Positions 1-64,000 of a DNA stretch of 64,000 nt are shown here, one piece after another. The DNA comes from Luteithermobacter gelatinilyticus (GTDB lineage: Bacteria > Pseudomonadota > Alphaproteobacteria > Sphingomonadales > Emcibacteraceae). How positions within the stretch are numbered: the stretch's first letter is position 1; every line of letters begins with the position of its first letter. The notes beneath the pieces are model-generated. The model searched no databases and was not told the origin of the DNA. It worked only from the letters and a program-made list of their open reading frames with translations. The position numbers were made by a program, and so were the translations under genes. The DNA lies in the NCBI RefSeq assembly GCF_005849285.1, contig NZ_CP040517.1:112501-176500 (forward strand), written 5' to 3'.

Positions 1-2400
<2,400 letters not shown>

Positions 2401-2486
2401 CATCACCGTCATGAACAGAGATGAGATTATCTGATCTCTACAGACGCTCACACACAAAACGGAACATAATCAGAGCATACACAAAC

Positions 2487-2634
2487 CCGATGTTTTTAAT
2501 TGACCTGGTGATCGTAACGCCTGTGTCCCACCCGGCTCCATCCCGAACCCGGAAGTGAAACCAGGTTGTGCCGATGGTACTTCGTCTTAAGACGCGGAAG
2601 AGTAGGTCGTCGCCAGGTCTATTAAAAACATCGG
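2487..2634 (+). other. Processing stem enclosing 5S rRNA
   Basis: CCGATGTTTTTAAT at 2487-2500 is exactly complementary to ATTAAAAACATCGG at 2621-2634. The two arms lie one base outside each end of 5S and stack on its helix I, giving a long continuous duplex in the precursor. By analogy with other rRNA operons this would be the RNase III/RNase E maturation stalk; that role is inference. Confidence 0.7.
2502..2619 (+). rRNA. rrf: 5S ribosomal RNA
   Basis: About 118 nt beginning GACCTGGTGATC and ending GTCGCCAGGTC, so the 5' and 3' ends pair as in all 5S rRNAs. The conserved internal block with CCATCCCGAACCCGGAAGTGAAAC is present. It sits about 100 bp after the 23S end in the normal order. The gene is bracketed by a perfect 14-bp inverted repeat (2487-2500 and 2621-2634), which would extend the terminal helix of the precursor. 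Confidence 0.95.
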
Positions 2635-2671
2635 ACCCCAAGACAAACCCAGTCACAATGTCAAAAAACAA

Positions 2672-2699
2672 AACAAGCGGCCCAAAGCCGCTTTTTTTG
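2672..2699 (+). terminator. Rho-independent terminator after 5S rRNA
   Basis: Stem AGCGGC (2676-2681), loop CCAAA, stem GCCGCT (2687-2692), followed by a run of T to 2698. Ideal intrinsic terminator shape. It would end or attenuate the rRNA transcript before the tRNA-fMet gene. Confidence 0.8.
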
Positions 2700-2763
2700 T
2701 CCCAACAACGCTCTCCCGCGCGCCAGGCTTGCGGGCAAGCGATAGGCCAGTTAGCTTAACCAC

Positions 2764-2864
2764 GGGGGAAGCACCCCCCAGCCCTGGCTCCCCCAGGGCG
2801 AAAAGATAAAAAAGCTTCAGGTCCCCTGAAGCGGAAAACAGAAAAAACCTCGGCTCCCCCGAGG
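2764..2864. repeat. Tandem hairpins sharing a pentaloop
   Basis: Three perfect hairpins repeat at about 33-34 bp: GCCCTGG/CCAGGGC (2781-2799), GCTTCAG/CTGAAGC (2814-2832) and CCTCGG/CCGAGG (2848-2864). The stems differ but the loops are nearly identical (CTCCC, GTCCC, CTCCC), and each stem is followed by CGAAAA or GGAAAA. An additional GGGGG/CCCCC pair lies at 2764-2778. Read on the minus strand, the second and third hairpins are each followed by six T, so they have terminator shape in that direction. Confidence 0.6.
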
Positions 2865-2936
2865 CGGAAAATAAAGTGCCGGGCAACGTCCGGAACCATG
2901 CACTCAAGCAGCAAAGCGGTAGTGCGATTAAAGTGA

Positions 2937-3013
<77 letters not shown>

Positions 3014-3015
3014 AT

Positions 3016-3048
3016 AAAGCCCGTTATCTCAATGAGATAGCGGGCTTT
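3016..3048 (+). terminator. Terminator after tRNA-fMet
   Basis: Inverted repeat AAAGCCCG-TATCTC...GATA-GCGGGCTTT immediately after the tRNA CCA end. The strong stem with flanking A and T runs would end the rRNA-tRNA operon and could work in both directions. Confidence 0.75.
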
Positions 3049-3110
3049 CCCGTTCTGAAGGCCAGGATTTGAAATGGCTGAGGTAAGCTAACGGTAAGCG
3101 AACGCCAGAG

Positions 3111-3197
3111 TCAGATGTCTTTGATCTCTTTTTCGATTAGCTTGAATTTTGACCTAACCTGATCGGCGTAGTAGAAGTCCAGAAGCTCCTCTTTGGT
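3111..3197 (-). pseudogene. 3' stub of an unidentified gene cut by the IS
   Basis: On the minus strand an open frame runs from the IS insertion point to a TGA at 3111-3113 and encodes a plausible charged C-terminus (TKEELLDFYYADQV, then RSKFKLIEKEIKDI). It has no start of its own. Removing the IS and one TA copy keeps the frame open for about a dozen more codons into 4256-4290, where a TAA occurs. I do not recognise the family. It lies between tRNA-fMet and the IS, a place where integrated elements are often found. Confidence 0.35.
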
Positions 3198-4255
3198 TAG
3201 AGTGAATTGTGAAAAGGTTGGGTCGGAAAGGGGTTCCCTTTTTGCTTTATTTGTGATTCAAGATAGGGGCTGGATAAGGAGGCCAGTCTCTATGCCGAAA
3301 GTGCTTGATCAGGATTTGCGTGACCGCGTTATTGATGCGGTTCTTGTTGAGGGGATGAGCCGCCGTGGAGCAGCAGCGCGCTACGGCGTCAGTGCCTCCA
3401 CCGCTGTGAAGTGGTTGCAGGCCGTGACACAGGACAAACGCCGCCATCCTGTTGGTACAGGTGGGCATCGCCCTTCAGCCCTGCCTGCTGTACAGGACTG
3501 GCTTGTGACCCGGATCGAAGAACAACCAGACCTTACCCTTGAAGCTCTGTGTGGCCTTTTACAGGATGAGCATGGTGTTCGTGCAGACCCGGGCATGCTT
3601 TCCCGCTTTTTCCGCACGATCGGTATCAGCTTCAAAAAAAACCGTATTCGCCAACGAGCAGGACAGGCCTGATATTGCCTTCAGGCGTCAACAGTGGAAG
3701 AAATACCAGAAGCGGATCACATCTGAACGACTTGTCTTTGTCGATGAGACCTGGGCCAAGACCAATATGACCCCCACCCATGGCTGGAGCCCAAGGGGCC
3801 GGCCTTTGAAGGCCCAGGCACCGGGGGGGCACTGGTTGACCATGACCTTCATTGCAGCACTGCGTCATGACGGCATCACGGCGCCATGTGTCTTCGACGG
3901 CCCCATCAACGCGGAACGCTTCCTCGCATGGGTGAAACAGTTCCTCGTGCCAACCCTGAAGCCTGGCGATGTCGTGATCCTCGACAATCTCTCGTCCCAT
4001 AAAGGCAAGGCTGTCAGGGAGGCGATCCGGAACGCTGGCGCAAGGATGTTCTTCCTGCCGCCCTATAGCCCGGACCTCAACCCCATCGAACAGGTCTTTG
4101 CCAAACTCAAACGACTGCTAAGGAAGGCAAAGGAAAGAACCAAGGAAGCAACATGGAAACGCATTGGGACACTCCTCAATGAATTTTCACCGCAGGAATG
4201 CGCCAACTATCTCAGAAATGCAGGTTATGCGTAAACCTATTAACAAAAGACTCTA
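3198..4255 (+). mobile_element. IS630-family insertion sequence with TA target duplication
   Basis: The element is 1054 bp (3200-4253) bounded by TA on each side (3198-3199 and 4254-4255), the target duplication of the IS630/Tc1 group. The ends are imperfect inverted repeats: left GAGTGAATTGTGAAAAGGTT, right end read inward GAGTCTTTTGTTAATAGGTT. It encodes one DDE transposase split over two frames. The left end is nearly identical to the ends of the small palindromic elements scattered through the window, while the right end is more diverged. Confidence 0.85.
3292..4234 (+). CDS. IS630-family transposase, frameshifted
   Basis: Cut-and-paste DDE transposase of IS630 type. The first frame starts at ATG 3292 after AAGGAGG and encodes the helix-turn-helix part (LDQDLRDRVIDAV; RRGAAARYGVSASTAVKWL), stopping at 3672. 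The second frame carries the catalytic core: LVFVDETWAK (first Asp), VVILDNLSSHKG (second Asp), FLPPYSPDLNPIEQVFAKLK (Glu), ending at 4234. The two join at a run of eight A (3634-3641). Dropping one A, a +1 shift, fuses the FKK and TVFANEQDRPD segments into a standard IS630 protein of about 313 residues. It may be programmed slippage on the A8 run or a disabling mutation. Confidence 0.85.
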
Positions 4256-4277
4256 GCGCTGTGGCTTCTACAGCTGC

Positions 4278-4328
4278 CGGGCCCCTGCCTTAAGGTCGAT
4301 CCCCCCAAGCGAACAAAGGCGGGGCCCG
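4278..4328 (-). terminator. Possible end-of-operon hairpin for the ars genes
   Basis: CGGGCCCC at 4278-4285 is complementary to GGGGCCCG at 4321-4328, separated by 35 bases. It lies just downstream of the last gene of the minus-strand ars operon. There is no clear T run, so it is a weak terminator candidate. The rest of 4256-4348 holds nothing else recognisable. Confidence 0.25.
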
Positions 4329-4348
4329 TCAATTTAGTGGCAGATGGT

Positions 4349-4585
4349 CTATTTGCTCAGCCAGCTAGCGATGATCTCCGTAGAAGGTACGCTGCCAGTA
4401 TGGATGACTTTTTCGTCACAAACCACAGCCGGGGTACTCATAACGCCGTATCTCATAATCGATTCAGGATTGGTTTCATGGGTAAGTTCGATCTCGGTTC
4501 CAGATTTCAGTGCAACTGCTTCAATAAGCTCAGCGGTTTTCTGGCATTTGGCACAGCCACTGCCCAGTACTTTGAATTTTTTCAT
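4349..4585 (-). CDS. Thioredoxin-like small redox protein (CxxC)
   Basis: 78 residues, the length of the small thioredoxin/glutaredoxin-like family (TM0996/MTH895 type). The redox motif GSGCAKCQKT is at residues 9-18 and the cis-Pro segment VMSTPAVV is around 47-54. No signal peptide, so cytoplasmic. It is the last gene of the ars operon, 10 bp after the permease gene. Members of this family often accompany ArsP/YraQ-type permeases; it may supply reducing equivalents or bind the metalloid, which is inference. Confidence 0.8.
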   Translation of the reverse strand: MKKFKVLGSGCAKCQKTAELIEAVALKSGTEIELTHETNPESIMRYGVMSTPAVVCDEKVIHTGSVPSTEIIASWLSK

Positions 4586-4595
4586 GAAGTGGTCC

Positions 4596-5591
4596 TTATA
4601 AAAACGGGGTGAACAAGTTGAAGACCCATCCTACAACGCTGAAGGAGAGTAATAACAATATAAACAGGATCACGAGCAATCGCCATTGCATCACTTGCTT
4701 CAGCAGGACAAATTCCGGAAAACTCGCGGCGACTGTGCTCATGCAGAAGGCAAGAGTTGTGCCAACAGGCAAGCCCTTGAGGATGAGACTTTCCATGACT
4801 GGAATTACGCCAGTAGCATTGGAATAAAGCGGAATGCCTAGTAATACTGCGCCTGGCACAGACCACCATTGTCCACCACCCAAGTGGGCTTCTATCCAGC
4901 CATCAGGAACGAAACCATGCAGGGTCGCGCCGAGGCCAACACCCACAATCACCCATTTCCAGACCAGCCTGAAGATATCCAAAGTTTCATCTTTGGCAAA
5001 ATCATGCCTTTCTTTGAGGCTTAACTTTGGAGCGGCATCAATATTTGAGGAATTCGCAGTCTGACTTTGAGCTTGTTCAAGTGCTTTTTTTGCAAAATCC
5101 TGAAGCCAGCGTTCAGCTTTGATCATATCCAGGAATATACCTCCCAGAATGCCTACAAACATACCTACCAGTACATAGAGCAAGGTAAACTTCCAGCCCA
5201 GCAGGCTGAGCAGCAAAAGTACGGCCACTTCATTGATAAGTGGAGAGGTCAGCAGGAAAGCCATGGTAATACCAACAGGAATCCCGGCGGAAGTAAAACC
5301 AAGGAAGACAGGTATGCTGGAACAGGAACAAAAGGGAGTGACCGCTCCAAAACCAGAGGCCATAACATAACCAAACCCACGGGTTTTGCCCGCAAGGAAG
5401 TCACGTACTCTTTCCACCCTGAGTGAAGCGCGCAAAAGCGCTATCACATAGATCATTACAATCAACAGAGCGAAGATTTTAGTGGTGTCCTCAACAAAAA
5501 AATGGAGTGCGCTGCCTAGTTTAGTGTCCGAAGACAGGCCCGCAAGATCATAAATCAGCCAAGTGGCGAGGTCTGTAAATATCTGAAACAT
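4596..5591 (-). CDS. YraQ/ArsP-type permease
   Basis: 331-residue inner-membrane protein with about eight hydrophobic segments and two related halves. Characteristic family motifs are GFGAVTPFCSCSSIPVFLGF (around residues 79-98) and GIPLYSNATGVIPVMESL (around 251-268). The paired-cysteine CSCSS motif is typical of DUF318 permeases, which include ArsP, an exporter of trivalent organoarsenicals. Position between acr3 and the thioredoxin-like gene, 6 bp from acr3, supports a metalloid role. Whether the substrate is methylarsenite or something else cannot be told from sequence alone. Confidence 0.8.
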   Translation of the reverse strand: MFQIFTDLATWLIYDLAGLSSDTKLGSALHFFVEDTTKIFALLIVMIYVIALLRASLRVERVRDFLAGKTRGFGYVMASGFGAVTPFCSCSSIPVFLGFTSAGIPVGITMAFLLTSPLINEVAVLLLLSLLGWKFTLLYVLVGMFVGILGGIFLDMIKAERWLQDFAKKALEQAQSQTANSSNIDAAPKLSLKERHDFAKDETLDIFRLVWKWVIVGVGLGATLHGFVPDGWIEAHLGGGQWWSVPGAVLLGIPLYSNATGVIPVMESLILKGLPVGTTLAFCMSTVAASFPEFVLLKQVMQWRLLVILFILLLLSFSVVGWVFNLFTPFL

Positions 5592-5597
5592 GATATC

Positions 5598-6617
5598 TTA
5601 TCCCGGAAACCAATGCCGTGTTCGGTTGGCGATGGCCACCAGAGACAGCATGACAGGCACTTCCACCAGCACCCCGACAACTGTAGCCAGTGCTGCCCCT
5701 GAATGCAGTCCGAACAGGGAAATGGCCACGGCGACCGCCAGTTCGAAGAAATTGGAGGTGCCGATCAAGCAGGCAGGTGCTGCAATGTTATGGGGCAACT
5801 TCAGGAATTTGGCCGCGCCATAGGCAATTACGAAAATCCCGTAAGTCTGAATCAACAGCGGGAGGGCGATTAGGACAATAGTCTGGGGTTGGGCAAGGAT
5901 CACTTCCGCCTGAAACCCGAAAAGAAGCACCACGGTAGCCAGCAGCCCAAGGATTGACCAGGGCTTAAGTGTCCGGGTGAAGAGTTCAATCCGGTGTCCA
6001 TCTGATTTGTGTTCAAGCAGGCGCCGGGTGAAGACGCCTGCCCCTAACGGCAATACCACATAAAGAACGACTGATAGGAGCAGGGTTTCCCATGGGACAT
6101 GGATATTGCTCACGCCCAGCAGGAAGGCAGCGATGGGGGCAAAAGCAAAAACCATGATCACATCATTCACCGAGACCTGTACCAAAGTATAGTTGGGGTC
6201 CCCCTTGGTGAGCTGACTCCAGACAAAGACCATGGCGGTACAGGGGGCGACCCCCAGCAGGATCATTCCGGCGATATATTCCCCGGCGGTTTGCGGATCG
6301 ACCCAGTCCGCAAACACAACGCGGAAGAACAGCCAACCCAGCGCCGCCATGGTGAAGGGCTTGATCAGCCAGTTGACGATAAGGGTCAGCGCCAATCCCT
6401 TGGGCTTTTTACCGATGTCCTTCATGGCGGAAAAATCAATCTGCACCATCATGGGATAGATCATGACCCAGATGAACACGGCCACCACAAGATTGACATG
6501 AAAGACTTCCAGGGCGGCAATAATAGTGAAAACGCTGGGAACAAAATTACCAAGCGCTACGCCACTTATGATGCAGAGACCTACCCACAGGGACAGGTAA
6601 CGTTCGAACAAACCCAT
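5598..6617 (-). CDS. acr3: ACR3-family arsenite efflux transporter
   Basis: 339 residues, ten hydrophobic segments, bile/arsenite/riboflavin transporter superfamily. Typical ACR3 features are visible: [11 protein letters not shown] near residue 52, the conserved Cys in [13 protein letters not shown] (around residue 129) needed for arsenite transport, and [20 protein letters not shown] near the C-terminus. It exports As(III) made by the arsenate reductase encoded immediately upstream (1-bp gap). Translational coupling in the operon is likely. This type is often called ArsB in annotation but is unrelated to the E. coli ArsB family. Confidence 0.93.
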
Positions 6618-6618
6618 T

Positions 6619-7116
6619 TTATTTCCTTATGTTTGATTTCGGGGCCAGCTTCTTTAAAAGATCTGACAGCTCCTCCGCGGTAAGAGAATTAATATCCTCT
6701 GTTAAAAGGGAGCTGATACTGTTTTCCAGAAGCTCAATGATTTCTGTAAAGGCGGCATCGGTTGTCGGGCCTATCTGGGCATTCCTGCCCGGGTCCGGTA
6801 GACCCCAATGTCCTTTCACCGCGTTTCCCAGCCAGATCGGGCAGCTTTCACCTGCCGCCTGGTCACAAACAGTGATAACGATATCGGGAGCATATTCACT
6901 GATATCATTCCAACTTTTACTGGTCAGATCGTCGGTGCTGTAGCCTTTCTGATGGAGATAATGGAGGGTAAGTGGATTCACGAAGCCTGCCGGATGGCTT
7001 CCAGCGCTGGTAACCTGGACTTTTTCGGCCCGCAGTTTCCGCGCGAGCTGCCGGGTTATAGCTTCCGCTAAAATACTTCGACAGGCATTATGGGTACACA
7101 GGAATAACAGCTTCAT
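6619..7116 (-). CDS. arsC: Arsenate reductase, low-MW phosphatase type
   Basis: 165 residues, LMW protein tyrosine phosphatase fold. The P-loop [15 protein letters not shown] at residues 5-19 has the CxxxxCRS form, with the nucleophilic Cys at residue 7. [16 protein letters not shown] (around 80-95) holds the additional cysteines, and HWGLPDPG gives the catalytic Asp. It reduces As(V) to As(III) for export by ACR3. Second gene of the operon, 29 bp after arsR. Confidence 0.92.
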
Positions 7117-7145
7117 GACTTTTGCTCATTTGGGAACTTGTAGGT

Positions 7146-7502
7146 TTAGCGGGGCTGCGGGCAACGGATCTCGGCTCGTTCCGGTCGATCTCCCATGTTA
7201 TTCAACTTCATCAATGGCTTTTCGAGGAGGTGGATGTTCTGTTCGGTTGTTTGCTGAAGGGTTATAACTGCCCAAGGGGGAAGGTCAGGATTAAGACTGT
7301 AGAAATTCCATATTCCCTGCCGCCGATCCCGAAGGATACCGCATTGTTTTAACTGGGACAGATGACGAGAGATTTTAGGCTGGATCTCTGACAAAGCCTC
7401 GGTGAGTTCGCAAACACAAAGCTCTCCTTCCTGCTGGATAAGCATCAGGATACTCAGCCGTGTTTCGTCGGCAAGGCATTTGAAAAACTGCAAGGGGGTC
7501 AT
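7146..7502 (-). CDS. arsR: ArsR/SmtB-family arsenic-responsive repressor
   Basis: 118-residue winged-helix repressor. The metalloid site ELCVCELTEAL (Cys at about residues 29 and 31) is the classical ArsR As(III)-binding pair at the start of the recognition region, followed by QPKISRHLSQLKQCGIL. First gene of the ars operon, transcribed leftward. The intergenic region upstream contains a long inverted repeat (7522-7559) that is its probable operator, so it should repress its own operon until arsenite binds. Confidence 0.92.
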   Translation of the reverse strand: MTPLQFFKCLADETRLSILMLIQQEGELCVCELTEALSEIQPKISRHLSQLKQCGILRDRRQGIWNFYSLNPDLPPWAVITLQQTTEQNIHLLEKPLMKLNNMGDRPERAEIRCPQPR

Positions 7503-7521
7503 GATGAGCTTTTCCGTTAAT

Positions 7522-7559
7522 CATATACGGGAAAACATATATATGAAAAAACGTATATG
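7522..7559 (-). promoter_or_regulatory. Candidate ArsR operator
   Basis: CATATACG at 7522-7529 and its exact complement CGTATATG at 7552-7559 frame an AT-rich centre, just upstream of the arsR start at 7502. The inverted repeat and its place between arsR and the convergent folB end fit an autoregulated ArsR promoter. Confidence 0.6.
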
Positions 7560-7578
7560 TAAAGTGAAAAAGTGTGAA

Positions 7579-7950
7579 CTAGCTTTTTTCGGCTGTCATG
7601 CACAGTCCCACACTGCGGCAATCGGGATACACGTCCGGTTTTTGCAGATAAACCTCCGCCTGTTGCACCCGGGGGGAGCGGAAACAGAGTTTCAGAATTT
7701 CTTCACACAGGGTTTCCTGAAGATTGAAATGACGATCCCGAACCAGATCCCGGATCTCGTCACGCAGAAAGTCATAGTCCAGAACTTCGGAAATATCGTC
7801 CCGGGCGGGGGGAACATCGCTGAGCGTGAGGGTGACATTGATCAACACCCGTTGGCGTGCCTGGCGCTCAAAGTCATGAATCCCGATGGAGGCCTCACAC
7901 ACGAAATCCCGCAGTCGGATTTCCCGGCGGCGGATTTTGTACTCAGTCAT
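7579..7950 (-). CDS. folB: Dihydroneopterin aldolase
   Basis: 123 residues; splits 7,8-dihydroneopterin to hydroxymethyldihydropterin and glycolaldehyde in folate synthesis, and family members can also epimerise the side chain. The domain begins IRLRDFVCEASIGIHDFERQ, and LDYDFLRDEIRDLV and NLQETLCEEI follow the FolB pattern, with catalytic Lys in QKPDVYPD. The start is ATG 7950; longer upstream reading has no family similarity and overlaps the SDR gene. It overlaps the SDR gene by 8 bp, so the two are co-transcribed. Confidence 0.85.
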   Translation of the reverse strand: MTEYKIRRREIRLRDFVCEASIGIHDFERQARQRVLINVTLTLSDVPPARDDISEVLDYDFLRDEIRDLVRDRHFNLQETLCEEILKLCFRSPRVQQAEVYLQKPDVYPDCRSVGLCMTAEKS

Positions 7951-8785
7951 GGGGGGTGGTCTCCTTGCCGGCGGTCGGGTTTGGGGGAGCCGGTCTGTTA
8001 TGGCCCGGTAGTGTTCCCAGGAGGTCTTCGGCAATCCGGGCCACATCCCGGTTGAGCCGCAGATTTTTCTGTCCCCCGTCCAGCGGCAGCACCGCCGCAT
8101 TGATGGAGGGCGTGCGGATCAGGTGCAGGCAGCTGGTGGCGATATCCTCGGGCGTCGGTGCCTGTCGGTTCAGGTTGAGCCCCCCGGCCAGAGTGAAATT
8201 TTCTTCACTTTGGTCACCGCTGAGCAGGGTCAGGCCCGGCGCAAGACCATTGACCCGGACCCGCGGGGCCAGCGCCATGGCCAGGGTTTCGGTCGCCCCC
8301 AGCAGGCCATATTTACTGAGGCTGTAGGTGAAAAAGTCCGGATTCATGGCAAACACGCTGCTGTCAATGATGTTAATGACACTGCCCCGGCGGTCCTCGC
8401 CCAGCGCCCGGTACAGCCCCCGCGCCAGTTGCAGCGGGGCGCGCAGATTGACATTCATATGGCCTTCGAAGCTGTTCCGGGTGAAATTAAACGCCGTGTC
8501 GTCGGCAAAGCGCGAGGCATTGTTGATGACATGTTCAAGCGGCGGGGCGCCGCTGTCCCGGATTAGGGCGGGGATCAGGTTGTCCACCTCGTGAGCATCG
8601 CCGAGATCGGCCTGGATCAGCTGTGCGGACCCGCCCTGTTCCCGGATGTCCCGGGCCGTTTGCTCCGCGTCATTCTGTGAGTGGTGATAATGCAGATGAA
8701 TATGGTATCCGGCCCGGGCCAGGGTAAGGGCGATAACGCGTCCGATCCGTTTTGCGGCGCCGGTGATAAGGATGCTGCTGGTCAT
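7943..8785 (-). CDS. SDR oxidoreductase, pteridine-reductase-like (FolM type)
   Basis: 280 residues, classical short-chain dehydrogenase. The cofactor motif TGAAKRIGR (residues 8-16) is the form seen in FolM/PTR1 proteins, with an Arg that favours NADPH. NNAS (around 88-91) and the catalytic YSLSK (around 153-157) follow. Sandwiched between a QueD/PTPS gene and folB, so a dihydropteridine or dihydromonapterin reductase is the best guess. The C-terminal 45 residues are a Pro-rich tail without obvious function. The exact pterin substrate is not determined by the sequence. Confidence 0.75.
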   Translation of the reverse strand: MTSSILITGAAKRIGRVIALTLARAGYHIHLHYHHSQNDAEQTARDIREQGGSAQLIQADLGDAHEVDNLIPALIRDSGAPPLEHVINNASRFADDTAFNFTRNSFEGHMNVNLRAPLQLARGLYRALGEDRRGSVINIIDSSVFAMNPDFFTYSLSKYGLLGATETLAMALAPRVRVNGLAPGLTLLSGDQSEENFTLAGGLNLNRQAPTPEDIATSCLHLIRTPSINAAVLPLDGGQKNLRLNRDVARIAEDLLGTLPGHNRPAPPNPTAGKETTPHD

Positions 8786-8896
8786 GATAGGTCCCTGAAA
8801 TTTTTATCAGAATACCCTTGAGCGCGATACAGATTCAAGAGGCTTTGCGGAAGGTTGGGGCCGTGCAGGCCAGCCCCGGTTTTTCCAGGGCCTGTT

Positions 8897-9439
8897 TCAG
8901 GGCAGGTCAAGGTCGTTAATGGACATGTCGGCGCGTTTCCACCAGGGTATGGCGGGGCCGTCATACTGCCCCATGTTCAGGGCCTTGTCCGGGTCGCCTG
9001 AGAAAACCACCGTATTGGTGGGGGTTTCTTCGATTTCAAGCCGGGTGCAGCGCATGCCGTTCTGTTCCGCGGCCAGAAAGGCGCTGATCTTGGCGAACAT
9101 ACAGGCGGCCAGCGCCTCGGTGGTGGGATCTCCCGGCGTGATCAGCAGATAACGCAGGTTTTCCGGCTCCCGCTCGCGGAAATAGTCGAGCAACGGGTCG
9201 CGGCTGGCCAGATGCAGACTGTGATCCACATGGCCGTCAATCCAATCATGCCAGCGCTTTTTCATCTGCCGGAAGGAGGCCGCCATGTTGCTGCCCCCAT
9301 CCAGTGCATCGTTGCCGTCATAAACCAGCGTCACCTTGACATATTCATTGTGGCCGTGGGGGATGACGCAGGGGCTGCCTTTCAAACTGTAGAGCCGGTG
9401 GCCCATGGAATAGCGCCGGGTAAAGCAAATCTCAAACAT
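8897..9439 (-). CDS. queD: 6-carboxytetrahydropterin synthase / PTPS family
   Basis: 180 residues. It converts 7,8-dihydroneopterin triphosphate, giving either 6-carboxytetrahydropterin for queuosine or 6-pyruvoyltetrahydropterin. The Zn site and catalytic Cys are seen in GSPCVIPHGHNEYVKV, a C-x3-HGH arrangement as in QueD. VDHSLHL supplies the downstream catalytic His-Asp region. It is longer than E. coli QueD (about 120) through a C-terminal extension. No queC or queE is next to it; the neighbours are pterin genes, so a role in a reduced pterin is also possible. Confidence 0.8.
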   Translation of the reverse strand: MFEICFTRRYSMGHRLYSLKGSPCVIPHGHNEYVKVTLVYDGNDALDGGSNMAASFRQMKKRWHDWIDGHVDHSLHLASRDPLLDYFREREPENLRYLLITPGDPTTEALAACMFAKISAFLAAEQNGMRCTRLEIEETPTNTVVFSGDPDKALNMGQYDGPAIPWWKRADMSINDLDLP

Positions 9440-9600
9440 TGGGGTTCTGTTATTCCAAATTCGGAACTGTTAATCCTGCCTGCTTGATATATCAGGCGGG
9501 GCTCAGAGTCAAAGAGAGAGTGCGGACAAATTTCCATGAGACGGGGGCCTGTGGCTCATCCGGTTCCGGTTTGAGGGGCTGGTCCGCTCCATTGCCGCCC

Positions 9601-10290
9601 TTAATCGCCGAGACGGTATCCGCCCGGTTCGGTAATCAATAGTGTTGCGTGGCTGGGATCGGGTTCGATTTTTTGGCGCAACCGGTAAATATGGGTCTCC
9701 AGCGTATGGGTGGTCACCCCGGCATTATACCCCCAGACCTCGTCCAGCAGAACCTCCCGGCCGACCGGGTTGCCGCCGGCCCGTTTCAGATATTTCAGAA
9801 TATTGGTTTCCTTTTCCGTCAGCCGCACCTTTTCCCCGGTAGTTTCATGCGTCATCAGCTTTTCGCCGGGTTTAAACAGATAGGGTCCGATGACAAAGGA
9901 GGCGTCCTCGCTGATGGAATGTTGTCTGAGATGCGCCCGGATACGCGCCAGAAGCACGCCGAAGCGGAACGGTTTGGTCACATAGTCATTGGCGCCGGCG
10001 TCCAGGCCCAGAATGGTGTCCGCCTCGGAATCATTGGCGGTCAGCATGATGATCGGGATTTTGACATTGGCCTTACGCAACATGCGGCAGATTTCCCGCC
10101 CGTCAATGTCCGGCAGTCCCACATCCAGAAGAACCAGATCAAAATTGTCGTCCCGGGCCGCCTTGAGGCCATCCATGCCGGTGCCGGCTTCTGTCGTTTC
10201 GAATTCTTCATGAAAGGACAGTTGCTCGGCCAGAACGTGCCGCAAATCCGCGTCGTCATCCACAATCAGGATACGATATGTCTGGGCCAT
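9601..10290 (-). CDS. OmpR-family response regulator, orphan
   Basis: 229 residues. Receiver domain at residues 1-120 with acidic DDD at 11-13, phospho-acceptor Asp in LVLLDVGLPDIDG and Lys in YVTKPF. A winged-helix DNA-binding domain covers about 135-229 (LTEKETNILKYLKRAGG, LETHIYRLRQKIEP). No histidine kinase is adjacent. The receiver resembles a widely conserved alphaproteobacterial regulator class, but I cannot assign its partner. The 160 bp upstream of queD and downstream of this gene hold only an imperfect palindrome near 9477-9497. Confidence 0.85.
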   Translation of the reverse strand: MAQTYRILIVDDDADLRHVLAEQLSFHEEFETTEAGTGMDGLKAARDDNFDLVLLDVGLPDIDGREICRMLRKANVKIPIIMLTANDSEADTILGLDAGANDYVTKPFRFGVLLARIRAHLRQHSISEDASFVIGPYLFKPGEKLMTHETTGEKVRLTEKETNILKYLKRAGGNPVGREVLLDEVWGYNAGVTTHTLETHIYRLRQKIEPDPSHATLLITEPGGYRLGD

Positions 10291-10379
10291 GATGAATTTT
10301 CCCTTTAAACTGTTCTTTTTTCATAAGTCGCATTATATAAACTTACGACGATCAGTAAAACAGAGTTTTGGATAACAAT

Positions 10380-11513
10380 ATGGGACCCCGACCCCCGGCA
10401 TCAACAGGACATCACCCGGAAAAGCTTTTGGATCACAACATTGTGAAGGTGGAACGGGCAGCGGCGGAGTTACGTCGCGGGCGGCCGGTGCTGATCAAAA
10501 CCGACGATGAAGCCGTCCTTATGGCCTCGGCGGAACTGATTGGGGAGCCGCGGTTGGACCAGTTCCGGGCGTTAAGTTCACAGGCGCCAGTGGTGGGGCT
10601 GACCTATAACCGGGCCAATATCCTGAAAATTTCTCCCCGTTCGGGCGATGTGGCGCTGGTGGATATCACCGCCCATATCAACAGTGCCGCCATCCAGAGC
10701 ATGGCTGATCCTGCTGATGATCTGTCCCGCCCGTTGCTGGGGCCGTTCCGGGTGGCGGACCGTTCGGCCGGGCCAGCTCATGAGGCGGGCCTGAAACTGT
10801 GTAAAATTGCCCGGCTGTTGCCGGCGGCGGTTTTTTCCGGGCGGGTTGAGCCGGATATATTGCAGGCACAAGGGGTTCTGGGGGTCACGGCGGCAGAGGT
10901 AATGGCCTATGATGTGCGGGATGCGGCGGCCCTGAAAATGGTGACGTCGGCCCATGTGCCACTGGCGGGAGCGGAGCAGACCACGATGATCGCCTTTCGT
11001 CCGGATGATGGCGGCACGGAACATTTCGCCATCCTGATCGGAGACCCCAATCGTCATGATCCGGTGCTGGCGCGCATTCATTCGGAATGTTTTACCGGAG
11101 ATCTTCTGGGCAGCCTGAAATGCGATTGCGGCGAACAAATGCGCGGTGCCATCAAATTCATGCAGAAGGCGGGTGGCGGGGTGCTGCTCTATCTGGCGCA
11201 GGAGGGACGCGGCATCGGCCTGATCAATAAACTCAGGGCCTATCATCTTCAGGATCAGGGATTTGATACGGTAGACGCCAATGAACGGCTGGGGTTCCTC
11301 AGTGACGAGCGGATTTTTGAACCGGCGGCACAGATGCTGAAACTCATGGGTTTTTCCCAGGTGCGGCTGCTGACCAATAATCCGGACAAGGTGGCCGGGC
11401 TTGAAGCCTGTGGCATTACGGTCACGGAACGGGTGGCGCATAAATTTCCGGCTAACGCCCATAATGATTTCTATTTGCGGACCAAGAAAAAACGCTCCGG
11501 CCATCTGCTCTAA
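10380..11513 (+). CDS. ribA: GTP cyclohydrolase II
   Basis: First enzyme of riboflavin synthesis: opens GTP to a diaminopyrimidine with release of formate and pyrophosphate. The catalytic domain is in the C-terminal half: IHSECFTGDLLGSLKCDCGEQM carries the three Zn cysteines, with YLAQEGRGIGL and RLLTNNPDK after it. The N-terminal half of about 170 residues is the extra domain typical of alphaproteobacterial RibA and lacks an intact RibB site. The start is taken at ATG 10380; TTG 10368 in frame is the alternative. It stands alone, convergent with pspF. Confidence 0.9.
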   Translation: MGPRPPASTGHHPEKLLDHNIVKVERAAAELRRGRPVLIKTDDEAVLMASAELIGEPRLDQFRALSSQAPVVGLTYNRANILKISPRSGDVALVDITAHINSAAIQSMADPADDLSRPLLGPFRVADRSAGPAHEAGLKLCKIARLLPAAVFSGRVEPDILQAQGVLGVTAAEVMAYDVRDAAALKMVTSAHVPLAGAEQTTMIAFRPDDGGTEHFAILIGDPNRHDPVLARIHSECFTGDLLGSLKCDCGEQMRGAIKFMQKAGGGVLLYLAQEGRGIGLINKLRAYHLQDQGFDTVDANERLGFLSDERIFEPAAQMLKLMGFSQVRLLTNNPDKVAGLEACGITVTERVAHKFPANAHNDFYLRTKKKRSGHLL

Positions 11514-11695
11514 GAGATATATCGTGGAGAGCGTTGTTTCCGCGCGCCCTGGCAACCACGGCCCTTGGTAACTACGGAATGTCATCTACCCTGTTTGAGG
11601 TTTTTATTTCGGAGAGCCGGCGTCATCAACGAGCCCCCTGCCATATATCTTGGGAAAGGGGGGCGGCGCTTCGGGTCAGGTTCCCACCTGTTTTT

Positions 11696-12769
11696 CTACA
11701 ACAGGTTATGTTTTTTCAGCTGGTGGCGCAGCTGGTGGTAGGTCAGGTTGAGATAGACGGCCGTGTCCCGCTGATTGTGTTTATTGGCCTTGAGCGCCTG
11801 TTCCAGCAGGTCTTTCTCGACCCGGCTTAGGGTTTCATAATAATCGGTGGGCCCCAGGGGGGGCGGAGATGATGCCGGACGTCGGGAGGGGGAGGCTGCG
11901 GTGACGGGTGAGGTGAGGTCATTCGGGGCTGTTGTGGGCTGGCTTCCCTCCCTTCGCCTGGCCCGGCCATTGCTATCCGGCCGCCAGGGAGACTGGAACG
12001 GATCCAGGACCATATGGTGCACCGGTTCAGTTTCATCTTCCGCGTGATAGACGGCGCGTTCCACCACATTACGCAATTCGCGGATATTGCCCGGCCAGTC
12101 ATACTCCATCATCGCTTCTATCATATTCTCGGAAAACCCCGGAAAACTGCTCCAGCCGCATTCACGCGCCACCCTCTGGCCGAAATGAAAGGCCAGCAGC
12201 AGAATATCCTCCCGCCGGGCTCTGAGCGGTGGCAGCGTGATCACGTCCAGCGCCAGTCGGTCAAGCAGGTCGTGACGGAACCGGCCCGCCTCGGCCGCTG
12301 CCGGCAGATCCACATTGGTGGCCCCGATCAGGCGCACATCCACCTGTAACACCTTGTTGCCACCCACCCGCTGAAAGCTGCCATATTCGGTAATCCGCAG
12401 GATTTTTTCCTGAGCAGCCGGGGAAATAGTGGCGATTTCATCCAGAAACAGCGTGCCTTCATGGGCTTCCTCGAACCGGCCAATGCGGCGCGTGGCAGCG
12501 CCGGTAAAGGCGCCGGCCTCATGACCAAACAGTTCCGAATCCAGCAGGCTTTCGGTCAGCGCCGCACAATTGACCTGGAGAAAGTTTTTTTCCCAGCGTG
12601 GAGAGAGGAAATGCAGCCGCGCGGCAATGAGTTCCTTGCCGGTGCCCCGCTCGCCGATCACCAGTACCGGGCGATCGTGCCGGGCGGCTCGGGACACCTG
12701 GTCCAGCACTTCGAGAAAAGCCGGGCTTTCCCCGATAATATTCTGATCCTGGGGGGAAGATATGATCAT
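11696..12769 (-). CDS. pspF: Sigma-54 activator of the phage shock operon
   Basis: 357 residues. AAA+ enhancer-binding protein without an N-terminal sensor domain, as in PspF. Walker A is GERGTGKE (about 38-45); the sigma-54 contact loop GAFTGA is near residue 86 and Walker B TLFLDEIA near 105. A C-terminal Fis-type HTH ends the protein (NQRDTAVYLNLTYHQLRHQLKKH). A low-complexity Pro/Ser-rich linker of about 50 residues separates core and HTH. It is divergent from pspA, whose promoter has a -24/-12 site; PspA would inhibit PspF until membrane stress. Confidence 0.93.
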   Translation of the reverse strand: MIISSPQDQNIIGESPAFLEVLDQVSRAARHDRPVLVIGERGTGKELIAARLHFLSPRWEKNFLQVNCAALTESLLDSELFGHEAGAFTGAATRRIGRFEEAHEGTLFLDEIATISPAAQEKILRITEYGSFQRVGGNKVLQVDVRLIGATNVDLPAAAEAGRFRHDLLDRLALDVITLPPLRARREDILLLAFHFGQRVARECGWSSFPGFSENMIEAMMEYDWPGNIRELRNVVERAVYHAEDETEPVHHMVLDPFQSPWRPDSNGRARRREGSQPTTAPNDLTSPVTAASPSRRPASSPPPLGPTDYYETLSRVEKDLLEQALKANKHNQRDTAVYLNLTYHQLRHQLKKHNLL

Positions 12770-12893
12770 TTCTTACTCTTTAGGAAAAATCACTAACAAG
12801 TAGCGTAATTTATCATTTTTTCAAAAGCAAGAAAAAATCTTCTTCTATATAATATCTTTTAAATTCAATGAGTTGGTTTGTTTTTCACAGATC

Positions 12894-12909
12894 TGGCACG
12901 TTTTCTGCA
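12894..12909 (+). promoter_or_regulatory. Sigma-54 (-24/-12) promoter of pspA
   Basis: TGGCACG at 12894-12900, four T, then CTGCA to 12909. This matches the TGGCACG-N4-TTGCA consensus with one mismatch and correct GG-to-GC spacing. The ATG of pspA follows at 12965. The AT-rich stretch 12770-12890 between pspF and this site is where PspF enhancer sites would be expected. Confidence 0.9.
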
Positions 12910-12964
12910 ATTACCAACCCCGAAAAGAGTGGTAGCAGGTTTTCAAGCTATTTGGAGAAAGAAC

Positions 12965-13657
12965 ATGGGCATTTTTACCCGCCTCAGTGACATTGTGAAT
13001 TCCAACATCAACCATATTCTGGACAAGGCCGAAGATCCGGCAAAGATGATCCGTCTGATGATCCAGGAAATGGAGGATACCCTGGTGGAAGTCCGGTCTT
13101 CTGCGGCACGTGTCATTGCCGACCGTAAGGAGCTGGAACGGAATCTGAACCGGCTGACCCAGGCCCAGGAAGAATGGTATGCCAAGGCCGAACTGGCGCT
13201 CAGCAAGGACCGGGAGGATCTGGCCAATGCGGCGCTCCGGGAGCGGGCCAAGCTGGAGGAAATGGCCAGGGATCTGGAAAATGACCGGGAGCCGCTGGAA
13301 GAGGCGCTCGCCAAATATGAAGCCGACATTATTTCCCTGGAATCCAAAATCAAGGAAGCCAAGGCCAAACAAAAGTCGCTGATCGAACGGCAGCAGTCCG
13401 CCACCAGCCAGCTCAAGGTGCGCCAGCGCCTGTATGACAACCGGATCGAGGACGTCATGGTCCGTTTTAACCAGATGGAGCGGCGGGTTGAGGAAACGGA
13501 AAGCCGGGTGGAAGCCGCGGATCTTGGACGGGAAAAAAGCCTGAGCGAAGAGTTTGCTGACCTGGAGGCCGAGCAGAAAGTGGCCGAGGAACTGGCGGCG
13601 CTGAAGGCACGCCTGTCCAAAGGCAAGGATGGCGGCAAGGCCGACAAGAAAAAATAA
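12965..13657 (+). CDS. pspA: Phage shock protein A
   Basis: 230 residues, almost entirely coiled coil (residues 25-225), ESCRT-III/Vipp1-like. The N-terminal amphipathic helix MGIFTRLSDIVNSNIN binds stressed membranes, and EDPAKMIRLMIQEMEDTLVEVRSSAARVIAD is the PspA signature. The start at ATG 12965 follows GGAGAAAGAAC; upstream in-frame sequence is the promoter. It both inhibits PspF and polymerises on damaged membrane. The tail is Lys-rich (GKDGGKADKKK). A GC-rich hairpin (CCCGC/GCGGG) follows at about 13660-13680. Confidence 0.96.
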   Translation: MGIFTRLSDIVNSNINHILDKAEDPAKMIRLMIQEMEDTLVEVRSSAARVIADRKELERNLNRLTQAQEEWYAKAELALSKDREDLANAALRERAKLEEMARDLENDREPLEEALAKYEADIISLESKIKEAKAKQKSLIERQQSATSQLKVRQRLYDNRIEDVMVRFNQMERRVEETESRVEAADLGREKSLSEEFADLEAEQKVAEELAALKARLSKGKDGGKADKKK

Positions 13658-13758
13658 CCCGCTGGGGCCCGCACCGCGGGTCTTGGCTCGCCACGGGGTA
13701 ATCCCTGCGTTATCCTGATCGGCGCTTCGGGGATATAGCATAAGGAAAGGTCGATTTT

Positions 13759-13977
13759 ATGGCTGAATTATTTGGCATTCTTTTTCTGACAATCTGTGCG
13801 CCGCTGTGGATTGTTCTGCATTATGTCACGAAATGGAAATCCTCCAAATCGCTGACCAGTGAAGACGAGAAAATCCTGAGCGAGCTGTATGACAGCGCGG
13901 AACAGATTGAAAGCCGTCTGAACAATATCGAGCGCATCCTGGATGCGGAATCCCCGGACTGGAGGAGAGGTCAATGA
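13759..13977 (+). CDS. pspB: Phage shock protein B
   Basis: 72 residues: one N-terminal membrane helix (FGILFLTICAPLWIVLHYV) followed by a cytoplasmic coiled coil and the family C-terminus RLNNIERILDAESPDWR. With PspC it senses membrane damage and releases PspA from PspF. Its stop overlaps the pspC start by 4 bp (ATGA). Confidence 0.92.
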   Translation: MAELFGILFLTICAPLWIVLHYVTKWKSSKSLTSEDEKILSELYDSAEQIESRLNNIERILDAESPDWRRGQ

Positions 13978-14384
13978 GCCGTTATCGCGATCCCCACCCC
14001 CCGCGCTACAACAAGTTCTATCTGGATAAACGCAACGGCAAGATTGCCGGTGTCTGTGCGGGGCTGGCCGATTATTTCGGTTTGGACGTCACCCTGATTC
14101 GGATTGTCACCCTGATCTGCCTGTTCTTTTTCGGACCGGTGATCCTGGTCGGGTATATCTTGCTGGCGTGGCTGGTTGATCCGCGTCCCGATGACCTGTT
14201 TCATTCGGAAAAGGAAAGCGAGTTTTGGAAAAATGTGCGGGTCAAGCCCCATAATACGGTGCGCGACATTCGCCATAAGTTTCGCGAAATTGAACGCCGA
14301 CTGAGGGCGGCGGAGGCTCATATCACCAGCCGGGAATACAAACTCCAGAAAGAATTCCGTGATCTGGAAGACAATAACAAATAA
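13974..14384 (+). CDS. pspC: Phage shock protein C
   Basis: 136 residues. PspC domain at about 17-70 (YLDKRNGKIAGVCAGLADYFGLDVTLIRI, then a hydrophobic segment through VGYILLAWLVDP). The C-terminal half, from about residue 90, is a basic coiled coil (HKFREIERRLRAAEAHITSR). Membrane toxin-like sensor working with PspB. Fourth-base overlap with pspB suggests coupled translation. Confidence 0.92.
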   Translation: MSRYRDPHPPRYNKFYLDKRNGKIAGVCAGLADYFGLDVTLIRIVTLICLFFFGPVILVGYILLAWLVDPRPDDLFHSEKESEFWKNVRVKPHNTVRDIRHKFREIERRLRAAEAHITSREYKLQKEFRDLEDNNK

Positions 14385-14434
14385 AGACCAAGAGAGAGGG
14401 GCGGGCCCCGGCTCGTCCCGCAAGAGAAACCATC

Positions 14435-14689
14435 ATGACATACAGATATAACAGATACGATACCTATGAAGACAGCTTCCCCCCGGGCGGGCGTCGGCTT
14501 TACAAGAACAGCCTTAAAGGCAAGATCTGCGGCGTGTTTGCCGGCCTGGGGGACTATCTTGGCATCAATGCCGCCCTGCTGCGGATCCTGGGGCTGATTG
14601 CCCTGTTGTTTGTTGGCCCCGTTGTGATCCTCGGCTATCTGGTGATGGCGTTGGTGCTGACAGACCAGCCTCACCGGTTCTATCGCTAG
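14435..14689 (+). CDS. Second PspC-domain protein
   Basis: 84 residues that are nearly all PspC domain: LYKNSLKGKICGVFAGLGDYLGINAALLRI followed by one or two hydrophobic segments (GLIALLFVGPVVILGYLVMALVLT). It lacks the C-terminal coiled coil of the pspC product and has a Tyr/Arg-rich N-terminus. 50 bp after pspC, likely in the same transcript. It may be a stripped-down paralogue that tunes the PspBC sensor; that is inference. Confidence 0.85.
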   Translation: MTYRYNRYDTYEDSFPPGGRRLYKNSLKGKICGVFAGLGDYLGINAALLRILGLIALLFVGPVVILGYLVMALVLTDQPHRFYR

Positions 14690-14735
14690 ACGGAGTTGCG
14701 AATTTCGGCACGAACCTACGGAAAGGGAGGGTAAG

Positions 14736-15008
14736 GTGAACGTTTTTGAAATGGTTGTCATTCTGGTGGGGATCGGGGCAATCGCCAGCCTCGGCCGAGA
14801 ATGGATCAAGGCCAAAAGAAGCGGAGTGCGGCTGGACCTGGATGAGCTGGCCCATGATCTGGGCCTTGATGACGGATATTACGACAAACAACAGATCAAA
14901 CCGTATCTGGAACGGATTGAACGGCTGGAGGAACGGATCAAGGTGCTGGAACGCATCGTGACGGATCGCGAAAGCCGTCTGGCCGCCGAAATTGACCGGC
15001 TGGCCTGA
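14736..15008 (+). CDS. PspB-like membrane coiled-coil protein
   Basis: 90 residues, GTG start after GGGAGGGTAAG. An N-terminal membrane helix (VFEMVVILVGIGAIASLG) leads into an acidic linker and then a coiled coil, YLERIERLEERIKVLERIVTDRESRL. The arrangement, and the RIERLEERIKVLERIV-D-E pattern, recall the PspB C-terminus, so this may be a second PspB partner for the second PspC protein. I do not recognise a named family. Confidence 0.7.
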   Translation: MNVFEMVVILVGIGAIASLGREWIKAKRSGVRLDLDELAHDLGLDDGYYDKQQIKPYLERIERLEERIKVLERIVTDRESRLAAEIDRLA

Positions 15009-15077
15009 CCATGCACACAAAACCAGGCCCGATATGGCGGGCCCGGGAAGAGAGACCGGAATTACGCCAGGAGAAAA

Positions 15078-15629
15078 ATGATGGAAGATGTGCTGACCGA
15101 GCTAATTGTTGTCCCGGCCAACGATAACCCCACCCGGGGCGTGCTGAAAGCCGGGGACCGGGAATTTCCCTGCGCACTGGGGAAAAAGGGGCTGGCGCTC
15201 GCTAAACGGGAAGGGGATCACAAAACCCCCATCGGACAATTTCCCTTAAGGAGCGTTTTTTATCGCTATGATAAGTTGTCTAAGCCGATTTATACCCGGG
15301 TGCCCATGCTGGCCATACTGAAGGAAGATGGCTGGTGTGACGATCCCAGAGACGCCGCTTACAACCAGCCGGTGATGCTGCCCTATCACGCGCGCGCCGA
15401 ACGGCTATGGCGGGAAGATGATCTTTATGACGTGCTGGTGGTGCTGGGCCATAATGACAATCCGGTCCGGCCCGGGGAAGGCAGTGCGATTTTCCTGCAT
15501 GTGGCGCGGCAGAAGGGTCGGGACGACTTTGAAGGCACAGAAGGGTGTGTGGCGCTGCGCAAGGAGGATCTGCTGGAACTGTTGCCGGCCCTATCGCCCG
15601 AGACAACTTTAAAGGTGATCAGCCACTGA
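15078..15629 (+). CDS. L,D-transpeptidase (YkuD) family protein
   Basis: 183 residues. The catalytic motif is the His...Cys pair in AIFLHVARQKGRDDFEGTEGCVALRKEDL (Cys near residue 160); the N-terminal part has the DHKTPIGQFPLR segment typical of the fold. L,D-transpeptidases cross-link or attach proteins to peptidoglycan. No signal peptide or membrane anchor is visible, which is unusual for an envelope enzyme but common in this short alphaproteobacterial subgroup. It follows the psp genes by 69 bp and may be part of the same envelope-stress unit. ATG 15081 is an alternative start. Confidence 0.82.
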   Translation: MMEDVLTELIVVPANDNPTRGVLKAGDREFPCALGKKGLALAKREGDHKTPIGQFPLRSVFYRYDKLSKPIYTRVPMLAILKEDGWCDDPRDAAYNQPVMLPYHARAERLWREDDLYDVLVVLGHNDNPVRPGEGSAIFLHVARQKGRDDFEGTEGCVALRKEDLLELLPALSPETTLKVISH

Positions 15630-15712
15630 TAGCGGTTTTCTCTACCCCCAGAATTTCTAGCTTATTGGAGATTTCATGCTTATTGGACCATGCGTCTGAT
15701 ATCTTCCGACTT

Positions 15713-15747
15713 CCCGGCCCCTTTCCAGGGCGCCGGGCTTTTTTTTA
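15713..15747 (+). terminator. Rho-independent terminator after the L,D-transpeptidase gene
   Basis: CCCGGC (15713-15718) pairs with GCCGGG (15732-15737) and is followed by CTTTTTTTT. An inner CCCT...AGGG pair extends it. It would end the psp transcript. Confidence 0.8.
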
Positions 15748-15756
15748 TTGTGTGGC

Positions 15757-15788
15757 GTGATGGAGCAACCTATTCACAATTCACTCTA
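15757..15788 (-). repeat. Palindromic mini-element, copy 1 (inside the yggS 3' end)
   Basis: Minus-strand reading is TA then GAGTGAATTGTGAATAGGTT (a full match to the family end), with a degenerate second arm (GCTCCATCAC). Only the right side keeps the flanking TA (15787-15788). The last codons and the stop of the yggS-type gene lie inside it. Confidence 0.75.
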
Positions 15789-16471
15789 AACCGTTGCCCG
15801 AAAATGGCGGTGCCGAGGCGCACATGGGTGGCGCCCAGGGCGATGGCGGTCTCATAATCATTGCTCATGCCCATGGACAGTTCTTTAAGCCCGTGCCGGG
15901 CAGCAATCTTTTTCAGTAGCGCGAAATGCGGTGCCGGGTCTTCGTCTGCCGGCGGAATGCACATCAGGCCGACGACCGGCAGGTTCAGCTCTTCTTTGCA
16001 GAAGGCGATGAAATCGTCGGCCTCCCGCGGCGCGATACCGGCTTTCTGGGCTTCCTCACCGGTATTGATCTGAATGAAAAGGTCACGCCTTATCCCTTCC
16101 TCTTCGAACAGCCGCGCCAGCGTGCGGGCCAGTTTCGGCCGGTCCAGCGTTTCAATCACATCAAACAGACGCACCGCCTGCCGGGCCTTGTTGCTTTGCA
16201 GTGGGCCGATCAGGTGTAGTTCCGTATCGGGAAAACGGTCTTTCAGCGCGGGCCATTTGGCGGCCGCTTCCTGAACCCGGTTTTCCCCGAAACGGCGCTG
16301 TCCCGCCTGAAGCACTGGCGTAATGACGTCAGCGTCGTGGGTTTTGGAAACCGCCACCAGCCGCACGCTGCTCGGCGGACGTCCGGCGGCTTTTTCGGCC
16401 GCGGCAATTTTCTCAAGAACCGTTTCGAGAGCGGTGGTCAAGGTGAATATCCTGCTGTATAGAGAAACCAT
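15770..16471 (-). CDS. YggS/PROSC-family PLP homeostasis protein
   Basis: 233 residues, pyridoxal-phosphate-binding alanine-racemase-like TIM barrel. The PLP Lys is in VRLVAVSKTHD (about 36-46); FGENRVQEA, ELHLIGPLQSNKAR and SMGMSNDYETAIALGATHVRLGTAIFG are family hallmarks. After GTAIFG the C-terminus is RVNCE and a stop, entirely encoded by a repeat copy, replacing the usual ending. ATG 16471 would overlap the thiE start; TTG 16441 with AGGA upstream is a reasonable alternative start. It buffers free PLP in the cytoplasm. Confidence 0.88.
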   Translation of the reverse strand: MVSLYSRIFTLTTALETVLEKIAAAEKAAGRPPSSVRLVAVSKTHDADVITPVLQAGQRRFGENRVQEAAAKWPALKDRFPDTELHLIGPLQSNKARQAVRLFDVIETLDRPKLARTLARLFEEEGIRRDLFIQINTGEEAQKAGIAPREADDFIAFCKEELNLPVVGLMCIPPADEDPAPHFALLKKIAARHGLKELSMGMSNDYETAIALGATHVRLGTAIFGQRFRVNCE

Positions 16472-17129
16472 GTCTTATGCGCGTCAGACCCTATCAGACA
16501 TTGCTCGAAAGCTCAACGCCCGAAAGTTCGTCAATCGGAAGCCGCGGGACGGGGCGGCCCGGACGCTGCCTTTCGGAGCGGCAATGTTTTTAAGTGATGC
16601 CCGAACGGTGCCCGATCCGCGGGTGGTGATCGAACGGCTGCCGCCGGACAGCGTGGTGGTGTTGCGGGATTATGATCACCCGGCGCGGCAGGATCTGGCG
16701 CGGGATTTGGCGGCTGTATGTCGGCAAGGGGGGCATTATTTCCTGGTGGGCGCGGATGTGGCGTTGGCCCGGTCGGTAGGCGCGGACGGTGTGCATCTGC
16801 CGGAAGGACTTATGTCGCTGGCTTTCTCCCTGCGTGCCCGCCGGGCCCCGTTGTGGATCACGGCCGCCTGCCATGGGCCGCGTGCCCTGCGCCGGGCCGA
16901 GCGACTTGGCGTTGACGCGGCTTTGGTCTCGCCGGTCTTTCCGACCCACAGCCATCCCGAAACCTTTGTTCAACGGCGTCTGACCTTGGGGCCACTTCGC
17001 CTGCGGCGGATCGTTTGCGAAACCTCCCTGCCGGTCTATGCACTGGGGGGAATTACGGCGCAAAATGCGGCTCGGCTAACAGGGATCCCGTTGGCAGGTC
17101 TGGCGGCTATTCGCGGTTATCTGCCCTGA
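16470..17129 (+). CDS. Thiamine-phosphate synthase-like protein (ThiE/TenI)
   Basis: 219 residues with the ThiE/TenI barrel: GADVALARSVGADGVHLPEG, ITAACHGPRALRRAERLGVDAALVSPVFPTHSHPE and VYALGGITAQNAARL at the phosphate-binding end. True ThiE joins HMP-PP and thiazole phosphate. Several ThiE substrate residues (the usual NDR and GQ.D motifs) are not evident, so activity should not be assumed. Divergent from the yggS-type gene with the start codons sharing a CATG. No TPP riboswitch is visible. Confidence 0.7.
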   Translation: MSYARQTLSDIARKLNARKFVNRKPRDGAARTLPFGAAMFLSDARTVPDPRVVIERLPPDSVVVLRDYDHPARQDLARDLAAVCRQGGHYFLVGADVALARSVGADGVHLPEGLMSLAFSLRARRAPLWITAACHGPRALRRAERLGVDAALVSPVFPTHSHPETFVQRRLTLGPLRLRRIVCETSLPVYALGGITAQNAARLTGIPLAGLAAIRGYLP

Positions 17130-17153
17130 TTAGGGGGTTCTAAAACATAACGA

Positions 17154-18182
17154 TCAGAAATTCACATTGGTGCCCAGCAGGAAGATCTGGGTATCGCTCA
17201 GGGGGTCCTGTTCGTCGCTTTGCCCATAGGTGTAATAGGTAAAACGGCCGGTAAAGCGAATATTCGGCCGCAGGCTGTAGCCCGCCCCCACTTCCAGGGC
17301 ATAGATGTTGTTGAAATATTGCTGCGCCATATATTCATTGGCGTTGGCACTGAACAGCAACTCCCGATCGCGACGATACTGGGCAAAACGGATGTCGGTG
17401 AACCAGCTTCGGCCACTATAGCCGAGGCCCACGTCAAAGCCGTGCAGGTTCAGATCGGAAAGGCTTTTTTCTCGGCTGAATGAGGCCCCAATGGAAAACC
17501 CGGCATAGGCCACGTCCAGAGACAGGTTATAGACCTGGCGGTTCAGGATATCATAACCGGACCCTTCGTAAAGCGGGGAAAAAATGCTATCCGGGGTGAT
17601 CAGGAAACTGGAGCCCAGGGAAATGTCCAGGGTGTTGCGCGAGGTGTCGGCAGAGACCGAACCATAGGAAAAAGTGATGCGATTGCCGGTGATGATGCTG
17701 CCGGACAGCAGGGAACCGGACATCAGGTCCGCCGCTCCCGCCTCTGCCGGAAGGGTCTGTCCCGTTCCGAAAACCAGCGGTTTGATGTTAAACAGAATAG
17801 ACGGTTTGCTGTCCTGGCTGCGGGCCACTTTCAACGTGGATTTCTTTTTCCCGGCGTCCTCCGGGTCGTTGAGAAAGATAAACTGGTCCGCCGTGTCCGC
17901 CGTAGGTTCATCCAGCATGATTTCCACATCATCCGTCTGATCGGCAAGCCGGTCCGAGTCCGCAGGGCCGTTAAAGGCAAAGGACAAGGCCGGGGCAGCG
18001 GGAAACTCCTGGGCAAGAAACCGGGAAGACGTCTGGGCAGCAGAAAGCGCCGACGATGGGTCTGGCTCAGCTGCCCGCCCGGACTGGCCCAACGCCAAAG
18101 GGGCCGCCAGCCAGATGCTGAAAGCCGTTGCCAGTCCTATAATGCCAGAAGGCCGTCTCACGGGGTTTCCTCTTCTTATCAT
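17154..18182 (-). CDS. Putative outer-membrane beta-barrel protein
   Basis: 342 residues. Arg-rich N-terminus and hydrophobic signal peptide (IIGLATAFSIWLAAPLALGQ, residues 14-33). The mature part has a disordered acidic first third, then alternating hydrophobic/aromatic strands (SWFTDIRFAQYRRDR, NIRFTGRFTYYTYG) and a C-terminal Phe (LGTNVNF), the outer-membrane insertion signal. I recognise no family. It is convergent with thiE and divergent from the DUF3576 gene. Confidence 0.65.
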   Translation of the reverse strand: MIRRGNPVRRPSGIIGLATAFSIWLAAPLALGQSGRAAEPDPSSALSAAQTSSRFLAQEFPAAPALSFAFNGPADSDRLADQTDDVEIMLDEPTADTADQFIFLNDPEDAGKKKSTLKVARSQDSKPSILFNIKPLVFGTGQTLPAEAGAADLMSGSLLSGSIITGNRITFSYGSVSADTSRNTLDISLGSSFLITPDSIFSPLYEGSGYDILNRQVYNLSLDVAYAGFSIGASFSREKSLSDLNLHGFDVGLGYSGRSWFTDIRFAQYRRDRELLFSANANEYMAQQYFNNIYALEVGAGYSLRPNIRFTGRFTYYTYGQSDEQDPLSDTQIFLLGTNVNF

Positions 18183-18649
18183 TTGGCGTTTGTTCTGCGG
18201 TTTGTTGTTGCGGGTTTATTAATCCCGGGAGCCTGGTGTTGGTCCGCTCCGCCCGCAGGGGTAACGCCGAATTATGAAAACTTTATGACAGTCTTTCCCT
18301 CGTTCTTAAGTATAAGCTTCCTGAACCAGAAATTCAAATGGAATCCCAAAATATTATGGCGAAAAGCTGACTTTTTGGACCAGGAAATTCACCGGGAGAC
18401 TCACCAGCAAATTTGGCGGGCCGGGCGGTGGGTTTTCGCAAATTCTTGTCGCTTGGGCGAAGAAACTGTTGTCTCAGTCCGGACAAAGGGATAAACAGCT
18501 TTATCTGAAGAAAGTCAAGGGCTATGATGCCCTGCCATATCCGCCTCTCTGCCGTTACGGGTGAGGGTCTTGTTCAGTCCCTGTTCAAGACAGTCGCCGG
18601 AAACAAAGGAGGGGCGGGGGGTAAAGTAGAACAGACGAATGGATGGTGT
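18183..18649. other. Intergenic region without a supported gene
   Basis: 467 bp between the start of the barrel gene and the DUF3576 lipoprotein gene. A 103-codon open frame at 18183-18494 has no ribosome binding site and no recognisable protein features. The region is AT-rich at 18280-18360 and probably holds the two divergent promoters; I see no clear operator. Confidence 0.5.
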
Positions 18650-19168
18650 ATGACTTTACGGGATCAACAAATCGCACAGGCCCAGGGGGCAGAATCAACA
18701 AGGACCAAAGCCGGTGGCGTAAGGCCGGCGCTGAGGCTGGGGGGCATGGTGCTTGGGATGCTGCTGCTGGGAGGATGCAGTATTTTCGGTGGCGGAGATG
18801 ATAAAACCGCGCCACTTGAAGCAGCAGAAGAAGTCTATCAGATTGGTGTTAATGCCTATTTATGGCGGGCCACGCTGGATACGATCCGTTTCATGCCGCT
18901 CCTGAAGGCGGATCAGAATGGCGGCGTGGTGCTGTCGGACTGGCAGGTCAATCCCAACAATCCTGAGGAACGCACCAAGGCGGAAATTTATATCATTGGC
19001 CGGAAACTGAGTGCGGATTCCCTCAAGGTCAAGATTCACCGGCAACAAAAACGCGGTGAGGACTGGATTGAGGTGGGCCCACGCCCCGGCGCGGAATTCC
19101 AGCTGGCCAATGCCATCCTGATGCAGGCCCGGTTGCTACGCCGGAACAATGCCCCGCTCACCAATTAG
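18650..19168 (+). CDS. DUF3576 lipoprotein
   Basis: 172 residues from ATG 18650. Signal segment LGGMVLGMLLLGGCS gives a lipobox with the Cys at about residue 36, so a lipid-anchored envelope protein. The mature domain IGVNAYLWRATLDTIRFMPLLKADQNGGVVLSDWQV, then RTKAEIYIIGRKLSADSLKVKIHRQ, is the DUF3576 pattern found in alphaproteobacteria, usually upstream of leuS as here. Function unknown; the neighbourhood with lptE suggests outer-membrane biogenesis. A longer reading to 18524 is unsupported. Confidence 0.85.
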   Translation: MTLRDQQIAQAQGAESTRTKAGGVRPALRLGGMVLGMLLLGGCSIFGGGDDKTAPLEAAEEVYQIGVNAYLWRATLDTIRFMPLLKADQNGGVVLSDWQVNPNNPEERTKAEIYIIGRKLSADSLKVKIHRQQKRGEDWIEVGPRPGAEFQLANAILMQARLLRRNNAPLTN

Positions 19169-19326
19169 GCTGGCCAATGAGGGCTGGTCAATGAGAACTG
19201 GCCCCTTGGGCATTATGGGTGCTGAAACGATACAACGATCGGAAAAAATTTCCACGAACCACCTGGGGCCTGGCATGCGGGGCCCCGTCGGAGATTCGGG
19301 ATACACTGAAATTCGGGATACCATGA

Positions 19327-21900
19327 ATGACACGCTATAACGCCGCAGTGACCGAGGCCAAATGGCAGAAAATCTGGGACGAGCGTAACACGTTTCGGGT
19401 GACGGAAGACCCGTCCCGGCCAAAATATTACGTGCTGGAAATGTTTCCCTATCCGTCCGGCAAGATCCATATGGGACATGTGCGCAACTACACCCAGGGA
19501 GATGTGGTGGCGCGTTATCGCCGGGCCAAAGGATATAATGTGCTGCATCCCATGGGCTGGGACGCCTTTGGCATGCCGGCGGAAAACGCCGCCATGGAAC
19601 ACAAGGTGCATCCGGCCAAATGGACCTATGAAAATATCGCCCATATGCGGGGTCAGCTGAAACAGATGGGCCTCAGCCTGGACTGGTCGCGGGAGATTGC
19701 CACCTGTGATCCAGACTATTATGGCCAGGAACAGCGTATGTTTCTGGATTTTTATGAGGCGGGCCTGGTGTATCGTAAGGAAAGCTGGGTCAACTGGGAT
19801 CCGGTGGATCAGACGGTGCTGGCCAATGAGCAGGTGGTGGATGGCTGCGGCTGGCGCTCCGGGGCGCCGGTGGAGCGGCGCAAGCTCAGCCAGTGGTTCC
19901 TGAAAATCACCGACTTTGCCGACGAGCTGAACAGCGCCCTGGAGGGGCTGGACCGCTGGCCGGAAAAGGTGCGCGCCATGCAGGAAAACTGGATCGGCCG
20001 GTCCGAAGGCCTCAGGCTCTTTTTTGACGTGCAGGGCGTGGACGGTTTTGACAAGCTGGAGATTTACACCACCCGTCCGGATACGTTGTTCGGGGCCTGT
20101 GGTATGGCGGTGGCCGCGGATCACCCGCTGGCGGAAAAACTGGCGAAGGATAATCCCGAACTTCAGGCGTTTATCGAGGAATGCCGGCGCGGTGGCACCA
20201 GCGAAGAAGCCATCGAAAAGATGGAGAAAAAGGGTTTTGACACTGGCGTGACCGCCACCAGCCCGTTTGAACCGGACCGCAAGCTGCCCGTCTTTGTGGC
20301 CAATTTTGTGTTGATGCATTACGGCACCGGTGCCATTTTTATGTCTGCCGCCCATGATCAGCGCGACCTGGATTTCGCCCGCCGGTACGGCCTTGAGGTG
20401 CGCACCGTGGTCTGCCCGCCGGGAGAAGATCGGGAAACCTTTGAAGTGGACTGGGAAGCCTATACCGGGGCCGGGACGGTGATCCGTTCCGATTTCCTGA
20501 ATGGCCTGGATACGGAAGCGGCAAAACAGGAAATCGCCCGGCGTGCCGAAGAGGCGGGGGTCGGCACACGCACGGTCAATTTCCGCCTGCGCGACTGGGG
20601 AATCTCCCGCCAGCGTTACTGGGGCGCGCCGATCCCGATGATTCACTGTGAGGCCTGCGGGATTGTTCCGGTTCCGAAACAGGATCTGCCCGTCAAGTTA
20701 CCTGAAGATGTAAGTTTTGACAAACCCGGCAACCCGCTGGACCACCATCCCACCTGGAAACATGTGGACTGCCCACAGTGTGGCAAGCCGGCCCGGCGCG
20801 AGACGGATACTTTCGATACTTTTATTGACTCGAGCTGGTATTTCGCCCGTTTCTGTTCTCCGAAATCGGACCAGCCCTTTGAGCGGGCGGCGGTGGATTA
20901 CTGGCTGCCGGTGGATCAGTATGTGGGCGGCGTGGAGCACGCCATTTTGCATCTGCTCTATTCGCGTTTTTTCACCCGGGCCATGAAAAAAGTCGGCCTT
21001 TTGGATCTTGATGAGCCTTTTGCCGGCCTGTTCACACAAGGCATGGTCTGTCACGAAACCTATCAGGACAAGGACGGCAACTGGGTCAGCCCGGCGGAGC
21101 TGGTGCGGCTGGAAGACGGGACCTATGTCAAAAAAGATAGCCGTGAGCCGGTGCGGGTGGGCCGCTCCATCAAAATGTCCAAATCCAAAAAAAATGTCAT
21201 TGATCCCAGCGAGATCATTGACCAGTACGGGGCGGATACGGCCCGCTGGTTTATGTTGTCCGACAGCCCGCCGGAACGGGATCTGGAATGGACGGAAGAA
21301 GGCATCGAAGGCGCCTGGCGGTTTACCCAGCGGCTCTGGCGGCTGGTGATCGGCAATATCAATAAGGCGGCAGCCGCGCCCCTGACAGAGCCGGCCACCT
21401 TCAGCAAACAGGCACAGGATCTGCGGCGGATGACTCATCAGTCCATCGCGGCGGTGGAAAAGGATATCGAGGCGTTTCATTTCAATGCCGCCGTGGCCCA
21501 GGTCTATAAATTCGCCAATGCCATTGCTGCCTTTAAAACTGACGGGTCGGAGGGCGACGCCTGGGCGCTGCGGGAGGCGCTGGTGACCATCGTGCAGCTT
21601 TGCGCCCCGATGATGCCTCATCTGGCCGAAGAGATGTGGGCCGAACTTGGCGGCGAGGGACTGGTGGCCGATGCGCCCTGGCCCAAGGCCCGCGAAGAAC
21701 TGATGCAGGAAAGTTCCGTTACCATTGCGGTGCAGATTCGCGGCAAACTGCGCGATACAATGGAGGTGGCCAAGGATATGGATAAGGCTGAGCTGGAGAA
21801 ACTGGCGCTGGCCTTGCCCAAGGTGCGGTCCAGTATCGACGGCAAGGAGGTGCGCAAGGTCATTGTGGTGCCCAACAAGATCGTCAATATTGTGGTCTAG
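19327..21900 (+). CDS. leuS: Leucyl-tRNA synthetase
   Basis: 857 residues, full-length class I synthetase. The HIGH-type motif is [16 protein letters not shown] (about 39-54); the CP1 editing domain covers about 220-415 ([15 protein letters not shown]); [16 protein letters not shown] (about 614-629) is the KMSKS loop. Zn-type cysteines are seen in IHCEACGIV and [11 protein letters not shown]. It starts at ATG 19327. A 17-bp-period direct repeat (ATTCGGGATAC at 19294 and 19311) sits just before the start. Followed by lptE and holA. Confidence 0.97.
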
Positions 21901-21951
21901 GGGGTGACGGGGCGCGCACAAAAATGACAGGCGGAAGATAACAGGCGGAAC

Positions 21952-22554
21952 ATGACACACAAAGGCAGCGGCAGGATGGTCAAGACAGGGCTGGTGGCGA
22001 TGGTGTTGCTGGCCTTGGCGGCCTGCGGCTTTAAACCCATGTATGGCCGGTTCTCGGACCAGGGCCAGGATATGGCGGACGTCATGGCCAAGATCCGGGT
22101 GGTGGAAATTCGTGACGGTGAGGGCCGCAACTCCCGCATTGGCCAGGTCATCCGCAACAACCTTGCCGCCCGCCTCAGCCCGGGGCGCGAGGTGACGTCT
22201 GCCGACTATGTCCTCAAGGTCAGTTTCCAGGTGGAAGAACACGGGTACGGTTTCACGGAAAGCGAATCGGTCACTGTACAAAACCTTAAGCTTCTGGCAC
22301 TCTATCGTCTGGAAGAAGCGGACAGCAGCAAAGTGGTCGTGGAATCCATGGCGCGGGCGTTGGTGACTTTTGATCTGGTGCAATCCGATTATTCCAACAT
22401 GATTGCCCGCAATACGGCGCTGGAACGCCTGTCTGATGAGGTAGCGACCCGGATTGTCGCCCGGCTTGGGGCTTATTTCAGCCAGAACGGCAAAGACGGG
22501 GCGGTGGCTGCGCCGGACGTGCCGGCGGAACAGAATGAACAGGACAGGAAATAA
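21952..22554 (+). CDS. lptE: LPS assembly lipoprotein LptE
   Basis: 200 residues. Signal peptide and lipobox VLLALAACGFKPMYGR (Cys near residue 25) with the alphaproteobacterial GFKPMYG start of the mature protein. It plugs LptD in the outer membrane for lipopolysaccharide insertion. The leuS-lptE-holA order is standard. A low-complexity acidic tail ends the protein. Confidence 0.9.
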   Translation: MTHKGSGRMVKTGLVAMVLLALAACGFKPMYGRFSDQGQDMADVMAKIRVVEIRDGEGRNSRIGQVIRNNLAARLSPGREVTSADYVLKVSFQVEEHGYGFTESESVTVQNLKLLALYRLEEADSSKVVVESMARALVTFDLVQSDYSNMIARNTALERLSDEVATRIVARLGAYFSQNGKDGAVAAPDVPAEQNEQDRK

Positions 22555-22572
22555 TCCCGGGAACCGCGATAT

Positions 22573-23619
22573 ATGAAAATTTCCTATCGCGACATTGAGA
22601 CCCAGGTCAAGAAGCTAAACCCTGCTTATGCGGCGGTGCTCATTTATGGTCCTGACGAAGGACTGGTGCGCGAGCGGGCGGAAAGCATCGCCCGACAGGT
22701 GGTCGAAGACCTCAAGGATCCGTTTCTGGTGGCCAATCTTACACCGGACAGCCTGAAATCAGAACCGGCGCTATTGCTTGATGAGGCGGCGGCGGTTTCC
22801 ATGATGGGGGGACGGCGGGTCATCCGGGTGGACGGGGCCACAGATGTGGTAACGCCGGCGGCTAGGTCCTTTCTGGACAGCGCGCGGGACAGCGGCCGGG
22901 AAGACGGCCTGGTGGTAATCACTGCCGCAAACCTGCGGCCGTCCTCGTCGCTCAGGAAATTGTTTGAAGGCGCGAAAAACGCGGCGGCTATTGCCTGTTA
23001 TGAAGACAATGCGGCTTCCCTTGAACACCTTGTTCGGGATGTGATGCGCCAGCATAATCTTGATATTGAGCCGGCGGCGGTGGCCTACCTGCAAGCCAAT
23101 ATGGGCAGTGACCGGATGATTTCCCGCAGCGAATTGGAAAAACTGGTTACCTATATGGGCGCCCCGAAAGATGGGGCAAGGTTGACGGTCACATTGCAGG
23201 ATGTCCAGGCCTGTGTCGGGGACAGCGGGGCGCTGACCCTGGACATGATTGCCCAAGCCACGACCGGCGGGGACCTTAAGCGGCTGGATGATGTACTGTT
23301 CAAGGCTTTCAATCGGGGAGAAAATCCGGTTTCGGTGCTTTATGCCCTGTCACGCCGGTTGCAACAGCTTCATTTCGTGCGCGGGTTGATGGATCAGGGG
23401 GTGCCGGCGGAGCAGGCCATGAACAAGTTGACGCCCCGAATTTTTCCCATGGAGGCGGGCCGGTTTAAAAACCACCTTGGCCGATGGACAACCCAAGGCC
23501 TGTCCCGGGCGTTGGAAATCATTACGCTTGCGGAACAGGACTGCAAATCCACGGACATGCCAGCGGAAACCATTTGCGCGCGGGCTTGTCTGCGCATTGC
23601 CAATGCCGCCCGGCGGTAG
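22573..23619 (+). CDS. holA: DNA polymerase III subunit delta
   Basis: 348 residues; opens and loads the beta clamp as part of the clamp loader. N-terminal region LIYGPDEGLVRERAESIARQVV, then MMGGRRVIRVDGA and ITAANLRPSSSLRKLFEG, matches HolA; the C-terminal helical domain has NPVSVLYALSRRLQQLHFVRG. 18 bp after lptE. It is followed by a palindromic mini-element that separates it from the convergent hydratase gene. Confidence 0.92.
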   Translation: MKISYRDIETQVKKLNPAYAAVLIYGPDEGLVRERAESIARQVVEDLKDPFLVANLTPDSLKSEPALLLDEAAAVSMMGGRRVIRVDGATDVVTPAARSFLDSARDSGREDGLVVITAANLRPSSSLRKLFEGAKNAAAIACYEDNAASLEHLVRDVMRQHNLDIEPAAVAYLQANMGSDRMISRSELEKLVTYMGAPKDGARLTVTLQDVQACVGDSGALTLDMIAQATTGGDLKRLDDVLFKAFNRGENPVSVLYALSRRLQQLHFVRGLMDQGVPAEQAMNKLTPRIFPMEAGRFKNHLGRWTTQGLSRALEIITLAEQDCKSTDMPAETICARACLRIANAARR

Positions 23620-23640
23620 CGGTTCTATGGGGAACAATTT

Positions 23641-23678
23641 TAGAGTAAATTGAGCCAACCCATCCGCAATTCACTCTA
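23641..23678. repeat. Palindromic mini-element, copy 2
   Basis: 38 bp TA...TA. The arms are GAGTAAATTGAGCC and, on the other strand, GAGTGAATTGCGGATGGGTT. Intergenic between convergent holA and the hydratase gene, where its hairpin could act as a bidirectional terminator. Confidence 0.85.
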
Positions 23679-23697
23679 GGAAGGGGGCGTCTCTCGT

Positions 23698-24516
23698 TCA
23701 GGCTTTTTTGTCCGGTTGATGCTTCTGGTGGGGGTGCCAGGTGAATTCCGGGGAACGTTTATTCAAAAATGCCGCGACACCTTCCCGGTGATCTTCCCCG
23801 TCAAAGGCATCATTAAACAGGTTTTCTGACAGCTCGTCATCGTCCCGCGCGCCGGTCAGGACACGTCCGAGGAGGGCTTTCATATGATGCAGGCTGAAAC
23901 GGGAATTGGCGGCCAGCCGGCGGGCATAGTCCCGCACGGCTTGCTCCAGCTCCCCGGCCGGATATAACGCATTGATCAGACCCATTTGCAGGGCTTCTCC
24001 GGCCCCGAAAATACGGGCCGAGAACAGGATGTCCCGGGCCCGGCTGGCCCCCACCAGATCCACCAGTCGCCTTGTGTCGGAAAGCCCGTAAATGAGCCCG
24101 AGCCGGGCCGGCGTGATCCCATAGCGGGAGGCATCATCCGCGAAACGCATGTCGCAGCACAAGGCCAGGATACAGCCCCCGCCGACGCAGGGCCCCTGGA
24201 TCATGGCGAGTGTTGGCAGGGGGCAGTGTTCCAGGGCCTGGCAGGCGGCGCGGATGGCCCGACGGTTTTCATCCCGTTTGACGGCATCTTCCATGAAAGT
24301 TTCAAATTCGCTGATATCGGCGCCGGCGCAAAAGACGGCGGGGGTGGCGGAACGCAAAATCAGAACCTTGATCTGAGCATCGTCCGCGGCTTGCTGAATC
24401 AGGGCGGGAAGGCGCTCCCACATGGCCTGATTAAGGGCATTTTTGCGGTCCGCCCGATTCAGGACAATCCAGGCGATTTCACCGTCTTTCTGAAGATACA
24501 GGGGAGAAGAAGACAT
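23698..24516 (-). CDS. Enoyl-CoA hydratase/isomerase family protein
   Basis: 272 residues from ATG 24516 (GAGG ribosome site 6 bases before). Crotonase fold: IAWIVLNRADRKNALNQ, the oxyanion-hole segments FCAGADISEF and GPCVGGGCILALCCDMRFADD, and GLIYGLSDTRRLVDLVG. The residue usually acting as the second catalytic Glu is not obvious, so hydratase activity is not certain. It hydrates enoyl-CoA in fatty-acid or amino-acid breakdown. No operon partner; the partner-switching gene lies 80 bp upstream. Confidence 0.8.
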   Translation of the reverse strand: MSSSPLYLQKDGEIAWIVLNRADRKNALNQAMWERLPALIQQAADDAQIKVLILRSATPAVFCAGADISEFETFMEDAVKRDENRRAIRAACQALEHCPLPTLAMIQGPCVGGGCILALCCDMRFADDASRYGITPARLGLIYGLSDTRRLVDLVGASRARDILFSARIFGAGEALQMGLINALYPAGELEQAVRDYARRLAANSRFSLHHMKALLGRVLTGARDDDELSENLFNDAFDGEDHREGVAAFLNKRSPEFTWHPHQKHQPDKKA

Positions 24517-24596
24517 GACTACCTCATTCGGTCTCGAACCATCGCAGCGGCCCCAGCATAGGCAGCGTAAGGATTTTTGCAACCTGAATCAGGTAA

Positions 24597-25505
24597 TCAG
24601 GTTTTGAAATAAACCACGGCCAACACCATGTTTCCATTGCCCAGATATTCCATATAATCGAAACTGGCGCTGCGGGCGAGCGCAATACCCCGTCCCGAAG
24701 GCAGGATATTATTCTCCAGGGGGCGCTGGAAAAATTTGTCCACATCAAAACCTTCGCCATGATCCGTAATCCTGAAGGTGGCAAGATCATCGCCCAAATC
24801 GAAAGCCACTTCGACAAATTTGTCCCGATTTTCCGGCAGCGCTAGGCGTCGTTTGATTTCCGATTTTAAGCGACCGTTCTGAATCAGCTCTCGTTTTTCC
24901 TCAAAACCAATGCCGAGATTGCCGTGCTCGATACTATTGATCAAAAGCTCCAGAAGGCCCAGCGCAATACGGTCAGGTTCCGGACAGGCCAGGGACAGCA
25001 TGGTGGCGAGTTTCTCAGCCTGTTCGAACGTTTTGATCCGGAAGATGCCGCTTTTGATGAAGCCGAAAATGTTATCGCGGGATTTGATTTCCCGGCGTAG
25101 CTCCTGACGCTTGCGATAATCGGCAAGGGCGGATTTCAAGGTGGACAATAACGCAATTTCGCGAAAGGGCTGATGGAACCAGTAGACACTGTTCTGGTAT
25201 CTTTCATGCAACAGGTGGTCGGAGCAGCTGTCGTTGACGGCGACGATGATGGGAATGTCATGTAGTTGGGGATCTTTCTGCAATGCTTGGGATAGGGTCT
25301 GTCCCTGATCCAGAAACATGCGGTCGCTGAGAATGACGGCTTTGTCCTGATTGTGGGGGGGTTCGGCGCTGGTCTTGTTCTGTTTAAGATATGCCATCGC
25401 GGCTTCCAGAGTGTTCACCACATGATGCGCCATGTTCTGGCTGTTCAGGGCTGCCAGAATGGGTTGCGCCTTAAGGTCCTTATGGCTGATAATCAGGATG
25501 GTCAT
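24597..25505 (-). CDS. Degenerate receiver plus HATPase_c (RsbW-type) protein
   Basis: 302 residues. The first 120 residues have a receiver-like alternation (ILIISHKDLKAQPIL, DKAVILSDRMFLDQG, DIPIIVAVND) but lack a full acidic pocket. Residues about 150-302 form an anti-sigma-type ATPase: N-box LLELLINSIEHGNLGIG, G1 FRITDHGEGFDVDKF, G2 LPSGRGIALARS. Such proteins bind or phosphorylate STAS partners. It is divergent from the STAS and PP2C genes at 26216-27798, completing a partner-switching set. Its sigma or other target is not in the window. Confidence 0.75.
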   Translation of the reverse strand: MTILIISHKDLKAQPILAALNSQNMAHHVVNTLEAAMAYLKQNKTSAEPPHNQDKAVILSDRMFLDQGQTLSQALQKDPQLHDIPIIVAVNDSCSDHLLHERYQNSVYWFHQPFREIALLSTLKSALADYRKRQELRREIKSRDNIFGFIKSGIFRIKTFEQAEKLATMLSLACPEPDRIALGLLELLINSIEHGNLGIGFEEKRELIQNGRLKSEIKRRLALPENRDKFVEVAFDLGDDLATFRITDHGEGFDVDKFFQRPLENNILPSGRGIALARSASFDYMEYLGNGNMVLAVVYFKT

Positions 25506-25729
25506 GATGTGCGATTTTCCGGGCTGCCACTGTATTATTGTATTATGAAAGTCTAAATTATGGAAATTTTATGCGTTTACGCGGATTCTCCAGAAAGCAG
25601 AGGCGGCCCCATGTGCCAAACTCTCCCTATAGGCCTATATTGTGTTTTTTGTGGGGCGGTCGTCTTCCTTACACAGGAGATTACGCGGGAAATCTTACTG
25701 CCCGGTTAATAAAACCGTGTAGGCTTGTT

Positions 25730-25744
25730 TTAAGTCATTGTTAA
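25730..25744. promoter_or_regulatory. CtrA-type box
   Basis: TTAA-GTCATTG-TTAA matches the CtrA consensus TTAA-N7-TTAA exactly. It lies 225 bp upstream of the HATPase gene and about 470 bp upstream of the STAS gene. In flagellated alphaproteobacteria CtrA often controls partner-switching and motility genes. Confidence 0.5.
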
Positions 25745-25891
25745 AGAAAACTGTTTAGGGTTTCCTGATATAGATGAGCGGGGTATTGCCAAGTGCTTCG
25801 GAATTTGTGTTGTTCACCATGCCAAAGAGGCCGGATGCTGTTTTGGGGACACTTTTTGGTGGCACTGCGGTTTCGTGCCCCTTATCATCTC

Positions 25892-26161
25892 TAGAGTGAA
25901 TGGTGAAGAGGTTGACCCGTTCTGCCGGTCAGGTCTGGTTCAGGAGCCAGGGATTTGGTGCAGGTCATACTGGCGGTACGGCCCAGCCAAATCCCGCAGG
26001 AACTGGGCCAGAGCGGCCCGGCCCTTCGGGTTGGCGGCTTGGGGCCGCTCACGTTGTCAGACGCCTGGCCCGATGCCCCGCATCGCCCGGCGCCGTCTTC
26101 CGCGTGAGGCGGGCCGCAATCCGCCAACAGAATTGAGCCACCCTATGCACAATTCACTCTA
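25892..26161. mobile_element. Long IS630-related MITE (about 270 bp), copy 3
   Basis: Bounded by TA at 25892-25893 and 26160-26161. The left end is GAGTGAATGGTGAAGAGGTT; the right end, read inward, is GAGTGAATTGTGCATAGGGT. The GC-rich inside has no convincing gene, although a minus-strand frame stays open for 78 codons. A further end (GAGTGAATGGTGAAGGGATT, 26162-26181) abuts on the right. It separates the HATPase gene from the STAS gene. Confidence 0.7.
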
Positions 26162-26215
26162 GAGTGAATGGTGAAGGGATTCACGCGAGTATTGTTCCAG
26201 AACAAGGGGATATGA

Positions 26216-26518
26216 ATGCGCTATCAATTGATCAAAAAAAACGGTGTGAATGAAGCCAAACTTAGAGAAAAGGTGACTTTTTCCGATCTGGAAGAATTCC
26301 GGGAAATGATTGATCATATGCTGGCAGAGAGGGCAGTGGAAAACATCATTGACCTTTCTGAAGTTGATTTTATTGATTCTGCCGGTCTTGGCATGTTGCT
26401 TCTGGCGCGGGATGAAATCAGCAAGGCGTCGTCAAGACTGATTCTGCGCGGGCCGCAGGGGCAGGTGAAACGTATGTTTGTCGTGGCCCGTTTTGACAAG
26501 ATGTTTGATATTGAATGA
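26216..26518 (+). CDS. STAS-domain anti-sigma factor antagonist
   Basis: 100 residues, single STAS domain. The switch site VDFIDSAGLGMLLLARD has the conserved DSxGLG with the phosphorylatable Ser at about residue 59. When dephosphorylated such proteins bind HATPase-type anti-sigma factors. Start ATG 26216 after AAGGGGAT. The gene for a PP2C phosphatase follows after 95 bp, and a kinase-type HATPase is divergent upstream. Confidence 0.88.
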   Translation: MRYQLIKKNGVNEAKLREKVTFSDLEEFREMIDHMLAERAVENIIDLSEVDFIDSAGLGMLLLARDEISKASSRLILRGPQGQVKRMFVVARFDKMFDIE

Positions 26519-26613
26519 GCGCGGAGGAGATGAACCGCATAGCCTGCCTGTGGCAAAAGCAATTTTTATGCTTTCGGGGGAGGATCAGGATTGTCACGGA
26601 GCTGGAATGATCA

Positions 26614-27798
26614 ATGAAGAAAACGTCGTCTATCATTAACAGGGAAGTCCTCGGCGGATGTATTCTGATTGTCGATGATGTGGAGCTTAATCGGCTTCTG
26701 ATCCATAACTATCTGACCCAGGCGGGATTCCATAACCTTCATCTTGCCGTTGACGGTCAGGATGCTCTGGATAAAATCAGTCAACTCAACCCGGATCTGG
26801 TTATTCTGGATCTGATCATGCCCCATACGGACGGGTTCGAGGTGTGTCGAAAACTCAGGGCGCATGAAATGTTCAGTGACTTGCCCATTCTGGTACAAAC
26901 CGCCATGTCCGAACCGGAAGAACGTGCCCAGGTGTTTGATGCTGGGGCCACGGACCTGATTGCCAAACCAATCTCGCCACTGGAAATCTGCGCCCGAACC
27001 CGAATTCATCTGGAAAACAGGTTTTTGCTGCGGGACTTAAGAGCGTATCGGAAGCGCCTGACCCGTGATCTGGAAATTGCCCGGGACATGCAGACTGCGT
27101 TGCTGCCGCGCCAGGAGCTTCTGGATGAAGTGGAAAAGGAGATGCGGATTCAGGTCGCCTATCGTTATGAAAGTTCCGACGAGCTAGGGGGAGATTTCTG
27201 GGGTTTGCAGCGGCTTGGTGAACAAAAGCTGTTTTTTTATATGGTGGATTTTGCCGGGCATGGGGTCTCCGCGGCCCTCAATACGTTCCGGCTGCATTCT
27301 CTGATCTCGCAGGTGGCCGCAATGGAGTCTCCGGCGGCTTACCTTGAGGTGCTGAATCGGGAACTGTGCAAGCTGTTGCCGGTGGAACAGTTTGCGACCA
27401 TGTTCTGTGGCCTGATTGATGCCGCGGAAAGGACACTGACCTATGCCTCGGCAGCCTGTCCGGTGCCCTTGCTGGGGAAAAGGGGAACGGAGCGGGTGGA
27501 GCTCCTGGATCCCGAGGGGCTGCCGCTGGGGGTGGAGCCAATGGCCGACTATATCAACAGGAGGCTTCCCTTGGCAGCCGGGGATGTCTTGTTTATCTAT
27601 AGTGATGTGCTGGCTGAAACCCCCTGTCATGACGGCACCCGGCTGGAAGAGGCGGGGGTGCAGGAAATATTCCGCAGCTGCCTTGCCGACGGCGGGGACA
27701 GCCGGCGTGTGCTGGAGGCGTTTTTTGAAAAATTTGACAAACGAAGCCCTCGCCCGCTGAGGGACGATCTAACGGCAGTGTTCTTTACGTGTCAATAA
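26614..27798 (+). CDS. Receiver plus PP2C/SpoIIE phosphatase (RsbU type)
   Basis: 394 residues. Receiver at about 15-135 (CILIVDDVELNR, LVILDLIMPHTDG, LIAKPISP), a short coiled linker (RKRLTRDLEIARDMQTALLP) and a SpoIIE-type PP2C domain from about 180. Metal ligands are seen in ELGGDFWG, FYMVDFAGHGVSAAL and RDDLTAVFF. It would dephosphorylate the STAS protein in response to phosphorylation of its receiver. The paired HATPase protein also carries a receiver-like part. Confidence 0.88.
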   Translation: MKKTSSIINREVLGGCILIVDDVELNRLLIHNYLTQAGFHNLHLAVDGQDALDKISQLNPDLVILDLIMPHTDGFEVCRKLRAHEMFSDLPILVQTAMSEPEERAQVFDAGATDLIAKPISPLEICARTRIHLENRFLLRDLRAYRKRLTRDLEIARDMQTALLPRQELLDEVEKEMRIQVAYRYESSDELGGDFWGLQRLGEQKLFFYMVDFAGHGVSAALNTFRLHSLISQVAAMESPAAYLEVLNRELCKLLPVEQFATMFCGLIDAAERTLTYASAACPVPLLGKRGTERVELLDPEGLPLGVEPMADYINRRLPLAAGDVLFIYSDVLAETPCHDGTRLEEAGVQEIFRSCLADGGDSRRVLEAFFEKFDKRSPRPLRDDLTAVFFTCQ

Positions 27799-27938
27799 GA
27801 TATGTGGATTCCGTGATCTGTCGAAAATATTTTTGTGCCTAGAGGGACGGCGTTTCGCGTCAATCTCCTTATAATTGAGTCAATGCAGAATATGGCTCTA
27901 TGCAGAATAACGCGTCGTGAAGCTTGTTTGGCGCCGGC

Positions 27939-28028
27939 TCAGGCACCAAAACCGACAATCAGAATAACGGACAGCACATAGGAAATGACAAACGCTGCAC
28001 AAAATGTGCGAAGCTGAGATTTTAGCAT
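27939..28028 (-). CDS. Possible 29-residue membrane peptide
   Basis: Minus-strand ATG at 28028 follows GGTGGGGAAGAAAAA, a good ribosome site. It encodes a basic N-terminus (MLKSQLRTF) and one hydrophobic helix (AAFVISYVLSVILIVGFG), ending at TGA 27939. The shape is that of small single-span membrane proteins. No homologue known to me. The rest of 27799-28195 shows no gene. Confidence 0.35.
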   Translation of the reverse strand: MLKSQLRTFCAAFVISYVLSVILIVGFGA

Positions 28029-28195
28029 TTTTTCTTCCCCACCTTTCCCGTGACGAACAGAAACATTACCACATTCTTAACTTCAAGAGAATGTGCCTCG
28101 GTAAGATGCTGATCCTGCATTATGATTCAGGGAGTCCCAATTTGGGATTCGTAAAACTGTTGAGACTCGGGTTTCAAAAACGATATATTGGAGGC

Positions 28196-28233
28196 CAGAG
28201 TGAATTGAGCCAACCTATTCACAATTCACTCTA
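28196..28233. repeat. Palindromic mini-element, copy 4
   Basis: 34-bp core 28198-28231, flanked by CA on the left and TA on the right. Arms are GAGTGAATTGAGCC and, reading from the right, GAGTGAATTGTGAATAGGTT. It ends 13 bp before the ATG of the DUF962 gene, so the transcript leader of that gene would contain this hairpin. Confidence 0.88.
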
Positions 28234-28246
28234 ATGGGAGGCGTAC

Positions 28247-28552
28247 ATGACCCGGAAATACAGATCGTTTCGTGAATTTTATCCCTATTATCTGTCCGAA
28301 CATGCGGACAGCACCTGTCGCCGGCTTCATTTTCTGGGCACGGCCCTGGTCATCCTGCTGTTTTTCTATGCAGTGTTTTCCGGGTCCTTCCTGCTGCTTC
28401 TGGTGCTGCCGATCTGCGGATACGGCTTTGCCTGGGTGGGGCATTTCTTTTTTGAAAAAAACAAACCGGCCACCTTCCAGTATCCGCTCTACAGCCTGAT
28501 GGGGGACTTCGTCATGTTTAAGGACATGTTGATGGGCCGGGTCTCGTTCTAG
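28247..28552 (+). CDS. DUF962 / Mpo1-like membrane protein
   Basis: 101 residues. SFREFYPYYLSEHADSTCRRLHFLG is the DUF962 signature with conserved His residues, followed by two hydrophobic segments (ALVILLFFYAVF; LLLLVLPICGYGFAWVGHFFFE). The yeast relative Mpo1 is an Fe-dependent dioxygenase of 2-hydroxy fatty acids; the bacterial role is untested. SD GGGAGG sits just after a mini-element, and the TAG stop is formed by the TA-G of another copy. So the gene is bracketed by repeats. Confidence 0.85.
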   Translation: MTRKYRSFREFYPYYLSEHADSTCRRLHFLGTALVILLFFYAVFSGSFLLLLVLPICGYGFAWVGHFFFEKNKPATFQYPLYSLMGDFVMFKDMLMGRVSF

Positions 28553-28576
28553 AGTGAATTGTCATCAGAAGGACAC
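28550..28576 (+). repeat. Mini-element end, copy 5 (forms a stop codon)
   Basis: TA then GAGTGAATTGTC; only one arm is recognisable. The TA plus first G form the TAG stop of the DUF962 gene. Confidence 0.6.
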
Positions 28577-28677
28577 GCAGGCGCCGTAGGGAGCCATCGG
28601 TTCTTTCTTCTTTTCTCACAATGGTGTAGCCTGTTGCCAGAGTTTATGTCACAGGGTCAGATATGGGGAAATAGGGG

Positions 28678-30537
28678 ATGAAGGTTGCGCAACTGTCGGA
28701 TATTGAAGCCATCGAAAGCGTGCCGCTTGAGGAACGGTATGACGGGGAGTTTACCAGCTATGCCGTCATCGCCAGAGCGGCGCGGCAAATGCCCGACAAG
28801 CCGGCCTTGCAGTTTCTTGCCACGGCCCAACCGGAGGAGCCACCCCGGACCCTCACCTACGGCCAGCTTTTCACCCGTGTGACACAGACCGCCAATCTGT
28901 TTCATGATCTGGGCCTTGGGCCTGGGGATGTGGTGTCCTACCTGTTGCCCAATTTGCCGGAAACGCATTTTGTGTTGTGGGGCGGCGAAGCGGCCGGCAT
29001 TGTCAATCCTATCAACCCGCTTCTGGATGTGGAACATATTGCGGGGATCATGTGCGCGGCCAAAAGCCGACTCCTCGTCGCCCTGGGGCCGGTGCCGGGC
29101 ACCGATCTCTGGGACAAGGCCCTGGCGGTACGGGATCTGGTGCCGTCGCTGGAAAAGATTATCCGGGTGGGCGGCGCCGCAGACAGCAATGATCCCGATA
29201 TTATACCTCCCGATGTTATACCTTATGAGGACGTCATTGACCGGTATAACGCCGCGATGCTAGATAGTGGCCGCCGGATCCGGCCTGATGACATCTGTTC
29301 TCTGTTCCATACCGGCGGTACCACGGGGGTGCCGAAGCTGGCGCAGCATACCCATCGTAACGAGGTGGCGGATGCCCTGATGATCGCGGTGGCGGGCCAG
29401 ATCGGGGAAGAGGCCGTGGGGCTGTGCGGTTTGCCGCTGTTTCATGTGAATGCGGCCATGGTGACGGGCCTGACCTGTTTTCTGCACGGGGCGACGGTGG
29501 TCCTCGCGACGCCGATGGGATACCGTACGCCGGCCCTGATCGCCAATTTCTGGAAAATTGTGGAAAAATATCGGGTGACGTTCTTTTCAGCGGTGCCCAC
29601 GGTTTATGCAAGCCTGCTGTCCGTGCCGCTGGAGGGCGAAGATCTCAGTTCCCTCGATTTTGCCATTTGCGGCGCGGCGCCCATGCCGCGGGAAACCATT
29701 CGCCGGTTTGAGGCCCTGACCGGCCTTGCCCTGCTGGAGGGGTATGGCCTGACCGAAGGCACCTGTGCCAGCAGTTTCAATCCCAGGGATGGTGAACGGC
29801 GGGTAGGCTCCATTGGCTTGCGTCTGCCCTATCAACAGATGAAAACCGTCATTCTGGATGAAGCGGGGCGTTATGTGCGCGATTGTGTCCCGGATGAGAT
29901 CGGCGCAGTGGTGATCAAGGGCCCCAATGTTTTCCCCGGCTATGTCCAAGAGGAGGCCAATAAAGATATCTGGGTGGCAGACGGCTGGTTGAATACCGGC
30001 GATATGGGACGTCAGGACAGCGACGGGTATTTCTGGCTTACGGGCCGGGCCAAGGAATTGATTATCCGCGGGGGTCACAATATTGATCCGGCGCTGATCG
30101 AAAATGCCCTGGCCCGCCATCCGGCGGTGCGCGAAGCGGCGGCGGTTGGCCAGCCGGACAGTTATGCCGGTGAGCTGCCTGTGGCCTATGTCAGCCTCAC
30201 ACCTGGCGCGATGGTTACGGAAGAGGATCTTCTGGCCTTTGCCAAAGAACATATTGCCGAACGGGCCGCCATCCCCAAGGCGATCTATATTCTGGATCAC
30301 TTGCCGCTGACCGCCGTGGGCAAGATCTTCAAACCGGCTCTGCGTTATGATGCCATTCGCCGGGAATTTGCCGCCGCCCTGGCCGATATTCCGGATCTGG
30401 CGGACATTCATGTTGATGCGGACCCGCAGCAGGGCACACTGGCCACGATCCGGCTGAAGCCGGGCGCGTCCGCCGCCGCCCGGGCCAAGGTGGAAAAACG
30501 GTTGGGCGCCTATCCGGTGCCATTTGTGCTGGATTAG
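28678..30537 (+). CDS. Acyl-CoA synthetase (AMP-forming)
   Basis: 619 residues, ANL superfamily. ATP motif SLFHTGGTTGVPKLAQHTH (about 204-222), GYGLTEGTCASSFNP (about 358-372), TGDMGRQDSDGYFWLTGRAKELIIRGGHNIDP and the catalytic Lys near ALTAVGKIFKPALR. Activates a carboxylic acid to its CoA ester. The last 80 residues (ALADIPDLADIHVDADPQQGTL) form an extra C-terminal domain. The chain length of the substrate is not clear. It stands alone on this strand. Confidence 0.88.
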   Translation: MKVAQLSDIEAIESVPLEERYDGEFTSYAVIARAARQMPDKPALQFLATAQPEEPPRTLTYGQLFTRVTQTANLFHDLGLGPGDVVSYLLPNLPETHFVLWGGEAAGIVNPINPLLDVEHIAGIMCAAKSRLLVALGPVPGTDLWDKALAVRDLVPSLEKIIRVGGAADSNDPDIIPPDVIPYEDVIDRYNAAMLDSGRRIRPDDICSLFHTGGTTGVPKLAQHTHRNEVADALMIAVAGQIGEEAVGLCGLPLFHVNAAMVTGLTCFLHGATVVLATPMGYRTPALIANFWKIVEKYRVTFFSAVPTVYASLLSVPLEGEDLSSLDFAICGAAPMPRETIRRFEALTGLALLEGYGLTEGTCASSFNPRDGERRVGSIGLRLPYQQMKTVILDEAGRYVRDCVPDEIGAVVIKGPNVFPGYVQEEANKDIWVADGWLNTGDMGRQDSDGYFWLTGRAKELIIRGGHNIDPALIENALARHPAVREAAAVGQPDSYAGELPVAYVSLTPGAMVTEEDLLAFAKEHIAERAAIPKAIYILDHLPLTAVGKIFKPALRYDAIRREFAAALADIPDLADIHVDADPQQGTLATIRLKPGASAAARAKVEKRLGAYPVPFVLD

Positions 30538-30654
30538 ATTTTATCCGGGTTAATGATACACAATTCTGGTGTCTTTCCGGGGCCCCGGTGAAGGCCGGAT
30601 CGCGCTTAAGGCATGACGAGGCAATCCGCAAAGCCTGTGGACCGTCATCGACCC

Positions 30655-31800
30655 CTATCCGAACAGGCGCAGCGGGGAAATATCTCTTTCCATAAGGCCC
30701 CGCGCCACTAAGTCTTCCGGCAGGCCGGTTCGGTTAATGAGCGAAGCGGTGATCCGGCCCAGCGCCACGGCGGTCTTGATGCCAAAACCGCCCTGTCCCG
30801 CAAGCCAGAAAAAGCCCGGGGCTTCCGGGGCAAAACCGACTACCGGGCGGTGATCCGCCACATGGTTTCTGAGGCCGGCCCAGCGGTGATGAATGCGGCG
30901 CACCGGTGTATTCAGGGCCTGTTCGATATAATGGGCGGCATAGGCCACATCCAGTTCCTCCGGCTGGGCGTCACAGGGATCAGACAGGGTCTGATCCATG
31001 GGGGAGACCAGAAGCCTGCCGGCATCCGGTTTGAAATAGAATTTCTGATGCACCTCGGTGACAAAAGGCCAGGCGGCGACATTTTGGCCCTTAGGCGGGT
31101 CCACCAGGATGGCCGTGCGCCGCAGAGGCTGGATGCCAATAGGACGGACGCCGGCCCGCGCGGCAATCTTGTCCACCCAGGCACCGGCGGCATTAACCAC
31201 GATGGGTGCGCGATAGGTACCGGCCGGGGTATGCACCTGCCAATGGCCTTTTGTAAAGGTGATATCCTGGGCCGGGGCCTCCAGGTGCACCTGTCCGCCC
31301 CGGGCCCTGAGTCCGCGCAGGAAACCCTCATGCAGCCCATGGACGTCAATGTCCTTCACATGCCGTTCCAGCAGGGCCTTTTCCTGAAATGGCGGGGCTA
31401 AGGCCGGCAGCAGTTTGGCAATTTCGTCTGCCGCAAGCCAGGTTATGTCTTCGGTGACGCGGGCCAGCGTGTCATACATGTCTTCAAGCGCCGTGAAATC
31501 GGCCCGGTCGCAAATATACATCATCTGCCGGGGAGACAAGAGATCGTGTTGCGCAAAACCCGCCGGCGGGTTTTCAAGAAAATCCGCACTGCCCAGCACC
31601 AGGGCCCGTAATACCCTGTCGCCGTGCTGGTAGGTGGCGCTGAACACGGCGGCGGAGCGGCCGGTGCTGTGATAGCCGGGCTGATTTTCCCGTTCCAGAA
31701 GAACAACCCTGCCAAGTTCCGACAAGAAATATCCGGCGCTGGCTCCTGCTATGCCGCCCCCGATAACAATAAAATCTGCCAAAGTGATGTCCTGCGTCAT
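30655..31800 (-). CDS. D-arginine dehydrogenase-like FAD oxidoreductase
   Basis: 381 residues, D-amino acid oxidase superfamily. The FAD dinucleotide motif is DFIVIGGGIAGASAGYFLSELG, followed by ENQPGYHSTGRSAA, VVNAAGAWVDKIA, and C-terminal GFFWLAGQGGFGIKTA and SPLRLF. These match from memory the Pseudomonas DauA/DADH layout (QPGYHSTGRSAA, AGVRP.G.QP..R, AGLR.FVAD). It likely deaminates a D-amino acid to a keto acid, passing electrons to the respiratory chain. Divergent from the malyl-CoA lyase gene; no dauB partner is present. Confidence 0.78.
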   Translation of the reverse strand: MTQDITLADFIVIGGGIAGASAGYFLSELGRVVLLERENQPGYHSTGRSAAVFSATYQHGDRVLRALVLGSADFLENPPAGFAQHDLLSPRQMMYICDRADFTALEDMYDTLARVTEDITWLAADEIAKLLPALAPPFQEKALLERHVKDIDVHGLHEGFLRGLRARGGQVHLEAPAQDITFTKGHWQVHTPAGTYRAPIVVNAAGAWVDKIAARAGVRPIGIQPLRRTAILVDPPKGQNVAAWPFVTEVHQKFYFKPDAGRLLVSPMDQTLSDPCDAQPEELDVAYAAHYIEQALNTPVRRIHHRWAGLRNHVADHRPVVGFAPEAPGFFWLAGQGGFGIKTAVALGRITASLINRTGLPEDLVARGLMERDISPLRLFG

Positions 31801-32111
31801 GTCCTATCCTGATGAGCCGTTGCGTCCTGGTTTATCTGGCTGACTTGTCTGGCCGATTTGTCTGGGCAGCCAAATCCGGGATTCAGCCAGGATTCGGGCG
31901 GCGTTATGCTGCATTACAGCATAAATATTCTTTTTCATCATAAGAAAATTGCATATCTTTTCGCAACTGCGAAATTTTCTGTGGATTTATGCCAATATCT
32001 TGGTAGATTAATAAACAACACGGATGACTATTTCTATGATTTAATAAACATTACGGCATTTTTCGGTCCCGGCCCCAAGGGCGGGGCGGATCAGTCAGGG
32101 AGTTTATCAAA
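31801..32111. promoter_or_regulatory. Divergent promoter region with a palindrome
   Basis: AT-rich 311 bp between the flavoprotein and malyl-CoA lyase genes. It holds TTTCGC-AACT-GCGAAA (31959-31974), a perfect 6-bp-arm palindrome set in AT-rich sequence with AGAAAATT and AATTTTCT around it. It may be the operator of an unidentified regulator. No RNA gene is seen. Confidence 0.45.
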
Positions 32112-33158
32112 ATGAGAAAACCGCCAAAAGATTTTTTCAAACCATTGGCCATCGGGGCGCCGGAGCCGTATCGGGAAATTCCGGTGGCGCTGGAGCGTAT
32201 GATTCACTTTTTTCCGCCGCATATGGAAAAGATGCGCGCCAAGGTCCCGGATATGGTGGGGCAGGTGGATGTGCTGCTGGGCAATCTGGAGGACGCCATT
32301 CCCGCCGACGCCAAGGAAGCCGCCCGGGCCGGTTTTATCGAGGTGGCCACATCCGTGGAGTTCGGGGATACGGGCCTGTGGACCCGCATCAACTGCCTGA
32401 ATTCGCCCTGGGTGCTGGATGATTTGACGGAAATTGTCGGCGCGGTGGGGAATAAGCTGGATGTGATCATGCTGCCCAAGGTGGAAGGGCCGTGGGACAT
32501 TCATTATCTGGACCAGCTGCTGGCGCAGCTCGAAGCCCGTCATGAAATCACAAAACCAATCCTGATCCATGCCATTCTGGAAACGGCGCAGGGGGTGAAT
32601 AATGTGGCCGAGATCGCAGCGGCCAGCCCGCGCATGCACGGCATCAGCCTGGGGCCGGCGGATCTTGCGGCCTCGCGCGGCATGAAAACCACCCGTGTGG
32701 GCGGCGGTCATCCCTTTTATGGTGTGTTGGAAGACAGCGCGGGGGATGGGGCAACGCGCATGCTGTTCCAACAGGATCTGTGGCATTACACGGTGGCCAA
32801 AATGGTCGATGCCTGTATGACCTATGGGTTAAAGGCCTTTTACGGCCCGTTTGGCGACTTTTCCGACGATGCGGCTTGCGAAGCGCAGTTCCGCAATGCG
32901 TTTCTCATGGGCTGCGTGGGGGCCTGGTCGCTGCATCCGAAACAGATTGCCATCGCCAAGAAAGTCTTCAGCCCAGATGTGGATGAGGTGCTGTTTGCCA
33001 AAAAAATCCTGGAGGCCATGCCGGATGGCACAGGTGCGGTGATGATCGACGGCAAGATGCAGGATGATGCCACCTGGAAACAGGCCAAGGTGATTGTGGA
33101 TCTGGCCCGGCGGGTGGCGGAAAAGGATCCTGAGCTCGGCGCGGCCTACGGCTTCTGA
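32112..33158 (+). CDS. mcl: Malyl-CoA lyase, Chloroflexus-type (HpcH/HpaI family)
   Basis: 348 residues, TIM-barrel lyase cleaving or forming CoA thioesters of malate, beta-methylmalate or citramalate with glyoxylate/acetyl-CoA. [75 protein letters not shown] and [17 protein letters not shown] are near copies of the Chloroflexus enzyme as I recall it. The metal ligands Glu and Asp are in NLEDA and ETAQ. Neighbour of acetate transport genes; likely in acetyl-CoA/glyoxylate metabolism. In alphaproteobacteria the shorter Mcl1 type is more usual. Confidence 0.8.
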
Positions 33159-33178
33159 CTGTCGATCACCCCATATGA

Positions 33179-33218
33179 CAAAAAAGGCCTCGCCTGAAGT
33201 TCAGGCGGGGCCTTTGAG
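33179..33218. terminator. Bidirectional terminator between mcl and actP
   Basis: AAGGCCTCGCCTGAA-GTTCAGGCGGGGCCTTT forms a long stem with one bulge; A6 on the left gives T6 on the minus strand, and TTT follows on the plus. It separates the convergent mcl and actP genes. Confidence 0.85.
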
Positions 33219-33235
33219 TTTGGTTGGTGAAGTGA

Positions 33236-34924
33236 TTAATGTTTGGTCGCTGCGGTGGCACCGATGCCGCTTTCGGAACGCACCAGTTGTTCGTCAAACA
33301 GGGCTTTTTCCGTTTGCGCCCGTTTGCTCCTGTCGGTGAGAGATGTCAGCCAGATGACGATAAACGCCAGCGGCATGGAATAGAAGGTGGGATAGGCATG
33401 GGGGAAGATAGCTTCACTGTTGCCCAGCACATCGACCCACACACCGGGCCCCAGAATCATCAGCCCGATGGAGGAGACAAGCCCCGCAATCCCGCCCCAC
33501 ACCGCCCCGCGAGTGGTCAGTCCCCGCCAGTACATGGACAGGATCAGGATCGGGAAATTCACGCTTGCCGCAATCGCCATGGCCAGTGAGGCAATAAAGG
33601 CGATATTCTGATGTTCGAAGGCGATGCCGAGAATGACGGCGATCGCGCCCAGCACGAAAGTGGAAATGCGCGATACCTTCAGTTCCTCCACATGGGTAAC
33701 GGGGGTGGTGCGGAAGGTTTTGGCATAAAGGTCGTGGGCCACGGTCGCCGCGCCGGCGAGCGTCAGCCCCGCCACTACCGCCAGAATGGTGGCAAAGGCG
33801 ACCGCCGACATGAAACCCAGCATCAGATTGCCGCCAGTGATATGGGTCAGATGCAGCGCCACCATATTACCGCCGCCGATCAGCTTGCCCGCGGCGTCAT
33901 AATAGTCCGGATTGTTCATTACAAAGCTGATGGCGCCAAAACCGATAATGACGATCAGGATGTAGAAATAGCCCATGATGGAGGTGGCATAGAATACTGA
34001 CTTGCGGGCATCCTTGGCGTCCTTGACGGTAAAGAAACGCATCAATATGTGGGGCAGACCCATGATCCCGAACATCATGGTCAGGCCCAGCGACATGATG
34101 GAGATCGGATTGTCCATCCACAGGCCCGGTTTCATGATTTCCGTTCCGCGCGGGTGATGGGTGACGGCGCTTTCCAGAATGGCATTCAGGTTGAAGTCAA
34201 AATGCACCAGCACCGCAAAGGCGATGTAGCTGCCGCCGATCAGCAGCAGGATGGCCTTGATCAGCTGCACCCAGGTGGTGGCCAGCATGCCACCAAAACT
34301 CACATAGAGGATCATCAGGAAACTGACCAGTATCACCGCATAAACATAATCCATGCCGAACAGCAGCTGGATCAGCTTGCCGGCTCCGACCATCTGGGCG
34401 ATAAGGTAGAAAATCACCACCGACAGGGAACCGATGGCGGACAGGGTGCGGATCGGTTTTTTATCAAGGCGAAAGGACACCACATCCACAAAGGTATAAC
34501 TGCCAAGATTGCGCAGCCGTTCGGCGATCAGGAACAGGATCACCGGCCAGCTCGCCATCACCCCTACGGCCAGCAGCGTGGCGTCATAGCCAAAGGCGAA
34601 CAATGCCCCGGTAATGCCCAGAAAGGTGGCCGCCGACATAAAATCCCCGGCGATGGCGGTGCCGTTTTGCCACGGCTTGATGCCGCCGCCGGCCGCATAA
34701 AAATCGTCCCGGGTCTTGTTTTGCCGCGCCGCCCACCAGGTAATGCCCAGCGTGGCCAGCACAAAGAGAAAAAACATGGCGATGGCGTTAAGATTGAGGG
34801 GCTGTTTTTCGATCTCCCCGTCAATGCCGCCGCCGGCCGCCATGGCCAGCGCCGGCAGGCCCGCGCCTGCCGCGAGCCCGGCACAGATTCTGATCAGGAA
34901 AGGAGGAAACATCCGTTTTTTCAT
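33236..34924 (-). CDS. actP: Cation/acetate symporter
   Basis: 562 residues, sodium:solute symporter family, about 13 membrane segments after a cleavable-looking N-terminus ([20 protein letters not shown]). [31 protein letters not shown] is the ActP hallmark, with [21 protein letters not shown]. Imports acetate and similar short acids with Na+. The start codon overlaps the upstream DUF485 gene by 4 bp, the standard yjcH-actP pair. Expected regulation by carbon supply; no operator identified. Confidence 0.93.
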
Positions 34925-35247
34925 TTTTTGACCTCCTTCAGAAACTCGTCTTTGAGGACGTCAAACCGGCGGTTCGCCCACCAGGTGTACACTCCCGCGC
35001 AGAGCATGCCGTTGACAATTACGGCGAGCACCAGAATAATGCCCCAGGTCAGGGTAGCCCCGTTGCTCACCGGTTGGGCAATCAGTTCCGGCAGATAGGC
35101 GGTGGCGAAAATATAAAATCCGTAGACGAGCAGAATAAAGGCTGTTAGGCCAAGTGTGACGGCAGTGCGGCGCGCCAGCATTTTTCTGAACTTCGGATGA
35201 TTGATATAAGCGACAGACATATCTTTGGCGACAGTGTCTTCCGGCAT
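34921..35247 (-). CDS. DUF485 membrane protein (YjcH-like)
   Basis: 108 residues from ATG 35247. Two membrane helices ([49 protein letters not shown]) preceded by [14 protein letters not shown], typical of DUF485. Always paired with ActP and probably a small subunit or regulator of the symporter. Longer reading to 35421 is not supported by a ribosome site. Confidence 0.88.
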
Positions 35248-35553
35248 GCAGCATTCCCTTTTTATTTTGTGTCGTTGTCTCATGGCCCGTTCCCGTAGGA
35301 GAGGCGGGCCACATCCCTGATCCGGCAAGAGGATAAGCATGTTTCTTTTTGGGGGCAAGCCATGCTTTCTCTTTGGCTCAGTGTGTGATCCCCAAAACGA
35401 CTGACGGACGGAACCCCTCAATATGTTTTTGACTTTATGGAAGGGGACATTACCTTTTAACTTTTTGAGCGGCGCAGGGGATGAATCCCGCCTAGGCAGG
35501 TTATCTGCCCTTTGTTATGATGGAACAACAAAAAGCCTGGATGAGATAAGATA

Positions 35554-36075
35554 GTGGAAAACAACAGGAAACCGGAAAAAAAACCGGCAAGGGTGTCCGG
35601 CAGCAAACAGCCCGGACAAGGCCGTGCCGGCCCCCCTCCTCACCATGAGGCGGACAGGTTCATTGACAATTATCTGCTGTATTTGCTGGCGCGGGTATCC
35701 TTTCTGGTCAGCAACGATTTTCATACCCAGATCAAGAAACAGAAAGTCAGCGTGCCGACCTGGCGGGTGCTGGCGACGTTGCGGGACCGGGATCAACTGA
35801 CCATCGGTGAATTATGTGATTATGTGATGATGCAGCAATCTACGCTGACCAAAGTGATTGACCGTATGACCGAAGACGGTCTGGTGGATCGGCGATTCTC
35901 CGAAGAAGACCGGCGCAAGGTATTTGTCGCCATTACGGCCAAGGGGCGTGCGCTGGTGGAGGATCTTATCCCCCGGGCTCTGGCCCATGAAAAAAGGGTC
36001 TTGAGGGAGTATAGCAAAAAAGAGCAGGACACCCTCAAAGACATGATGAAGGCGTTGATTACCCGCCTGAGCTGA
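35554..36075 (+). CDS. MarR-family regulator
   Basis: 173 residues, GTG start. A 40-residue basic/proline-rich head precedes the winged-helix domain: LTIGELCDYVMMQQSTLTKVIDRMTEDGLVDRRFSEEDRRKVFVAITAKGRALVE. It is divergent from the DUF485-actP pair and convergent with the glutaryl-CoA dehydrogenase gene, so either could be its target. MarR regulators of this type usually answer to aromatic acids or their CoA esters. Confidence 0.85.
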   Translation: MENNRKPEKKPARVSGSKQPGQGRAGPPPHHEADRFIDNYLLYLLARVSFLVSNDFHTQIKKQKVSVPTWRVLATLRDRDQLTIGELCDYVMMQQSTLTKVIDRMTEDGLVDRRFSEEDRRKVFVAITAKGRALVEDLIPRALAHEKRVLREYSKKEQDTLKDMMKALITRLS

Positions 36076-36202
36076 CATGTTTGGATTCTCTATCCGTGCC
36101 GTGTCATGGGGGCGATGACGGCGCAGCTTCACGTCATGGCAAGCGTAAGCAACGTCAGCCATGTGTTTGTCTCTGGCATGTGTTTGTTTCCGTGTTCGGC
36201 AT

Positions 36203-36233
36203 AAAAAACCCTTCCCCGTCGGGCGGGGAAGGG
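36203..36233 (-). terminator. Terminator of the glutaryl-CoA dehydrogenase gene
   Basis: Minus strand: CCCTTCCCC, loop, GGGGAAGGG followed by TTTTTTAT. Strong intrinsic terminator for the minus-strand gene ending at 36269; it also closes the plus-strand marR gene region. Confidence 0.8.
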
Positions 36234-36256
36234 GTGATGGTGTTTCCTGAACCGGT

Positions 36257-36271
36257 GCACAATTCACTCTA
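36257..36271 (-). repeat. Mini-element end, copy 6 (forms a stop codon)
   Basis: Minus strand: TA then GAGTGAATTGTGCAC. The TA plus G are the TAG stop of the acyl-CoA dehydrogenase gene. The second arm is not recognisable. Confidence 0.65.
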
Positions 36272-37450
36272 GAACGCATTGAGTCCGGTTTGCAGGCGGC
36301 CGAGGATAAGGGCGTGGACATCATGGGTGCCCTCATAGGTATTGACCGCCTCCAGGTTGAGCACATGGCGGATGACATGGTATTCGTCGGCGATGCCGTT
36401 GCCGCCATGCATGTCGCGGGCGGTACGGGCAATCTCCAGCGCCTTGCCGCAATTGTTGCGCTTGAGCAGGGAAATGGCATCTGGCGACAGCTTGCCTTTG
36501 TCCTTTAAGCGTCCCGCCTGCAGACAGGCATGCAGCCCCAGCGTGATCTCGGTTTGCATGTCGGCGAGTTTTTTCTGGATCAGCTGGGTGGCCGCCAGCG
36601 GCCGGCCGAACTGCTTGCGGTCGAGGGTATATTGCCGCGCCGCATGCCAGCAGAATTCCGCCGCCCCCAGCGCCCCCCAGGCGATGCCATAGCGGGCGTT
36701 GGAAAGACAGCCCAACGGGCCCTTCAGTCCTTCTACCCCCGGCAGCAGATTGTCCTCCGGCACAAACACCTCGTCCATTACGATCTCGCCGGTAATCGAG
36801 GCGCGTAAGGAAAACTTGCCTTCGATCTTGGGGGCGGAAAGCCCCGTCATACCTTTTTCCAGGATAAACCCGCGCACCACCCCGTCATCGCATTTGGCCC
36901 ACACCACAAACACATCGGCAATCGGGCTGTTGGTGATCCACATCTTGGCGCCGCTTAAGGAATAGCCGCCGTCGACGCGCCGCGCCCGGGTCTGCATGCC
37001 CGCCGGATCGGACCCCGCATTGGGTTCGGTGAGGCCAAAACAGCCGACCCATTCGCCGGTGGCGAGCTTGGGCAGATATTTTTCCTTCTGTGCGTCCGAG
37101 CCATAGGCATAGATCGGATACATCACCAGCGAACTTTGCACGCTCATGGCGGACCGATAGCCGCTGTCCACCCGCTCCACCTCGCGCGCAATCAGGCCAT
37201 AGGCCACATAGCCCACCCCGGCGCAGCCATACCCGTCAATGGTCGGGCCCAAAAAGCCCAGCTCGCCCATCCGGGTCATGATCGAGCGGTCGAAAATCTC
37301 ATGCCGGTGCGCCTCCTGAACCCCCGGCAGCAACACCTCCTGACAGAAATCCCGCGCACTGTCCCGGATCAGGCGTTCCTCTTCCGTAAGACTGTCCTCC
37401 AGCAACAGCACATCATCCCACGGCGCACTCGGCCAGCTAAATTTGCTCAT
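36269..37450 (-). CDS. gcdH: Glutaryl-CoA dehydrogenase
   Basis: 393 residues from ATG 37450, after AGGAG. Oxidative decarboxylation of glutaryl-CoA to crotonyl-CoA with [55 protein letters not shown] is the GCDH-type FAD/substrate region, and the catalytic Glu lies in [18 protein letters not shown]. Serves lysine and tryptophan breakdown, and also the end of CoA-dependent aromatic routes. Its stop is supplied by a repeat. An inverted repeat sits just upstream of the start. Confidence 0.9.
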
Positions 37451-37474
37451 TATCTTCACTCCTGAATATATTGT

Positions 37475-37512
37475 GAAGAAAAGTCCTTCACTGTTTCAGC
37501 ATACTTTTCTTC
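37475..37512 (-). promoter_or_regulatory. Inverted repeat upstream of gcdH
   Basis: GAAGAAAAGT (37475-37484) and ACTTTTCTTC (37503-37512) are exact complements separated by 18 bases, about 25 bp before the gcdH start. Arm size and position suit a regulator binding site covering the promoter. Confidence 0.55.
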
Positions 37513-37626
37513 GATGTTTTGCAAGATGTCAATCTGGGTCGGGGGCTTTCGTAAGTCATTTATGATATGAAAGAGTCCTCGCGAGGACCCGATCCCGTCT
37601 TGACGCGGTTTCCGGGAAACGGATGT

Positions 37627-38049
37627 TCAGGCGGTTTCCCGCGGCAATACCGCCGTAGTTTCAATTTCGATTTTGGCCTCCTTTTCCACCAGGGCAGTAA
37701 CCCCAACACAGGCCATGGTGGGGAAGTTTTTCCCCATATATTCCCGGTATACGGCACCGATTTCCGGCAGCCGGCGGCGATATTCCTCCATATCCGTCAC
37801 ATACCAGGTCAGTCTGACCACATGTTCAGGACCGGCCCCAGCTTCGACCAGCAGGGCCGTGATGTTAATCAGGCATTGGCGGAACTGGTCCACCAAATCG
37901 TCACTGGGAAATTCTTCCTTTTCATTCCAACCGACGGTGCCGGCCAGGAAGATCATTTCTCCCTCACACATGATACCGTTGGAATATCCCTTGGGCCTGG
38001 GCCAGTCGGGGGGGAGGAGAATTTTTCCCTTGGTTCCTGTCTTGTTCAT
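37627..38049 (-). CDS. RidA-family enamine/imine deaminase
   Basis: 140 residues from ATG 38049 (GAGGTGATT before it). YjgF/YER057c/UK114 fold: YSNGIMCEGEMIFLAGTVGWNEK and DDLVDQFRQCLINITALLVEAGAG are the family segments, with VRLTWYVTDMEEYRRRLPEIGAVYREYMGKNFPTMACVGV. The usual catalytic Arg before the TxxGV block is not apparent, so substrate may differ from classic RidA. Divergent from the monooxygenase/reductase gene; in an anthranilate pathway it could hydrolyse an enamine intermediate and release ammonia. Confidence 0.82.
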   Translation of the reverse strand: MNKTGTKGKILLPPDWPRPKGYSNGIMCEGEMIFLAGTVGWNEKEEFPSDDLVDQFRQCLINITALLVEAGAGPEHVVRLTWYVTDMEEYRRRLPEIGAVYREYMGKNFPTMACVGVTALVEKEAKIEIETTAVLPRETA

Positions 38050-38278
38050 AATCACCTCATCGTCATTTTGCTGTCAATCAGCTTTCAGGGTCTTAAAATT
38101 TGTTGCAAAAAAATATTTCATGTTTAAAATAATAAATCAACAGAAATAAAAAAATCCAGGGATAACAAGGGTTTTCAGGGTCTGAAGAAGGGATAAACTA
38201 ATTCAAATTAATTAATATAAAACAATAGGATAGAGTTTTATCCCTGATTCTCTGGTAGGTAACAAAAGACTGTTTTGC

Positions 38279-38296
38279 TTATACATTTAAGTATAA
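38279..38296. promoter_or_regulatory. Palindromic operator candidate of the aromatic cluster
   Basis: TTATAC-ATTTAA-GTATAA, with perfectly complementary 6-bp arms, 39 bp before the ATG at 38335. The 285-bp region between ridA and the monooxygenase gene is strongly AT-rich. A MarR protein encoded at 41462 is the obvious candidate binder. Confidence 0.55.
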
Positions 38297-38334
38297 AATA
38301 AATAGTCAATGAACGAGTCGAAAGGATCTTCATT

Positions 38335-40659
38335 ATGAAAATCGTGTGTTTGGGCGGTGGCCCCTCTGGTGTATATCTTGCCATTTCCATGAAATTGCGC
38401 AACCCCGAGCATGACATCACCGTGTATGAACGGAATCGCCCCGATGATACCTTTGGTTGGGGGGTGGTGTTTTCCGATCAGACCATGGAAAACCTACGTG
38501 CCAATGACCCGGTCAGTGCGGAAAACATGATCGGTGAGCTTATTCATTGGGATTATATTGATGTTCATGTCAAAAATGAAGTGGTCCGCTCCGGCGGTCA
38601 CGGTTTTATTGGCATCGGCCGCCAGCGGCTTCTGGACATTCTGTATAACCGCGCCCGGGAACTGGGTGTGAAAATGCATTTCCAGACGGAGATTGAGCTA
38701 GAGGACCTGGAGCAGTTTTCAGATGCGGACCTGATTGTGGCCGCCGATGGTCTTAATTCCAAGGTGCGGAACAATAATCTAGAAGCCTTTGACTGCGATA
38801 TTGATGTGCGCCCCAATAAATTTGTTTGGCTTGGCACCCACCAGCGATTCGATGACGCCTTTACCTTTATTTTCGAGGAAACCAAGCATGGCTGGATGTG
38901 GGTGCACGCCTACCAGTTCGACAAGGATACGTCCACCTTTATCGTAGAATGTGGTCCGGAAACTTATGATGCCTGGGGTTTCGAGCATATGAGCCATGAA
39001 GAAAGCGCCGAAACCTGTCGTCAGATTTTTGAAAAATATCTGGGCGGTCACAAGCTGATGACCAAATCCTCCCATATTCGCGGTTCGGCCTGGATCAACT
39101 TCCCGCGGGTGCTGTGCCATACCTGGGTCAAGGATAATATTGTATTGATCGGGGATGCGGCCCACACCGCGCATTTCTCCATCGGGTCAGGCACCAAGCT
39201 GGGGTTTGAGGACGCCATTAACCTTGCCGAACATCTTAATTCCGGCCTGCCGGTCAAGGACGCCCTGAAAACTTATCAGGACGAACGGGAACTGGAGGCG
39301 CTTAAATTGCAGTCCGCCGCCCGCAACTCCATGTCCTGGTTCGAGGAACTGGACCGGTATCTCGATTTTGATGTGACGCAGTTCACCTATTCGCTGCTGA
39401 CCCGTTCGCAGCGCGTCAGCCATGAAAATCTGCGTCTGCGCGACAAGGAATGGCTGGAAGGCGTGGAGAAATGGTTCTCCGACCGGGCGTTCCGGGCCGT
39501 GGGCAAGCAGCCGCCGGAAGGCAAGGCGCCGCCGCCAATGTTTACCCCTTACAAGATCCGCGATATGGAACTGGTCAACCGGGTGGCGGTCTCTCCCATG
39601 TCCATGTATTCCGCCAAGGACGGCCTGATCAACGATTTCCATTTTGTCCATTACGGCGCGCGGGCCATAGGCGGGGCTGGTCTTCTGTTCACGGAAATGA
39701 CCGATGTGTCCGCCGAAGGACGCATCACCCCCGGTTGTGCCGGCATCTATACGGATGAACACACCCAGGCCTGGAAACGGGTTGTGGATTTTGTCCATGA
39801 ACACAGCCAGGCGAAAATCGCTTTGCAGCTTGGTCATGCGGGCCGCAAAGGGTCCACCAAAGTGGGCTGGGAAGGCTACGATGTGCCGCTGGATGACGGC
39901 AACTGGGAACTGATTGCGCCCTCGCCGATCAAATGGGACGACGCCAACCAGACCCCGCGGGAAATGCAGAAAGAGGATTTTGACCGGGTGCTGAACCAGT
40001 TTGTGGAAGCCACCTGTCGGGCCGAGGAAGCCGGATTCGACATGGTTGAGCTGCATGCCGGCCACGGATATCTGCTGTCCTCCTTCATCACGCCGGTCAG
40101 CAACCAGCGGACCGATGAATATGGCGGCTCTCTGGAAAACCGTCTGCGGTTCCCAATCGAGGTGTTCAAGGCGATGCGCGATGTGTGGCCGGATCATAAA
40201 CCGATGTCGGTGCGGATTTCTTCCACGGACTGGATCGGCAAGGACGGGATTACGCCCGAGGATGCCGTGTTGATCGCCAAGGCTTTTGTGGATGCGGGCG
40301 CCGATATTATTGATGTGTCCACCGGACAGACCCTGCCGGTTCACAAGGTCAACCCGGTCTTCGGGCGTATGTTCCAGACCCCCATGTCGGACCAGATCCG
40401 CAACGAGGGGCATGTGTCCACCATGGCGGTTGGCAACATCTTTGAAACCGATCATGTCAACAGCATCCTGGCGGCGGGCCGCGCTGATCTGGTGCTCATT
40501 GGTCGGCCGCATCTGATGGATCCGCAATGGGTCATCCGCAGCGCGGCCGAGCAGGAATATCACGGGCCGGCGGTTCAGGTGCCCAAACAGTATCTGACGG
40601 CCTTCACCCAGCTGGAGACCAATCTCAAGCGGGCCGCCGAAATGGCCCTGAATGCGTAA
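38335..40659 (+). CDS. Bifunctional aminobenzoyl-/salicylyl-CoA monooxygenase-reductase
   Basis: 774 residues fusing two flavoproteins. Residues 1-385: FAD aromatic hydroxylase ([42 protein letters not shown]). Residues about 395-770: Old Yellow Enzyme-like FMN reductase ([73 protein letters not shown]). The same fusion is known in Azoarcus evansii 2-aminobenzoyl-CoA monooxygenase/reductase and in salicylyl-CoA 5-hydroxylases. It hydroxylates and then reduces the ring of the CoA ester. First gene of a plus-strand operon with SDR, MarR, hydratase, dehydrogenase and ligase. Confidence 0.88.
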
Positions 40660-40684
40660 CGGCTAAATGCCTGAGGAGAATATT

Positions 40685-41452
40685 GTGACAGGACGTTTGC
40701 AAGGAAAACATGCCATTGTCACCGGCGGCGGCCGGGGGATCGGGGCCGCCATCGCCGATGCTCTGGCAGCCGAAGGCGCACGGCTCAGTCTCTTGGGCCG
40801 CAATGAAGAGGTGCTGCAAGCCAAAGCGGAAAGCCTGCCTGAGGCAATCCCTCTGGCCTGCAATGTGACCGATGAAGCGGCTGTGGCGGCGACTTTCGCC
40901 GCCGCCCGTGAAAAATACGGCCCGGTGGATATTCTGGTCAATAACGCCGGGGCGGCCAAATCGGTGCCGTTTCTGAAAACCCGGCCCGATGACCTCAGGG
41001 CCATGCTGGATGTGAATCTTTTGGGGCCGTGGTTGTGCATGCAGGCGGCATTGCCGGATATGCTGGACAAGGGCGCGGGGCGTATTGTCACCGTGGCCAG
41101 TACCGCGGCGCTTAAAGGGTATGCCTATGTCACCGCTTACGGTGCCGCCAAACACGGGGTGCTGGGGCTGACGCGGGCGCTGGCTCTGGAACTGGCCCAG
41201 AAGGGGGTGACCGTGAACGCGGTCTGCCCCGGCTTCACCGAAACGGATATTGCTTTTGATGCGATAGAGAATATTATGGCCAAGACCGGCCGCAGCCGTG
41301 AAGAGGCCGTGGCCGAATTGGCCAAGCACAATCCGCAGAAACGGTTTATCCAGCCGGCAGAAGTGGCGGCGGCGGTGTTGTGGCTGTGCCAGGAAGACAG
41401 TGGATCAATCACCGGGCAGGCCATTTCCGTGGCCGGCGGAGAAGTAATGTAA
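40685..41452 (+). CDS. SDR-family beta-hydroxyacyl-CoA dehydrogenase
   Basis: 255 residues from GTG 40685, chosen because GAGGAG lies 7 bases before it; ATG 40667 is an in-frame alternative. Classical SDR: TGGGRGIG (cofactor), LVNNAGAAKS, catalytic Ser in VASTAALKG and YGAAKHG. The middle of an aromatic CoA operon suggests oxidation of a hydroxyacyl-CoA ring-derived intermediate, as proposed for the Azoarcus abm genes. 25 bp after the monooxygenase gene. Confidence 0.82.
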   Translation: MTGRLQGKHAIVTGGGRGIGAAIADALAAEGARLSLLGRNEEVLQAKAESLPEAIPLACNVTDEAAVAATFAAAREKYGPVDILVNNAGAAKSVPFLKTRPDDLRAMLDVNLLGPWLCMQAALPDMLDKGAGRIVTVASTAALKGYAYVTAYGAAKHGVLGLTRALALELAQKGVTVNAVCPGFTETDIAFDAIENIMAKTGRSREEAVAELAKHNPQKRFIQPAEVAAAVLWLCQEDSGSITGQAISVAGGEVM

Positions 41453-41461
41453 GGGGCGGCG

Positions 41462-41968
41462 ATGCCGGACACCAGCACAACCGACAGCAGCAAGAAACGC
41501 CTGGGGCTCTGGCTCCGGCTGATTACCGACAGCACCATGATCGAAAAAGAGGTTCGCGGCCGGTTCCGCAATGAATTTGGCGTGACCCTGCCGCGGTTCG
41601 ATCTGATGTCTGCGCTGTATCGGGCGCCGGGTGGTCTGACCATGGGCGAATTGTCGAAACAGCTTCTGGTGTCCAATGGCAATGTGACAGGCGTTGTTGA
41701 GCGGTTGCAGAAGGAGGGGCTGGTCAAACGCTGGGTATTGCCTACAGACCGGCGAATCTACAGCGTGGGGTTGACCCCCAAGGGGCGCACCGTGTTCAAG
41801 GAAATGGCCGACCGCCACGAAGGCTGGATTAATGAAATTCTCGGCGATCTGGATGACGATCAAGTGGATCGGATCCTGCATGATCTGGATGTGCTGAAGG
41901 ATCTTCTTAAAAAACGTAACGAAACGGCGAAAGCGGAAAGTCAAACCAAAGCTCAGGCCAGAAGCTAG
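41462..41968 (+). CDS. MarR-family regulator of the aromatic cluster
   Basis: 168 residues. Winged helix LTMGELSKQLLVSNGNVTGVVERLQKEGLVKRWVLPTDRRIYSVGLTPKGRTVFKEM. Embedded in the operon between SDR and hydratase, so probably autoregulated with the CoA ester as inducer. The 3' end runs into a short repeat region (41936-42010): the AAAGCTCAGGCC unit occurs twice with related copies between, on both sides of the TAG stop, so the C-terminus may be a recent length variant. Confidence 0.85.
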   Translation: MPDTSTTDSSKKRLGLWLRLITDSTMIEKEVRGRFRNEFGVTLPRFDLMSALYRAPGGLTMGELSKQLLVSNGNVTGVVERLQKEGLVKRWVLPTDRRIYSVGLTPKGRTVFKEMADRHEGWINEILGDLDDDQVDRILHDLDVLKDLLKKRNETAKAESQTKAQARS

Positions 41969-42025
41969 GCCCAAACCAAAGCCCAAATCAAAGCTCAGGC
42001 CAAAAGTGTCAAGAAGGAAAAAATT

Positions 42026-42835
42026 ATGAAAATGGCGACGTTGAAACCGCAACATTTTATCTGGGACATGCAGGACGGGGTGGCGGTAATCCGGCTGAAC
42101 CGGCCGGAGCGGAAGAACCCGCTCACCTTTGAGTCTTATGCGGAATTGCGTGATACCTTCCGCAGTATGGTTTATGCCGAGGATGTCAAAGCGGTGGTTT
42201 TTGCCAGCAATGGCGGCAATTTCTGTTCCGGCGGTGATGTGCATGACATCATCGGCCCGCTGTTGCAGCGGGACATGAAGGGGCTTCTGGAATTCACCCG
42301 CATGACCGGCGATCTGGTCAAGGCCATGATTTCCTGCGGAGTGCCGATCATTTCCGCCATTGACGGGGTGTGTGTGGGGGCCGGGGCCATGGTGGCGCTG
42401 GCATCTGATATTCGTTTTGCCACGCCCGAGGCCAAAACCGCCTTTCTGTTTACCCGCGTCGGACTTGCCGGCTGCGACATGGGAGCCTGCGCCTTGCTGC
42501 CGCGCATGATCGGTCAGGGCCGGGCGGCGGAGCTTCTTTATTCCGGGCGCGTCATGACTGCCGAGGAGGGCGACAAATGGGGTTTTTATAACCGGCTTGT
42601 CCCGGCGGACTCTCTGGAGGAAGAAGCCATTGCCTTTGCCCGGAGACTTGCCGAAGGCCCCAACTTCGGGCATATGATGACCAAAACCCAATTGCTCAGA
42701 GAATGGGATATGTCTTTGGAGGCGGCCATCGAGGCCGAAGCCCAGGCCCAAGCCATCTGCATGCAGACCAAGGATTTCCAGCGGGCCTATGATGCTTTTG
42801 TGGCCAAGGAAAAACCCGTCTTCAAAGGGGACTAA
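42026..42835 (+). CDS. Enoyl-CoA hydratase-family protein of the aromatic cluster
   Basis: 269 residues, crotonase superfamily: [21 protein letters not shown], oxyanion segments [14 protein letters not shown] and [48 protein letters not shown]. The long loop [18 protein letters not shown] differs from fatty-acid hydratases and fits aromatic-pathway relatives. It hydrates or opens an unsaturated cyclic CoA intermediate. The stop TAA overlaps the start context of the dehydrogenase gene (1-bp gap). Confidence 0.83.
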
Positions 42836-42836
42836 A

Positions 42837-44012
42837 ATGACAAAACTGGATCAGACCTATCTTCACTGGCCGTTTTTTGAAGACCGTCACCGCACGCTCG
42901 CCCGGGATCTGGACCGATGGGCCCGGGACAACCTTTCCGGACTGAGCCATGACCGCGATAAGGTGGACGGGACCTGCCGGGAACTGGTGCGCCGGCTGGC
43001 TGCCGGGGGCTGGCTCAACTATGCGGTGCCGGATGCAGAGAGTGGCAAGCTGGATGTGCGCAGCCTGTGTCTGATCCGGGAAACGCTGGGACGTTATGAC
43101 GGTCTGGCGGATTTTGCCTTTGCCATGCAGGGACTCGGCAGCGGGGCCATCTCGCTGTATGGTTCCGAGGATCAGAAACAGACCTATCTTCCTGAGGTGG
43201 CGGCAGGGCGCAAGATCGCTGCCTTTGCCCTGTCGGAACCCCATGCCGGTTCCGATGTGGCGGCCATGAGCACCTCTTTCCGCGGAGACGGGGACGATCT
43301 TGTCCTGAATGGCTGCAAAACCTGGATTTCCAACGGCGGCATTGCCGATTTTTATGTGGTGTTTGCTCGTGAGGAAGGCACAACGGGCAGCAAAGGCATT
43401 TCCGCCATTATCGTGGATGCGGACACGCCAGGGTTCGAGGTGGCCGAACGGATCGAGGTGTCGGCGCCGCATCCCCTGGGGAAACTGATCTTTAAGGACT
43501 GCCGGGTGCCGCGCCGCAAGCTGATTGCCGAACAGGGACGCGGGTTTCGTTATGCCATGGGCACGCTGGACGTGTTCCGCTCCACAGTGGGTGCTGCGGC
43601 CATGGGCTTTGCCAAACGGGCGCTTCTGGAAGCTTCCGAGCGGGCGACCAGCCGGCACCTGTTTGGGGCCCCCATGAGCGACTTGCAGATTATTCAGTCT
43701 AAAATCGGCGATATGGCGCTCCATATTGACGCCAGCGCCCTGCTGATCTACCGGGCCGCCTGGACCAAGGATCTGGTGGCGGAACGGGTGACGCGCGAGG
43801 CGGCCATGGCGAAGCTGTTCGCCACCGAGGCGGCGCAGAAAATCATTGACGATGCGGTACAGATTTTCGGCGGTCAGGGGGTAGTGTTTAACGAAACCGT
43901 GGAACGGCTGTATCGGGAAATCCGCTCGCTGCGAATTTATGAGGGAGCCTCGGAAGTGCAAAAAATTATTATTGCAGGCCAGGCGCTTGCCCCGTATAAA
44001 GAAGAAAAATAA
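42837..44012 (+). CDS. Acyl-CoA dehydrogenase of the aromatic cluster
   Basis: 391 residues from ATG 42837. [50 protein letters not shown] is the FAD/substrate signature; [27 protein letters not shown] holds the catalytic Glu. FAD-dependent alpha,beta-dehydrogenation of an alicyclic or opened CoA ester in the pathway. Directly follows the hydratase. GGCCGGAA...TTCCGGCC in the following 110 bp gives a possible attenuating hairpin before the ligase gene. Confidence 0.86.
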
Positions 44013-44124
44013 ACTCAAAAACAGGCCGGAAAATATAAAGATCAACAAGGTGTTCCGGCCGGTCGTTTAAGGGCTTTGGCGGATCAGTCTCACGGCAGTT
44101 GTAAGACACAAAACGAGGTGAAAT

Positions 44125-45744
44125 ATGTCTTATCCAACTGCCCATCAGGACCATTTTGCGCGCAAGAACTTGCCGCCCCGGGAGACGTGGCCGGATTTTC
44201 TTCTGGATCTTCCGGGGTACAGTTTTCCCGATCGGGTGAATGCGGCGACCGATATTCTGGAGTCCCAGATTGCCGCCGGACGGGGCTGGAAACCTGCGCT
44301 GCTGTTTGAGGACCAGGCCTGGACTTACGAGGAACTGAACCGCAAAGCCAATCAGATCGCGCGCGGCCTGACCGAGGAAATGGGGTTGATCCCGGGCAAT
44401 CGGGTTTTGTTACGGGGCTTTAACAATCCCATGATGGTGGCCGCCTGGTTTGGGGTGCTGAAAGCCGGCGGTATTGCGGTGGCGACCATGCCGTTGCTCC
44501 GGGCGCGGGATCTTAAGCCGATTTTGGCCAAGGCGGAAATCAGTCATGCGTTATGCGATGTGCGGCTCAGGGAAGAGCTGGACCTGGTGGCAGCGGCCTG
44601 TCCGACCCTGAAACAAACAGGATATTTCAGCGCCTTGGGCACGTCCGAGACGGCATTCGATCGTCTGGTTGCTGCCCAGGTGCCGGATTTTGAGACGGTG
44701 GAGACCGCGGCCGAGGATGTGGCGCTGATCGCGTTCACCAGTGGTACCACCGGCAATCCCAAGGGCTGCATGCATTTCCACCGGGATATTCTGGCCATGA
44801 ATTATTGTGTGGGGGAAAAACTTTTGGGGCTGAGGCCGGATGACCGGGTTGTGGGCAGCCCGCCCATAGCCTTTACCTTCGGGCTTGGCGCCCTGGTGAC
44901 ATTTCCCCTGAAGGCGGGGGCGAGTGTGGTTCTTCTGGAAAAACCGTCTCCGGCTGTCCTGCTAGAGGCCATTGCAACATATCGTGCCACCTGGTGTTTC
45001 ACGGCGCCGACTGGGTACCGGGCGATGCTGGACAATCTGGAGGGGGTGGATCTTTCCTCGCTGAAGAATTGTGTCTCAGCGGGGGAGCATCTGCCGCTGC
45101 CCACCTTTGAGGCGTGGCAAAAGGCGACAGGTCTGAAACTGATCAACGGCATTGGTGCGACGGAAATGATCCATATCTTCATTTCCGCCAAGGGGGACGA
45201 GATTCGTCCCGGCGCCACCGGCAAGGCCATTTATGGTTATGAGGCGCGGGTGGTGGATGACGATATGAACGATGCGCCACCGGGGGAGGTGGGGCGGCTG
45301 GCGGTGCGTGGCCCGACCGGCTGTCGCTATCTCAATGATCCGCGGCAAAAAAACTATGTCCGCAATGGCTGGAATCTCACCGGGGATGCTTACCGCCGGG
45401 ATGAAGACGGATATTTCTGGTTCCAGGCCCGCGCCGACGATATGATTATTTCCTCTGGGTACAATATCAGCGGGCCGGAAGTGGAAGAATGTCTGCTGGC
45501 GCATGCGGCGGTGCGGGAATGCGCCGTGATTGGCGTACCGGACGAGGCGCGCGGTCAGCGCATCAAGGCGTTTGTGGTGCTCAATGACGGATTTTCCGCC
45601 GGGCCGGTATTGATCCAGGAATTGCAGGATTTTGTCAAAAACACCATTGCGCCCTATAAATATCCCCGGGAAATCGAATTTGTGCAGACTCTGCCCAAGA
45701 CGGAGACCGGCAAGATCCAGCGTTTCAAGCTACGCCCGGCATGA
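44125..45744 (+). CDS. Benzoate/2-aminobenzoate-CoA ligase
   Basis: 539 residues, AMP-forming aryl-CoA ligase. ATP motif IAFTSGTTGNPKGCMHFHRDIL (about 202-223), GIGATEMIHIF (about 345-355), GYNISGPEVEECLLAHAAVRECAVIG, and the catalytic Lys in PKTETGKIQRFKLRP. The benzoate-CoA ligase subgroup is clear (MHFHRD, IGATEM.HIF). Given the bifunctional monooxygenase/reductase and RidA, anthranilate is the likely substrate. It primes the pathway by making the CoA ester. Confidence 0.86.
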   Translation: MSYPTAHQDHFARKNLPPRETWPDFLLDLPGYSFPDRVNAATDILESQIAAGRGWKPALLFEDQAWTYEELNRKANQIARGLTEEMGLIPGNRVLLRGFNNPMMVAAWFGVLKAGGIAVATMPLLRARDLKPILAKAEISHALCDVRLREELDLVAAACPTLKQTGYFSALGTSETAFDRLVAAQVPDFETVETAAEDVALIAFTSGTTGNPKGCMHFHRDILAMNYCVGEKLLGLRPDDRVVGSPPIAFTFGLGALVTFPLKAGASVVLLEKPSPAVLLEAIATYRATWCFTAPTGYRAMLDNLEGVDLSSLKNCVSAGEHLPLPTFEAWQKATGLKLINGIGATEMIHIFISAKGDEIRPGATGKAIYGYEARVVDDDMNDAPPGEVGRLAVRGPTGCRYLNDPRQKNYVRNGWNLTGDAYRRDEDGYFWFQARADDMIISSGYNISGPEVEECLLAHAAVRECAVIGVPDEARGQRIKAFVVLNDGFSAGPVLIQELQDFVKNTIAPYKYPREIEFVQTLPKTETGKIQRFKLRPA

Positions 45745-45864
45745 CCGTAGGGGAGCCGGGATAACCGTAGGGGAGGAAGCGTTATTATGCGCCAGTGCCG
45801 CAATCCATGCTGCCCCTGGCGAAGATAGGAACAGGGAGGCTAGCCACAGGGGGCCTTGTCCGCT

Positions 45865-46293
45865 TCAGGACGCGGAGTCCTCCATGGGGATCAGGAACTG
45901 TTCCATCCGGGCACGGATGTCGCCGGGGATGGGGGTGGCTTTGACCTGCGCCTTGCTGGCCCAGACAATGGTATGATGGTTGATCAGCCGGTCTTCGCCG
46001 TCATGCTGGACGCGTATTTCGAGATCAATGCGGCTGCGCCCCAGGGATTTCACCCCCAGAAACACGTCAAGCTTCTCGCCCAGCCGACTGGCTTTAAGGA
46101 AAGTGGTATCCACATGCACGGTCGGGGTCATGTGGTCTTCCTGCATCAGCGTGGCATAAGGCATCTCCAGCGGGCCTTCAAACCATTTTTCCAGAACTTC
46201 ATTGAATATTTCAAAATAACGTGGAAAAAAAACAATGCCGGCCGGATCGGTATGGTTGAAGCGGACGGTAATTTGGGTATGGAAATACTTCAT
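45865..46293 (-). CDS. 4-hydroxybenzoyl-CoA thioesterase-family protein
   Basis: 142 residues, hot-dog fold. TVRFNHTDPAGIVFFPRYFEIFNEVLEKWFEG carries the catalytic Asp of the 4HBT group. Hydrolyses aryl- or acyl-CoA; next to the CoA ligase it may release trapped CoA from dead-end esters. Convergent with the ligase gene, divergent from the Lrp-like gene. Confidence 0.85.
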   Translation of the reverse strand: MKYFHTQITVRFNHTDPAGIVFFPRYFEIFNEVLEKWFEGPLEMPYATLMQEDHMTPTVHVDTTFLKASRLGEKLDVFLGVKSLGRSRIDLEIRVQHDGEDRLINHHTIVWASKAQVKATPIPGDIRARMEQFLIPMEDSAS

Positions 46294-46346
46294 AATCTGA
46301 TACTTTGAAATTGGATGAACCGTTGATTGGGGATGTGGAGGTGATA

Positions 46347-46592
46347 ATGAAAAATTTTTTCGTGAAAATCAAATGTGAACTGGGAAAAGCCTATGACGTG
46401 GCGGCGGCTCTTGTGGATACACTTGAAGACAAGGTGGAGGAAGTCTATTCCATTTCCGGAGAATTTGATCTGATCATGAAAATCCGCCTCAATGATGATG
46501 AGGATGTGGGCCTGTTCGTCAATGAACATGTCCACGCTATCGACGGCATCAAGGACACTTTCACCCTGATAGCGTTCAAAGCTTTCAAATAG
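46347..46592 (+). CDS. Stand-alone Lrp/AsnC ligand-binding (RAM) domain protein
   Basis: 81 residues from ATG 46347 (GGAGGTGATA before it). Only the effector domain is present (KIKCELGKAYDVAAALVDTLEDKVEEVYSISGEFDLIMKIRL) without the DNA-binding HTH. Such SraA-like proteins assemble into ring oligomers and bind amino acids. Its TAG stop is formed by a mini-element TA-G. The role beside the anthranilate cluster and hemN is unknown; an amino acid sensor is inference. Confidence 0.82.
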   Translation: MKNFFVKIKCELGKAYDVAAALVDTLEDKVEEVYSISGEFDLIMKIRLNDDEDVGLFVNEHVHAIDGIKDTFTLIAFKAFK

Positions 46593-46602
46593 AGTGAATT
46601 AT
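46590..46602 (+). repeat. Mini-element end, copy 7 (forms a stop codon)
   Basis: TA then GAGTGAATTAT. The TA plus G form the stop of the Lrp-domain gene. Only one arm is recognisable. Confidence 0.55.
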
Positions 46603-46669
46603 GGCGACAGCATCACATATGGCTGTGTCCTGTTTTCTTCGGATGGTCATGATGCTGTCATATTGATTT

Positions 46670-46683
46670 TTGATATGGATCAG
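46670..46683 (+). promoter_or_regulatory. FNR/FixK-type box upstream of hemN
   Basis: TTGAT-ATGG-ATCAG differs from TTGAT-N4-ATCAA at one position and lies 58 bp before the hemN start. It would activate hemN when oxygen is low, as in other proteobacteria. Confidence 0.75.
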
Positions 46684-46741
46684 TGTTTCCGGGGCCTGGA
46701 TACGGTAAAAAGGCCCCCTATAGCACAAAGGATCCAGAAAG

Positions 46742-48160
46742 ATGACAGCACTGCGGACAAAACGGGAATTGTCCCCAGCCCCCCGGCGTTCTGACAGCGC
46801 CTCTCAGCCGGAACGTCCCAAACGCCTGCCGCGGTATACCAGCTATCCGACGGCATTACAGTTTGGCCCGTTGAAGGCGGACCAGGCCCGGCGCTGGCTC
46901 GACGAGGTGCCGGAACAGGCGCCGCTCAGCCTTTATTTCCATATTCCCTATTGCGATCAGCTATGCTGGTTTTGCGGTTGTTATACCCATATCAGCAACC
47001 ATTACGGACCGGTGGAGAAATATCTGTCTGTGCTGATTGAAGAATTGCGGCAAGCCGTGGCCCGGCTGTTTTCAGACGAGGTTGCGCGCCGGAAGGTCAG
47101 CCATATTCATTTTGGTGGCGGCTCGCCCACCCTTCTCAAGGCCGAGGATTTCGCGCGGCTTATGAAAGTGGTCTCTGAAACATTTGATATCCTGCCTGAT
47201 GCGGAAATTGCGGTGGAGGTTGATCCGCGCACGTTGAGTGCGGAAAAGGTACGCACCTATGCGGAACAGGGGGTCAACCGCGTCAGCATGGGCATTCAGG
47301 ATTTCAATCCCAGGGTCCAGAAAGCCATCAACCGCATTCAGCCGGCCGCCCTGATCGAAGAGTGCTTGGGATGGTTTCAGGATGTGGGAATCAGCAAAAT
47401 CAATTTTGATTTGATTTATGGCCTGCCCCATCAGACCCTGGACAGCATTCGGGAGACGGTCATGCAATCGATCTCTTATACCCCCTCTCGGATTGCCTTG
47501 TTTGGATATGCTCATGTGCCATGGCTGAAAAAACATCAGCGCATGATTCCCACTGAAGCCCTGCCGGATCAGGCGCTGCGCCAGCAGATGTTTGCTGAGG
47601 CCAGCGCCCAGCTTGAACAATGCGGGTATAGAGCCATAGGTCTGGACCATTTTGCCCGGCCCGGGGATCCTTTGCTGGAGGCGCGGGACAGGGGTCGTTT
47701 GAAAAGAAATTTCCAGGGGTACACCAATGATCCGGCCGAGGTCCTGATCGGGTTTGGCGCGTCGGCCATCAGTTCTCTGCCTGGCGGGTATGTGCAGAAC
47801 ACTACCGATATGAAAGACTATCAGGCCCGGATTCTGGCGGGGCGCAGCGCGGCCCGTCGGGGGGTGGGGTTGCGGCCGCGGGATCTTCTGATGCGGACTA
47901 TCATTTCGGACCTGATGTGTATGTTTGAAGTCAATCCCGAAGCACGGGCAAAACAACTGGGCGTGACTTATGACTTCGGGCGGGAAAAGGCTGGGTTGCA
48001 CCGGCTGATTTGTGCCGGCTATATGTGCCAGGACGGGGATGTCTATCGTATCACCGAAGCAGGGCGACCGTATCTCAGGGCCATATGTACGCTGTTTGAT
48101 GAATATTTTCCCCAGGACAGCGATATTCTGCACCGCTGTATTCATGAAAGCGAAGGCTAG
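46742..48160 (+). CDS. hemN: Oxygen-independent coproporphyrinogen III oxidase
   Basis: 472 residues, radical SAM enzyme of anaerobic heme synthesis. The iron-sulphur motif is YFHIPYCDQLCWFCGCYTHI (CxxxCxxC); PKRLPRYTSYPTALQF and VNRVSMGIQDFNPRVQKAINRIQP are HemN-specific. The C-terminal HemN domain is complete (MRTIISDLMCMFEVN). An FNR-like box precedes it. The TAG stop is formed by the TA-G of a full mini-element. Confidence 0.95.
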   Translation: MTALRTKRELSPAPRRSDSASQPERPKRLPRYTSYPTALQFGPLKADQARRWLDEVPEQAPLSLYFHIPYCDQLCWFCGCYTHISNHYGPVEKYLSVLIEELRQAVARLFSDEVARRKVSHIHFGGGSPTLLKAEDFARLMKVVSETFDILPDAEIAVEVDPRTLSAEKVRTYAEQGVNRVSMGIQDFNPRVQKAINRIQPAALIEECLGWFQDVGISKINFDLIYGLPHQTLDSIRETVMQSISYTPSRIALFGYAHVPWLKKHQRMIPTEALPDQALRQQMFAEASAQLEQCGYRAIGLDHFARPGDPLLEARDRGRLKRNFQGYTNDPAEVLIGFGASAISSLPGGYVQNTTDMKDYQARILAGRSAARRGVGLRPRDLLMRTIISDLMCMFEVNPEARAKQLGVTYDFGREKAGLHRLICAGYMCQDGDVYRITEAGRPYLRAICTLFDEYFPQDSDILHRCIHESEG

Positions 48161-48195
48161 AGTGAATTGTGCATAGGTTGGCTCAATTCACTCTA
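48158..48195 (+). repeat. Palindromic mini-element, copy 8 (forms the hemN stop)
   Basis: 38 bp TA...TA. Left arm GAGTGAATTGTGCATAGGTT, right arm GGCTCAATTCACTC. The left TA plus G are the hemN stop; the right TA lies 3 bp from the stop of the convergent marR gene. The hairpin could terminate both genes. Confidence 0.9.
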
Positions 48196-48197
48196 GA

Positions 48198-48659
48198 CTA
48201 TTCTCCGACGGTTTTTTCCGCATGCTGGGTCAGTTTCCGGATCAGCGTGTCCAGTTGCGCCTGTTCCTCGGCATTCAGCGTTTTCAGCAAAAGCCGCTCA
48301 TAGTCGGTCACCAATGGTTCGATGCGGTTATAAATATCCTGGCCTTCATTGGTCAGGGAAAGAATTGACCGCCGCCGATCTTCTTCGGCGTAATGGCGCC
48401 GGACATGGCCCTTGTCCAGAAGGCTGTTGACCGCCCGGCTGACGGCCACCTTATCCAGTGCGGTCCGTTCCGCCACTTCCGCCGCGGAAATATTCGGAAA
48501 ACGGTTCAATAGCGCCATCACTTTCCATTCCGAGGGCGAGATTTTAAACTGTTTGGCATAAATATTTGCCAGCCGCCGGCCAATCATATTGGACAGATAT
48601 GACAGCCTGTAGGGGAGAAATTCTTCCAGAAGCAGATGTTTTTTTGGGCTTTCAGACAT
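48198..48659 (-). CDS. MarR-family regulator, candidate homogentisate regulator
   Basis: 153 residues from ATG 48659. Winged helix ISAAEVAERTALDKVAVSRAVNSLLDKGHVRRHYAEEDRRRSILSLTNEGQDIYNRI. Divergent from hmgA with a shared 220-bp region holding an inverted repeat, so it probably controls hmgA-fahA-maiA. Pseudomonas uses an IclR protein (HmgR) for this job, so a MarR would be a different solution. Confidence 0.82.
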   Translation of the reverse strand: MSESPKKHLLLEEFLPYRLSYLSNMIGRRLANIYAKQFKISPSEWKVMALLNRFPNISAAEVAERTALDKVAVSRAVNSLLDKGHVRRHYAEEDRRRSILSLTNEGQDIYNRIEPLVTDYERLLLKTLNAEEQAQLDTLIRKLTQHAEKTVGE

Positions 48660-48717
48660 GCTTTTCAAGCTTCTTTGTTAACGGGTTTCCAAGTACGGCA
48701 CCATTATTCCTTGATAA

Positions 48718-48733
48718 AGTTACAAATGCAACT
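48718..48733. promoter_or_regulatory. Candidate MarR operator upstream of hmgA
   Basis: AGTT-ACAAATGC-AACT, complementary 4-bp outer arms, next to a further AAC half-site at about 48738. Located between the divergent marR and hmgA genes, 59 bp from the marR start. Weak by itself. Confidence 0.4.
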
Positions 48734-48882
48734 ATAATAACTTCTGTTTCAGGGCGCGCTAAAACCTAACATTCTTTAACGGCGCAGGCAGCAAGTTTTT
48801 GGGCTCTGCTTACAGGGCTTCCGACGCCTAGATAAACCAGAACTGGCTTGGGTCAACCGGGATTAAAAGAGAAGGACAGGGT

Positions 48883-50013
48883 ATGAAAAAATGGATTTCT
48901 TTTCCGCACCGGGCGGGCAGGCACTCCCGCCAGGCGCATGTGGATCTGCCGGACGGCACTTATGAGCGTGAAATGGGCAAGGAAGGTTTCTTTGGTCCGG
49001 CGGCGCATTTTTATCACACGCACATTCCCACCGGATGGAGCGATTTTCAGGGGCCGCTCAGGCCGCACGCCTTTGATACCAATCTGCTGAGCGAGTTCGG
49101 GGGCTCGCCGTGGGATGCCGAGCAACTTCTGGGCAATGCCCATCTGCGTCTCAGAATCTGGAAAACGGACCGGGACATGGATCATCTGGTGCGTAATGCC
49201 GATGGGGATGATCTGTTGTTTGTGCATCATGGTCAGGGGGATTTGTATTGTGATTTCGGACATTTGGCTTATGAGGCCGGCGATTATATTGTGATCCCGC
49301 GGGGCTGCATGTGGCGTCTGGCGCCTGCGCAAAAAACGGAACTGCTGATGGTTGAGGCGACGGGCAGCCATTATCAGCTGCCGGACAAGGGGCTGGTGGG
49401 GCCGCATGCCATTTTCGACCCGGCGATGCTGGATATACCGGCCCTGGACGATGCCTTCGAAACGCAAAGGAGCGACAATGAGAACTGGCGTGTGGTGGTC
49501 AAGGCGCGTCAGCAGCTCAGCACCATCACCTATCCCTTCAACCCGCTGGATGCGGTGGGCTGGAAAGGGGATCTGAGCGTAGTGCGGGTCAATGTCCGCG
49601 ACATCCGCCCGCTGATGAGTCACCGCTATCACCTGCCGCCCAGCGCCCATACCACCTTTGTGGCGGGCCGGTTTGTGGTCTGCACTTTTGCGCCGCGGCC
49701 CATCGAAAGCGACCCCGGCGCGCTGAAGGTGCCATTTTATCATAATAATGATGATTATGACGAAGTGATCTTCTATCACCGGGGCAATTTTTTCAGCCGC
49801 GATAATATCGAGGAAGGCATGATTACCTATCATCCTTTCGGGTTTACCCACGGCCCCCATCCCAAGGCGTTCGAGGCCGGGAAAAAGGCGGCGCTGAAGG
49901 AAACGGACGAGATTGCCGTGATGATCGACAGCCGCGATGCGCTGGATATCGGCGCGGCAGCGGAACGCGTGGAAAACAACGACTATGTAAACAGCTGGAA
50001 ACCGAAAGACTAG
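48883..50013 (+). CDS. hmgA: Homogentisate 1,2-dioxygenase
   Basis: 376 residues. Cleaves the ring of homogentisate to maleylacetoacetate in Phe/Tyr catabolism. The bicupin fold is evident; Fe ligands and substrate residues lie in NNDDYDEVIFYHRGNFFSRDNIEEGMITYHPFGFTHGPHPKAFEAG. Start ATG 48883 after AGAAGGACAGGG. First gene of the hmgA-fahA-maiA operon. It is somewhat shorter than the roughly 430-residue Pseudomonas enzyme. Confidence 0.93.
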   Translation: MKKWISFPHRAGRHSRQAHVDLPDGTYEREMGKEGFFGPAAHFYHTHIPTGWSDFQGPLRPHAFDTNLLSEFGGSPWDAEQLLGNAHLRLRIWKTDRDMDHLVRNADGDDLLFVHHGQGDLYCDFGHLAYEAGDYIVIPRGCMWRLAPAQKTELLMVEATGSHYQLPDKGLVGPHAIFDPAMLDIPALDDAFETQRSDNENWRVVVKARQQLSTITYPFNPLDAVGWKGDLSVVRVNVRDIRPLMSHRYHLPPSAHTTFVAGRFVVCTFAPRPIESDPGALKVPFYHNNDDYDEVIFYHRGNFFSRDNIEEGMITYHPFGFTHGPHPKAFEAGKKAALKETDEIAVMIDSRDALDIGAAAERVENNDYVNSWKPKD

Positions 50014-50054
50014 CCGGTGATCCATTCAACCTATAAAATCGAAGGAAGATATTG

Positions 50055-51047
50055 ATGAAACTTGCGTCTTTGAAAGCCGGACGGGACGGCAAACTGATTG
50101 TTGTCAATCGGGATCTGACCAAGGCGGTCTCCGCCGACGCCGTGGCCCAGACCATGCAGCAGGCGTTGGATAACTGGGCGGAGCTGTCTCCAAAACTGCA
50201 GGCCATTTATGAGGATCTTCAGGCCGGCAAGCTGGACGATGTGGCGTTTGATTTCGATCCCACCAAATGCGCGGCACCACTGCCGCGGGCTTATCACTGG
50301 GCCGATGGCTCGGCCTATGTCACCCATGTGGAACTGGTCCGCAAGGCCCGCGGGGCGGAACTGCCGGAAAGTTTCTGGGAAGATCCGCTGGTCTATATGG
50401 GCGCGTCAGACGCCTTTATCGGGCCCCATGATGATATTGAGGTGGAAAGCGAGGACTGGGGCATTGATTTCGAGGCCGAGGTGGCGGTGATCACCGATGA
50501 TGTGCCGGCGGGCATCACCCCGGAACAGGGGCTGGACCATATCAAGCTGATCACCATTCTTAATGATGTTTCGCTCCGGAACCTGATCCCGGCGGAATTG
50601 GCCAAACAGTTCGGTTTCTACCAGTCCAAGCCCTGGACCGCCTTTGCGCCGGTGGTGGCGACACCGGATGAACTGGGGGAGGCGTGGAAAGACGGCAAGG
50701 TGCATCTGCCGCTTCATGCCATTCTCAACGGCACCAAAATCGGCGCGCCCAATGCCGGGGTGGACATGACTTTTGATTTCGGACGGTTGATTTCACATAT
50801 CGCCAAGTCCCGCTCGCTTATGGCCGGGACCGTGGTGGGGTCCGGGACGGTGTCTAACCGGGGGTCGAAGGACGGGTCCTGCTGCCTGGCGGAAGTGCGT
50901 TGTCTGGAAACCATTGCCGAGGGCAAACCGAAAACCCCGTTTATGAAGTTCGGCGACCGGATTGAAATCGACATGCTTGATAAAGACGGGAAAAGCATCT
51001 TTGGCCGCATTGACCAGAAGGTGAAACAATATCATCCGCCCCGTTAA
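50055..51047 (+). CDS. fahA: Fumarylacetoacetate hydrolase
   Basis: 330 residues. Splits fumarylacetoacetate to fumarate and acetoacetate, the last step of tyrosine breakdown. The metal site is visible: DIEVESEDWGIDFEAEVAVITDDV (Glu and Asp ligands) and LNDVSLRNLIP, then GTVVGSGTVSNRG near the C-terminus. 41 bp after hmgA. The short two-domain type common in bacteria. Confidence 0.9.
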   Translation: MKLASLKAGRDGKLIVVNRDLTKAVSADAVAQTMQQALDNWAELSPKLQAIYEDLQAGKLDDVAFDFDPTKCAAPLPRAYHWADGSAYVTHVELVRKARGAELPESFWEDPLVYMGASDAFIGPHDDIEVESEDWGIDFEAEVAVITDDVPAGITPEQGLDHIKLITILNDVSLRNLIPAELAKQFGFYQSKPWTAFAPVVATPDELGEAWKDGKVHLPLHAILNGTKIGAPNAGVDMTFDFGRLISHIAKSRSLMAGTVVGSGTVSNRGSKDGSCCLAEVRCLETIAEGKPKTPFMKFGDRIEIDMLDKDGKSIFGRIDQKVKQYHPPR

Positions 51048-51114
51048 GGGGCATGGTTGACATGAGGCGGGAGGCACCGGAGGCAAGCTTCATCCGCAGA
51101 ACAGGAGACAGGGC

Positions 51115-51750
51115 ATGAAACTTTACGGCTATTTCCGCTCGTCCGCCGCCTATCGGTTGCGGATTGCACTCAATCTCAAGGGGCTGGAGTATGAGCAGGT
51201 TGCTGTCAATCTGCTCAAAGGGGAGCATAAAGCTGAGGCGTACCACAAGGTGAACGCCCAGGGCTTTGTGCCGGCGCTTACCGACGGCGACCTGACCCTG
51301 GGTCAATCCATGGCCATGCTGGAATATCTGGAAGAAGCCTACCCGCAAGTGCCGCTCTTGCCCCGGGATGCGGCGGGACGGGCGCGGGTACGCCAGATGG
51401 CGAATATTGTGGCCTGTGACATTCATCCGCTGAACAATCTCAGGGTGCTGAAATATATCAAAAATACCTTGGGGGCCAGCGAAGGTCAGAAAACTGCTTG
51501 GTATCATCATTGGATTATGGAAGGATTCCAGGCGTTTGAAGCCCTTCTGGTTCAGGGCGGGGCGCAGCGTTTCTGTTACGGCGATCACCCCACCTTTGCG
51601 GATGTGTGCCTGGTGCCGCAGGTCTATAATGCGCGCCGTTTCAACTGCTCCCTGGAGGCATTCCCCCGGATCCGCCGCATCGCCGATCATTGCAACCGGC
51701 AGGACGCCTTCATCCGGGCCCAGCCGGAAAATCAGCCGGACGCCATCTGA
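51115..51750 (+). CDS. maiA: Maleylacetoacetate isomerase (zeta GST)
   Basis: 211 residues. Glutathione-dependent cis-trans isomerisation between the HmgA and FahA steps. N-terminal thioredoxin domain with the zeta-class motif GYFRSSAAYRLRIALNLKGL (SSxxxR), then QSMAMLEYLEEAYP; the C-terminal helical domain ends with FADVCLVPQVYNARRFNC. Completes the upper homogentisate operon; hppD is not in the window. Confidence 0.92.
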   Translation: MKLYGYFRSSAAYRLRIALNLKGLEYEQVAVNLLKGEHKAEAYHKVNAQGFVPALTDGDLTLGQSMAMLEYLEEAYPQVPLLPRDAAGRARVRQMANIVACDIHPLNNLRVLKYIKNTLGASEGQKTAWYHHWIMEGFQAFEALLVQGGAQRFCYGDHPTFADVCLVPQVYNARRFNCSLEAFPRIRRIADHCNRQDAFIRAQPENQPDAI

Positions 51751-51838
51751 ACCCGGGATTTACCCGTTCTGGTGATAAGGCTCAGACCATACCGGTCGGC
51801 GATGGCCTTGTATTGGCTCCGGTCTTCTTCCCGCCGGT

Positions 51839-51946
51839 TCTGAGAAGGATTTCCGCCAGATCCATGAGGCGGTTCAGCAAACCTCCCCCAACTATTTCAA
51901 CATTTCCCGCCCGATCAAGCTGGAAGCCCGGCTTAATGTGATGTGA
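51839..51946 (+). pseudogene. Gene remnant (C-terminal fragment)
   Basis: An open frame reading SEKDFRQIHEAVQQTSPNYF, then NISRPIKLEARLNVM and a TGA at 51944-51946. The composition is protein-like and codon use matches the neighbours, but there is no start. I do not recognise the family. It sits among degraded sequence between maiA and the methyltransferase gene. The strong hairpin GCAGGCCCC/GGGGCCTGC at 51985-52006 follows. Confidence 0.35.
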
Positions 51947-52014
51947 GGTCGGGAGCAGGAGTCCAAGGCTTGGTACCTCTGGCAGCAGGCCCCTCATGGG
52001 GCCTGCCCCCACCA

Positions 52015-52045
52015 GAGTGAATCACTCTAATCACAATTCACTCTA
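52015..52045. repeat. Compressed mini-element, copy 9
   Basis: Left GAGTGAATCACTC, then from the right end (TA at 52044-52045) GAGTGAATTGTGATT on the minus strand. The central GG-TTGG part is missing. Intergenic, just downstream of the methyltransferase gene. Confidence 0.65.
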
Positions 52046-52056
52046 AGTGCGGGATG

Positions 52057-53055
52057 TCACTTGCCCGCCTTTTCGCCGGCGCTGTGTTCCTTGACCCCCA
52101 GCGCATCGGCCAGGCGCATTTTGGCGCTGCCGGGTTTCAGGGGTTTCGGCTGGCTTTCATGGGGCGCCCAACCCAGCAGATACAACACCTCAAAAGTGAC
52201 GGTGATCCGCCCTCGTTCGTCGCTGAACATGTTGCGGTACACCCGGTTCATTTCCATCATCATTTCCGCTGAACTCAACCCCTTATAGCCCTTGACAAGC
52301 GCATTGGTTTCTCCCATGCCGCGCAGTTCCATCATCAGCGCCAAGGCGTCCTTGTAGGTAACGGTGATGCGGTCCGTATCCACCACCGGCAGCGCAAAAC
52401 CGGCCCGCTGCAAAAGGGTGCCTGCCTCGCGCACGTCTACAAACGGCGAGACATGCGGACTTGCCCCGCGGTCCATGTTCAGCTCCGCCTGGAACATGGC
52501 CTGACGCAATTCAGTGAGCGTCTCCCCACCGAACAGGGCCGCCAGGAACAGTCCATCGGGCCGCAGTGCCTGACGGATCTGAAGCAGCGTGCCCGGCAGA
52601 TCATTGACCCAGTGCAGCGACAGATTACTGGTGATCAGGTCCAGACTCTGGGCACGATAGGGCAGAAATTCCTCATCCCCTTGCACCCGCCATGCGGCGG
52701 TGTCCCGTTTTGGGGCCTGTGTTGGGGCTTGTGTTGGGGCCTGCCCGGGGCTCTGCGCGGCATGGGCCGCAAGCATGGCCAGGGAAAGATCCTGCTGAAT
52801 GAGGAGGTCGGGGTTTTTCTGGTTCAACAGGGCCGCAAGCTCCCCCCTGTGGCAACCAAGATCCAGCATACGTTCAAAGGACCGGTTCACATCCAGAAGC
52901 TTGTCATACAGCCGGTCGGCCACTTCGCGGAACAGAAAATCATGCTTGTCGAAAATCGCCGCTGCCCGGTCCCGGTGACGGCGCACCTGACGGCGGTCAA
53001 AAATCTGCGCGCTGCGGGGGGAAAGGGGGTTTTCTGGGGCGGCGGTCTCTGTCAT
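52057..53055 (-). CDS. SAM-dependent methyltransferase (BioC/NDUFAF5-like)
   Basis: 332 residues. Class I methyltransferase: RMLDLGCHRGELAALL (motif I), FLPYRAQSLDLITSNLSLHWVNDLPGTLLQIRQALRPDGLFLAALFGGETLTEL is the BioC/NDUFAF5 pattern. A low-complexity run APTQAPTQAP interrupts the domain around residues 104-115, probably a loop made by short-repeat expansion. In mitochondria NDUFAF5 hydroxylates a complex I subunit. The start is divergent from comF. Confidence 0.78.
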   Translation of the reverse strand: MTETAAPENPLSPRSAQIFDRRQVRRHRDRAAAIFDKHDFLFREVADRLYDKLLDVNRSFERMLDLGCHRGELAALLNQKNPDLLIQQDLSLAMLAAHAAQSPGQAPTQAPTQAPKRDTAAWRVQGDEEFLPYRAQSLDLITSNLSLHWVNDLPGTLLQIRQALRPDGLFLAALFGGETLTELRQAMFQAELNMDRGASPHVSPFVDVREAGTLLQRAGFALPVVDTDRITVTYKDALALMMELRGMGETNALVKGYKGLSSAEMMMEMNRVYRNMFSDERGRITVTFEVLYLLGWAPHESQPKPLKPGSAKMRLADALGVKEHSAGEKAGK

Positions 53056-53192
53056 ACTTTTCCTGCACTCATATTCTGTCTGGCGGATTCTGCCTGTGGG
53101 ATTCTATATGTGGGGGCGGTTTGCGCCGGCGCCGGATTTTTCCAGCCTATGAAGCAGTTATGGCATGGATCGCGGCCGATGAAAAGGGGGGG

Positions 53193-54002
53193 ATGTCGAT
53201 GAATTTTCTGAAAAATCTGTTGCAGACCTTCCCGTTTTCCCTGGCCCCGGTGCATATGCTGCCCGGCACAGTGGGAGGCCGGCTGCTGGATCTGGTGTTG
53301 CCGCCGCGGTGTCTGGCTTGCGGGGGTCTGGTGCAGGAGGCGGCCCGGCTGTGTGCGGTCTGTTGGGGCCGCCTTGACTTCCTTACCGACCCCTGTTGTG
53401 CCTGTTGCGGATATCCGTTCGATCTGCGCCATGATGGAAGAACGCAGATGATCTTGTGCGGGGTGTGCCAAAGTCGGCCCCGCCGGTTCGACCGGGCCAG
53501 AAGTGCGCTCCGCTACGATGCGGCAAGCCGGCCGCTGGTGTTGGCGTTCAAACATGGCGATCGGACGGATTATGCTCCCTATTTTGCCGACCTCCTGTGG
53601 CAGGCCGGGGGAGCGTTGCTTGCGGATTGTGACCTGATTTTGCCCGTTCCCCTGCATCCGCGTCGTCTCAGAAAACGCCGCTATAACCAGGCCGCGTTGC
53701 TTTCAGCTATGCTCTCCCGCAAAAGCGGTGTGCCCCACGATCCGCTCCTGGTGCGCCGCCGGCGCCACACCCCGCCCCAGCAGGGCAATCTGGCGGCCCG
53801 GGTCCGCAATGTCAGGGGGGCGTTTATACTAAAGGCTTCGGCCCGGGAGGCGGTGGCGGAAAAGGCCGTTTTGCTGATTGATGATGTCTTCACCACCGGG
53901 GCCACGCTGGAAGCCTGCGCGGCCGTGTTAAAAAAGGCCGGGGCGCAACGGGTGGATGGGCTGACCCTGTGTCGGGTTGTACAGCCTACGCCTGCTGTAT
54001 AG
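53193..54002 (+). CDS. ComF-family phosphoribosyltransferase-like protein
   Basis: 269 residues from ATG 53193; ATG 53199 has better spacing to the GGGGGGG run, and longer forms to 53121 are unsupported. The N-terminal Zn-finger-like cysteines are in PPRCLACGGLVQEAARLCAVCW and DPCCACCGYPF, then LCGVCQ; the PRTase part ends with VLLIDDVFTTGATLEACAAVLKKAG. Similar to ComF of DNA uptake; many alphaproteobacteria have it without a full competence set. grxC follows after 71 bp. Confidence 0.85.
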   Translation: MSMNFLKNLLQTFPFSLAPVHMLPGTVGGRLLDLVLPPRCLACGGLVQEAARLCAVCWGRLDFLTDPCCACCGYPFDLRHDGRTQMILCGVCQSRPRRFDRARSALRYDAASRPLVLAFKHGDRTDYAPYFADLLWQAGGALLADCDLILPVPLHPRRLRKRRYNQAALLSAMLSRKSGVPHDPLLVRRRRHTPPQQGNLAARVRNVRGAFILKASAREAVAEKAVLLIDDVFTTGATLEACAAVLKKAGAQRVDGLTLCRVVQPTPAV

Positions 54003-54073
54003 GCCCATCCCCGTTGAATATGGTGTAAAAACGCCTATATAGTGGGGAAACGAGTTTTGGAGTGAGCCTTAGG

Positions 54074-54328
54074 ATGAGCAAAATTACCATTTATACCAAA
54101 CTGTTATGCCCATATTGCATGCGTGCCAAGAATCTGCTGAAAAACAAGGGGCAGGATTTTGAGGAAATTGATATTGGTGATCGTCCCGACCAGCGGCCGA
54201 TCATGATTGAAAAAGCGGGGGGACGGACCACTGTGCCGCAGATCTTCATTGGCGAGACCCATGTGGGCGGCTGTGACGATCTGTTTGCCCTGGAACGGGC
54301 TGGCAAACTGGACGCTCTGCTGGCATAA
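54074..54328 (+). CDS. grxC: Glutaredoxin 3
   Basis: 84 residues from ATG 54074. Redox motif CPYCMRAKNLL at about residues 12-22; TVPQIFIGETHVGGCDDL is the cis-Pro/GSH-binding part. Glutathione-dependent disulfide reductant. Classic order comF-grxC-nitrilase-DUF1178. Confidence 0.94.
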   Translation: MSKITIYTKLLCPYCMRAKNLLKNKGQDFEEIDIGDRPDQRPIMIEKAGGRTTVPQIFIGETHVGGCDDLFALERAGKLDALLA

Positions 54329-54343
54329 AGGAAACACCGCACT

Positions 54344-55228
54344 GTGACTTCTTCTTTTCGCGTAGGACTGGTTCAGATGACTTCCACCAATGTGGTGGCG
54401 GAAAATCTGGCCATGGCCACGGCGCTGATCCGCGAGGCGGCGGATCAGGGGGCTGATCTGGTCCTGACGCCGGAATGCACCACCCTTCTGGAACACAGCC
54501 GCCGGGCCTTGCTTGACAAGGTGGCGCCCGAAGCTCAGGAGCCCGCCATCGCCCATTTTGCCGCCCTAGCTCAGGAATTGGGTCTGTGGCTGTTGATCGG
54601 GTCCATACCGGTTCTGGCGGATCCTGTGAGGGCAGATAATGGAAAGGCGGGCGACAAGGTGGCGAACCGGAGCTTTTTTTTCAGTCCGGAAGGAAAGATG
54701 GTGGCGCGTTATGACAAAATTCATATGTTCGACGTCGATTTGCCTGGTGGCGAACAATATCGCGAATCCCGATCCTATGCGCCGGGCCGGCAGGCGGTGC
54801 TGGCCGGGACACCGTGGGGGGAGCTGGGGCTAAGCATCTGTTACGATCTGCGGTTTGCGCATCTTTACCGAAAACTTGCGCAGGGCGGGGCAGTTATGTT
54901 ATCTGTCCCCGCCGCCTTTACCCGTCTTACTGGTGCGGCCCACTGGCATGTGCTGCTCAGGGCCAGGGCCATTGAAACCGGTTGTTTTGTGTTTGCGCCG
55001 GCCCAGACCGGCACGCATGTTATGGAGCGGCAAACCTATGGCCATTCCCTGATTGTCGATCCCTGGGGCACGGTGATTGCGGATGGCGGCACGGATCCCG
55101 GGGTGGTGGTGGCGGATATTGATCTTGCCGACGTCTCCAAGGCCCGCACACGCATTCCGTCCCTGCATCATGACCGGGACTTTGTGGGGCCCAGTAACGA
55201 AGTGGATATGAAAAATGATAGTGTTTGA
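54344..55228 (+). CDS. Carbon-nitrogen hydrolase (Nit/omega-amidase-like)
   Basis: 294 residues, GTG start. The Glu-Lys-Cys triad is visible: LVLTPECTTLLEH (Glu), RYDKIHMFDVDLPGG (Lys), GLSICYDLRFAHLYRKLA (Cys). The CYDLRF form is that of Nit1/Nit2, which hydrolyse deaminated glutathione or omega-amides; the place beside grxC fits glutathione repair. Overlaps the DUF1178 gene by 14 bp. Confidence 0.87.
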   Translation: MTSSFRVGLVQMTSTNVVAENLAMATALIREAADQGADLVLTPECTTLLEHSRRALLDKVAPEAQEPAIAHFAALAQELGLWLLIGSIPVLADPVRADNGKAGDKVANRSFFFSPEGKMVARYDKIHMFDVDLPGGEQYRESRSYAPGRQAVLAGTPWGELGLSICYDLRFAHLYRKLAQGGAVMLSVPAAFTRLTGAAHWHVLLRARAIETGCFVFAPAQTGTHVMERQTYGHSLIVDPWGTVIADGGTDPGVVVADIDLADVSKARTRIPSLHHDRDFVGPSNEVDMKNDSV

Positions 55229-55733
55229 TCTGAAATGTGCTGAAAATCACGTTTTTGAAGCCTGGTTCAAGAACAGCGAAGCCTATGAGGCGCAGGCGGC
55301 GGCACGGCAGATCGTGTGCCCGCACTGCGGCAATACGCAGATCGGCAAGTCCGTGATGGCGCCCAATATTGCGGTCAAAAGTAACCGCAAGGAGGAGACG
55401 CGTGCTCCGGCGGGACCGGAGTCCATGTTGCAACGGAAAAGTTATCATGTAGCCGCCAGCGCCAATGTGCCCCAAGGGCCCGAGGTGTCTGCCGAGGATG
55501 TCAAGCGGGCCATGGAACACATGTATGAAACCATGGCGAAATACCGCAAATATATTCAGGAAACCTGTGAGAATGTCGGGGCGGATTTTGCCGAGGAGGC
55601 CCGCAAGATCCATTACGGGGAAGCGGAAGAGCGTGGTATTTATGGGGAAGCCACACTGGAGGAAACCCAGGAACTTCTGGACGAGGGCATTGAAATTTTC
55701 CCCGTGCCGGGGGGCACCAAGCTGGACAGTTGA
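55215..55733 (+). CDS. DUF1178 family protein
   Basis: 172 residues. N-terminal MIVFDLKCAENHVFEAWFKNS and IVCPHCGNTQIGKSVMAPNI give two cysteine pairs like a zinc ribbon. The C-terminal half is helical (KRAMEHMYETMAKYRKYIQETCENVGADFAEEARKIHYGE). Conserved in alphaproteobacteria in this neighbourhood; function unknown. Confidence 0.88.
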   Translation: MIVFDLKCAENHVFEAWFKNSEAYEAQAAARQIVCPHCGNTQIGKSVMAPNIAVKSNRKEETRAPAGPESMLQRKSYHVAASANVPQGPEVSAEDVKRAMEHMYETMAKYRKYIQETCENVGADFAEEARKIHYGEAEERGIYGEATLEETQELLDEGIEIFPVPGGTKLDS

Positions 55734-55785
55734 GGCCCGGCGGGCCCTGCTGGTCTTTGCCATCATTTTCCGTTAGGCTGATCCG

Positions 55786-56394
55786 ATGATCCACCGGGAA
55801 AAACCATTGGGGGTTATCCTCGCTGGCGGCCAGTCCCGCCGCATGGGCGGGCAGGACAAGTTTCTCCTGCCGCTTGGGACAGCGCCGATGATCGGCCACA
55901 TCATTGAGCGGGTCCGCCCCCAGGTGCGCCGGCTGTATCTTAACGTAAACCGTTCCGTACCGGAAATCCGGGCGCTGGGCCTGCCGCTGCTTAAGGACGG
56001 TGAGGGAAGCGGGCAAGGCCCGCTGGCCGGGCTTGAAGCGGCGTTGCGGCTGGCTTGGCGCGAGGGGGACCATGTGGTGGCTACTTTCGCCTGTGACGTG
56101 CCGTTTTTGCCAAAAAATTATATCAGACGACTTCTGGAGGAGATGCACCGCCGGCAAACCCGGTTGGCTTTGCCGTCTTCGGGGGACCGGTTGCATCCGG
56201 TCTGTGGGCTGTGGCACCGGGACCTTCTGACGGATTTGCAAGCTTATCGGGCGGCGGGGGGACGAAAAATGCTGGACTGGGTGGCGCGTCATGATTTTTC
56301 CCGGGTTGTTTTTTCCGGCACCCCGGACCCGTTCCTCAATGTCAATACCCGGACGGACCTGGACCAGGCCGCCCGCTGGATCAAGCCCTGCTGA
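55786..56394 (+). CDS. mobA: Molybdenum cofactor guanylyltransferase
   Basis: 202 residues. GTP site LGVILAGGQSRRMGGQDKFLLPLG (GGxSxRMGxxK) and TFACDVPFLP. Makes Mo-bis-MGD for DMSO-reductase-family enzymes. Its partner fdhD follows on the opposite strand, suggesting a formate dehydrogenase elsewhere. Confidence 0.9.
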   Translation: MIHREKPLGVILAGGQSRRMGGQDKFLLPLGTAPMIGHIIERVRPQVRRLYLNVNRSVPEIRALGLPLLKDGEGSGQGPLAGLEAALRLAWREGDHVVATFACDVPFLPKNYIRRLLEEMHRRQTRLALPSSGDRLHPVCGLWHRDLLTDLQAYRAAGGRKMLDWVARHDFSRVVFSGTPDPFLNVNTRTDLDQAARWIKPC

Positions 56395-56406
56395 CAGAAC
56401 CGTGCC

Positions 56407-57228
56407 CTATAGCAGGCGCCGGCCGCTGTCGGTGTGGATGTCCATACTGTCCTTGCGCACCAGGGTCAGGACCGTCAACCCCGTCTCTTCGGCCAGGGAT
56501 AGTGCCAGTGCGGTGGGCGCTGAAATGGCCGCCAGAACCGGGATGCCGAAACAGGCTGCTTTCTGAACCATTTCAAAACTGCATCGGCTGGTGATCAGGG
56601 CAAATCCCGCTGCGGGGTTCATATTCTGGCGCAGCATGTGCCCGATCAGCTTGTCCAGCGCATTATGGCGGCCCACATCTTCGCGGGCGGCAAGGATTTG
56701 GCCGTCCCGATCACAAAACGCGGCGGCGTGAACCGCCCCGGTTTGCCGGTTCAATGGCTGATGGGCGTCAAGGTGGCGCATGGCAGCATGGATCACGGCG
56801 GGAGAAATTTTTATGGGTGAGGAGAGAGGCGGAAGGGGACGGGTTATATACTCCAGACGCTCAATGCCGCACAATCCGCAGCCGGACCGCCCACTCATCT
56901 GCCGCCGGATTCGGTTCAGGCGGGCAAAACAGCGCGGCGTGATTTCCAGTGCCGCGACCAGCCCGGCCGGGCTTTTGTTCAGTTTCAGATCCAGAATGTC
57001 CCTCGGCCCGTCAATAACCCCTTCGGTCAGGCTGAATCCATAGGCGAAATCCTCAATATCCCGGGGGGTGATCATCATAACGGCATGGCTGATACAATTA
57101 TATTCCAGCGCCACAGGAATTTCGCAGGCTACCTCGCGCTGAACAACAGCGGTGCCGGCCGGGGTCCACAGACGGGCTGTGCGGGCGAGGCGGGGCGCTT
57201 GCAAAGCGATTTTGTCGGGATCGGCCAT
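56407..57228 (-). CDS. fdhD: Formate dehydrogenase accessory sulfurtransferase
   Basis: 273 residues. FdhD passes sulfur from IscS to the molybdenum cofactor of formate dehydrogenase. Hallmarks: GFSLTEGVI (about residue 69), MSGRSGCGLCGIERLE (cysteine pair), REDVGRHNALDKLIG and SRCSFEMVQKAACFGIPVL. Immediately downstream of ubiG on the minus strand (5 bp). Confidence 0.9.
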   Translation of the reverse strand: MADPDKIALQAPRLARTARLWTPAGTAVVQREVACEIPVALEYNCISHAVMMITPRDIEDFAYGFSLTEGVIDGPRDILDLKLNKSPAGLVAALEITPRCFARLNRIRRQMSGRSGCGLCGIERLEYITRPLPPLSSPIKISPAVIHAAMRHLDAHQPLNRQTGAVHAAAFCDRDGQILAAREDVGRHNALDKLIGHMLRQNMNPAAGFALITSRCSFEMVQKAACFGIPVLAAISAPTALALSLAEETGLTVLTLVRKDSMDIHTDSGRRLL

Positions 57229-57233
57229 GAGGC

Positions 57234-58064
57234 TCAGTCCCTGGTGGCAAAAGCCACATAGTTGACGGAAAAGTCATGGTCGCTGAGGGACCAGCGTCCC
57301 GTCAGGGGATGATAAACCATGCCTTTGATATCCTTCACCTCGAACCCGCTTTGACGCAGGGCGCGGCTGAGTTCGGAAGGGCGCAGGAATTTTTTCCAGT
57401 CATGGGTGCCTCTGGGCAGCCAGCGTAACACATATTCCGCGCCGGCAATGGCCATCAGCCAGGATTTGGTGGTGCGGTTGAGGGTGGAAAGCGTCATGCC
57501 GCCGCCGTCCCGCAACAGGCTGTGGCAAGCGTCCAGAAAGGAGGGAATGTCGGCCACATGTTCGATCACTTCCATATTCAGAATGGCGTCGAATTTTTCC
57601 CCCTTGGCGGCCAGTTCTTCGGCGGTGGTGGCGCGATAATCAATGTCCAGCCCCATTTGCATTGCATGGGTGGCGGCCGTGTGAATGTTTTTTTCGGAGG
57701 CGTCTGCTCCCACCATTTCAGCGCCAAGGCGTGTCAGCGGTTCACACAGCAGCCCCCCGCCACATCCGATATCCAGAATACGCAGGCCCTTAAGCGCATC
57801 CGGGGCCATAACATCCCGTCCGAAATGGGTGCACAAGGCGTTTTTGATGAAAGTGATGCGGGTCGGGTTGAGCTTATGCAGCGGCTTGAAGGGGCCGTTG
57901 GGGTCCCACCAGGTGGCGGCCAAAGCCGAAAAATTGGCAACTTCTTCAGGATCAACTGATTTGGGCCGGTCCGCGCTTGCGGCCGGTTCTTGGGGGGGTG
58001 GGGAGAGTCCGCCGGAAAGTCCGGGCCTGTCTTCTGGTGTCGGGGCATGAAATATCTCAAGCAA
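57234..58064 (-). CDS. ubiG: Ubiquinone biosynthesis O-methyltransferase
   Basis: 276 residues including a TTG start; the N-terminal 35 residues are Pro-rich and may not be translated. VANFSALAATWWDPNGPFKPLHKLNPTR, ILDIGCGGGLLCEPLTRLGAEMVGADAS (SAM motif I) and TLNRTTKSWLMAIAGAEYVLRWLPRGTHDWKKF are UbiG-specific. Does both O-methylations in ubiquinone synthesis. Divergent from lysC, the conserved alphaproteobacterial arrangement. Start uncertain. Confidence 0.92.
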   Translation of the reverse strand: MLEIFHAPTPEDRPGLSGGLSPPPQEPAASADRPKSVDPEEVANFSALAATWWDPNGPFKPLHKLNPTRITFIKNALCTHFGRDVMAPDALKGLRILDIGCGGGLLCEPLTRLGAEMVGADASEKNIHTAATHAMQMGLDIDYRATTAEELAAKGEKFDAILNMEVIEHVADIPSFLDACHSLLRDGGGMTLSTLNRTTKSWLMAIAGAEYVLRWLPRGTHDWKKFLRPSELSRALRQSGFEVKDIKGMVYHPLTGRWSLSDHDFSVNYVAFATRD

Positions 58065-58214
58065 TTAGCGCGAAAAAAACCACTAAATATACACTATACT
58101 CAACTCAATCCTTGCTTCAAGCGAATAGACGCGTATATGTATAGCGCGGTTTTTTGTCAAAAGACCCCCAAAATTATAAAATGATAACCAAGGGGGCTAA
58201 CCCGGGTTTTTGGA

Positions 58215-59432
58215 ATGTCAAGAATAGTGATGAAATTTGGCGGAACCTCCGTGGCCGACCTGGATCGGATCCGGAACGTCGCCGCCCGCGTCAAGAAAGA
58301 GGTTGATTCCGGTCATCAGGTTGCTGTTGTGGTGTCCGCCATGGCCGGAACGACGGATCAGCTGGTCAAATGGGTGGAAGAGGCCTCGCCACTGCATGAC
58401 GCCCGCGAATATGATACGGTGGTGGCTGCCGGAGAACAGATTACCTCCGGGCTTCTGGCGCTGACGTTGCAGAATATGGGGGTGTCTGCCCGGTCCTGGC
58501 TGGGCTGGCAGGTGCCGTTTCGCACCGATAACGTGCATGGCGCTGCCCGTATTAAGGAAATTGATACCACCCGCATGCGCGAACGGCTTAAGGAAGGCGT
58601 GGTCTGTGTCATGGCCGGATTTCAGGGAATCGCCGATGACAACCGGATTTCCACGCTGGGGCGGGGCGGCTCGGATACTTCGGCCGTGGCTCTTGCGGCG
58701 GCGCTGGAGGCGGACCGGTGTGATATTTATACGGATGTGGAAGGGGTGTTTACCACCGATCCGCGGATTGTGCCGAAAGCGCGCAAGCTGGATAAAATCA
58801 CTTATGAGGAAATGCTGGAAATGGCCTCGCTGGGCGCCAAGGTGCTGCAAACCCGTTCCGTGGCCATGGCCATGAACCATGGGGTGCGGGTTCAGGTGCT
58901 GTCAAGTTTTACCGACGCCCCCGGGACATTGGTTGTTGATGAGGATGAAATCGTGGAAAAACAAGTAGTCAGCGGCATTGCCTATGCCAATAACGAAGCA
59001 AGAATCACCCTTGTGGGCGTTGCCAACACGCCGGGGATTGCTGGGGATGTCTTTGGCCCGCTTGCCGAAGGCAATATCAATGTGGATATGATCATTCAGA
59101 ATGAATCCGAGGACGGGCTGAAAACCGACATCACCTTTACCGTTCCCAAGGGCGATGTGGAAAAAGCCACGGATATTCTGGAAAATTCTCGCAAGGTGCA
59201 GTTCGACCGGCTGATTTCGGACAAGAATGTCGTTAAAATTTCCGTGATCGGGGTCGGCATGCGGTCCCATGCCGGGGTCGCCGCCACCATGTTCCAGACC
59301 TTGGCGGAGAAGGGCATCAACATCCAGGTGATTTCCACCTCTGAAATCAAGATCAGCGTACTGATCGATTCTCAATATACCGAACTGGCCGTTCGGGCAT
59401 TGCATACGGCTTACGGCCTGGACAGCGAATAA
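58215..59432 (+). CDS. lysC: Aspartate kinase
   Basis: 405 residues. First step of Lys/Thr/Met synthesis. Kinase part begins MKFGGTSVADLDRIRNVA and has GRGGSDTSAVALAAAL; ATP region AMNHGVRVQVLSSF. The C-terminal ACT domains (NEARITLVGVANTPG; VVKISVIGVGMRSHAGVAATMFQTLAEKGINIQVISTSEIKISVLID) allow feedback inhibition. ATG 58215 or 58230 may be used. 9 bp to the next gene. Confidence 0.95.
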   Translation: MSRIVMKFGGTSVADLDRIRNVAARVKKEVDSGHQVAVVVSAMAGTTDQLVKWVEEASPLHDAREYDTVVAAGEQITSGLLALTLQNMGVSARSWLGWQVPFRTDNVHGAARIKEIDTTRMRERLKEGVVCVMAGFQGIADDNRISTLGRGGSDTSAVALAAALEADRCDIYTDVEGVFTTDPRIVPKARKLDKITYEEMLEMASLGAKVLQTRSVAMAMNHGVRVQVLSSFTDAPGTLVVDEDEIVEKQVVSGIAYANNEARITLVGVANTPGIAGDVFGPLAEGNINVDMIIQNESEDGLKTDITFTVPKGDVEKATDILENSRKVQFDRLISDKNVVKISVIGVGMRSHAGVAATMFQTLAEKGINIQVISTSEIKISVLIDSQYTELAVRALHTAYGLDSE

Positions 59433-59441
59433 GGCCGACAG

Positions 59442-60488
59442 ATGTCGACCGGAACGGACCAGGAAGGGGAAGATGGCATGAGGCAGAACGGATATAAACG
59501 CCTGGAGCAGCTCTGGCGCCGGGGATGCGAATTCCTGGGCACGGAATATGCTATACTGGGCGGCGCCATGAGCTGGGTCTCAGAACGTCATCTGGTTTCG
59601 GCCCTGTCCAATGCCGGCGGATTTGGTGTGATCGCCTGTGGCAGCATGACACCGGATCTTCTGGATCAGGAGATCGCCGCCACCAAGACCATGACCGACA
59701 AGCCGTTCGGGGTGAACCTGATTACTATGCATCCGGAACTGGAGGCGTTGGTGGATGTGGTTCTGGATCATGGCATGGGCCATGTGGTTCTGGCGGGGGG
59801 CATTCCGCCTGGAGGCGCCATTCAGAAACTGAAGGATGGTGGAGCCCGAGTGATCTGTTTTGCGCCGGCGCTGGTGTTGGCCAAAAAACTGCTGCGTTCC
59901 GGGGTTGATGCCCTGGTGATTGAAGGATCGGAAGCTGGCGGTCATATTGGCCCGGTGTCCACCTCTATCCTGGCCCAGGAAATTCTGCCGCATATTTCAG
60001 AGGTGCCGGTGTTTGTGGCCGGGGGCATTGGCCGGGGCGAGGCGATTGCCGGCTATCTTGAAATGGGGGCGTCCGGGGCCCAGCTTGGCACCCGGTTTGT
60101 CTGTGCCGAGGAATGTATCGCCCATGAAAATTTCAAAAAGGCCTTCCTCAAAAGCAGCGCCCGGGATGCGGTGGCTTCGATCCAGCTGGACCCACGGTTT
60201 CCGGTTATACCGGTCCGGGCCCTGAAAAACGAAGCCTCTGAGAGATTTATGCAAACCCAGCGTGATGTGATAAATAAATATCAGGCTGGGGAGATCGACC
60301 TGAAGGAGGCGCAGCTGGCCATTGAACATTTCTGGGCCGGGGCGCTGCGCAAGGCCGTGATTGAGGGGGATGTGGAAAATGGTTCCCTGATGGCCGGCCA
60401 GAGTGTCGGCATGGTTTCCAAGATACAGCCGGTACGGGAGATTATACAGGAACTGGTGGAACAGGCGGCGGCGCATCTTGATCGGTAA
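59442..60488 (+). CDS. Nitronate monooxygenase / FabK-like flavoprotein
   Basis: 348 residues, 2-nitropropane dioxygenase TIM barrel. GGAMSWVSERHLVSALSNAGGFGVIACGSM at the N-terminus, VIEGSEAGGHIGP (active-site His) and VFVAGGIGRGEAIAGYLEMGASGAQLGTRFV (FMN phosphate). It may oxidise alkyl nitronates or act as an enoyl reductase. The conserved slot between lysC and ptsP is typical of alphaproteobacteria. ATG 59478 is a possible later start. Confidence 0.85.
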   Translation: MSTGTDQEGEDGMRQNGYKRLEQLWRRGCEFLGTEYAILGGAMSWVSERHLVSALSNAGGFGVIACGSMTPDLLDQEIAATKTMTDKPFGVNLITMHPELEALVDVVLDHGMGHVVLAGGIPPGGAIQKLKDGGARVICFAPALVLAKKLLRSGVDALVIEGSEAGGHIGPVSTSILAQEILPHISEVPVFVAGGIGRGEAIAGYLEMGASGAQLGTRFVCAEECIAHENFKKAFLKSSARDAVASIQLDPRFPVIPVRALKNEASERFMQTQRDVINKYQAGEIDLKEAQLAIEHFWAGALRKAVIEGDVENGSLMAGQSVGMVSKIQPVREIIQELVEQAAAHLDR

Positions 60489-60629
60489 ACAGGCGGGGAA
60501 TAGCCTTGTTTTCTTGCGATGGTGTCGCCCCGGTAACGTTCCGCCTGCGATGTTCCACCCTGTAACAGCGGAGTGACCGCTGGACCTTGAAAAAGGTTTG
60601 TGGCGCTTCGGGCAGATAAAGGAGGGGAT

Positions 60630-62894
60630 ATGACCCCTGTAAGCAGTGCACCGCGCCTTTTATTGAGGCGATTACATAAGATCATGGCCGGGACCGGTTC
60701 CGCCGAGGACCGCCTGAACCAGGTGGTGCGTCTGATTGCGGCGAACATGGTGGCCGAGGTGTGTTCCGCCTATTTTTTGCGGGGCGGCGAAATTCTTGAA
60801 CTGTTTGCCACCGAAGGCCTGAAAACCTCGGCCATTCACAGGACCCGTCTGCGCGTTGGCGAGGGGCTGGTGGGGCATGTGGCGAGTACAGGCACGCCAC
60901 TGAGCCTGACAGACGCCCAGAATCACCCTAAATTTGTCTATCGGCAGGAAACTGGCGAGGAAGCCTATCATTCCTTTCTGGGGGTGCCAATCCTCAGGGC
61001 TGGCCGGGTGGCGGGGGTTCTGGTGATTCAGAACCGGGCCCGGCGGCAATATACCGAAGAGGAAGTGGAGGTTCTGCAAACCGTGGCCATGGTGCTGGCC
61101 GAACTGGTGGCCAGCGGCGAACTGTTTGATCCTTATGAGCAACCCGAAGGCACCCTGGAACGGGCGGCAACGCCGCGGTTTGAAGGGGTGGTGTTTTCCG
61201 AAGGCCTCGCAGAAGGGGTGGCTGTGCTGCATGAACCCCGGGTTGAGGTGATCCACCATATTTCCGAGGATCCGGAAAAGGAAAAGAAACGTCTTAAAAA
61301 GGCGCTTCAGGACCTGGAGCAGGAAATCGATTCCATGATGTCGGCGGAGGATTTTCGTCATCACGGAGAACACCGGGAAATCCTCGATGTTTACAAGCTA
61401 TTTGCCCGGGACCGGGGGTGGCAGGAAAAAATCACGGATGCCATTGAATCGGGGCTGACGGCAGAAGCGGCGGTGGAACGGGTGCAGATGGAAAATCGCA
61501 GCCGGATGCAGCAAACCCGGGACCCATATCTGAGAGAGCGGCTGAGCGATCTGGATGATCTGGCCAATCGGCTGATCCGGCATTTGATGGGCAAGGTGGG
61601 TACGGCGGCCGGCGCGGCGTTACCGGATAATGCCATTGTTGTGGCGCAGAATATGGGGCCGGCCGAACTTCTGGATTATGACCGGGAAAAACTGCAGGCT
61701 GTGATTCTGCAGCAGGGCAGCCCCACAGCCCATGTGGCGATTGTGGCCCGGGCTCTGGGCATTCCCATGGTTGGTCAGGTGGAACAGGCCATGCTCCATG
61801 TGGAGGAGGGTGAGCAGGTCATTGTCGATGGCGTGGACGGGGTGGTTTATTTCTCCCCCCAGCCAGAGATCCTGGCCAGCTATCAAGAAAATATCCGCGC
61901 CCGGGCGGAGCTTCTGGCCAGCTACGAAGCCTTGCGGGACAAACCGGCGGTGACCCGGGACGGGATTGAAATTGATCTGTTTATCAATGCGGGCCTGTCG
62001 GTGGATATGGACGGGCTGGAGCGCACCGGCGCGTTGGGCGTAGGGCTGTTCCGCACGGAATTCCAATTCATGGTCAGTGCCACCATGCCCAAAGTGGATA
62101 TTCAGGCGGAATTCTATCGTTCCATTCTTGAATCAGCCGCCGACAAGCCCGTGGTGTTCCGTACACTGGATATTGGCGGCGACAAACCGGTGTCTTTCCT
62201 GAAGCGGGATGAAGAAGCCAACCCGGCGCTGGGCTGGCGGGCCATGCGTATTTCCCTCGACCGTCCGGCGCTGTTGCGCTATCAGCTCAGGGCCCTGTTG
62301 CAGGCGACAGCCGGCAAGGTTTTTTATGTCATGTTTCCGATGATCGCCGATGTCAGCGAGTTTCAGCAGGCGCGGGCCATCCTGCAGCGGGAACTGGACT
62401 GGCTCGACAAATTCAACAAAAAGGGGCCGACGGAAATCAAGGTCGGCACCATGCTGGAAGTGCCATCATTGCTGTGGCAACTGGACAACCTGCTGCCGCT
62501 GGTGGATTTTGTGTCTGTAGGCAGCAATGACCTGATGCAGTTTTTCTTTGCCTGTGACCGGGAAAACCCGAAATTGGCGGACCGGTATGATCCGCTCTCC
62601 CCGGCGGCGCTCAGCATGCTGAAATTTATTGTTGACAAATGCGCAGAATATAAAGTGCCGGTGACGCTGTGCGGAGAGCTGGGCGGCAAGCCGTTGGCGG
62701 CGATGGCCATGTTGGGGATTGGCTTTACCCGCCTGTCCATTGCGCCAGCCTCAGTCGGGCCCGTGAAAATGATGATCCGCAGCCTTGATCTGGGCCAGCT
62801 TAAATCCTATCTCGACGGTCTCCTGAGTCGTCCGGATCACAGTCTGAGGGGCAAACTCATAGCCTTTGCCCGGGATCACGGGATCCAGATTTGA
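60630..62894 (+). CDS. ptsP: Phosphoenolpyruvate-protein phosphotransferase (EI-Ntr)
   Basis: 754 residues from ATG 60630 after AAAGGAGG. N-terminal GAF domain (about 20-165), then EI core: PEP-utiliser N-terminal region, phospho-His in QQGSPTAHVAIVARALGIPMV, and the TIM barrel with LGVGLFRTEFQFM, TLDIGGDKPVSFLKRDEEANPALGWRAMR and PVTLCGELGGKPLA. Starts the nitrogen PTS relay to NPr and EIIA. The GAF domain senses nitrogen (glutamine) in relatives. Confidence 0.95.
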   Translation: MTPVSSAPRLLLRRLHKIMAGTGSAEDRLNQVVRLIAANMVAEVCSAYFLRGGEILELFATEGLKTSAIHRTRLRVGEGLVGHVASTGTPLSLTDAQNHPKFVYRQETGEEAYHSFLGVPILRAGRVAGVLVIQNRARRQYTEEEVEVLQTVAMVLAELVASGELFDPYEQPEGTLERAATPRFEGVVFSEGLAEGVAVLHEPRVEVIHHISEDPEKEKKRLKKALQDLEQEIDSMMSAEDFRHHGEHREILDVYKLFARDRGWQEKITDAIESGLTAEAAVERVQMENRSRMQQTRDPYLRERLSDLDDLANRLIRHLMGKVGTAAGAALPDNAIVVAQNMGPAELLDYDREKLQAVILQQGSPTAHVAIVARALGIPMVGQVEQAMLHVEEGEQVIVDGVDGVVYFSPQPEILASYQENIRARAELLASYEALRDKPAVTRDGIEIDLFINAGLSVDMDGLERTGALGVGLFRTEFQFMVSATMPKVDIQAEFYRSILESAADKPVVFRTLDIGGDKPVSFLKRDEEANPALGWRAMRISLDRPALLRYQLRALLQATAGKVFYVMFPMIADVSEFQQARAILQRELDWLDKFNKKGPTEIKVGTMLEVPSLLWQLDNLLPLVDFVSVGSNDLMQFFFACDRENPKLADRYDPLSPAALSMLKFIVDKCAEYKVPVTLCGELGGKPLAAMAMLGIGFTRLSIAPASVGPVKMMIRSLDLGQLKSYLDGLLSRPDHSLRGKLIAFARDHGIQI

Positions 62895-63366
62895 CCAAAT
62901 CGGGCTCATTTAGGCCAAAATAGCTGTTTTGTTTACGGTATTTGCAATTTTTTGTTGACTCGGCACATTAATCTAAGCTTCACTTCCGAAGAAACCCTTA
63001 AACAACCGTTAACAAATTGACCGATATAGAAAAAACGACGTTTTCTTAACGAAAAAATAATCTGCGCAGGATATAGTGCAGAAACAATGCGCCAGGCAAA
63101 GGCAGAGAGTGATCCCTGCGGCAAGGGCGCATTAATTCGAGCGGGCGGGAATTCTACACCAGAATAACAACAGAGGCTGAAAAACATCCCCGAGATGTCT
63201 TCCGGATATTGGTCAAAAAATCGCCCAATAATTCGGAGAATACTGCGACCAGAATTTTGGGACAGGTCTTTTCCCATCTGTCAGTAAACATGTTCGAGAA
63301 AAGACCGTTGTATTTTAACCGTTGTATTTTGGATGCATGCCTCGGGTATGAATGGAATGAGATCAA
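62895..63366. promoter_or_regulatory. Intergenic region with CtrA-type boxes
   Basis: TTAA-ACAACCG-TTAA at 62998-63012 matches TTAA-N7-TTAA exactly and a near copy, TTAA-CGAAAAA-ATAA, is at 63046-63060. They lie 350 bp before the RodZ-like start, close enough for a CtrA-controlled promoter upstream. No gene or RNA is otherwise supported in the 470 bp. Confidence 0.55.
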
Positions 63367-64000
63367 ATGGTTATAGGGGAAAAACATAAGCCTGACTCTG
63401 TCCGGGCGCAACACTTGGCAGAAGAGCAGGCAGAAGAGCAAACGGTACGGACCGACCATCGCCCCGATGTGGGGAGCCTTTTGCGGCAGGCGCGGGAAAA
63501 TCATCCTGTCCGCGATCTGGATCAGATCGCGCGGGAATTATGTATCCGCAAACATATGCTGGCGGCGCTGGAAGACAACAACTTCACGATTTTTCCTTCG
63601 GCCTGCTATGCCAGCGGTTTTCTAAAGAGCTATGCCACTTACCTGGGGCTGGACGCGACCCAGATACTGGCCCAGTTCAGGCAGGAATTTGACGGGGCCA
63701 GTGAACGGGTGGAACTGGTGTTTCCGGAGGCTCCGCCGCGCCGGGAATGGCCGCTGGGCCTGATGGCTTCCGTGGCTACGGTGTGTCTCCTGATTGTGAC
63801 CGGGGTATGGATTTGGGCGGGAGAGGACACTAAGGTCTCTTCGCTGACGGAAATCGCCAATGTCAGTTCCACGATTTTTGCCTCTGCCGTCGCGGTTACC
63901 GATACTCTTCATAAGAGCGTTGATCACGATAAGAGTGTTGATCACGAGACCGTGGGGCGGGAGGCTCTTGGCCCGGATGAGAAAACGTCAGCCGCGACCC
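63367..64000 (+). CDS. RodZ-like HTH/membrane protein, 5' part
   Basis: Open to the right edge, 211 codons from ATG 63367. The first 40 residues are acidic; then a RodZ/HTH_25 domain (VGSLLRQARENHPVRDLDQIARELCIRKHMLAALEDNNFTIFPSACYASGFLKSYATYLGLD), a linker and one membrane helix (LGLMASVATVCLLIVTGVWIW) near residue 145. The periplasmic part carries a short repeat KSVDHDKSVDHE. RodZ couples MreB to the wall synthesis machinery. The gene continues beyond the window. Confidence 0.8.
   Translation, partial: MVIGEKHKPDSVRAQHLAEEQAEEQTVRTDHRPDVGSLLRQARENHPVRDLDQIARELCIRKHMLAALEDNNFTIFPSACYASGFLKSYATYLGLDATQILAQFRQEFDGASERVELVFPEAPPRREWPLGLMASVATVCLLIVTGVWIWAGEDTKVSSLTEIANVSSTIFASAVAVTDTLHKSVDHDKSVDHETVGREALGPDEKTSAAT

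Follow-up and report, generated by a model that had tools for sequence, protein, structure and literature searches.

An AbmA-partnered RidA-family protein with a replaced arginine as candidate deaminase of aerobic anthraniloyl-CoA catabolism in Luteithermobacter gelatinilyticus

A clade of Rid proteins in which the archetypal Arg105 is replaced, and which accompanies the monooxygenase/reductase AbmA, is put forward here as the deaminase so far missing from aerobic anthraniloyl-CoA catabolism, acting on a cyclic enamine that is a CoA thioester; this assignment is one that we favour, though only slightly. The protein considered is encoded by Luteithermobacter gelatinilyticus, in a cluster lying within the window, that is the whole stretch of 64,000 nucleotides which was analysed (contig NZ_CP040517.1, positions 112,501 to 176,500). 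The explanation as a whole, where anthranilate derived from tryptophan is catabolised as CoA esters, RidA deaminates the AbmA product and a MarR-family protein controls the genes, is considered fairly probable. If true, Arg-less Rid proteins can be deaminases on substrates without a free carboxylate. A single protein would then bear on two questions: the nitrogen-removing enzyme of the pathway and the role of Arg-less Rid subfamilies, which were called mysterious in the available text of the main family survey (PMC4433059). The oxygenase/reductase of the pathway was described in 1990 (cited in PMC3534580), and in the portions of openly licensed PMC literature searched neither an enzyme assigned to nitrogen removal nor a link between RidA and the anthraniloyl-CoA pathway was found.

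The gene cluster

The cluster is supported as one of aerobic anthraniloyl-CoA (abm-type) catabolism, with anthranilate being broken down as CoA esters. Every gene listed in the initial annotation proved to be an intact open frame at the coordinates it had been assigned, and the grouping is not a matter of chance, because relatives repeat the same gene set. AbmA (38335..40659, + strand) is a frame of 774 aa in which PF01494 and PF00724 are found together, a fusion of an FAD monooxygenase and an Old Yellow Enzyme reductase of the 2-aminobenzoyl-CoA monooxygenase/reductase type. On the same strand there are a short-chain dehydrogenase/reductase (SDR; 40667..41452), a MarR-family regulator (41462..41968), a crotonase-fold protein (42026..42835), an acyl-CoA dehydrogenase (42837..44012, the start being uncertain, 42789 or 42837) and an aryl-CoA ligase (44125..45744). 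The ligase, proposed as an anthranilate-CoA ligase, has a borderline score with TIGR02262 (375.4 bits against a cut-off of 375.25), and ligase genes are also present in the AbmA clusters of many relatives. The MarR gene within the operon had been absent from the original gene list. The RidA-family protein (37627..38055; PF01042, 86.7 bits, cut-off 27.3), the glutaryl-CoA dehydrogenase GcdH (36269..37459) and a hotdog (YbgC/FadM-like) thioesterase (45865..46293; 4HBT_2, 52.4 bits, cut-off 25.5) are encoded on the - strand.

The RidA clade and its association with AbmA

RidA and the thioesterase had been described as added to a known cluster, which was not upheld: AbmA regularly has RidA as its partner, and thioesterase genes adjoin RidA in many other clusters. 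The idea of RidA as an addition peculiar to the source organism was likewise abandoned, the protein being found again in most genomes with AbmA. Among 249 Pseudomonadota genomes searched with a profile (A1) for which RidAs of the clusters served, including those of the window and of G035, two genomes of this same set, a clade RidA was present in 45 of the 46 genomes with AbmA and in none of the 203 without it, a co-occurrence which does not identify the step served by RidA. The two genes are within 13 kb of each other in 38 of the 45 genomes. In the 60 nearest genomes the clade RidA was noted in 49/51 with AbmA versus 0/9 without. Within the genera g9 and g21 of these nearest genomes, and within g10 and g36 of the larger set, RidA and AbmA are either jointly present or jointly missing.

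Where RidA is located outside the AbmA locus stretch, other genes of the cluster stand beside it in nine of ten loci (the exception is L166). AbmA loci without a local RidA were considered as counterexamples and rejected as such, since a search of 11 such genomes as a whole gave a clade-like RidA, at 128 to 193 bits, in nine; the titles of the other two, both MAGs, are Olavius-associated Delta 1 and Desulfobacterales. AbmA without a clade RidA was recorded in five searched genomes (G292, G025, G044, G069, G070). Clade members occur in Paracoccus denitrificans PD1222 and Ruegeria pomeroyi DSS-3, both of them strains amenable to laboratory work.

The predicted model of the RidA protein has a mean pLDDT of 90.6, and its fold matches, among those listed, are all Rid proteins, 5v4f being close (rmsd 2.1) and the others ranging from 5.5 to 12.5. 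Met114 aligns with the Arg of PH0854 and YabJ, which means that the archetypal Arg105 is not kept, while Tyr24 and Glu130 are retained. Met occupies the Arg105 position in all rows of two clade sets (24/24 and 58/58); in 60 further rows it is Met in 54 and Ser in six, the latter being second copies. Arg was found there in none of the clade proteins read, and each of the 45 genomes with both AbmA and clade RidA has a copy with Met. The active-site Glu130 is kept in every clade row read, and the position of Tyr24 is taken by Tyr or Phe in all rows except one, which has a gap. Telling against a deaminase role, imine hydrolysis by archetypal RidA depends on Arg105, and those Rid proteins without this Arg which have been assayed, S. 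enterica Rid7 and Y3550, were inactive on the amino-acid imines or 2-aminoacrylate used, according to the available text of both sources (PMC4433059, PMC7221256). Since the archetypal Arg105 binds a carboxylate, its replacement by Met would suit a substrate in which the carboxylate is bound up in a CoA thioester.

Removal of nitrogen

The ligase would convert anthranilate to anthraniloyl-CoA, the ring of which would be oxygenated and reduced by AbmA to 2-amino-5-oxocyclohex-1-ene-1-carboxyl-CoA, a compound whose formation is the known chemistry of the AbmA family. The RidA-clade protein may then release ammonia from this cyclic enamine by hydrolysis, leaving 2,5-dioxocyclohexane-1-carboxyl-CoA. 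The initial annotation had suggested RidA as a deaminase; co-occurrence and active-site residues make it the best candidate, while the reaction itself is one that we infer. A CoA ester of the formula C7H8O4-CoA was reported only in anthranilate-grown Arthrobacter Rue61a (PMC3534580), and it fits the proposal because this is the formula of the deaminated product. The same source describes the amino-oxo CoA ester as unstable below pH 5 and the samples as quenched with formic acid and then kept at pH 3.5 (PMC3534580), so that acid extraction could itself have generated the C7H8O4 ester, as an artefact.

It is conceivable, if rather unlikely, that the enamine hydrolyses spontaneously or on another enzyme and that RidA, not being obligatory, merely clears leaked reactive enamine or imine. 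Such a protective task would agree with damage pre-emption, for which archetypal RidA is known (PMC4433059), with chemical deamination of the AbmA product in acid (PMC3534580) and with the few AbmA genomes devoid of a clade RidA; nevertheless, a dedicated role is indicated by the near-invariable presence of the protein in AbmA genomes, by its absence along with AbmA and by the fact that Arg105 is consistently lost, and three further RidA-family proteins are encoded in the source genome. It is still harder to believe that another enzyme of the cluster deaminates, with Arg-less RidA being a non-catalytic binding or assembly partner of AbmA or a ligand sensor. Arg-less Rid4-7 proteins are indeed given as of unknown function and Y3550 as without Rid deaminase function (PMC4433059, PMC7221256, available text), but the retention of Glu and of Tyr or Phe described above speaks against a non-catalytic protein, and there was no other deaminase-family protein among the ten scanned.

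The substrate of the cluster

The catabolism of anthraniloyl-CoA proposed in the initial annotation is supported by tryptophan 2,3-dioxygenase and kynureninase in the genome, by kynureninase in AbmA loci of relatives and by the parallel with plasmid pAL1. The annotation had advised a search for kynureninase, and genes of this enzyme and of tryptophan 2,3-dioxygenase were detected above the cut-offs, elsewhere in the genome. Kynureninase shares a locus with AbmA in eight of 41 AbmA loci. As a phylogenetic marker of AbmA it was discarded, being above the cut-off in 40/51 genomes with AbmA and in 6/9 without. For anthranilate 1,2-dioxygenase the genome gave a single match, of 184 bits versus a cut-off of 671.9. 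No paper on an anthranilate-CoA ligase together with kynureninase was found in the openly licensed PMC literature searched. Judging by gene content, anthranilate would here most likely originate from tryptophan via kynurenine.

Gentisate ring-cleavage genes nearby are defining for the salicylyl-CoA 5-hydroxylase pathway, and none was seen in the scan of ten proteins from the cluster and its flanks. Degradation of salicylate by way of salicylyl-CoA and gentisyl-CoA, which would accord with the name of the NCBI family, is very improbable: AbmA does exceed the cut-off of NF006101, 'bifunctional salicylyl-CoA 5-hydroxylase/oxidoreductase' (1234 bits, cut-off 1078), yet this label does not discriminate, because the enzyme of the pAL1 anthranilate cluster is named alike and its host grew on anthranilate, not on salicylate (PMC3534580, available text), while salicylate is without nitrogen, yet a RidA-family protein is the near-constant partner of AbmA, and kynureninase and/or tryptophan dioxygenase genes are situated in the AbmA locus of several relatives. 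Of the two alternatives left by the initial annotation, salicylate is thus unlikely, and benzoate is backed solely by the family name of the ligase. As these observations suggest, many such genes carry in 'salicylyl-CoA 5-hydroxylase' an automatic name that misleads.

Later steps and flanking genes

The later steps are assigned with less assurance. The SDR might reduce a ring ketone and the crotonase, by C-C hydrolysis, might open the ring, while the final steps could fall to the acyl-CoA dehydrogenase together with general beta-oxidation enzymes. Crotonases which are enoyl-CoA hydratases have two catalytic Glu; at these two columns the crotonase of the window (NF006107, 474 bits, cut-off 330) has Met and Phe. 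Neither column has Glu in any of 13 cluster crotonases, versus Glu in 3/3 canonical ones, with Asp being kept in 13/13. A BadI-type ring hydrolase was considered and dropped, and the claim is limited to lost hydratase Glu and kept Asp, because the best 25 of 69 NCBIfam matches included none to the BadI model. In four long Burkholderiales loci (L072-L075) the crotonase was not found, thus it is not universal in AbmA clusters.

GcdH is, on the strength of its sequence, a true glutaryl-CoA dehydrogenase, matching the human enzyme (1sir) with 638 bits over residues 10-396. It is not the sole copy, a second one being encoded at G000 1982485-1983663 with one residue differing in 393 compared. The GcdH gene of the window follows RidA on the same strand after 167 bp, and between them are a terminator-like hairpin (37590-37573, -) and a promoter-like match (37477-37449), such matches being frequent by chance; because these elements intervene, a single transcript of RidA and GcdH is not claimed.

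Regulation

The divergent promoter region of RidA and AbmA (38056..38334, 279 bp) contains a palindrome-like candidate operator of 18 bp (38114..38131) conserved in relatives. Its presence in relatives is given by construction, because the pattern was derived from their intergenic regions; it was independently tested by shuffles of the window and by a search of the own genome with a reversed control. In the latter an exact match appeared at one other place only, before paaH, and nine more places had one or two mismatches; at three of these nine (L182-L184) no related catabolic genes were recognised. A TATAC-N6-GTATA repeat at 38280 was rejected, its exact form being found in 0/13 relatives and a looser variant in one (L037). 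The MarR protein of the operon would probably act at the palindrome, so that RidA and AbmA are produced together.

Comparison with known systems

Archetypal RidA (YjgF/UK114) shares PF01042 and the active-site Glu and Tyr (or Phe) positions with the clade, and differs in Arg105, which in the clade is replaced, mostly by Met and in six second copies by Ser. 2-Aminomuconate deaminase (AmnE/AmnD) also represents nitrogen removal by a Rid-family protein in an aromatic pathway, however its substrate is a free dicarboxylate, it has a conserved Arg117 (PMC6742747, available text) and it reaches only 28 bits with the clade profile. RutC, the 3-aminoacrylate deaminase, similarly serves a single catabolic operon as a deaminase of the Rid family (PMC8113886), but the operon and substrate are different and the score with the clade profile is 38 bits. 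Within the openly licensed PMC literature searched, the nearest precedent concerns the benzoate and catechol regulons: RidA-family enamine deaminases were predicted for aromatic catabolism in betaproteobacterial BoxR and CatM/BenM regulons, with Thauera Tmz1t_3130 possibly acting on a benzoate derivative, and the available text of this source draws no link to anthraniloyl-CoA or AbmA (PMC6449761).

The 2-aminobenzoyl-CoA (abm) pathway of Azoarcus/Aromatoleum evansii has in common with the present cluster a CoA ligase, a monooxygenase/reductase and beta-oxidation-type degradation, and differs in that no deaminase is named in the available text of the review (PMC4539516). The cluster on plasmid pAL1 of Arthrobacter sp. 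Rue61a (NC_009453) has another gene order and PaaX-type regulators, there is no SDR, crotonase or acyl-CoA dehydrogenase near it in a gene table which is incomplete, and its RidA is distant (99 bits versus 140 or more for other clade rows). Nonetheless, that one cluster unites an AMP-binding ligase and AbmA with a protein that has a thioesterase domain and with a RidA in which Met takes the place of Arg105, RidA being three genes from the ligase gene and AbmA, and the ligase of the pAL1 host was shown to make anthraniloyl-CoA (PMC3534580).

Gene content of the cluster

The genome of Luteithermobacter gelatinilyticus is a single contig of 3.15 Mb, of which the window covers positions 112501-176500. 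Every gene named in the initial annotation of the cluster (36269-46293) has an intact frame at the correct position, and the gene families assigned there were borne out by family-model matches; a MarR regulator gene sitting between the SDR and crotonase genes was missing from that list. AbmA (38335-40659, + strand), the fusion of an FAD monooxygenase with an Old Yellow Enzyme reductase, scores 1234 bits against NCBI model NF006101, and its best matches in named records (the window's own record was possibly excluded), about 80% identical, come from MAGs of Emcibacter and other Alphaproteobacteria. Clusters of this kind are already known; what is new is that the deamination step gains a specific candidate, RidA (37627-38055, - strand), which is backed strongly by co-occurrence and belongs to a Rid clade without the residue thought essential.

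Outside the cluster, the window encodes at 48883-50013 a protein of just 376 aa that resembles homogentisate dioxygenase and scores 92.6 bits where the cut-off is 510.75. The genes after it are fumarylacetoacetase-like and glutathione transferase-like, and the group is perhaps a divergent tyrosine-catabolism set.

Association of RidA with AbmA

RidA was initially regarded as an addition to the pathway, a view that has to be abandoned: it recurs in the clusters of relatives, co-occurs with AbmA and is part of the cluster. It is annotated there in P. denitrificans, R. pomeroyi, Phyllobacterium, Aminobacter and Deinococcus, and was seen in 24 of 49 compared loci (L035-L083), many others ending at contig or locus borders. 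Whole-genome searches of 11 genomes whose loci showed no RidA recovered a clade-like RidA in nine (128 to 193 bits) and none in two, MAGs titled Olavius-associated Delta 1 and Desulfobacterales. Where RidA lies outside the AbmA locus, other cluster genes adjoin it in 9 of 10 loci (the exception is L166); in Sphingomonas, for example, these are crotonase, acyl-CoA dehydrogenase and ligase.

The 60 nearest genomes were searched with A1, a profile built from 24 cluster RidAs, and the scores split cleanly into clade members (at least 182 bits) and other listed matches (at most 81), with a single intermediate score of 105 bits for a sequence cut by a contig end. AbmA, counted as a fusion-type match of at least 290 bits (several cut by contig ends), is present in 51 of the 60, and 49 of these carry the clade RidA; the remaining two (G025, G044) have fragmented assemblies in which AbmA is partial. 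The A1 search found no clade RidA in the nine genomes without AbmA. In a wider set of 249 Pseudomonadota genomes including the window's own (requested completeness at least 95%; E ≤ 1e-120 for AbmA, E ≤ 1e-30 for clade RidA), AbmA occurs in 46 and clade RidA in 45, every one among the 46; in the sole exception, G292, the best match reaches 52 bits. Fisher's test gives 6e-49, a figure which overstates the case because the genomes are related. More telling are the mixed genera in which both genes are either there or gone (g9 and g21 in the smaller set, g10 and g36 in the wider one). Both genes lie within 13 kb on one contig in 38 of the 45 genomes, on separate contigs in five and far apart in two. 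As for the earlier proposal that RidA removes the nitrogen, its association with AbmA stands (45 of 46 genomes), and the deamination chemistry itself is what we infer.

Anthranilate or salicylate as the substrate

NF006101 is named by NCBI "salicylyl-CoA 5-hydroxylase/oxidoreductase"; the genomic setting favours anthranilate. Genes for tryptophan 2,3-dioxygenase and kynureninase are present in the genome about 1.7 kb apart, each above its curated cut-off. Kynureninase with at least 47% identity to the genome's own shares the AbmA locus in 8 of 41 relatives' loci examined (L060, L061, L128, L129, L135, L139, L142, L146; matches of 25-27% in one genus were left out), and in Ruegeria pomeroyi one gene separates the tryptophan dioxygenase gene from AbmA. 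The AbmA homologue of pAL1, the Arthrobacter sp. Rue61a plasmid, carries the identical "salicylyl-CoA" label; according to PMC3534580, a ligase of this plasmid was demonstrated to form anthraniloyl-CoA, and the strain grew on anthranilate and not on salicylate. Since the AMP-binding gene of pAL1 adjoins AbmA, we infer that it encodes this ligase. Together, these parallels uphold the original assignment to anthranilate degradation. Neutral or adverse to it is the distribution of kynureninase above cut-off among the 60 relatives (40 of 51 genomes with AbmA, 6 of 9 without). Five of these relatives, all with AbmA (G003, G005, G030, G033, G046), have no kynureninase match whatsoever, and tryptophan dioxygenase exceeds its cut-off in 24 of the 60. 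A search of the window's genome for anthranilate 1,2-dioxygenase gave no match up to the cut-off. The label "bifunctional salicylyl-CoA 5-hydroxylase/oxidoreductase" (NF006101, PGAP names) is probably misleading, because the enzyme of the pAL1 anthranilate cluster bears it, as do clusters that contain genes of tryptophan catabolism.

In the related genus g5 there is a second AbmA type, 44-48% identical (L121-L125, L144, L145), with its own ligase and mostly a distant kynureninase-like protein, away from the SDR-crotonase-dehydrogenase operon.

Possible later steps of the pathway

In an alignment of 13 cluster crotonases with three canonical hydratases of relatives, all 13 retain an Asp and miss both catalytic glutamates, which makes a plain hydratase role unlikely; the enzyme would act as a C-C hydrolase. 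No crotonase was found in the four long Burkholderiales loci. GcdH, judged from its sequence, is a true glutaryl-CoA dehydrogenase, found beside RidA or AbmA in several families and separated from RidA in the window by a terminator-like hairpin. A second GcdH gene (G000, the window's genome, 1982485-1983663; L178, L180) differs in 1 of 393 residues and in about 4% of the DNA over 1263 bases, and adjoins class III aminotransferase and CoA-transferase III genes. A possible role of the thioesterase is the release or rescue of CoA esters. In relatives, the series RidA-GcdH-enoyl-CoA hydratase is followed by a gene whose product has about 250-265 aa (L036:6422-7216, L041:3774-4532); Pfam gave no match for this protein, nor did NCBIfam at the strict limit applied.

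Possible shared regulation

A palindrome-like 18-mer lies between RidA and AbmA at 38114-38131, the sole match in the window when two mismatches are allowed (0 matches in 100 shuffles). With at most one mismatch it precedes AbmA in all 13 same-family relatives examined (L118 without adjacent RidA), and in three genomes of another family it precedes the SDR of an SDR-MarR operon that includes RidA. The one other exact pattern match in the whole genome (G000 2216744; L181 around 5245) is 6 bases upstream of the frame called paaH, which opens a paaH-thioesterase-thiolase-paaK set in the phenylacetate cluster; its place there suggests that two aromatic pathways running through CoA esters are controlled together. 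Nine further places have one or two mismatches; a reversed-pattern control over the whole genome gave 0 and 1 matches against 9 and 9. Such control would add 3-hydroxyacyl-CoA dehydrogenase and thiolase, absent from the cluster. Cross-regulation of paaK by quinaldine-gene regulators was suggested for Rue61a (PMC3534580).

Proposed deamination and active site of the RidA clade

The product of AbmA-type enzymes is described as 2-amino-5-oxocyclohex-1-ene-1-carboxyl-CoA (PMC4539516, PMC3534580), and hydrolysis of its enamine would yield 2,5-dioxocyclohexane-1-carboxyl-CoA (free acid C7H8O4). A C7H8O4 CoA ester, tentatively named cyclohexanedione-carboxyl-CoA, is reported in PMC3534580 from anthranilate-grown Rue61a only, which agrees with deamination ahead of ring opening. 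All or part of this signal may be an artefact, since by the same account a pH below 5 makes the amino-oxo ester unstable, and the samples were quenched with formic acid and taken up at pH 3.5.

The AlphaFold model of the window RidA is confident, with a mean pLDDT of 90.6. Rid proteins make up the fold matches shown. Of these, 5v4f superposes closely (rmsd 2.1, TM 0.79/0.84); the others superpose poorly over full alignments (rmsd 5.5 to 12.5). Met114 aligns with the Arg of archetypal RidAs. This Arg105 position is Met in 24 of 24 A1 rows. A larger set (window gene entered twice, fragments below 90 residues removed), which includes Deinococcus and, less similar, pAL1, has Met in all of its 58 clade rows; the lone ordinary RidA there, from the window's genome, keeps Arg. 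Among a further 60 clade proteins (55 being matches left over from the 249-genome search), 54 have Met and six Ser, the latter being second copies that score lower (126 to 131 bits), in genomes that each also have a Met copy. Glu130 is present in every row of the larger and further sets, and the Tyr24 position is Tyr or Phe throughout, save one gap.

The Ser-type copies (L235-L240) come from six genomes of genus g39. Eleven genomes of related genus g3 have an additional same-clade RidA; in the three loci examined (L160:9455-9835, L161:9381-9767, L162:9519-9899) no AbmA is near.

In known RidAs the Arg contacts the substrate carboxylate, and the Arg-less Rid4-7 proteins are termed mysterious (PMC4433059). 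Y3550, an Arg-less Rid, is described as devoid of Rid deaminase function (PMC7221256), and S. enterica Rid7 as not hydrolysing the tested imine (PMC4433059); their inactivity counts against deaminase activity of the Arg-less clade RidA. In contrast to the clade with its Met, 2-aminomuconate deaminase, which acts on a dicarboxylate, retains Arg117 (PMC6742747); the change from Arg to Met would suit the proposed CoA-ester substrate, because a CoA thioester offers no carboxylate for binding.
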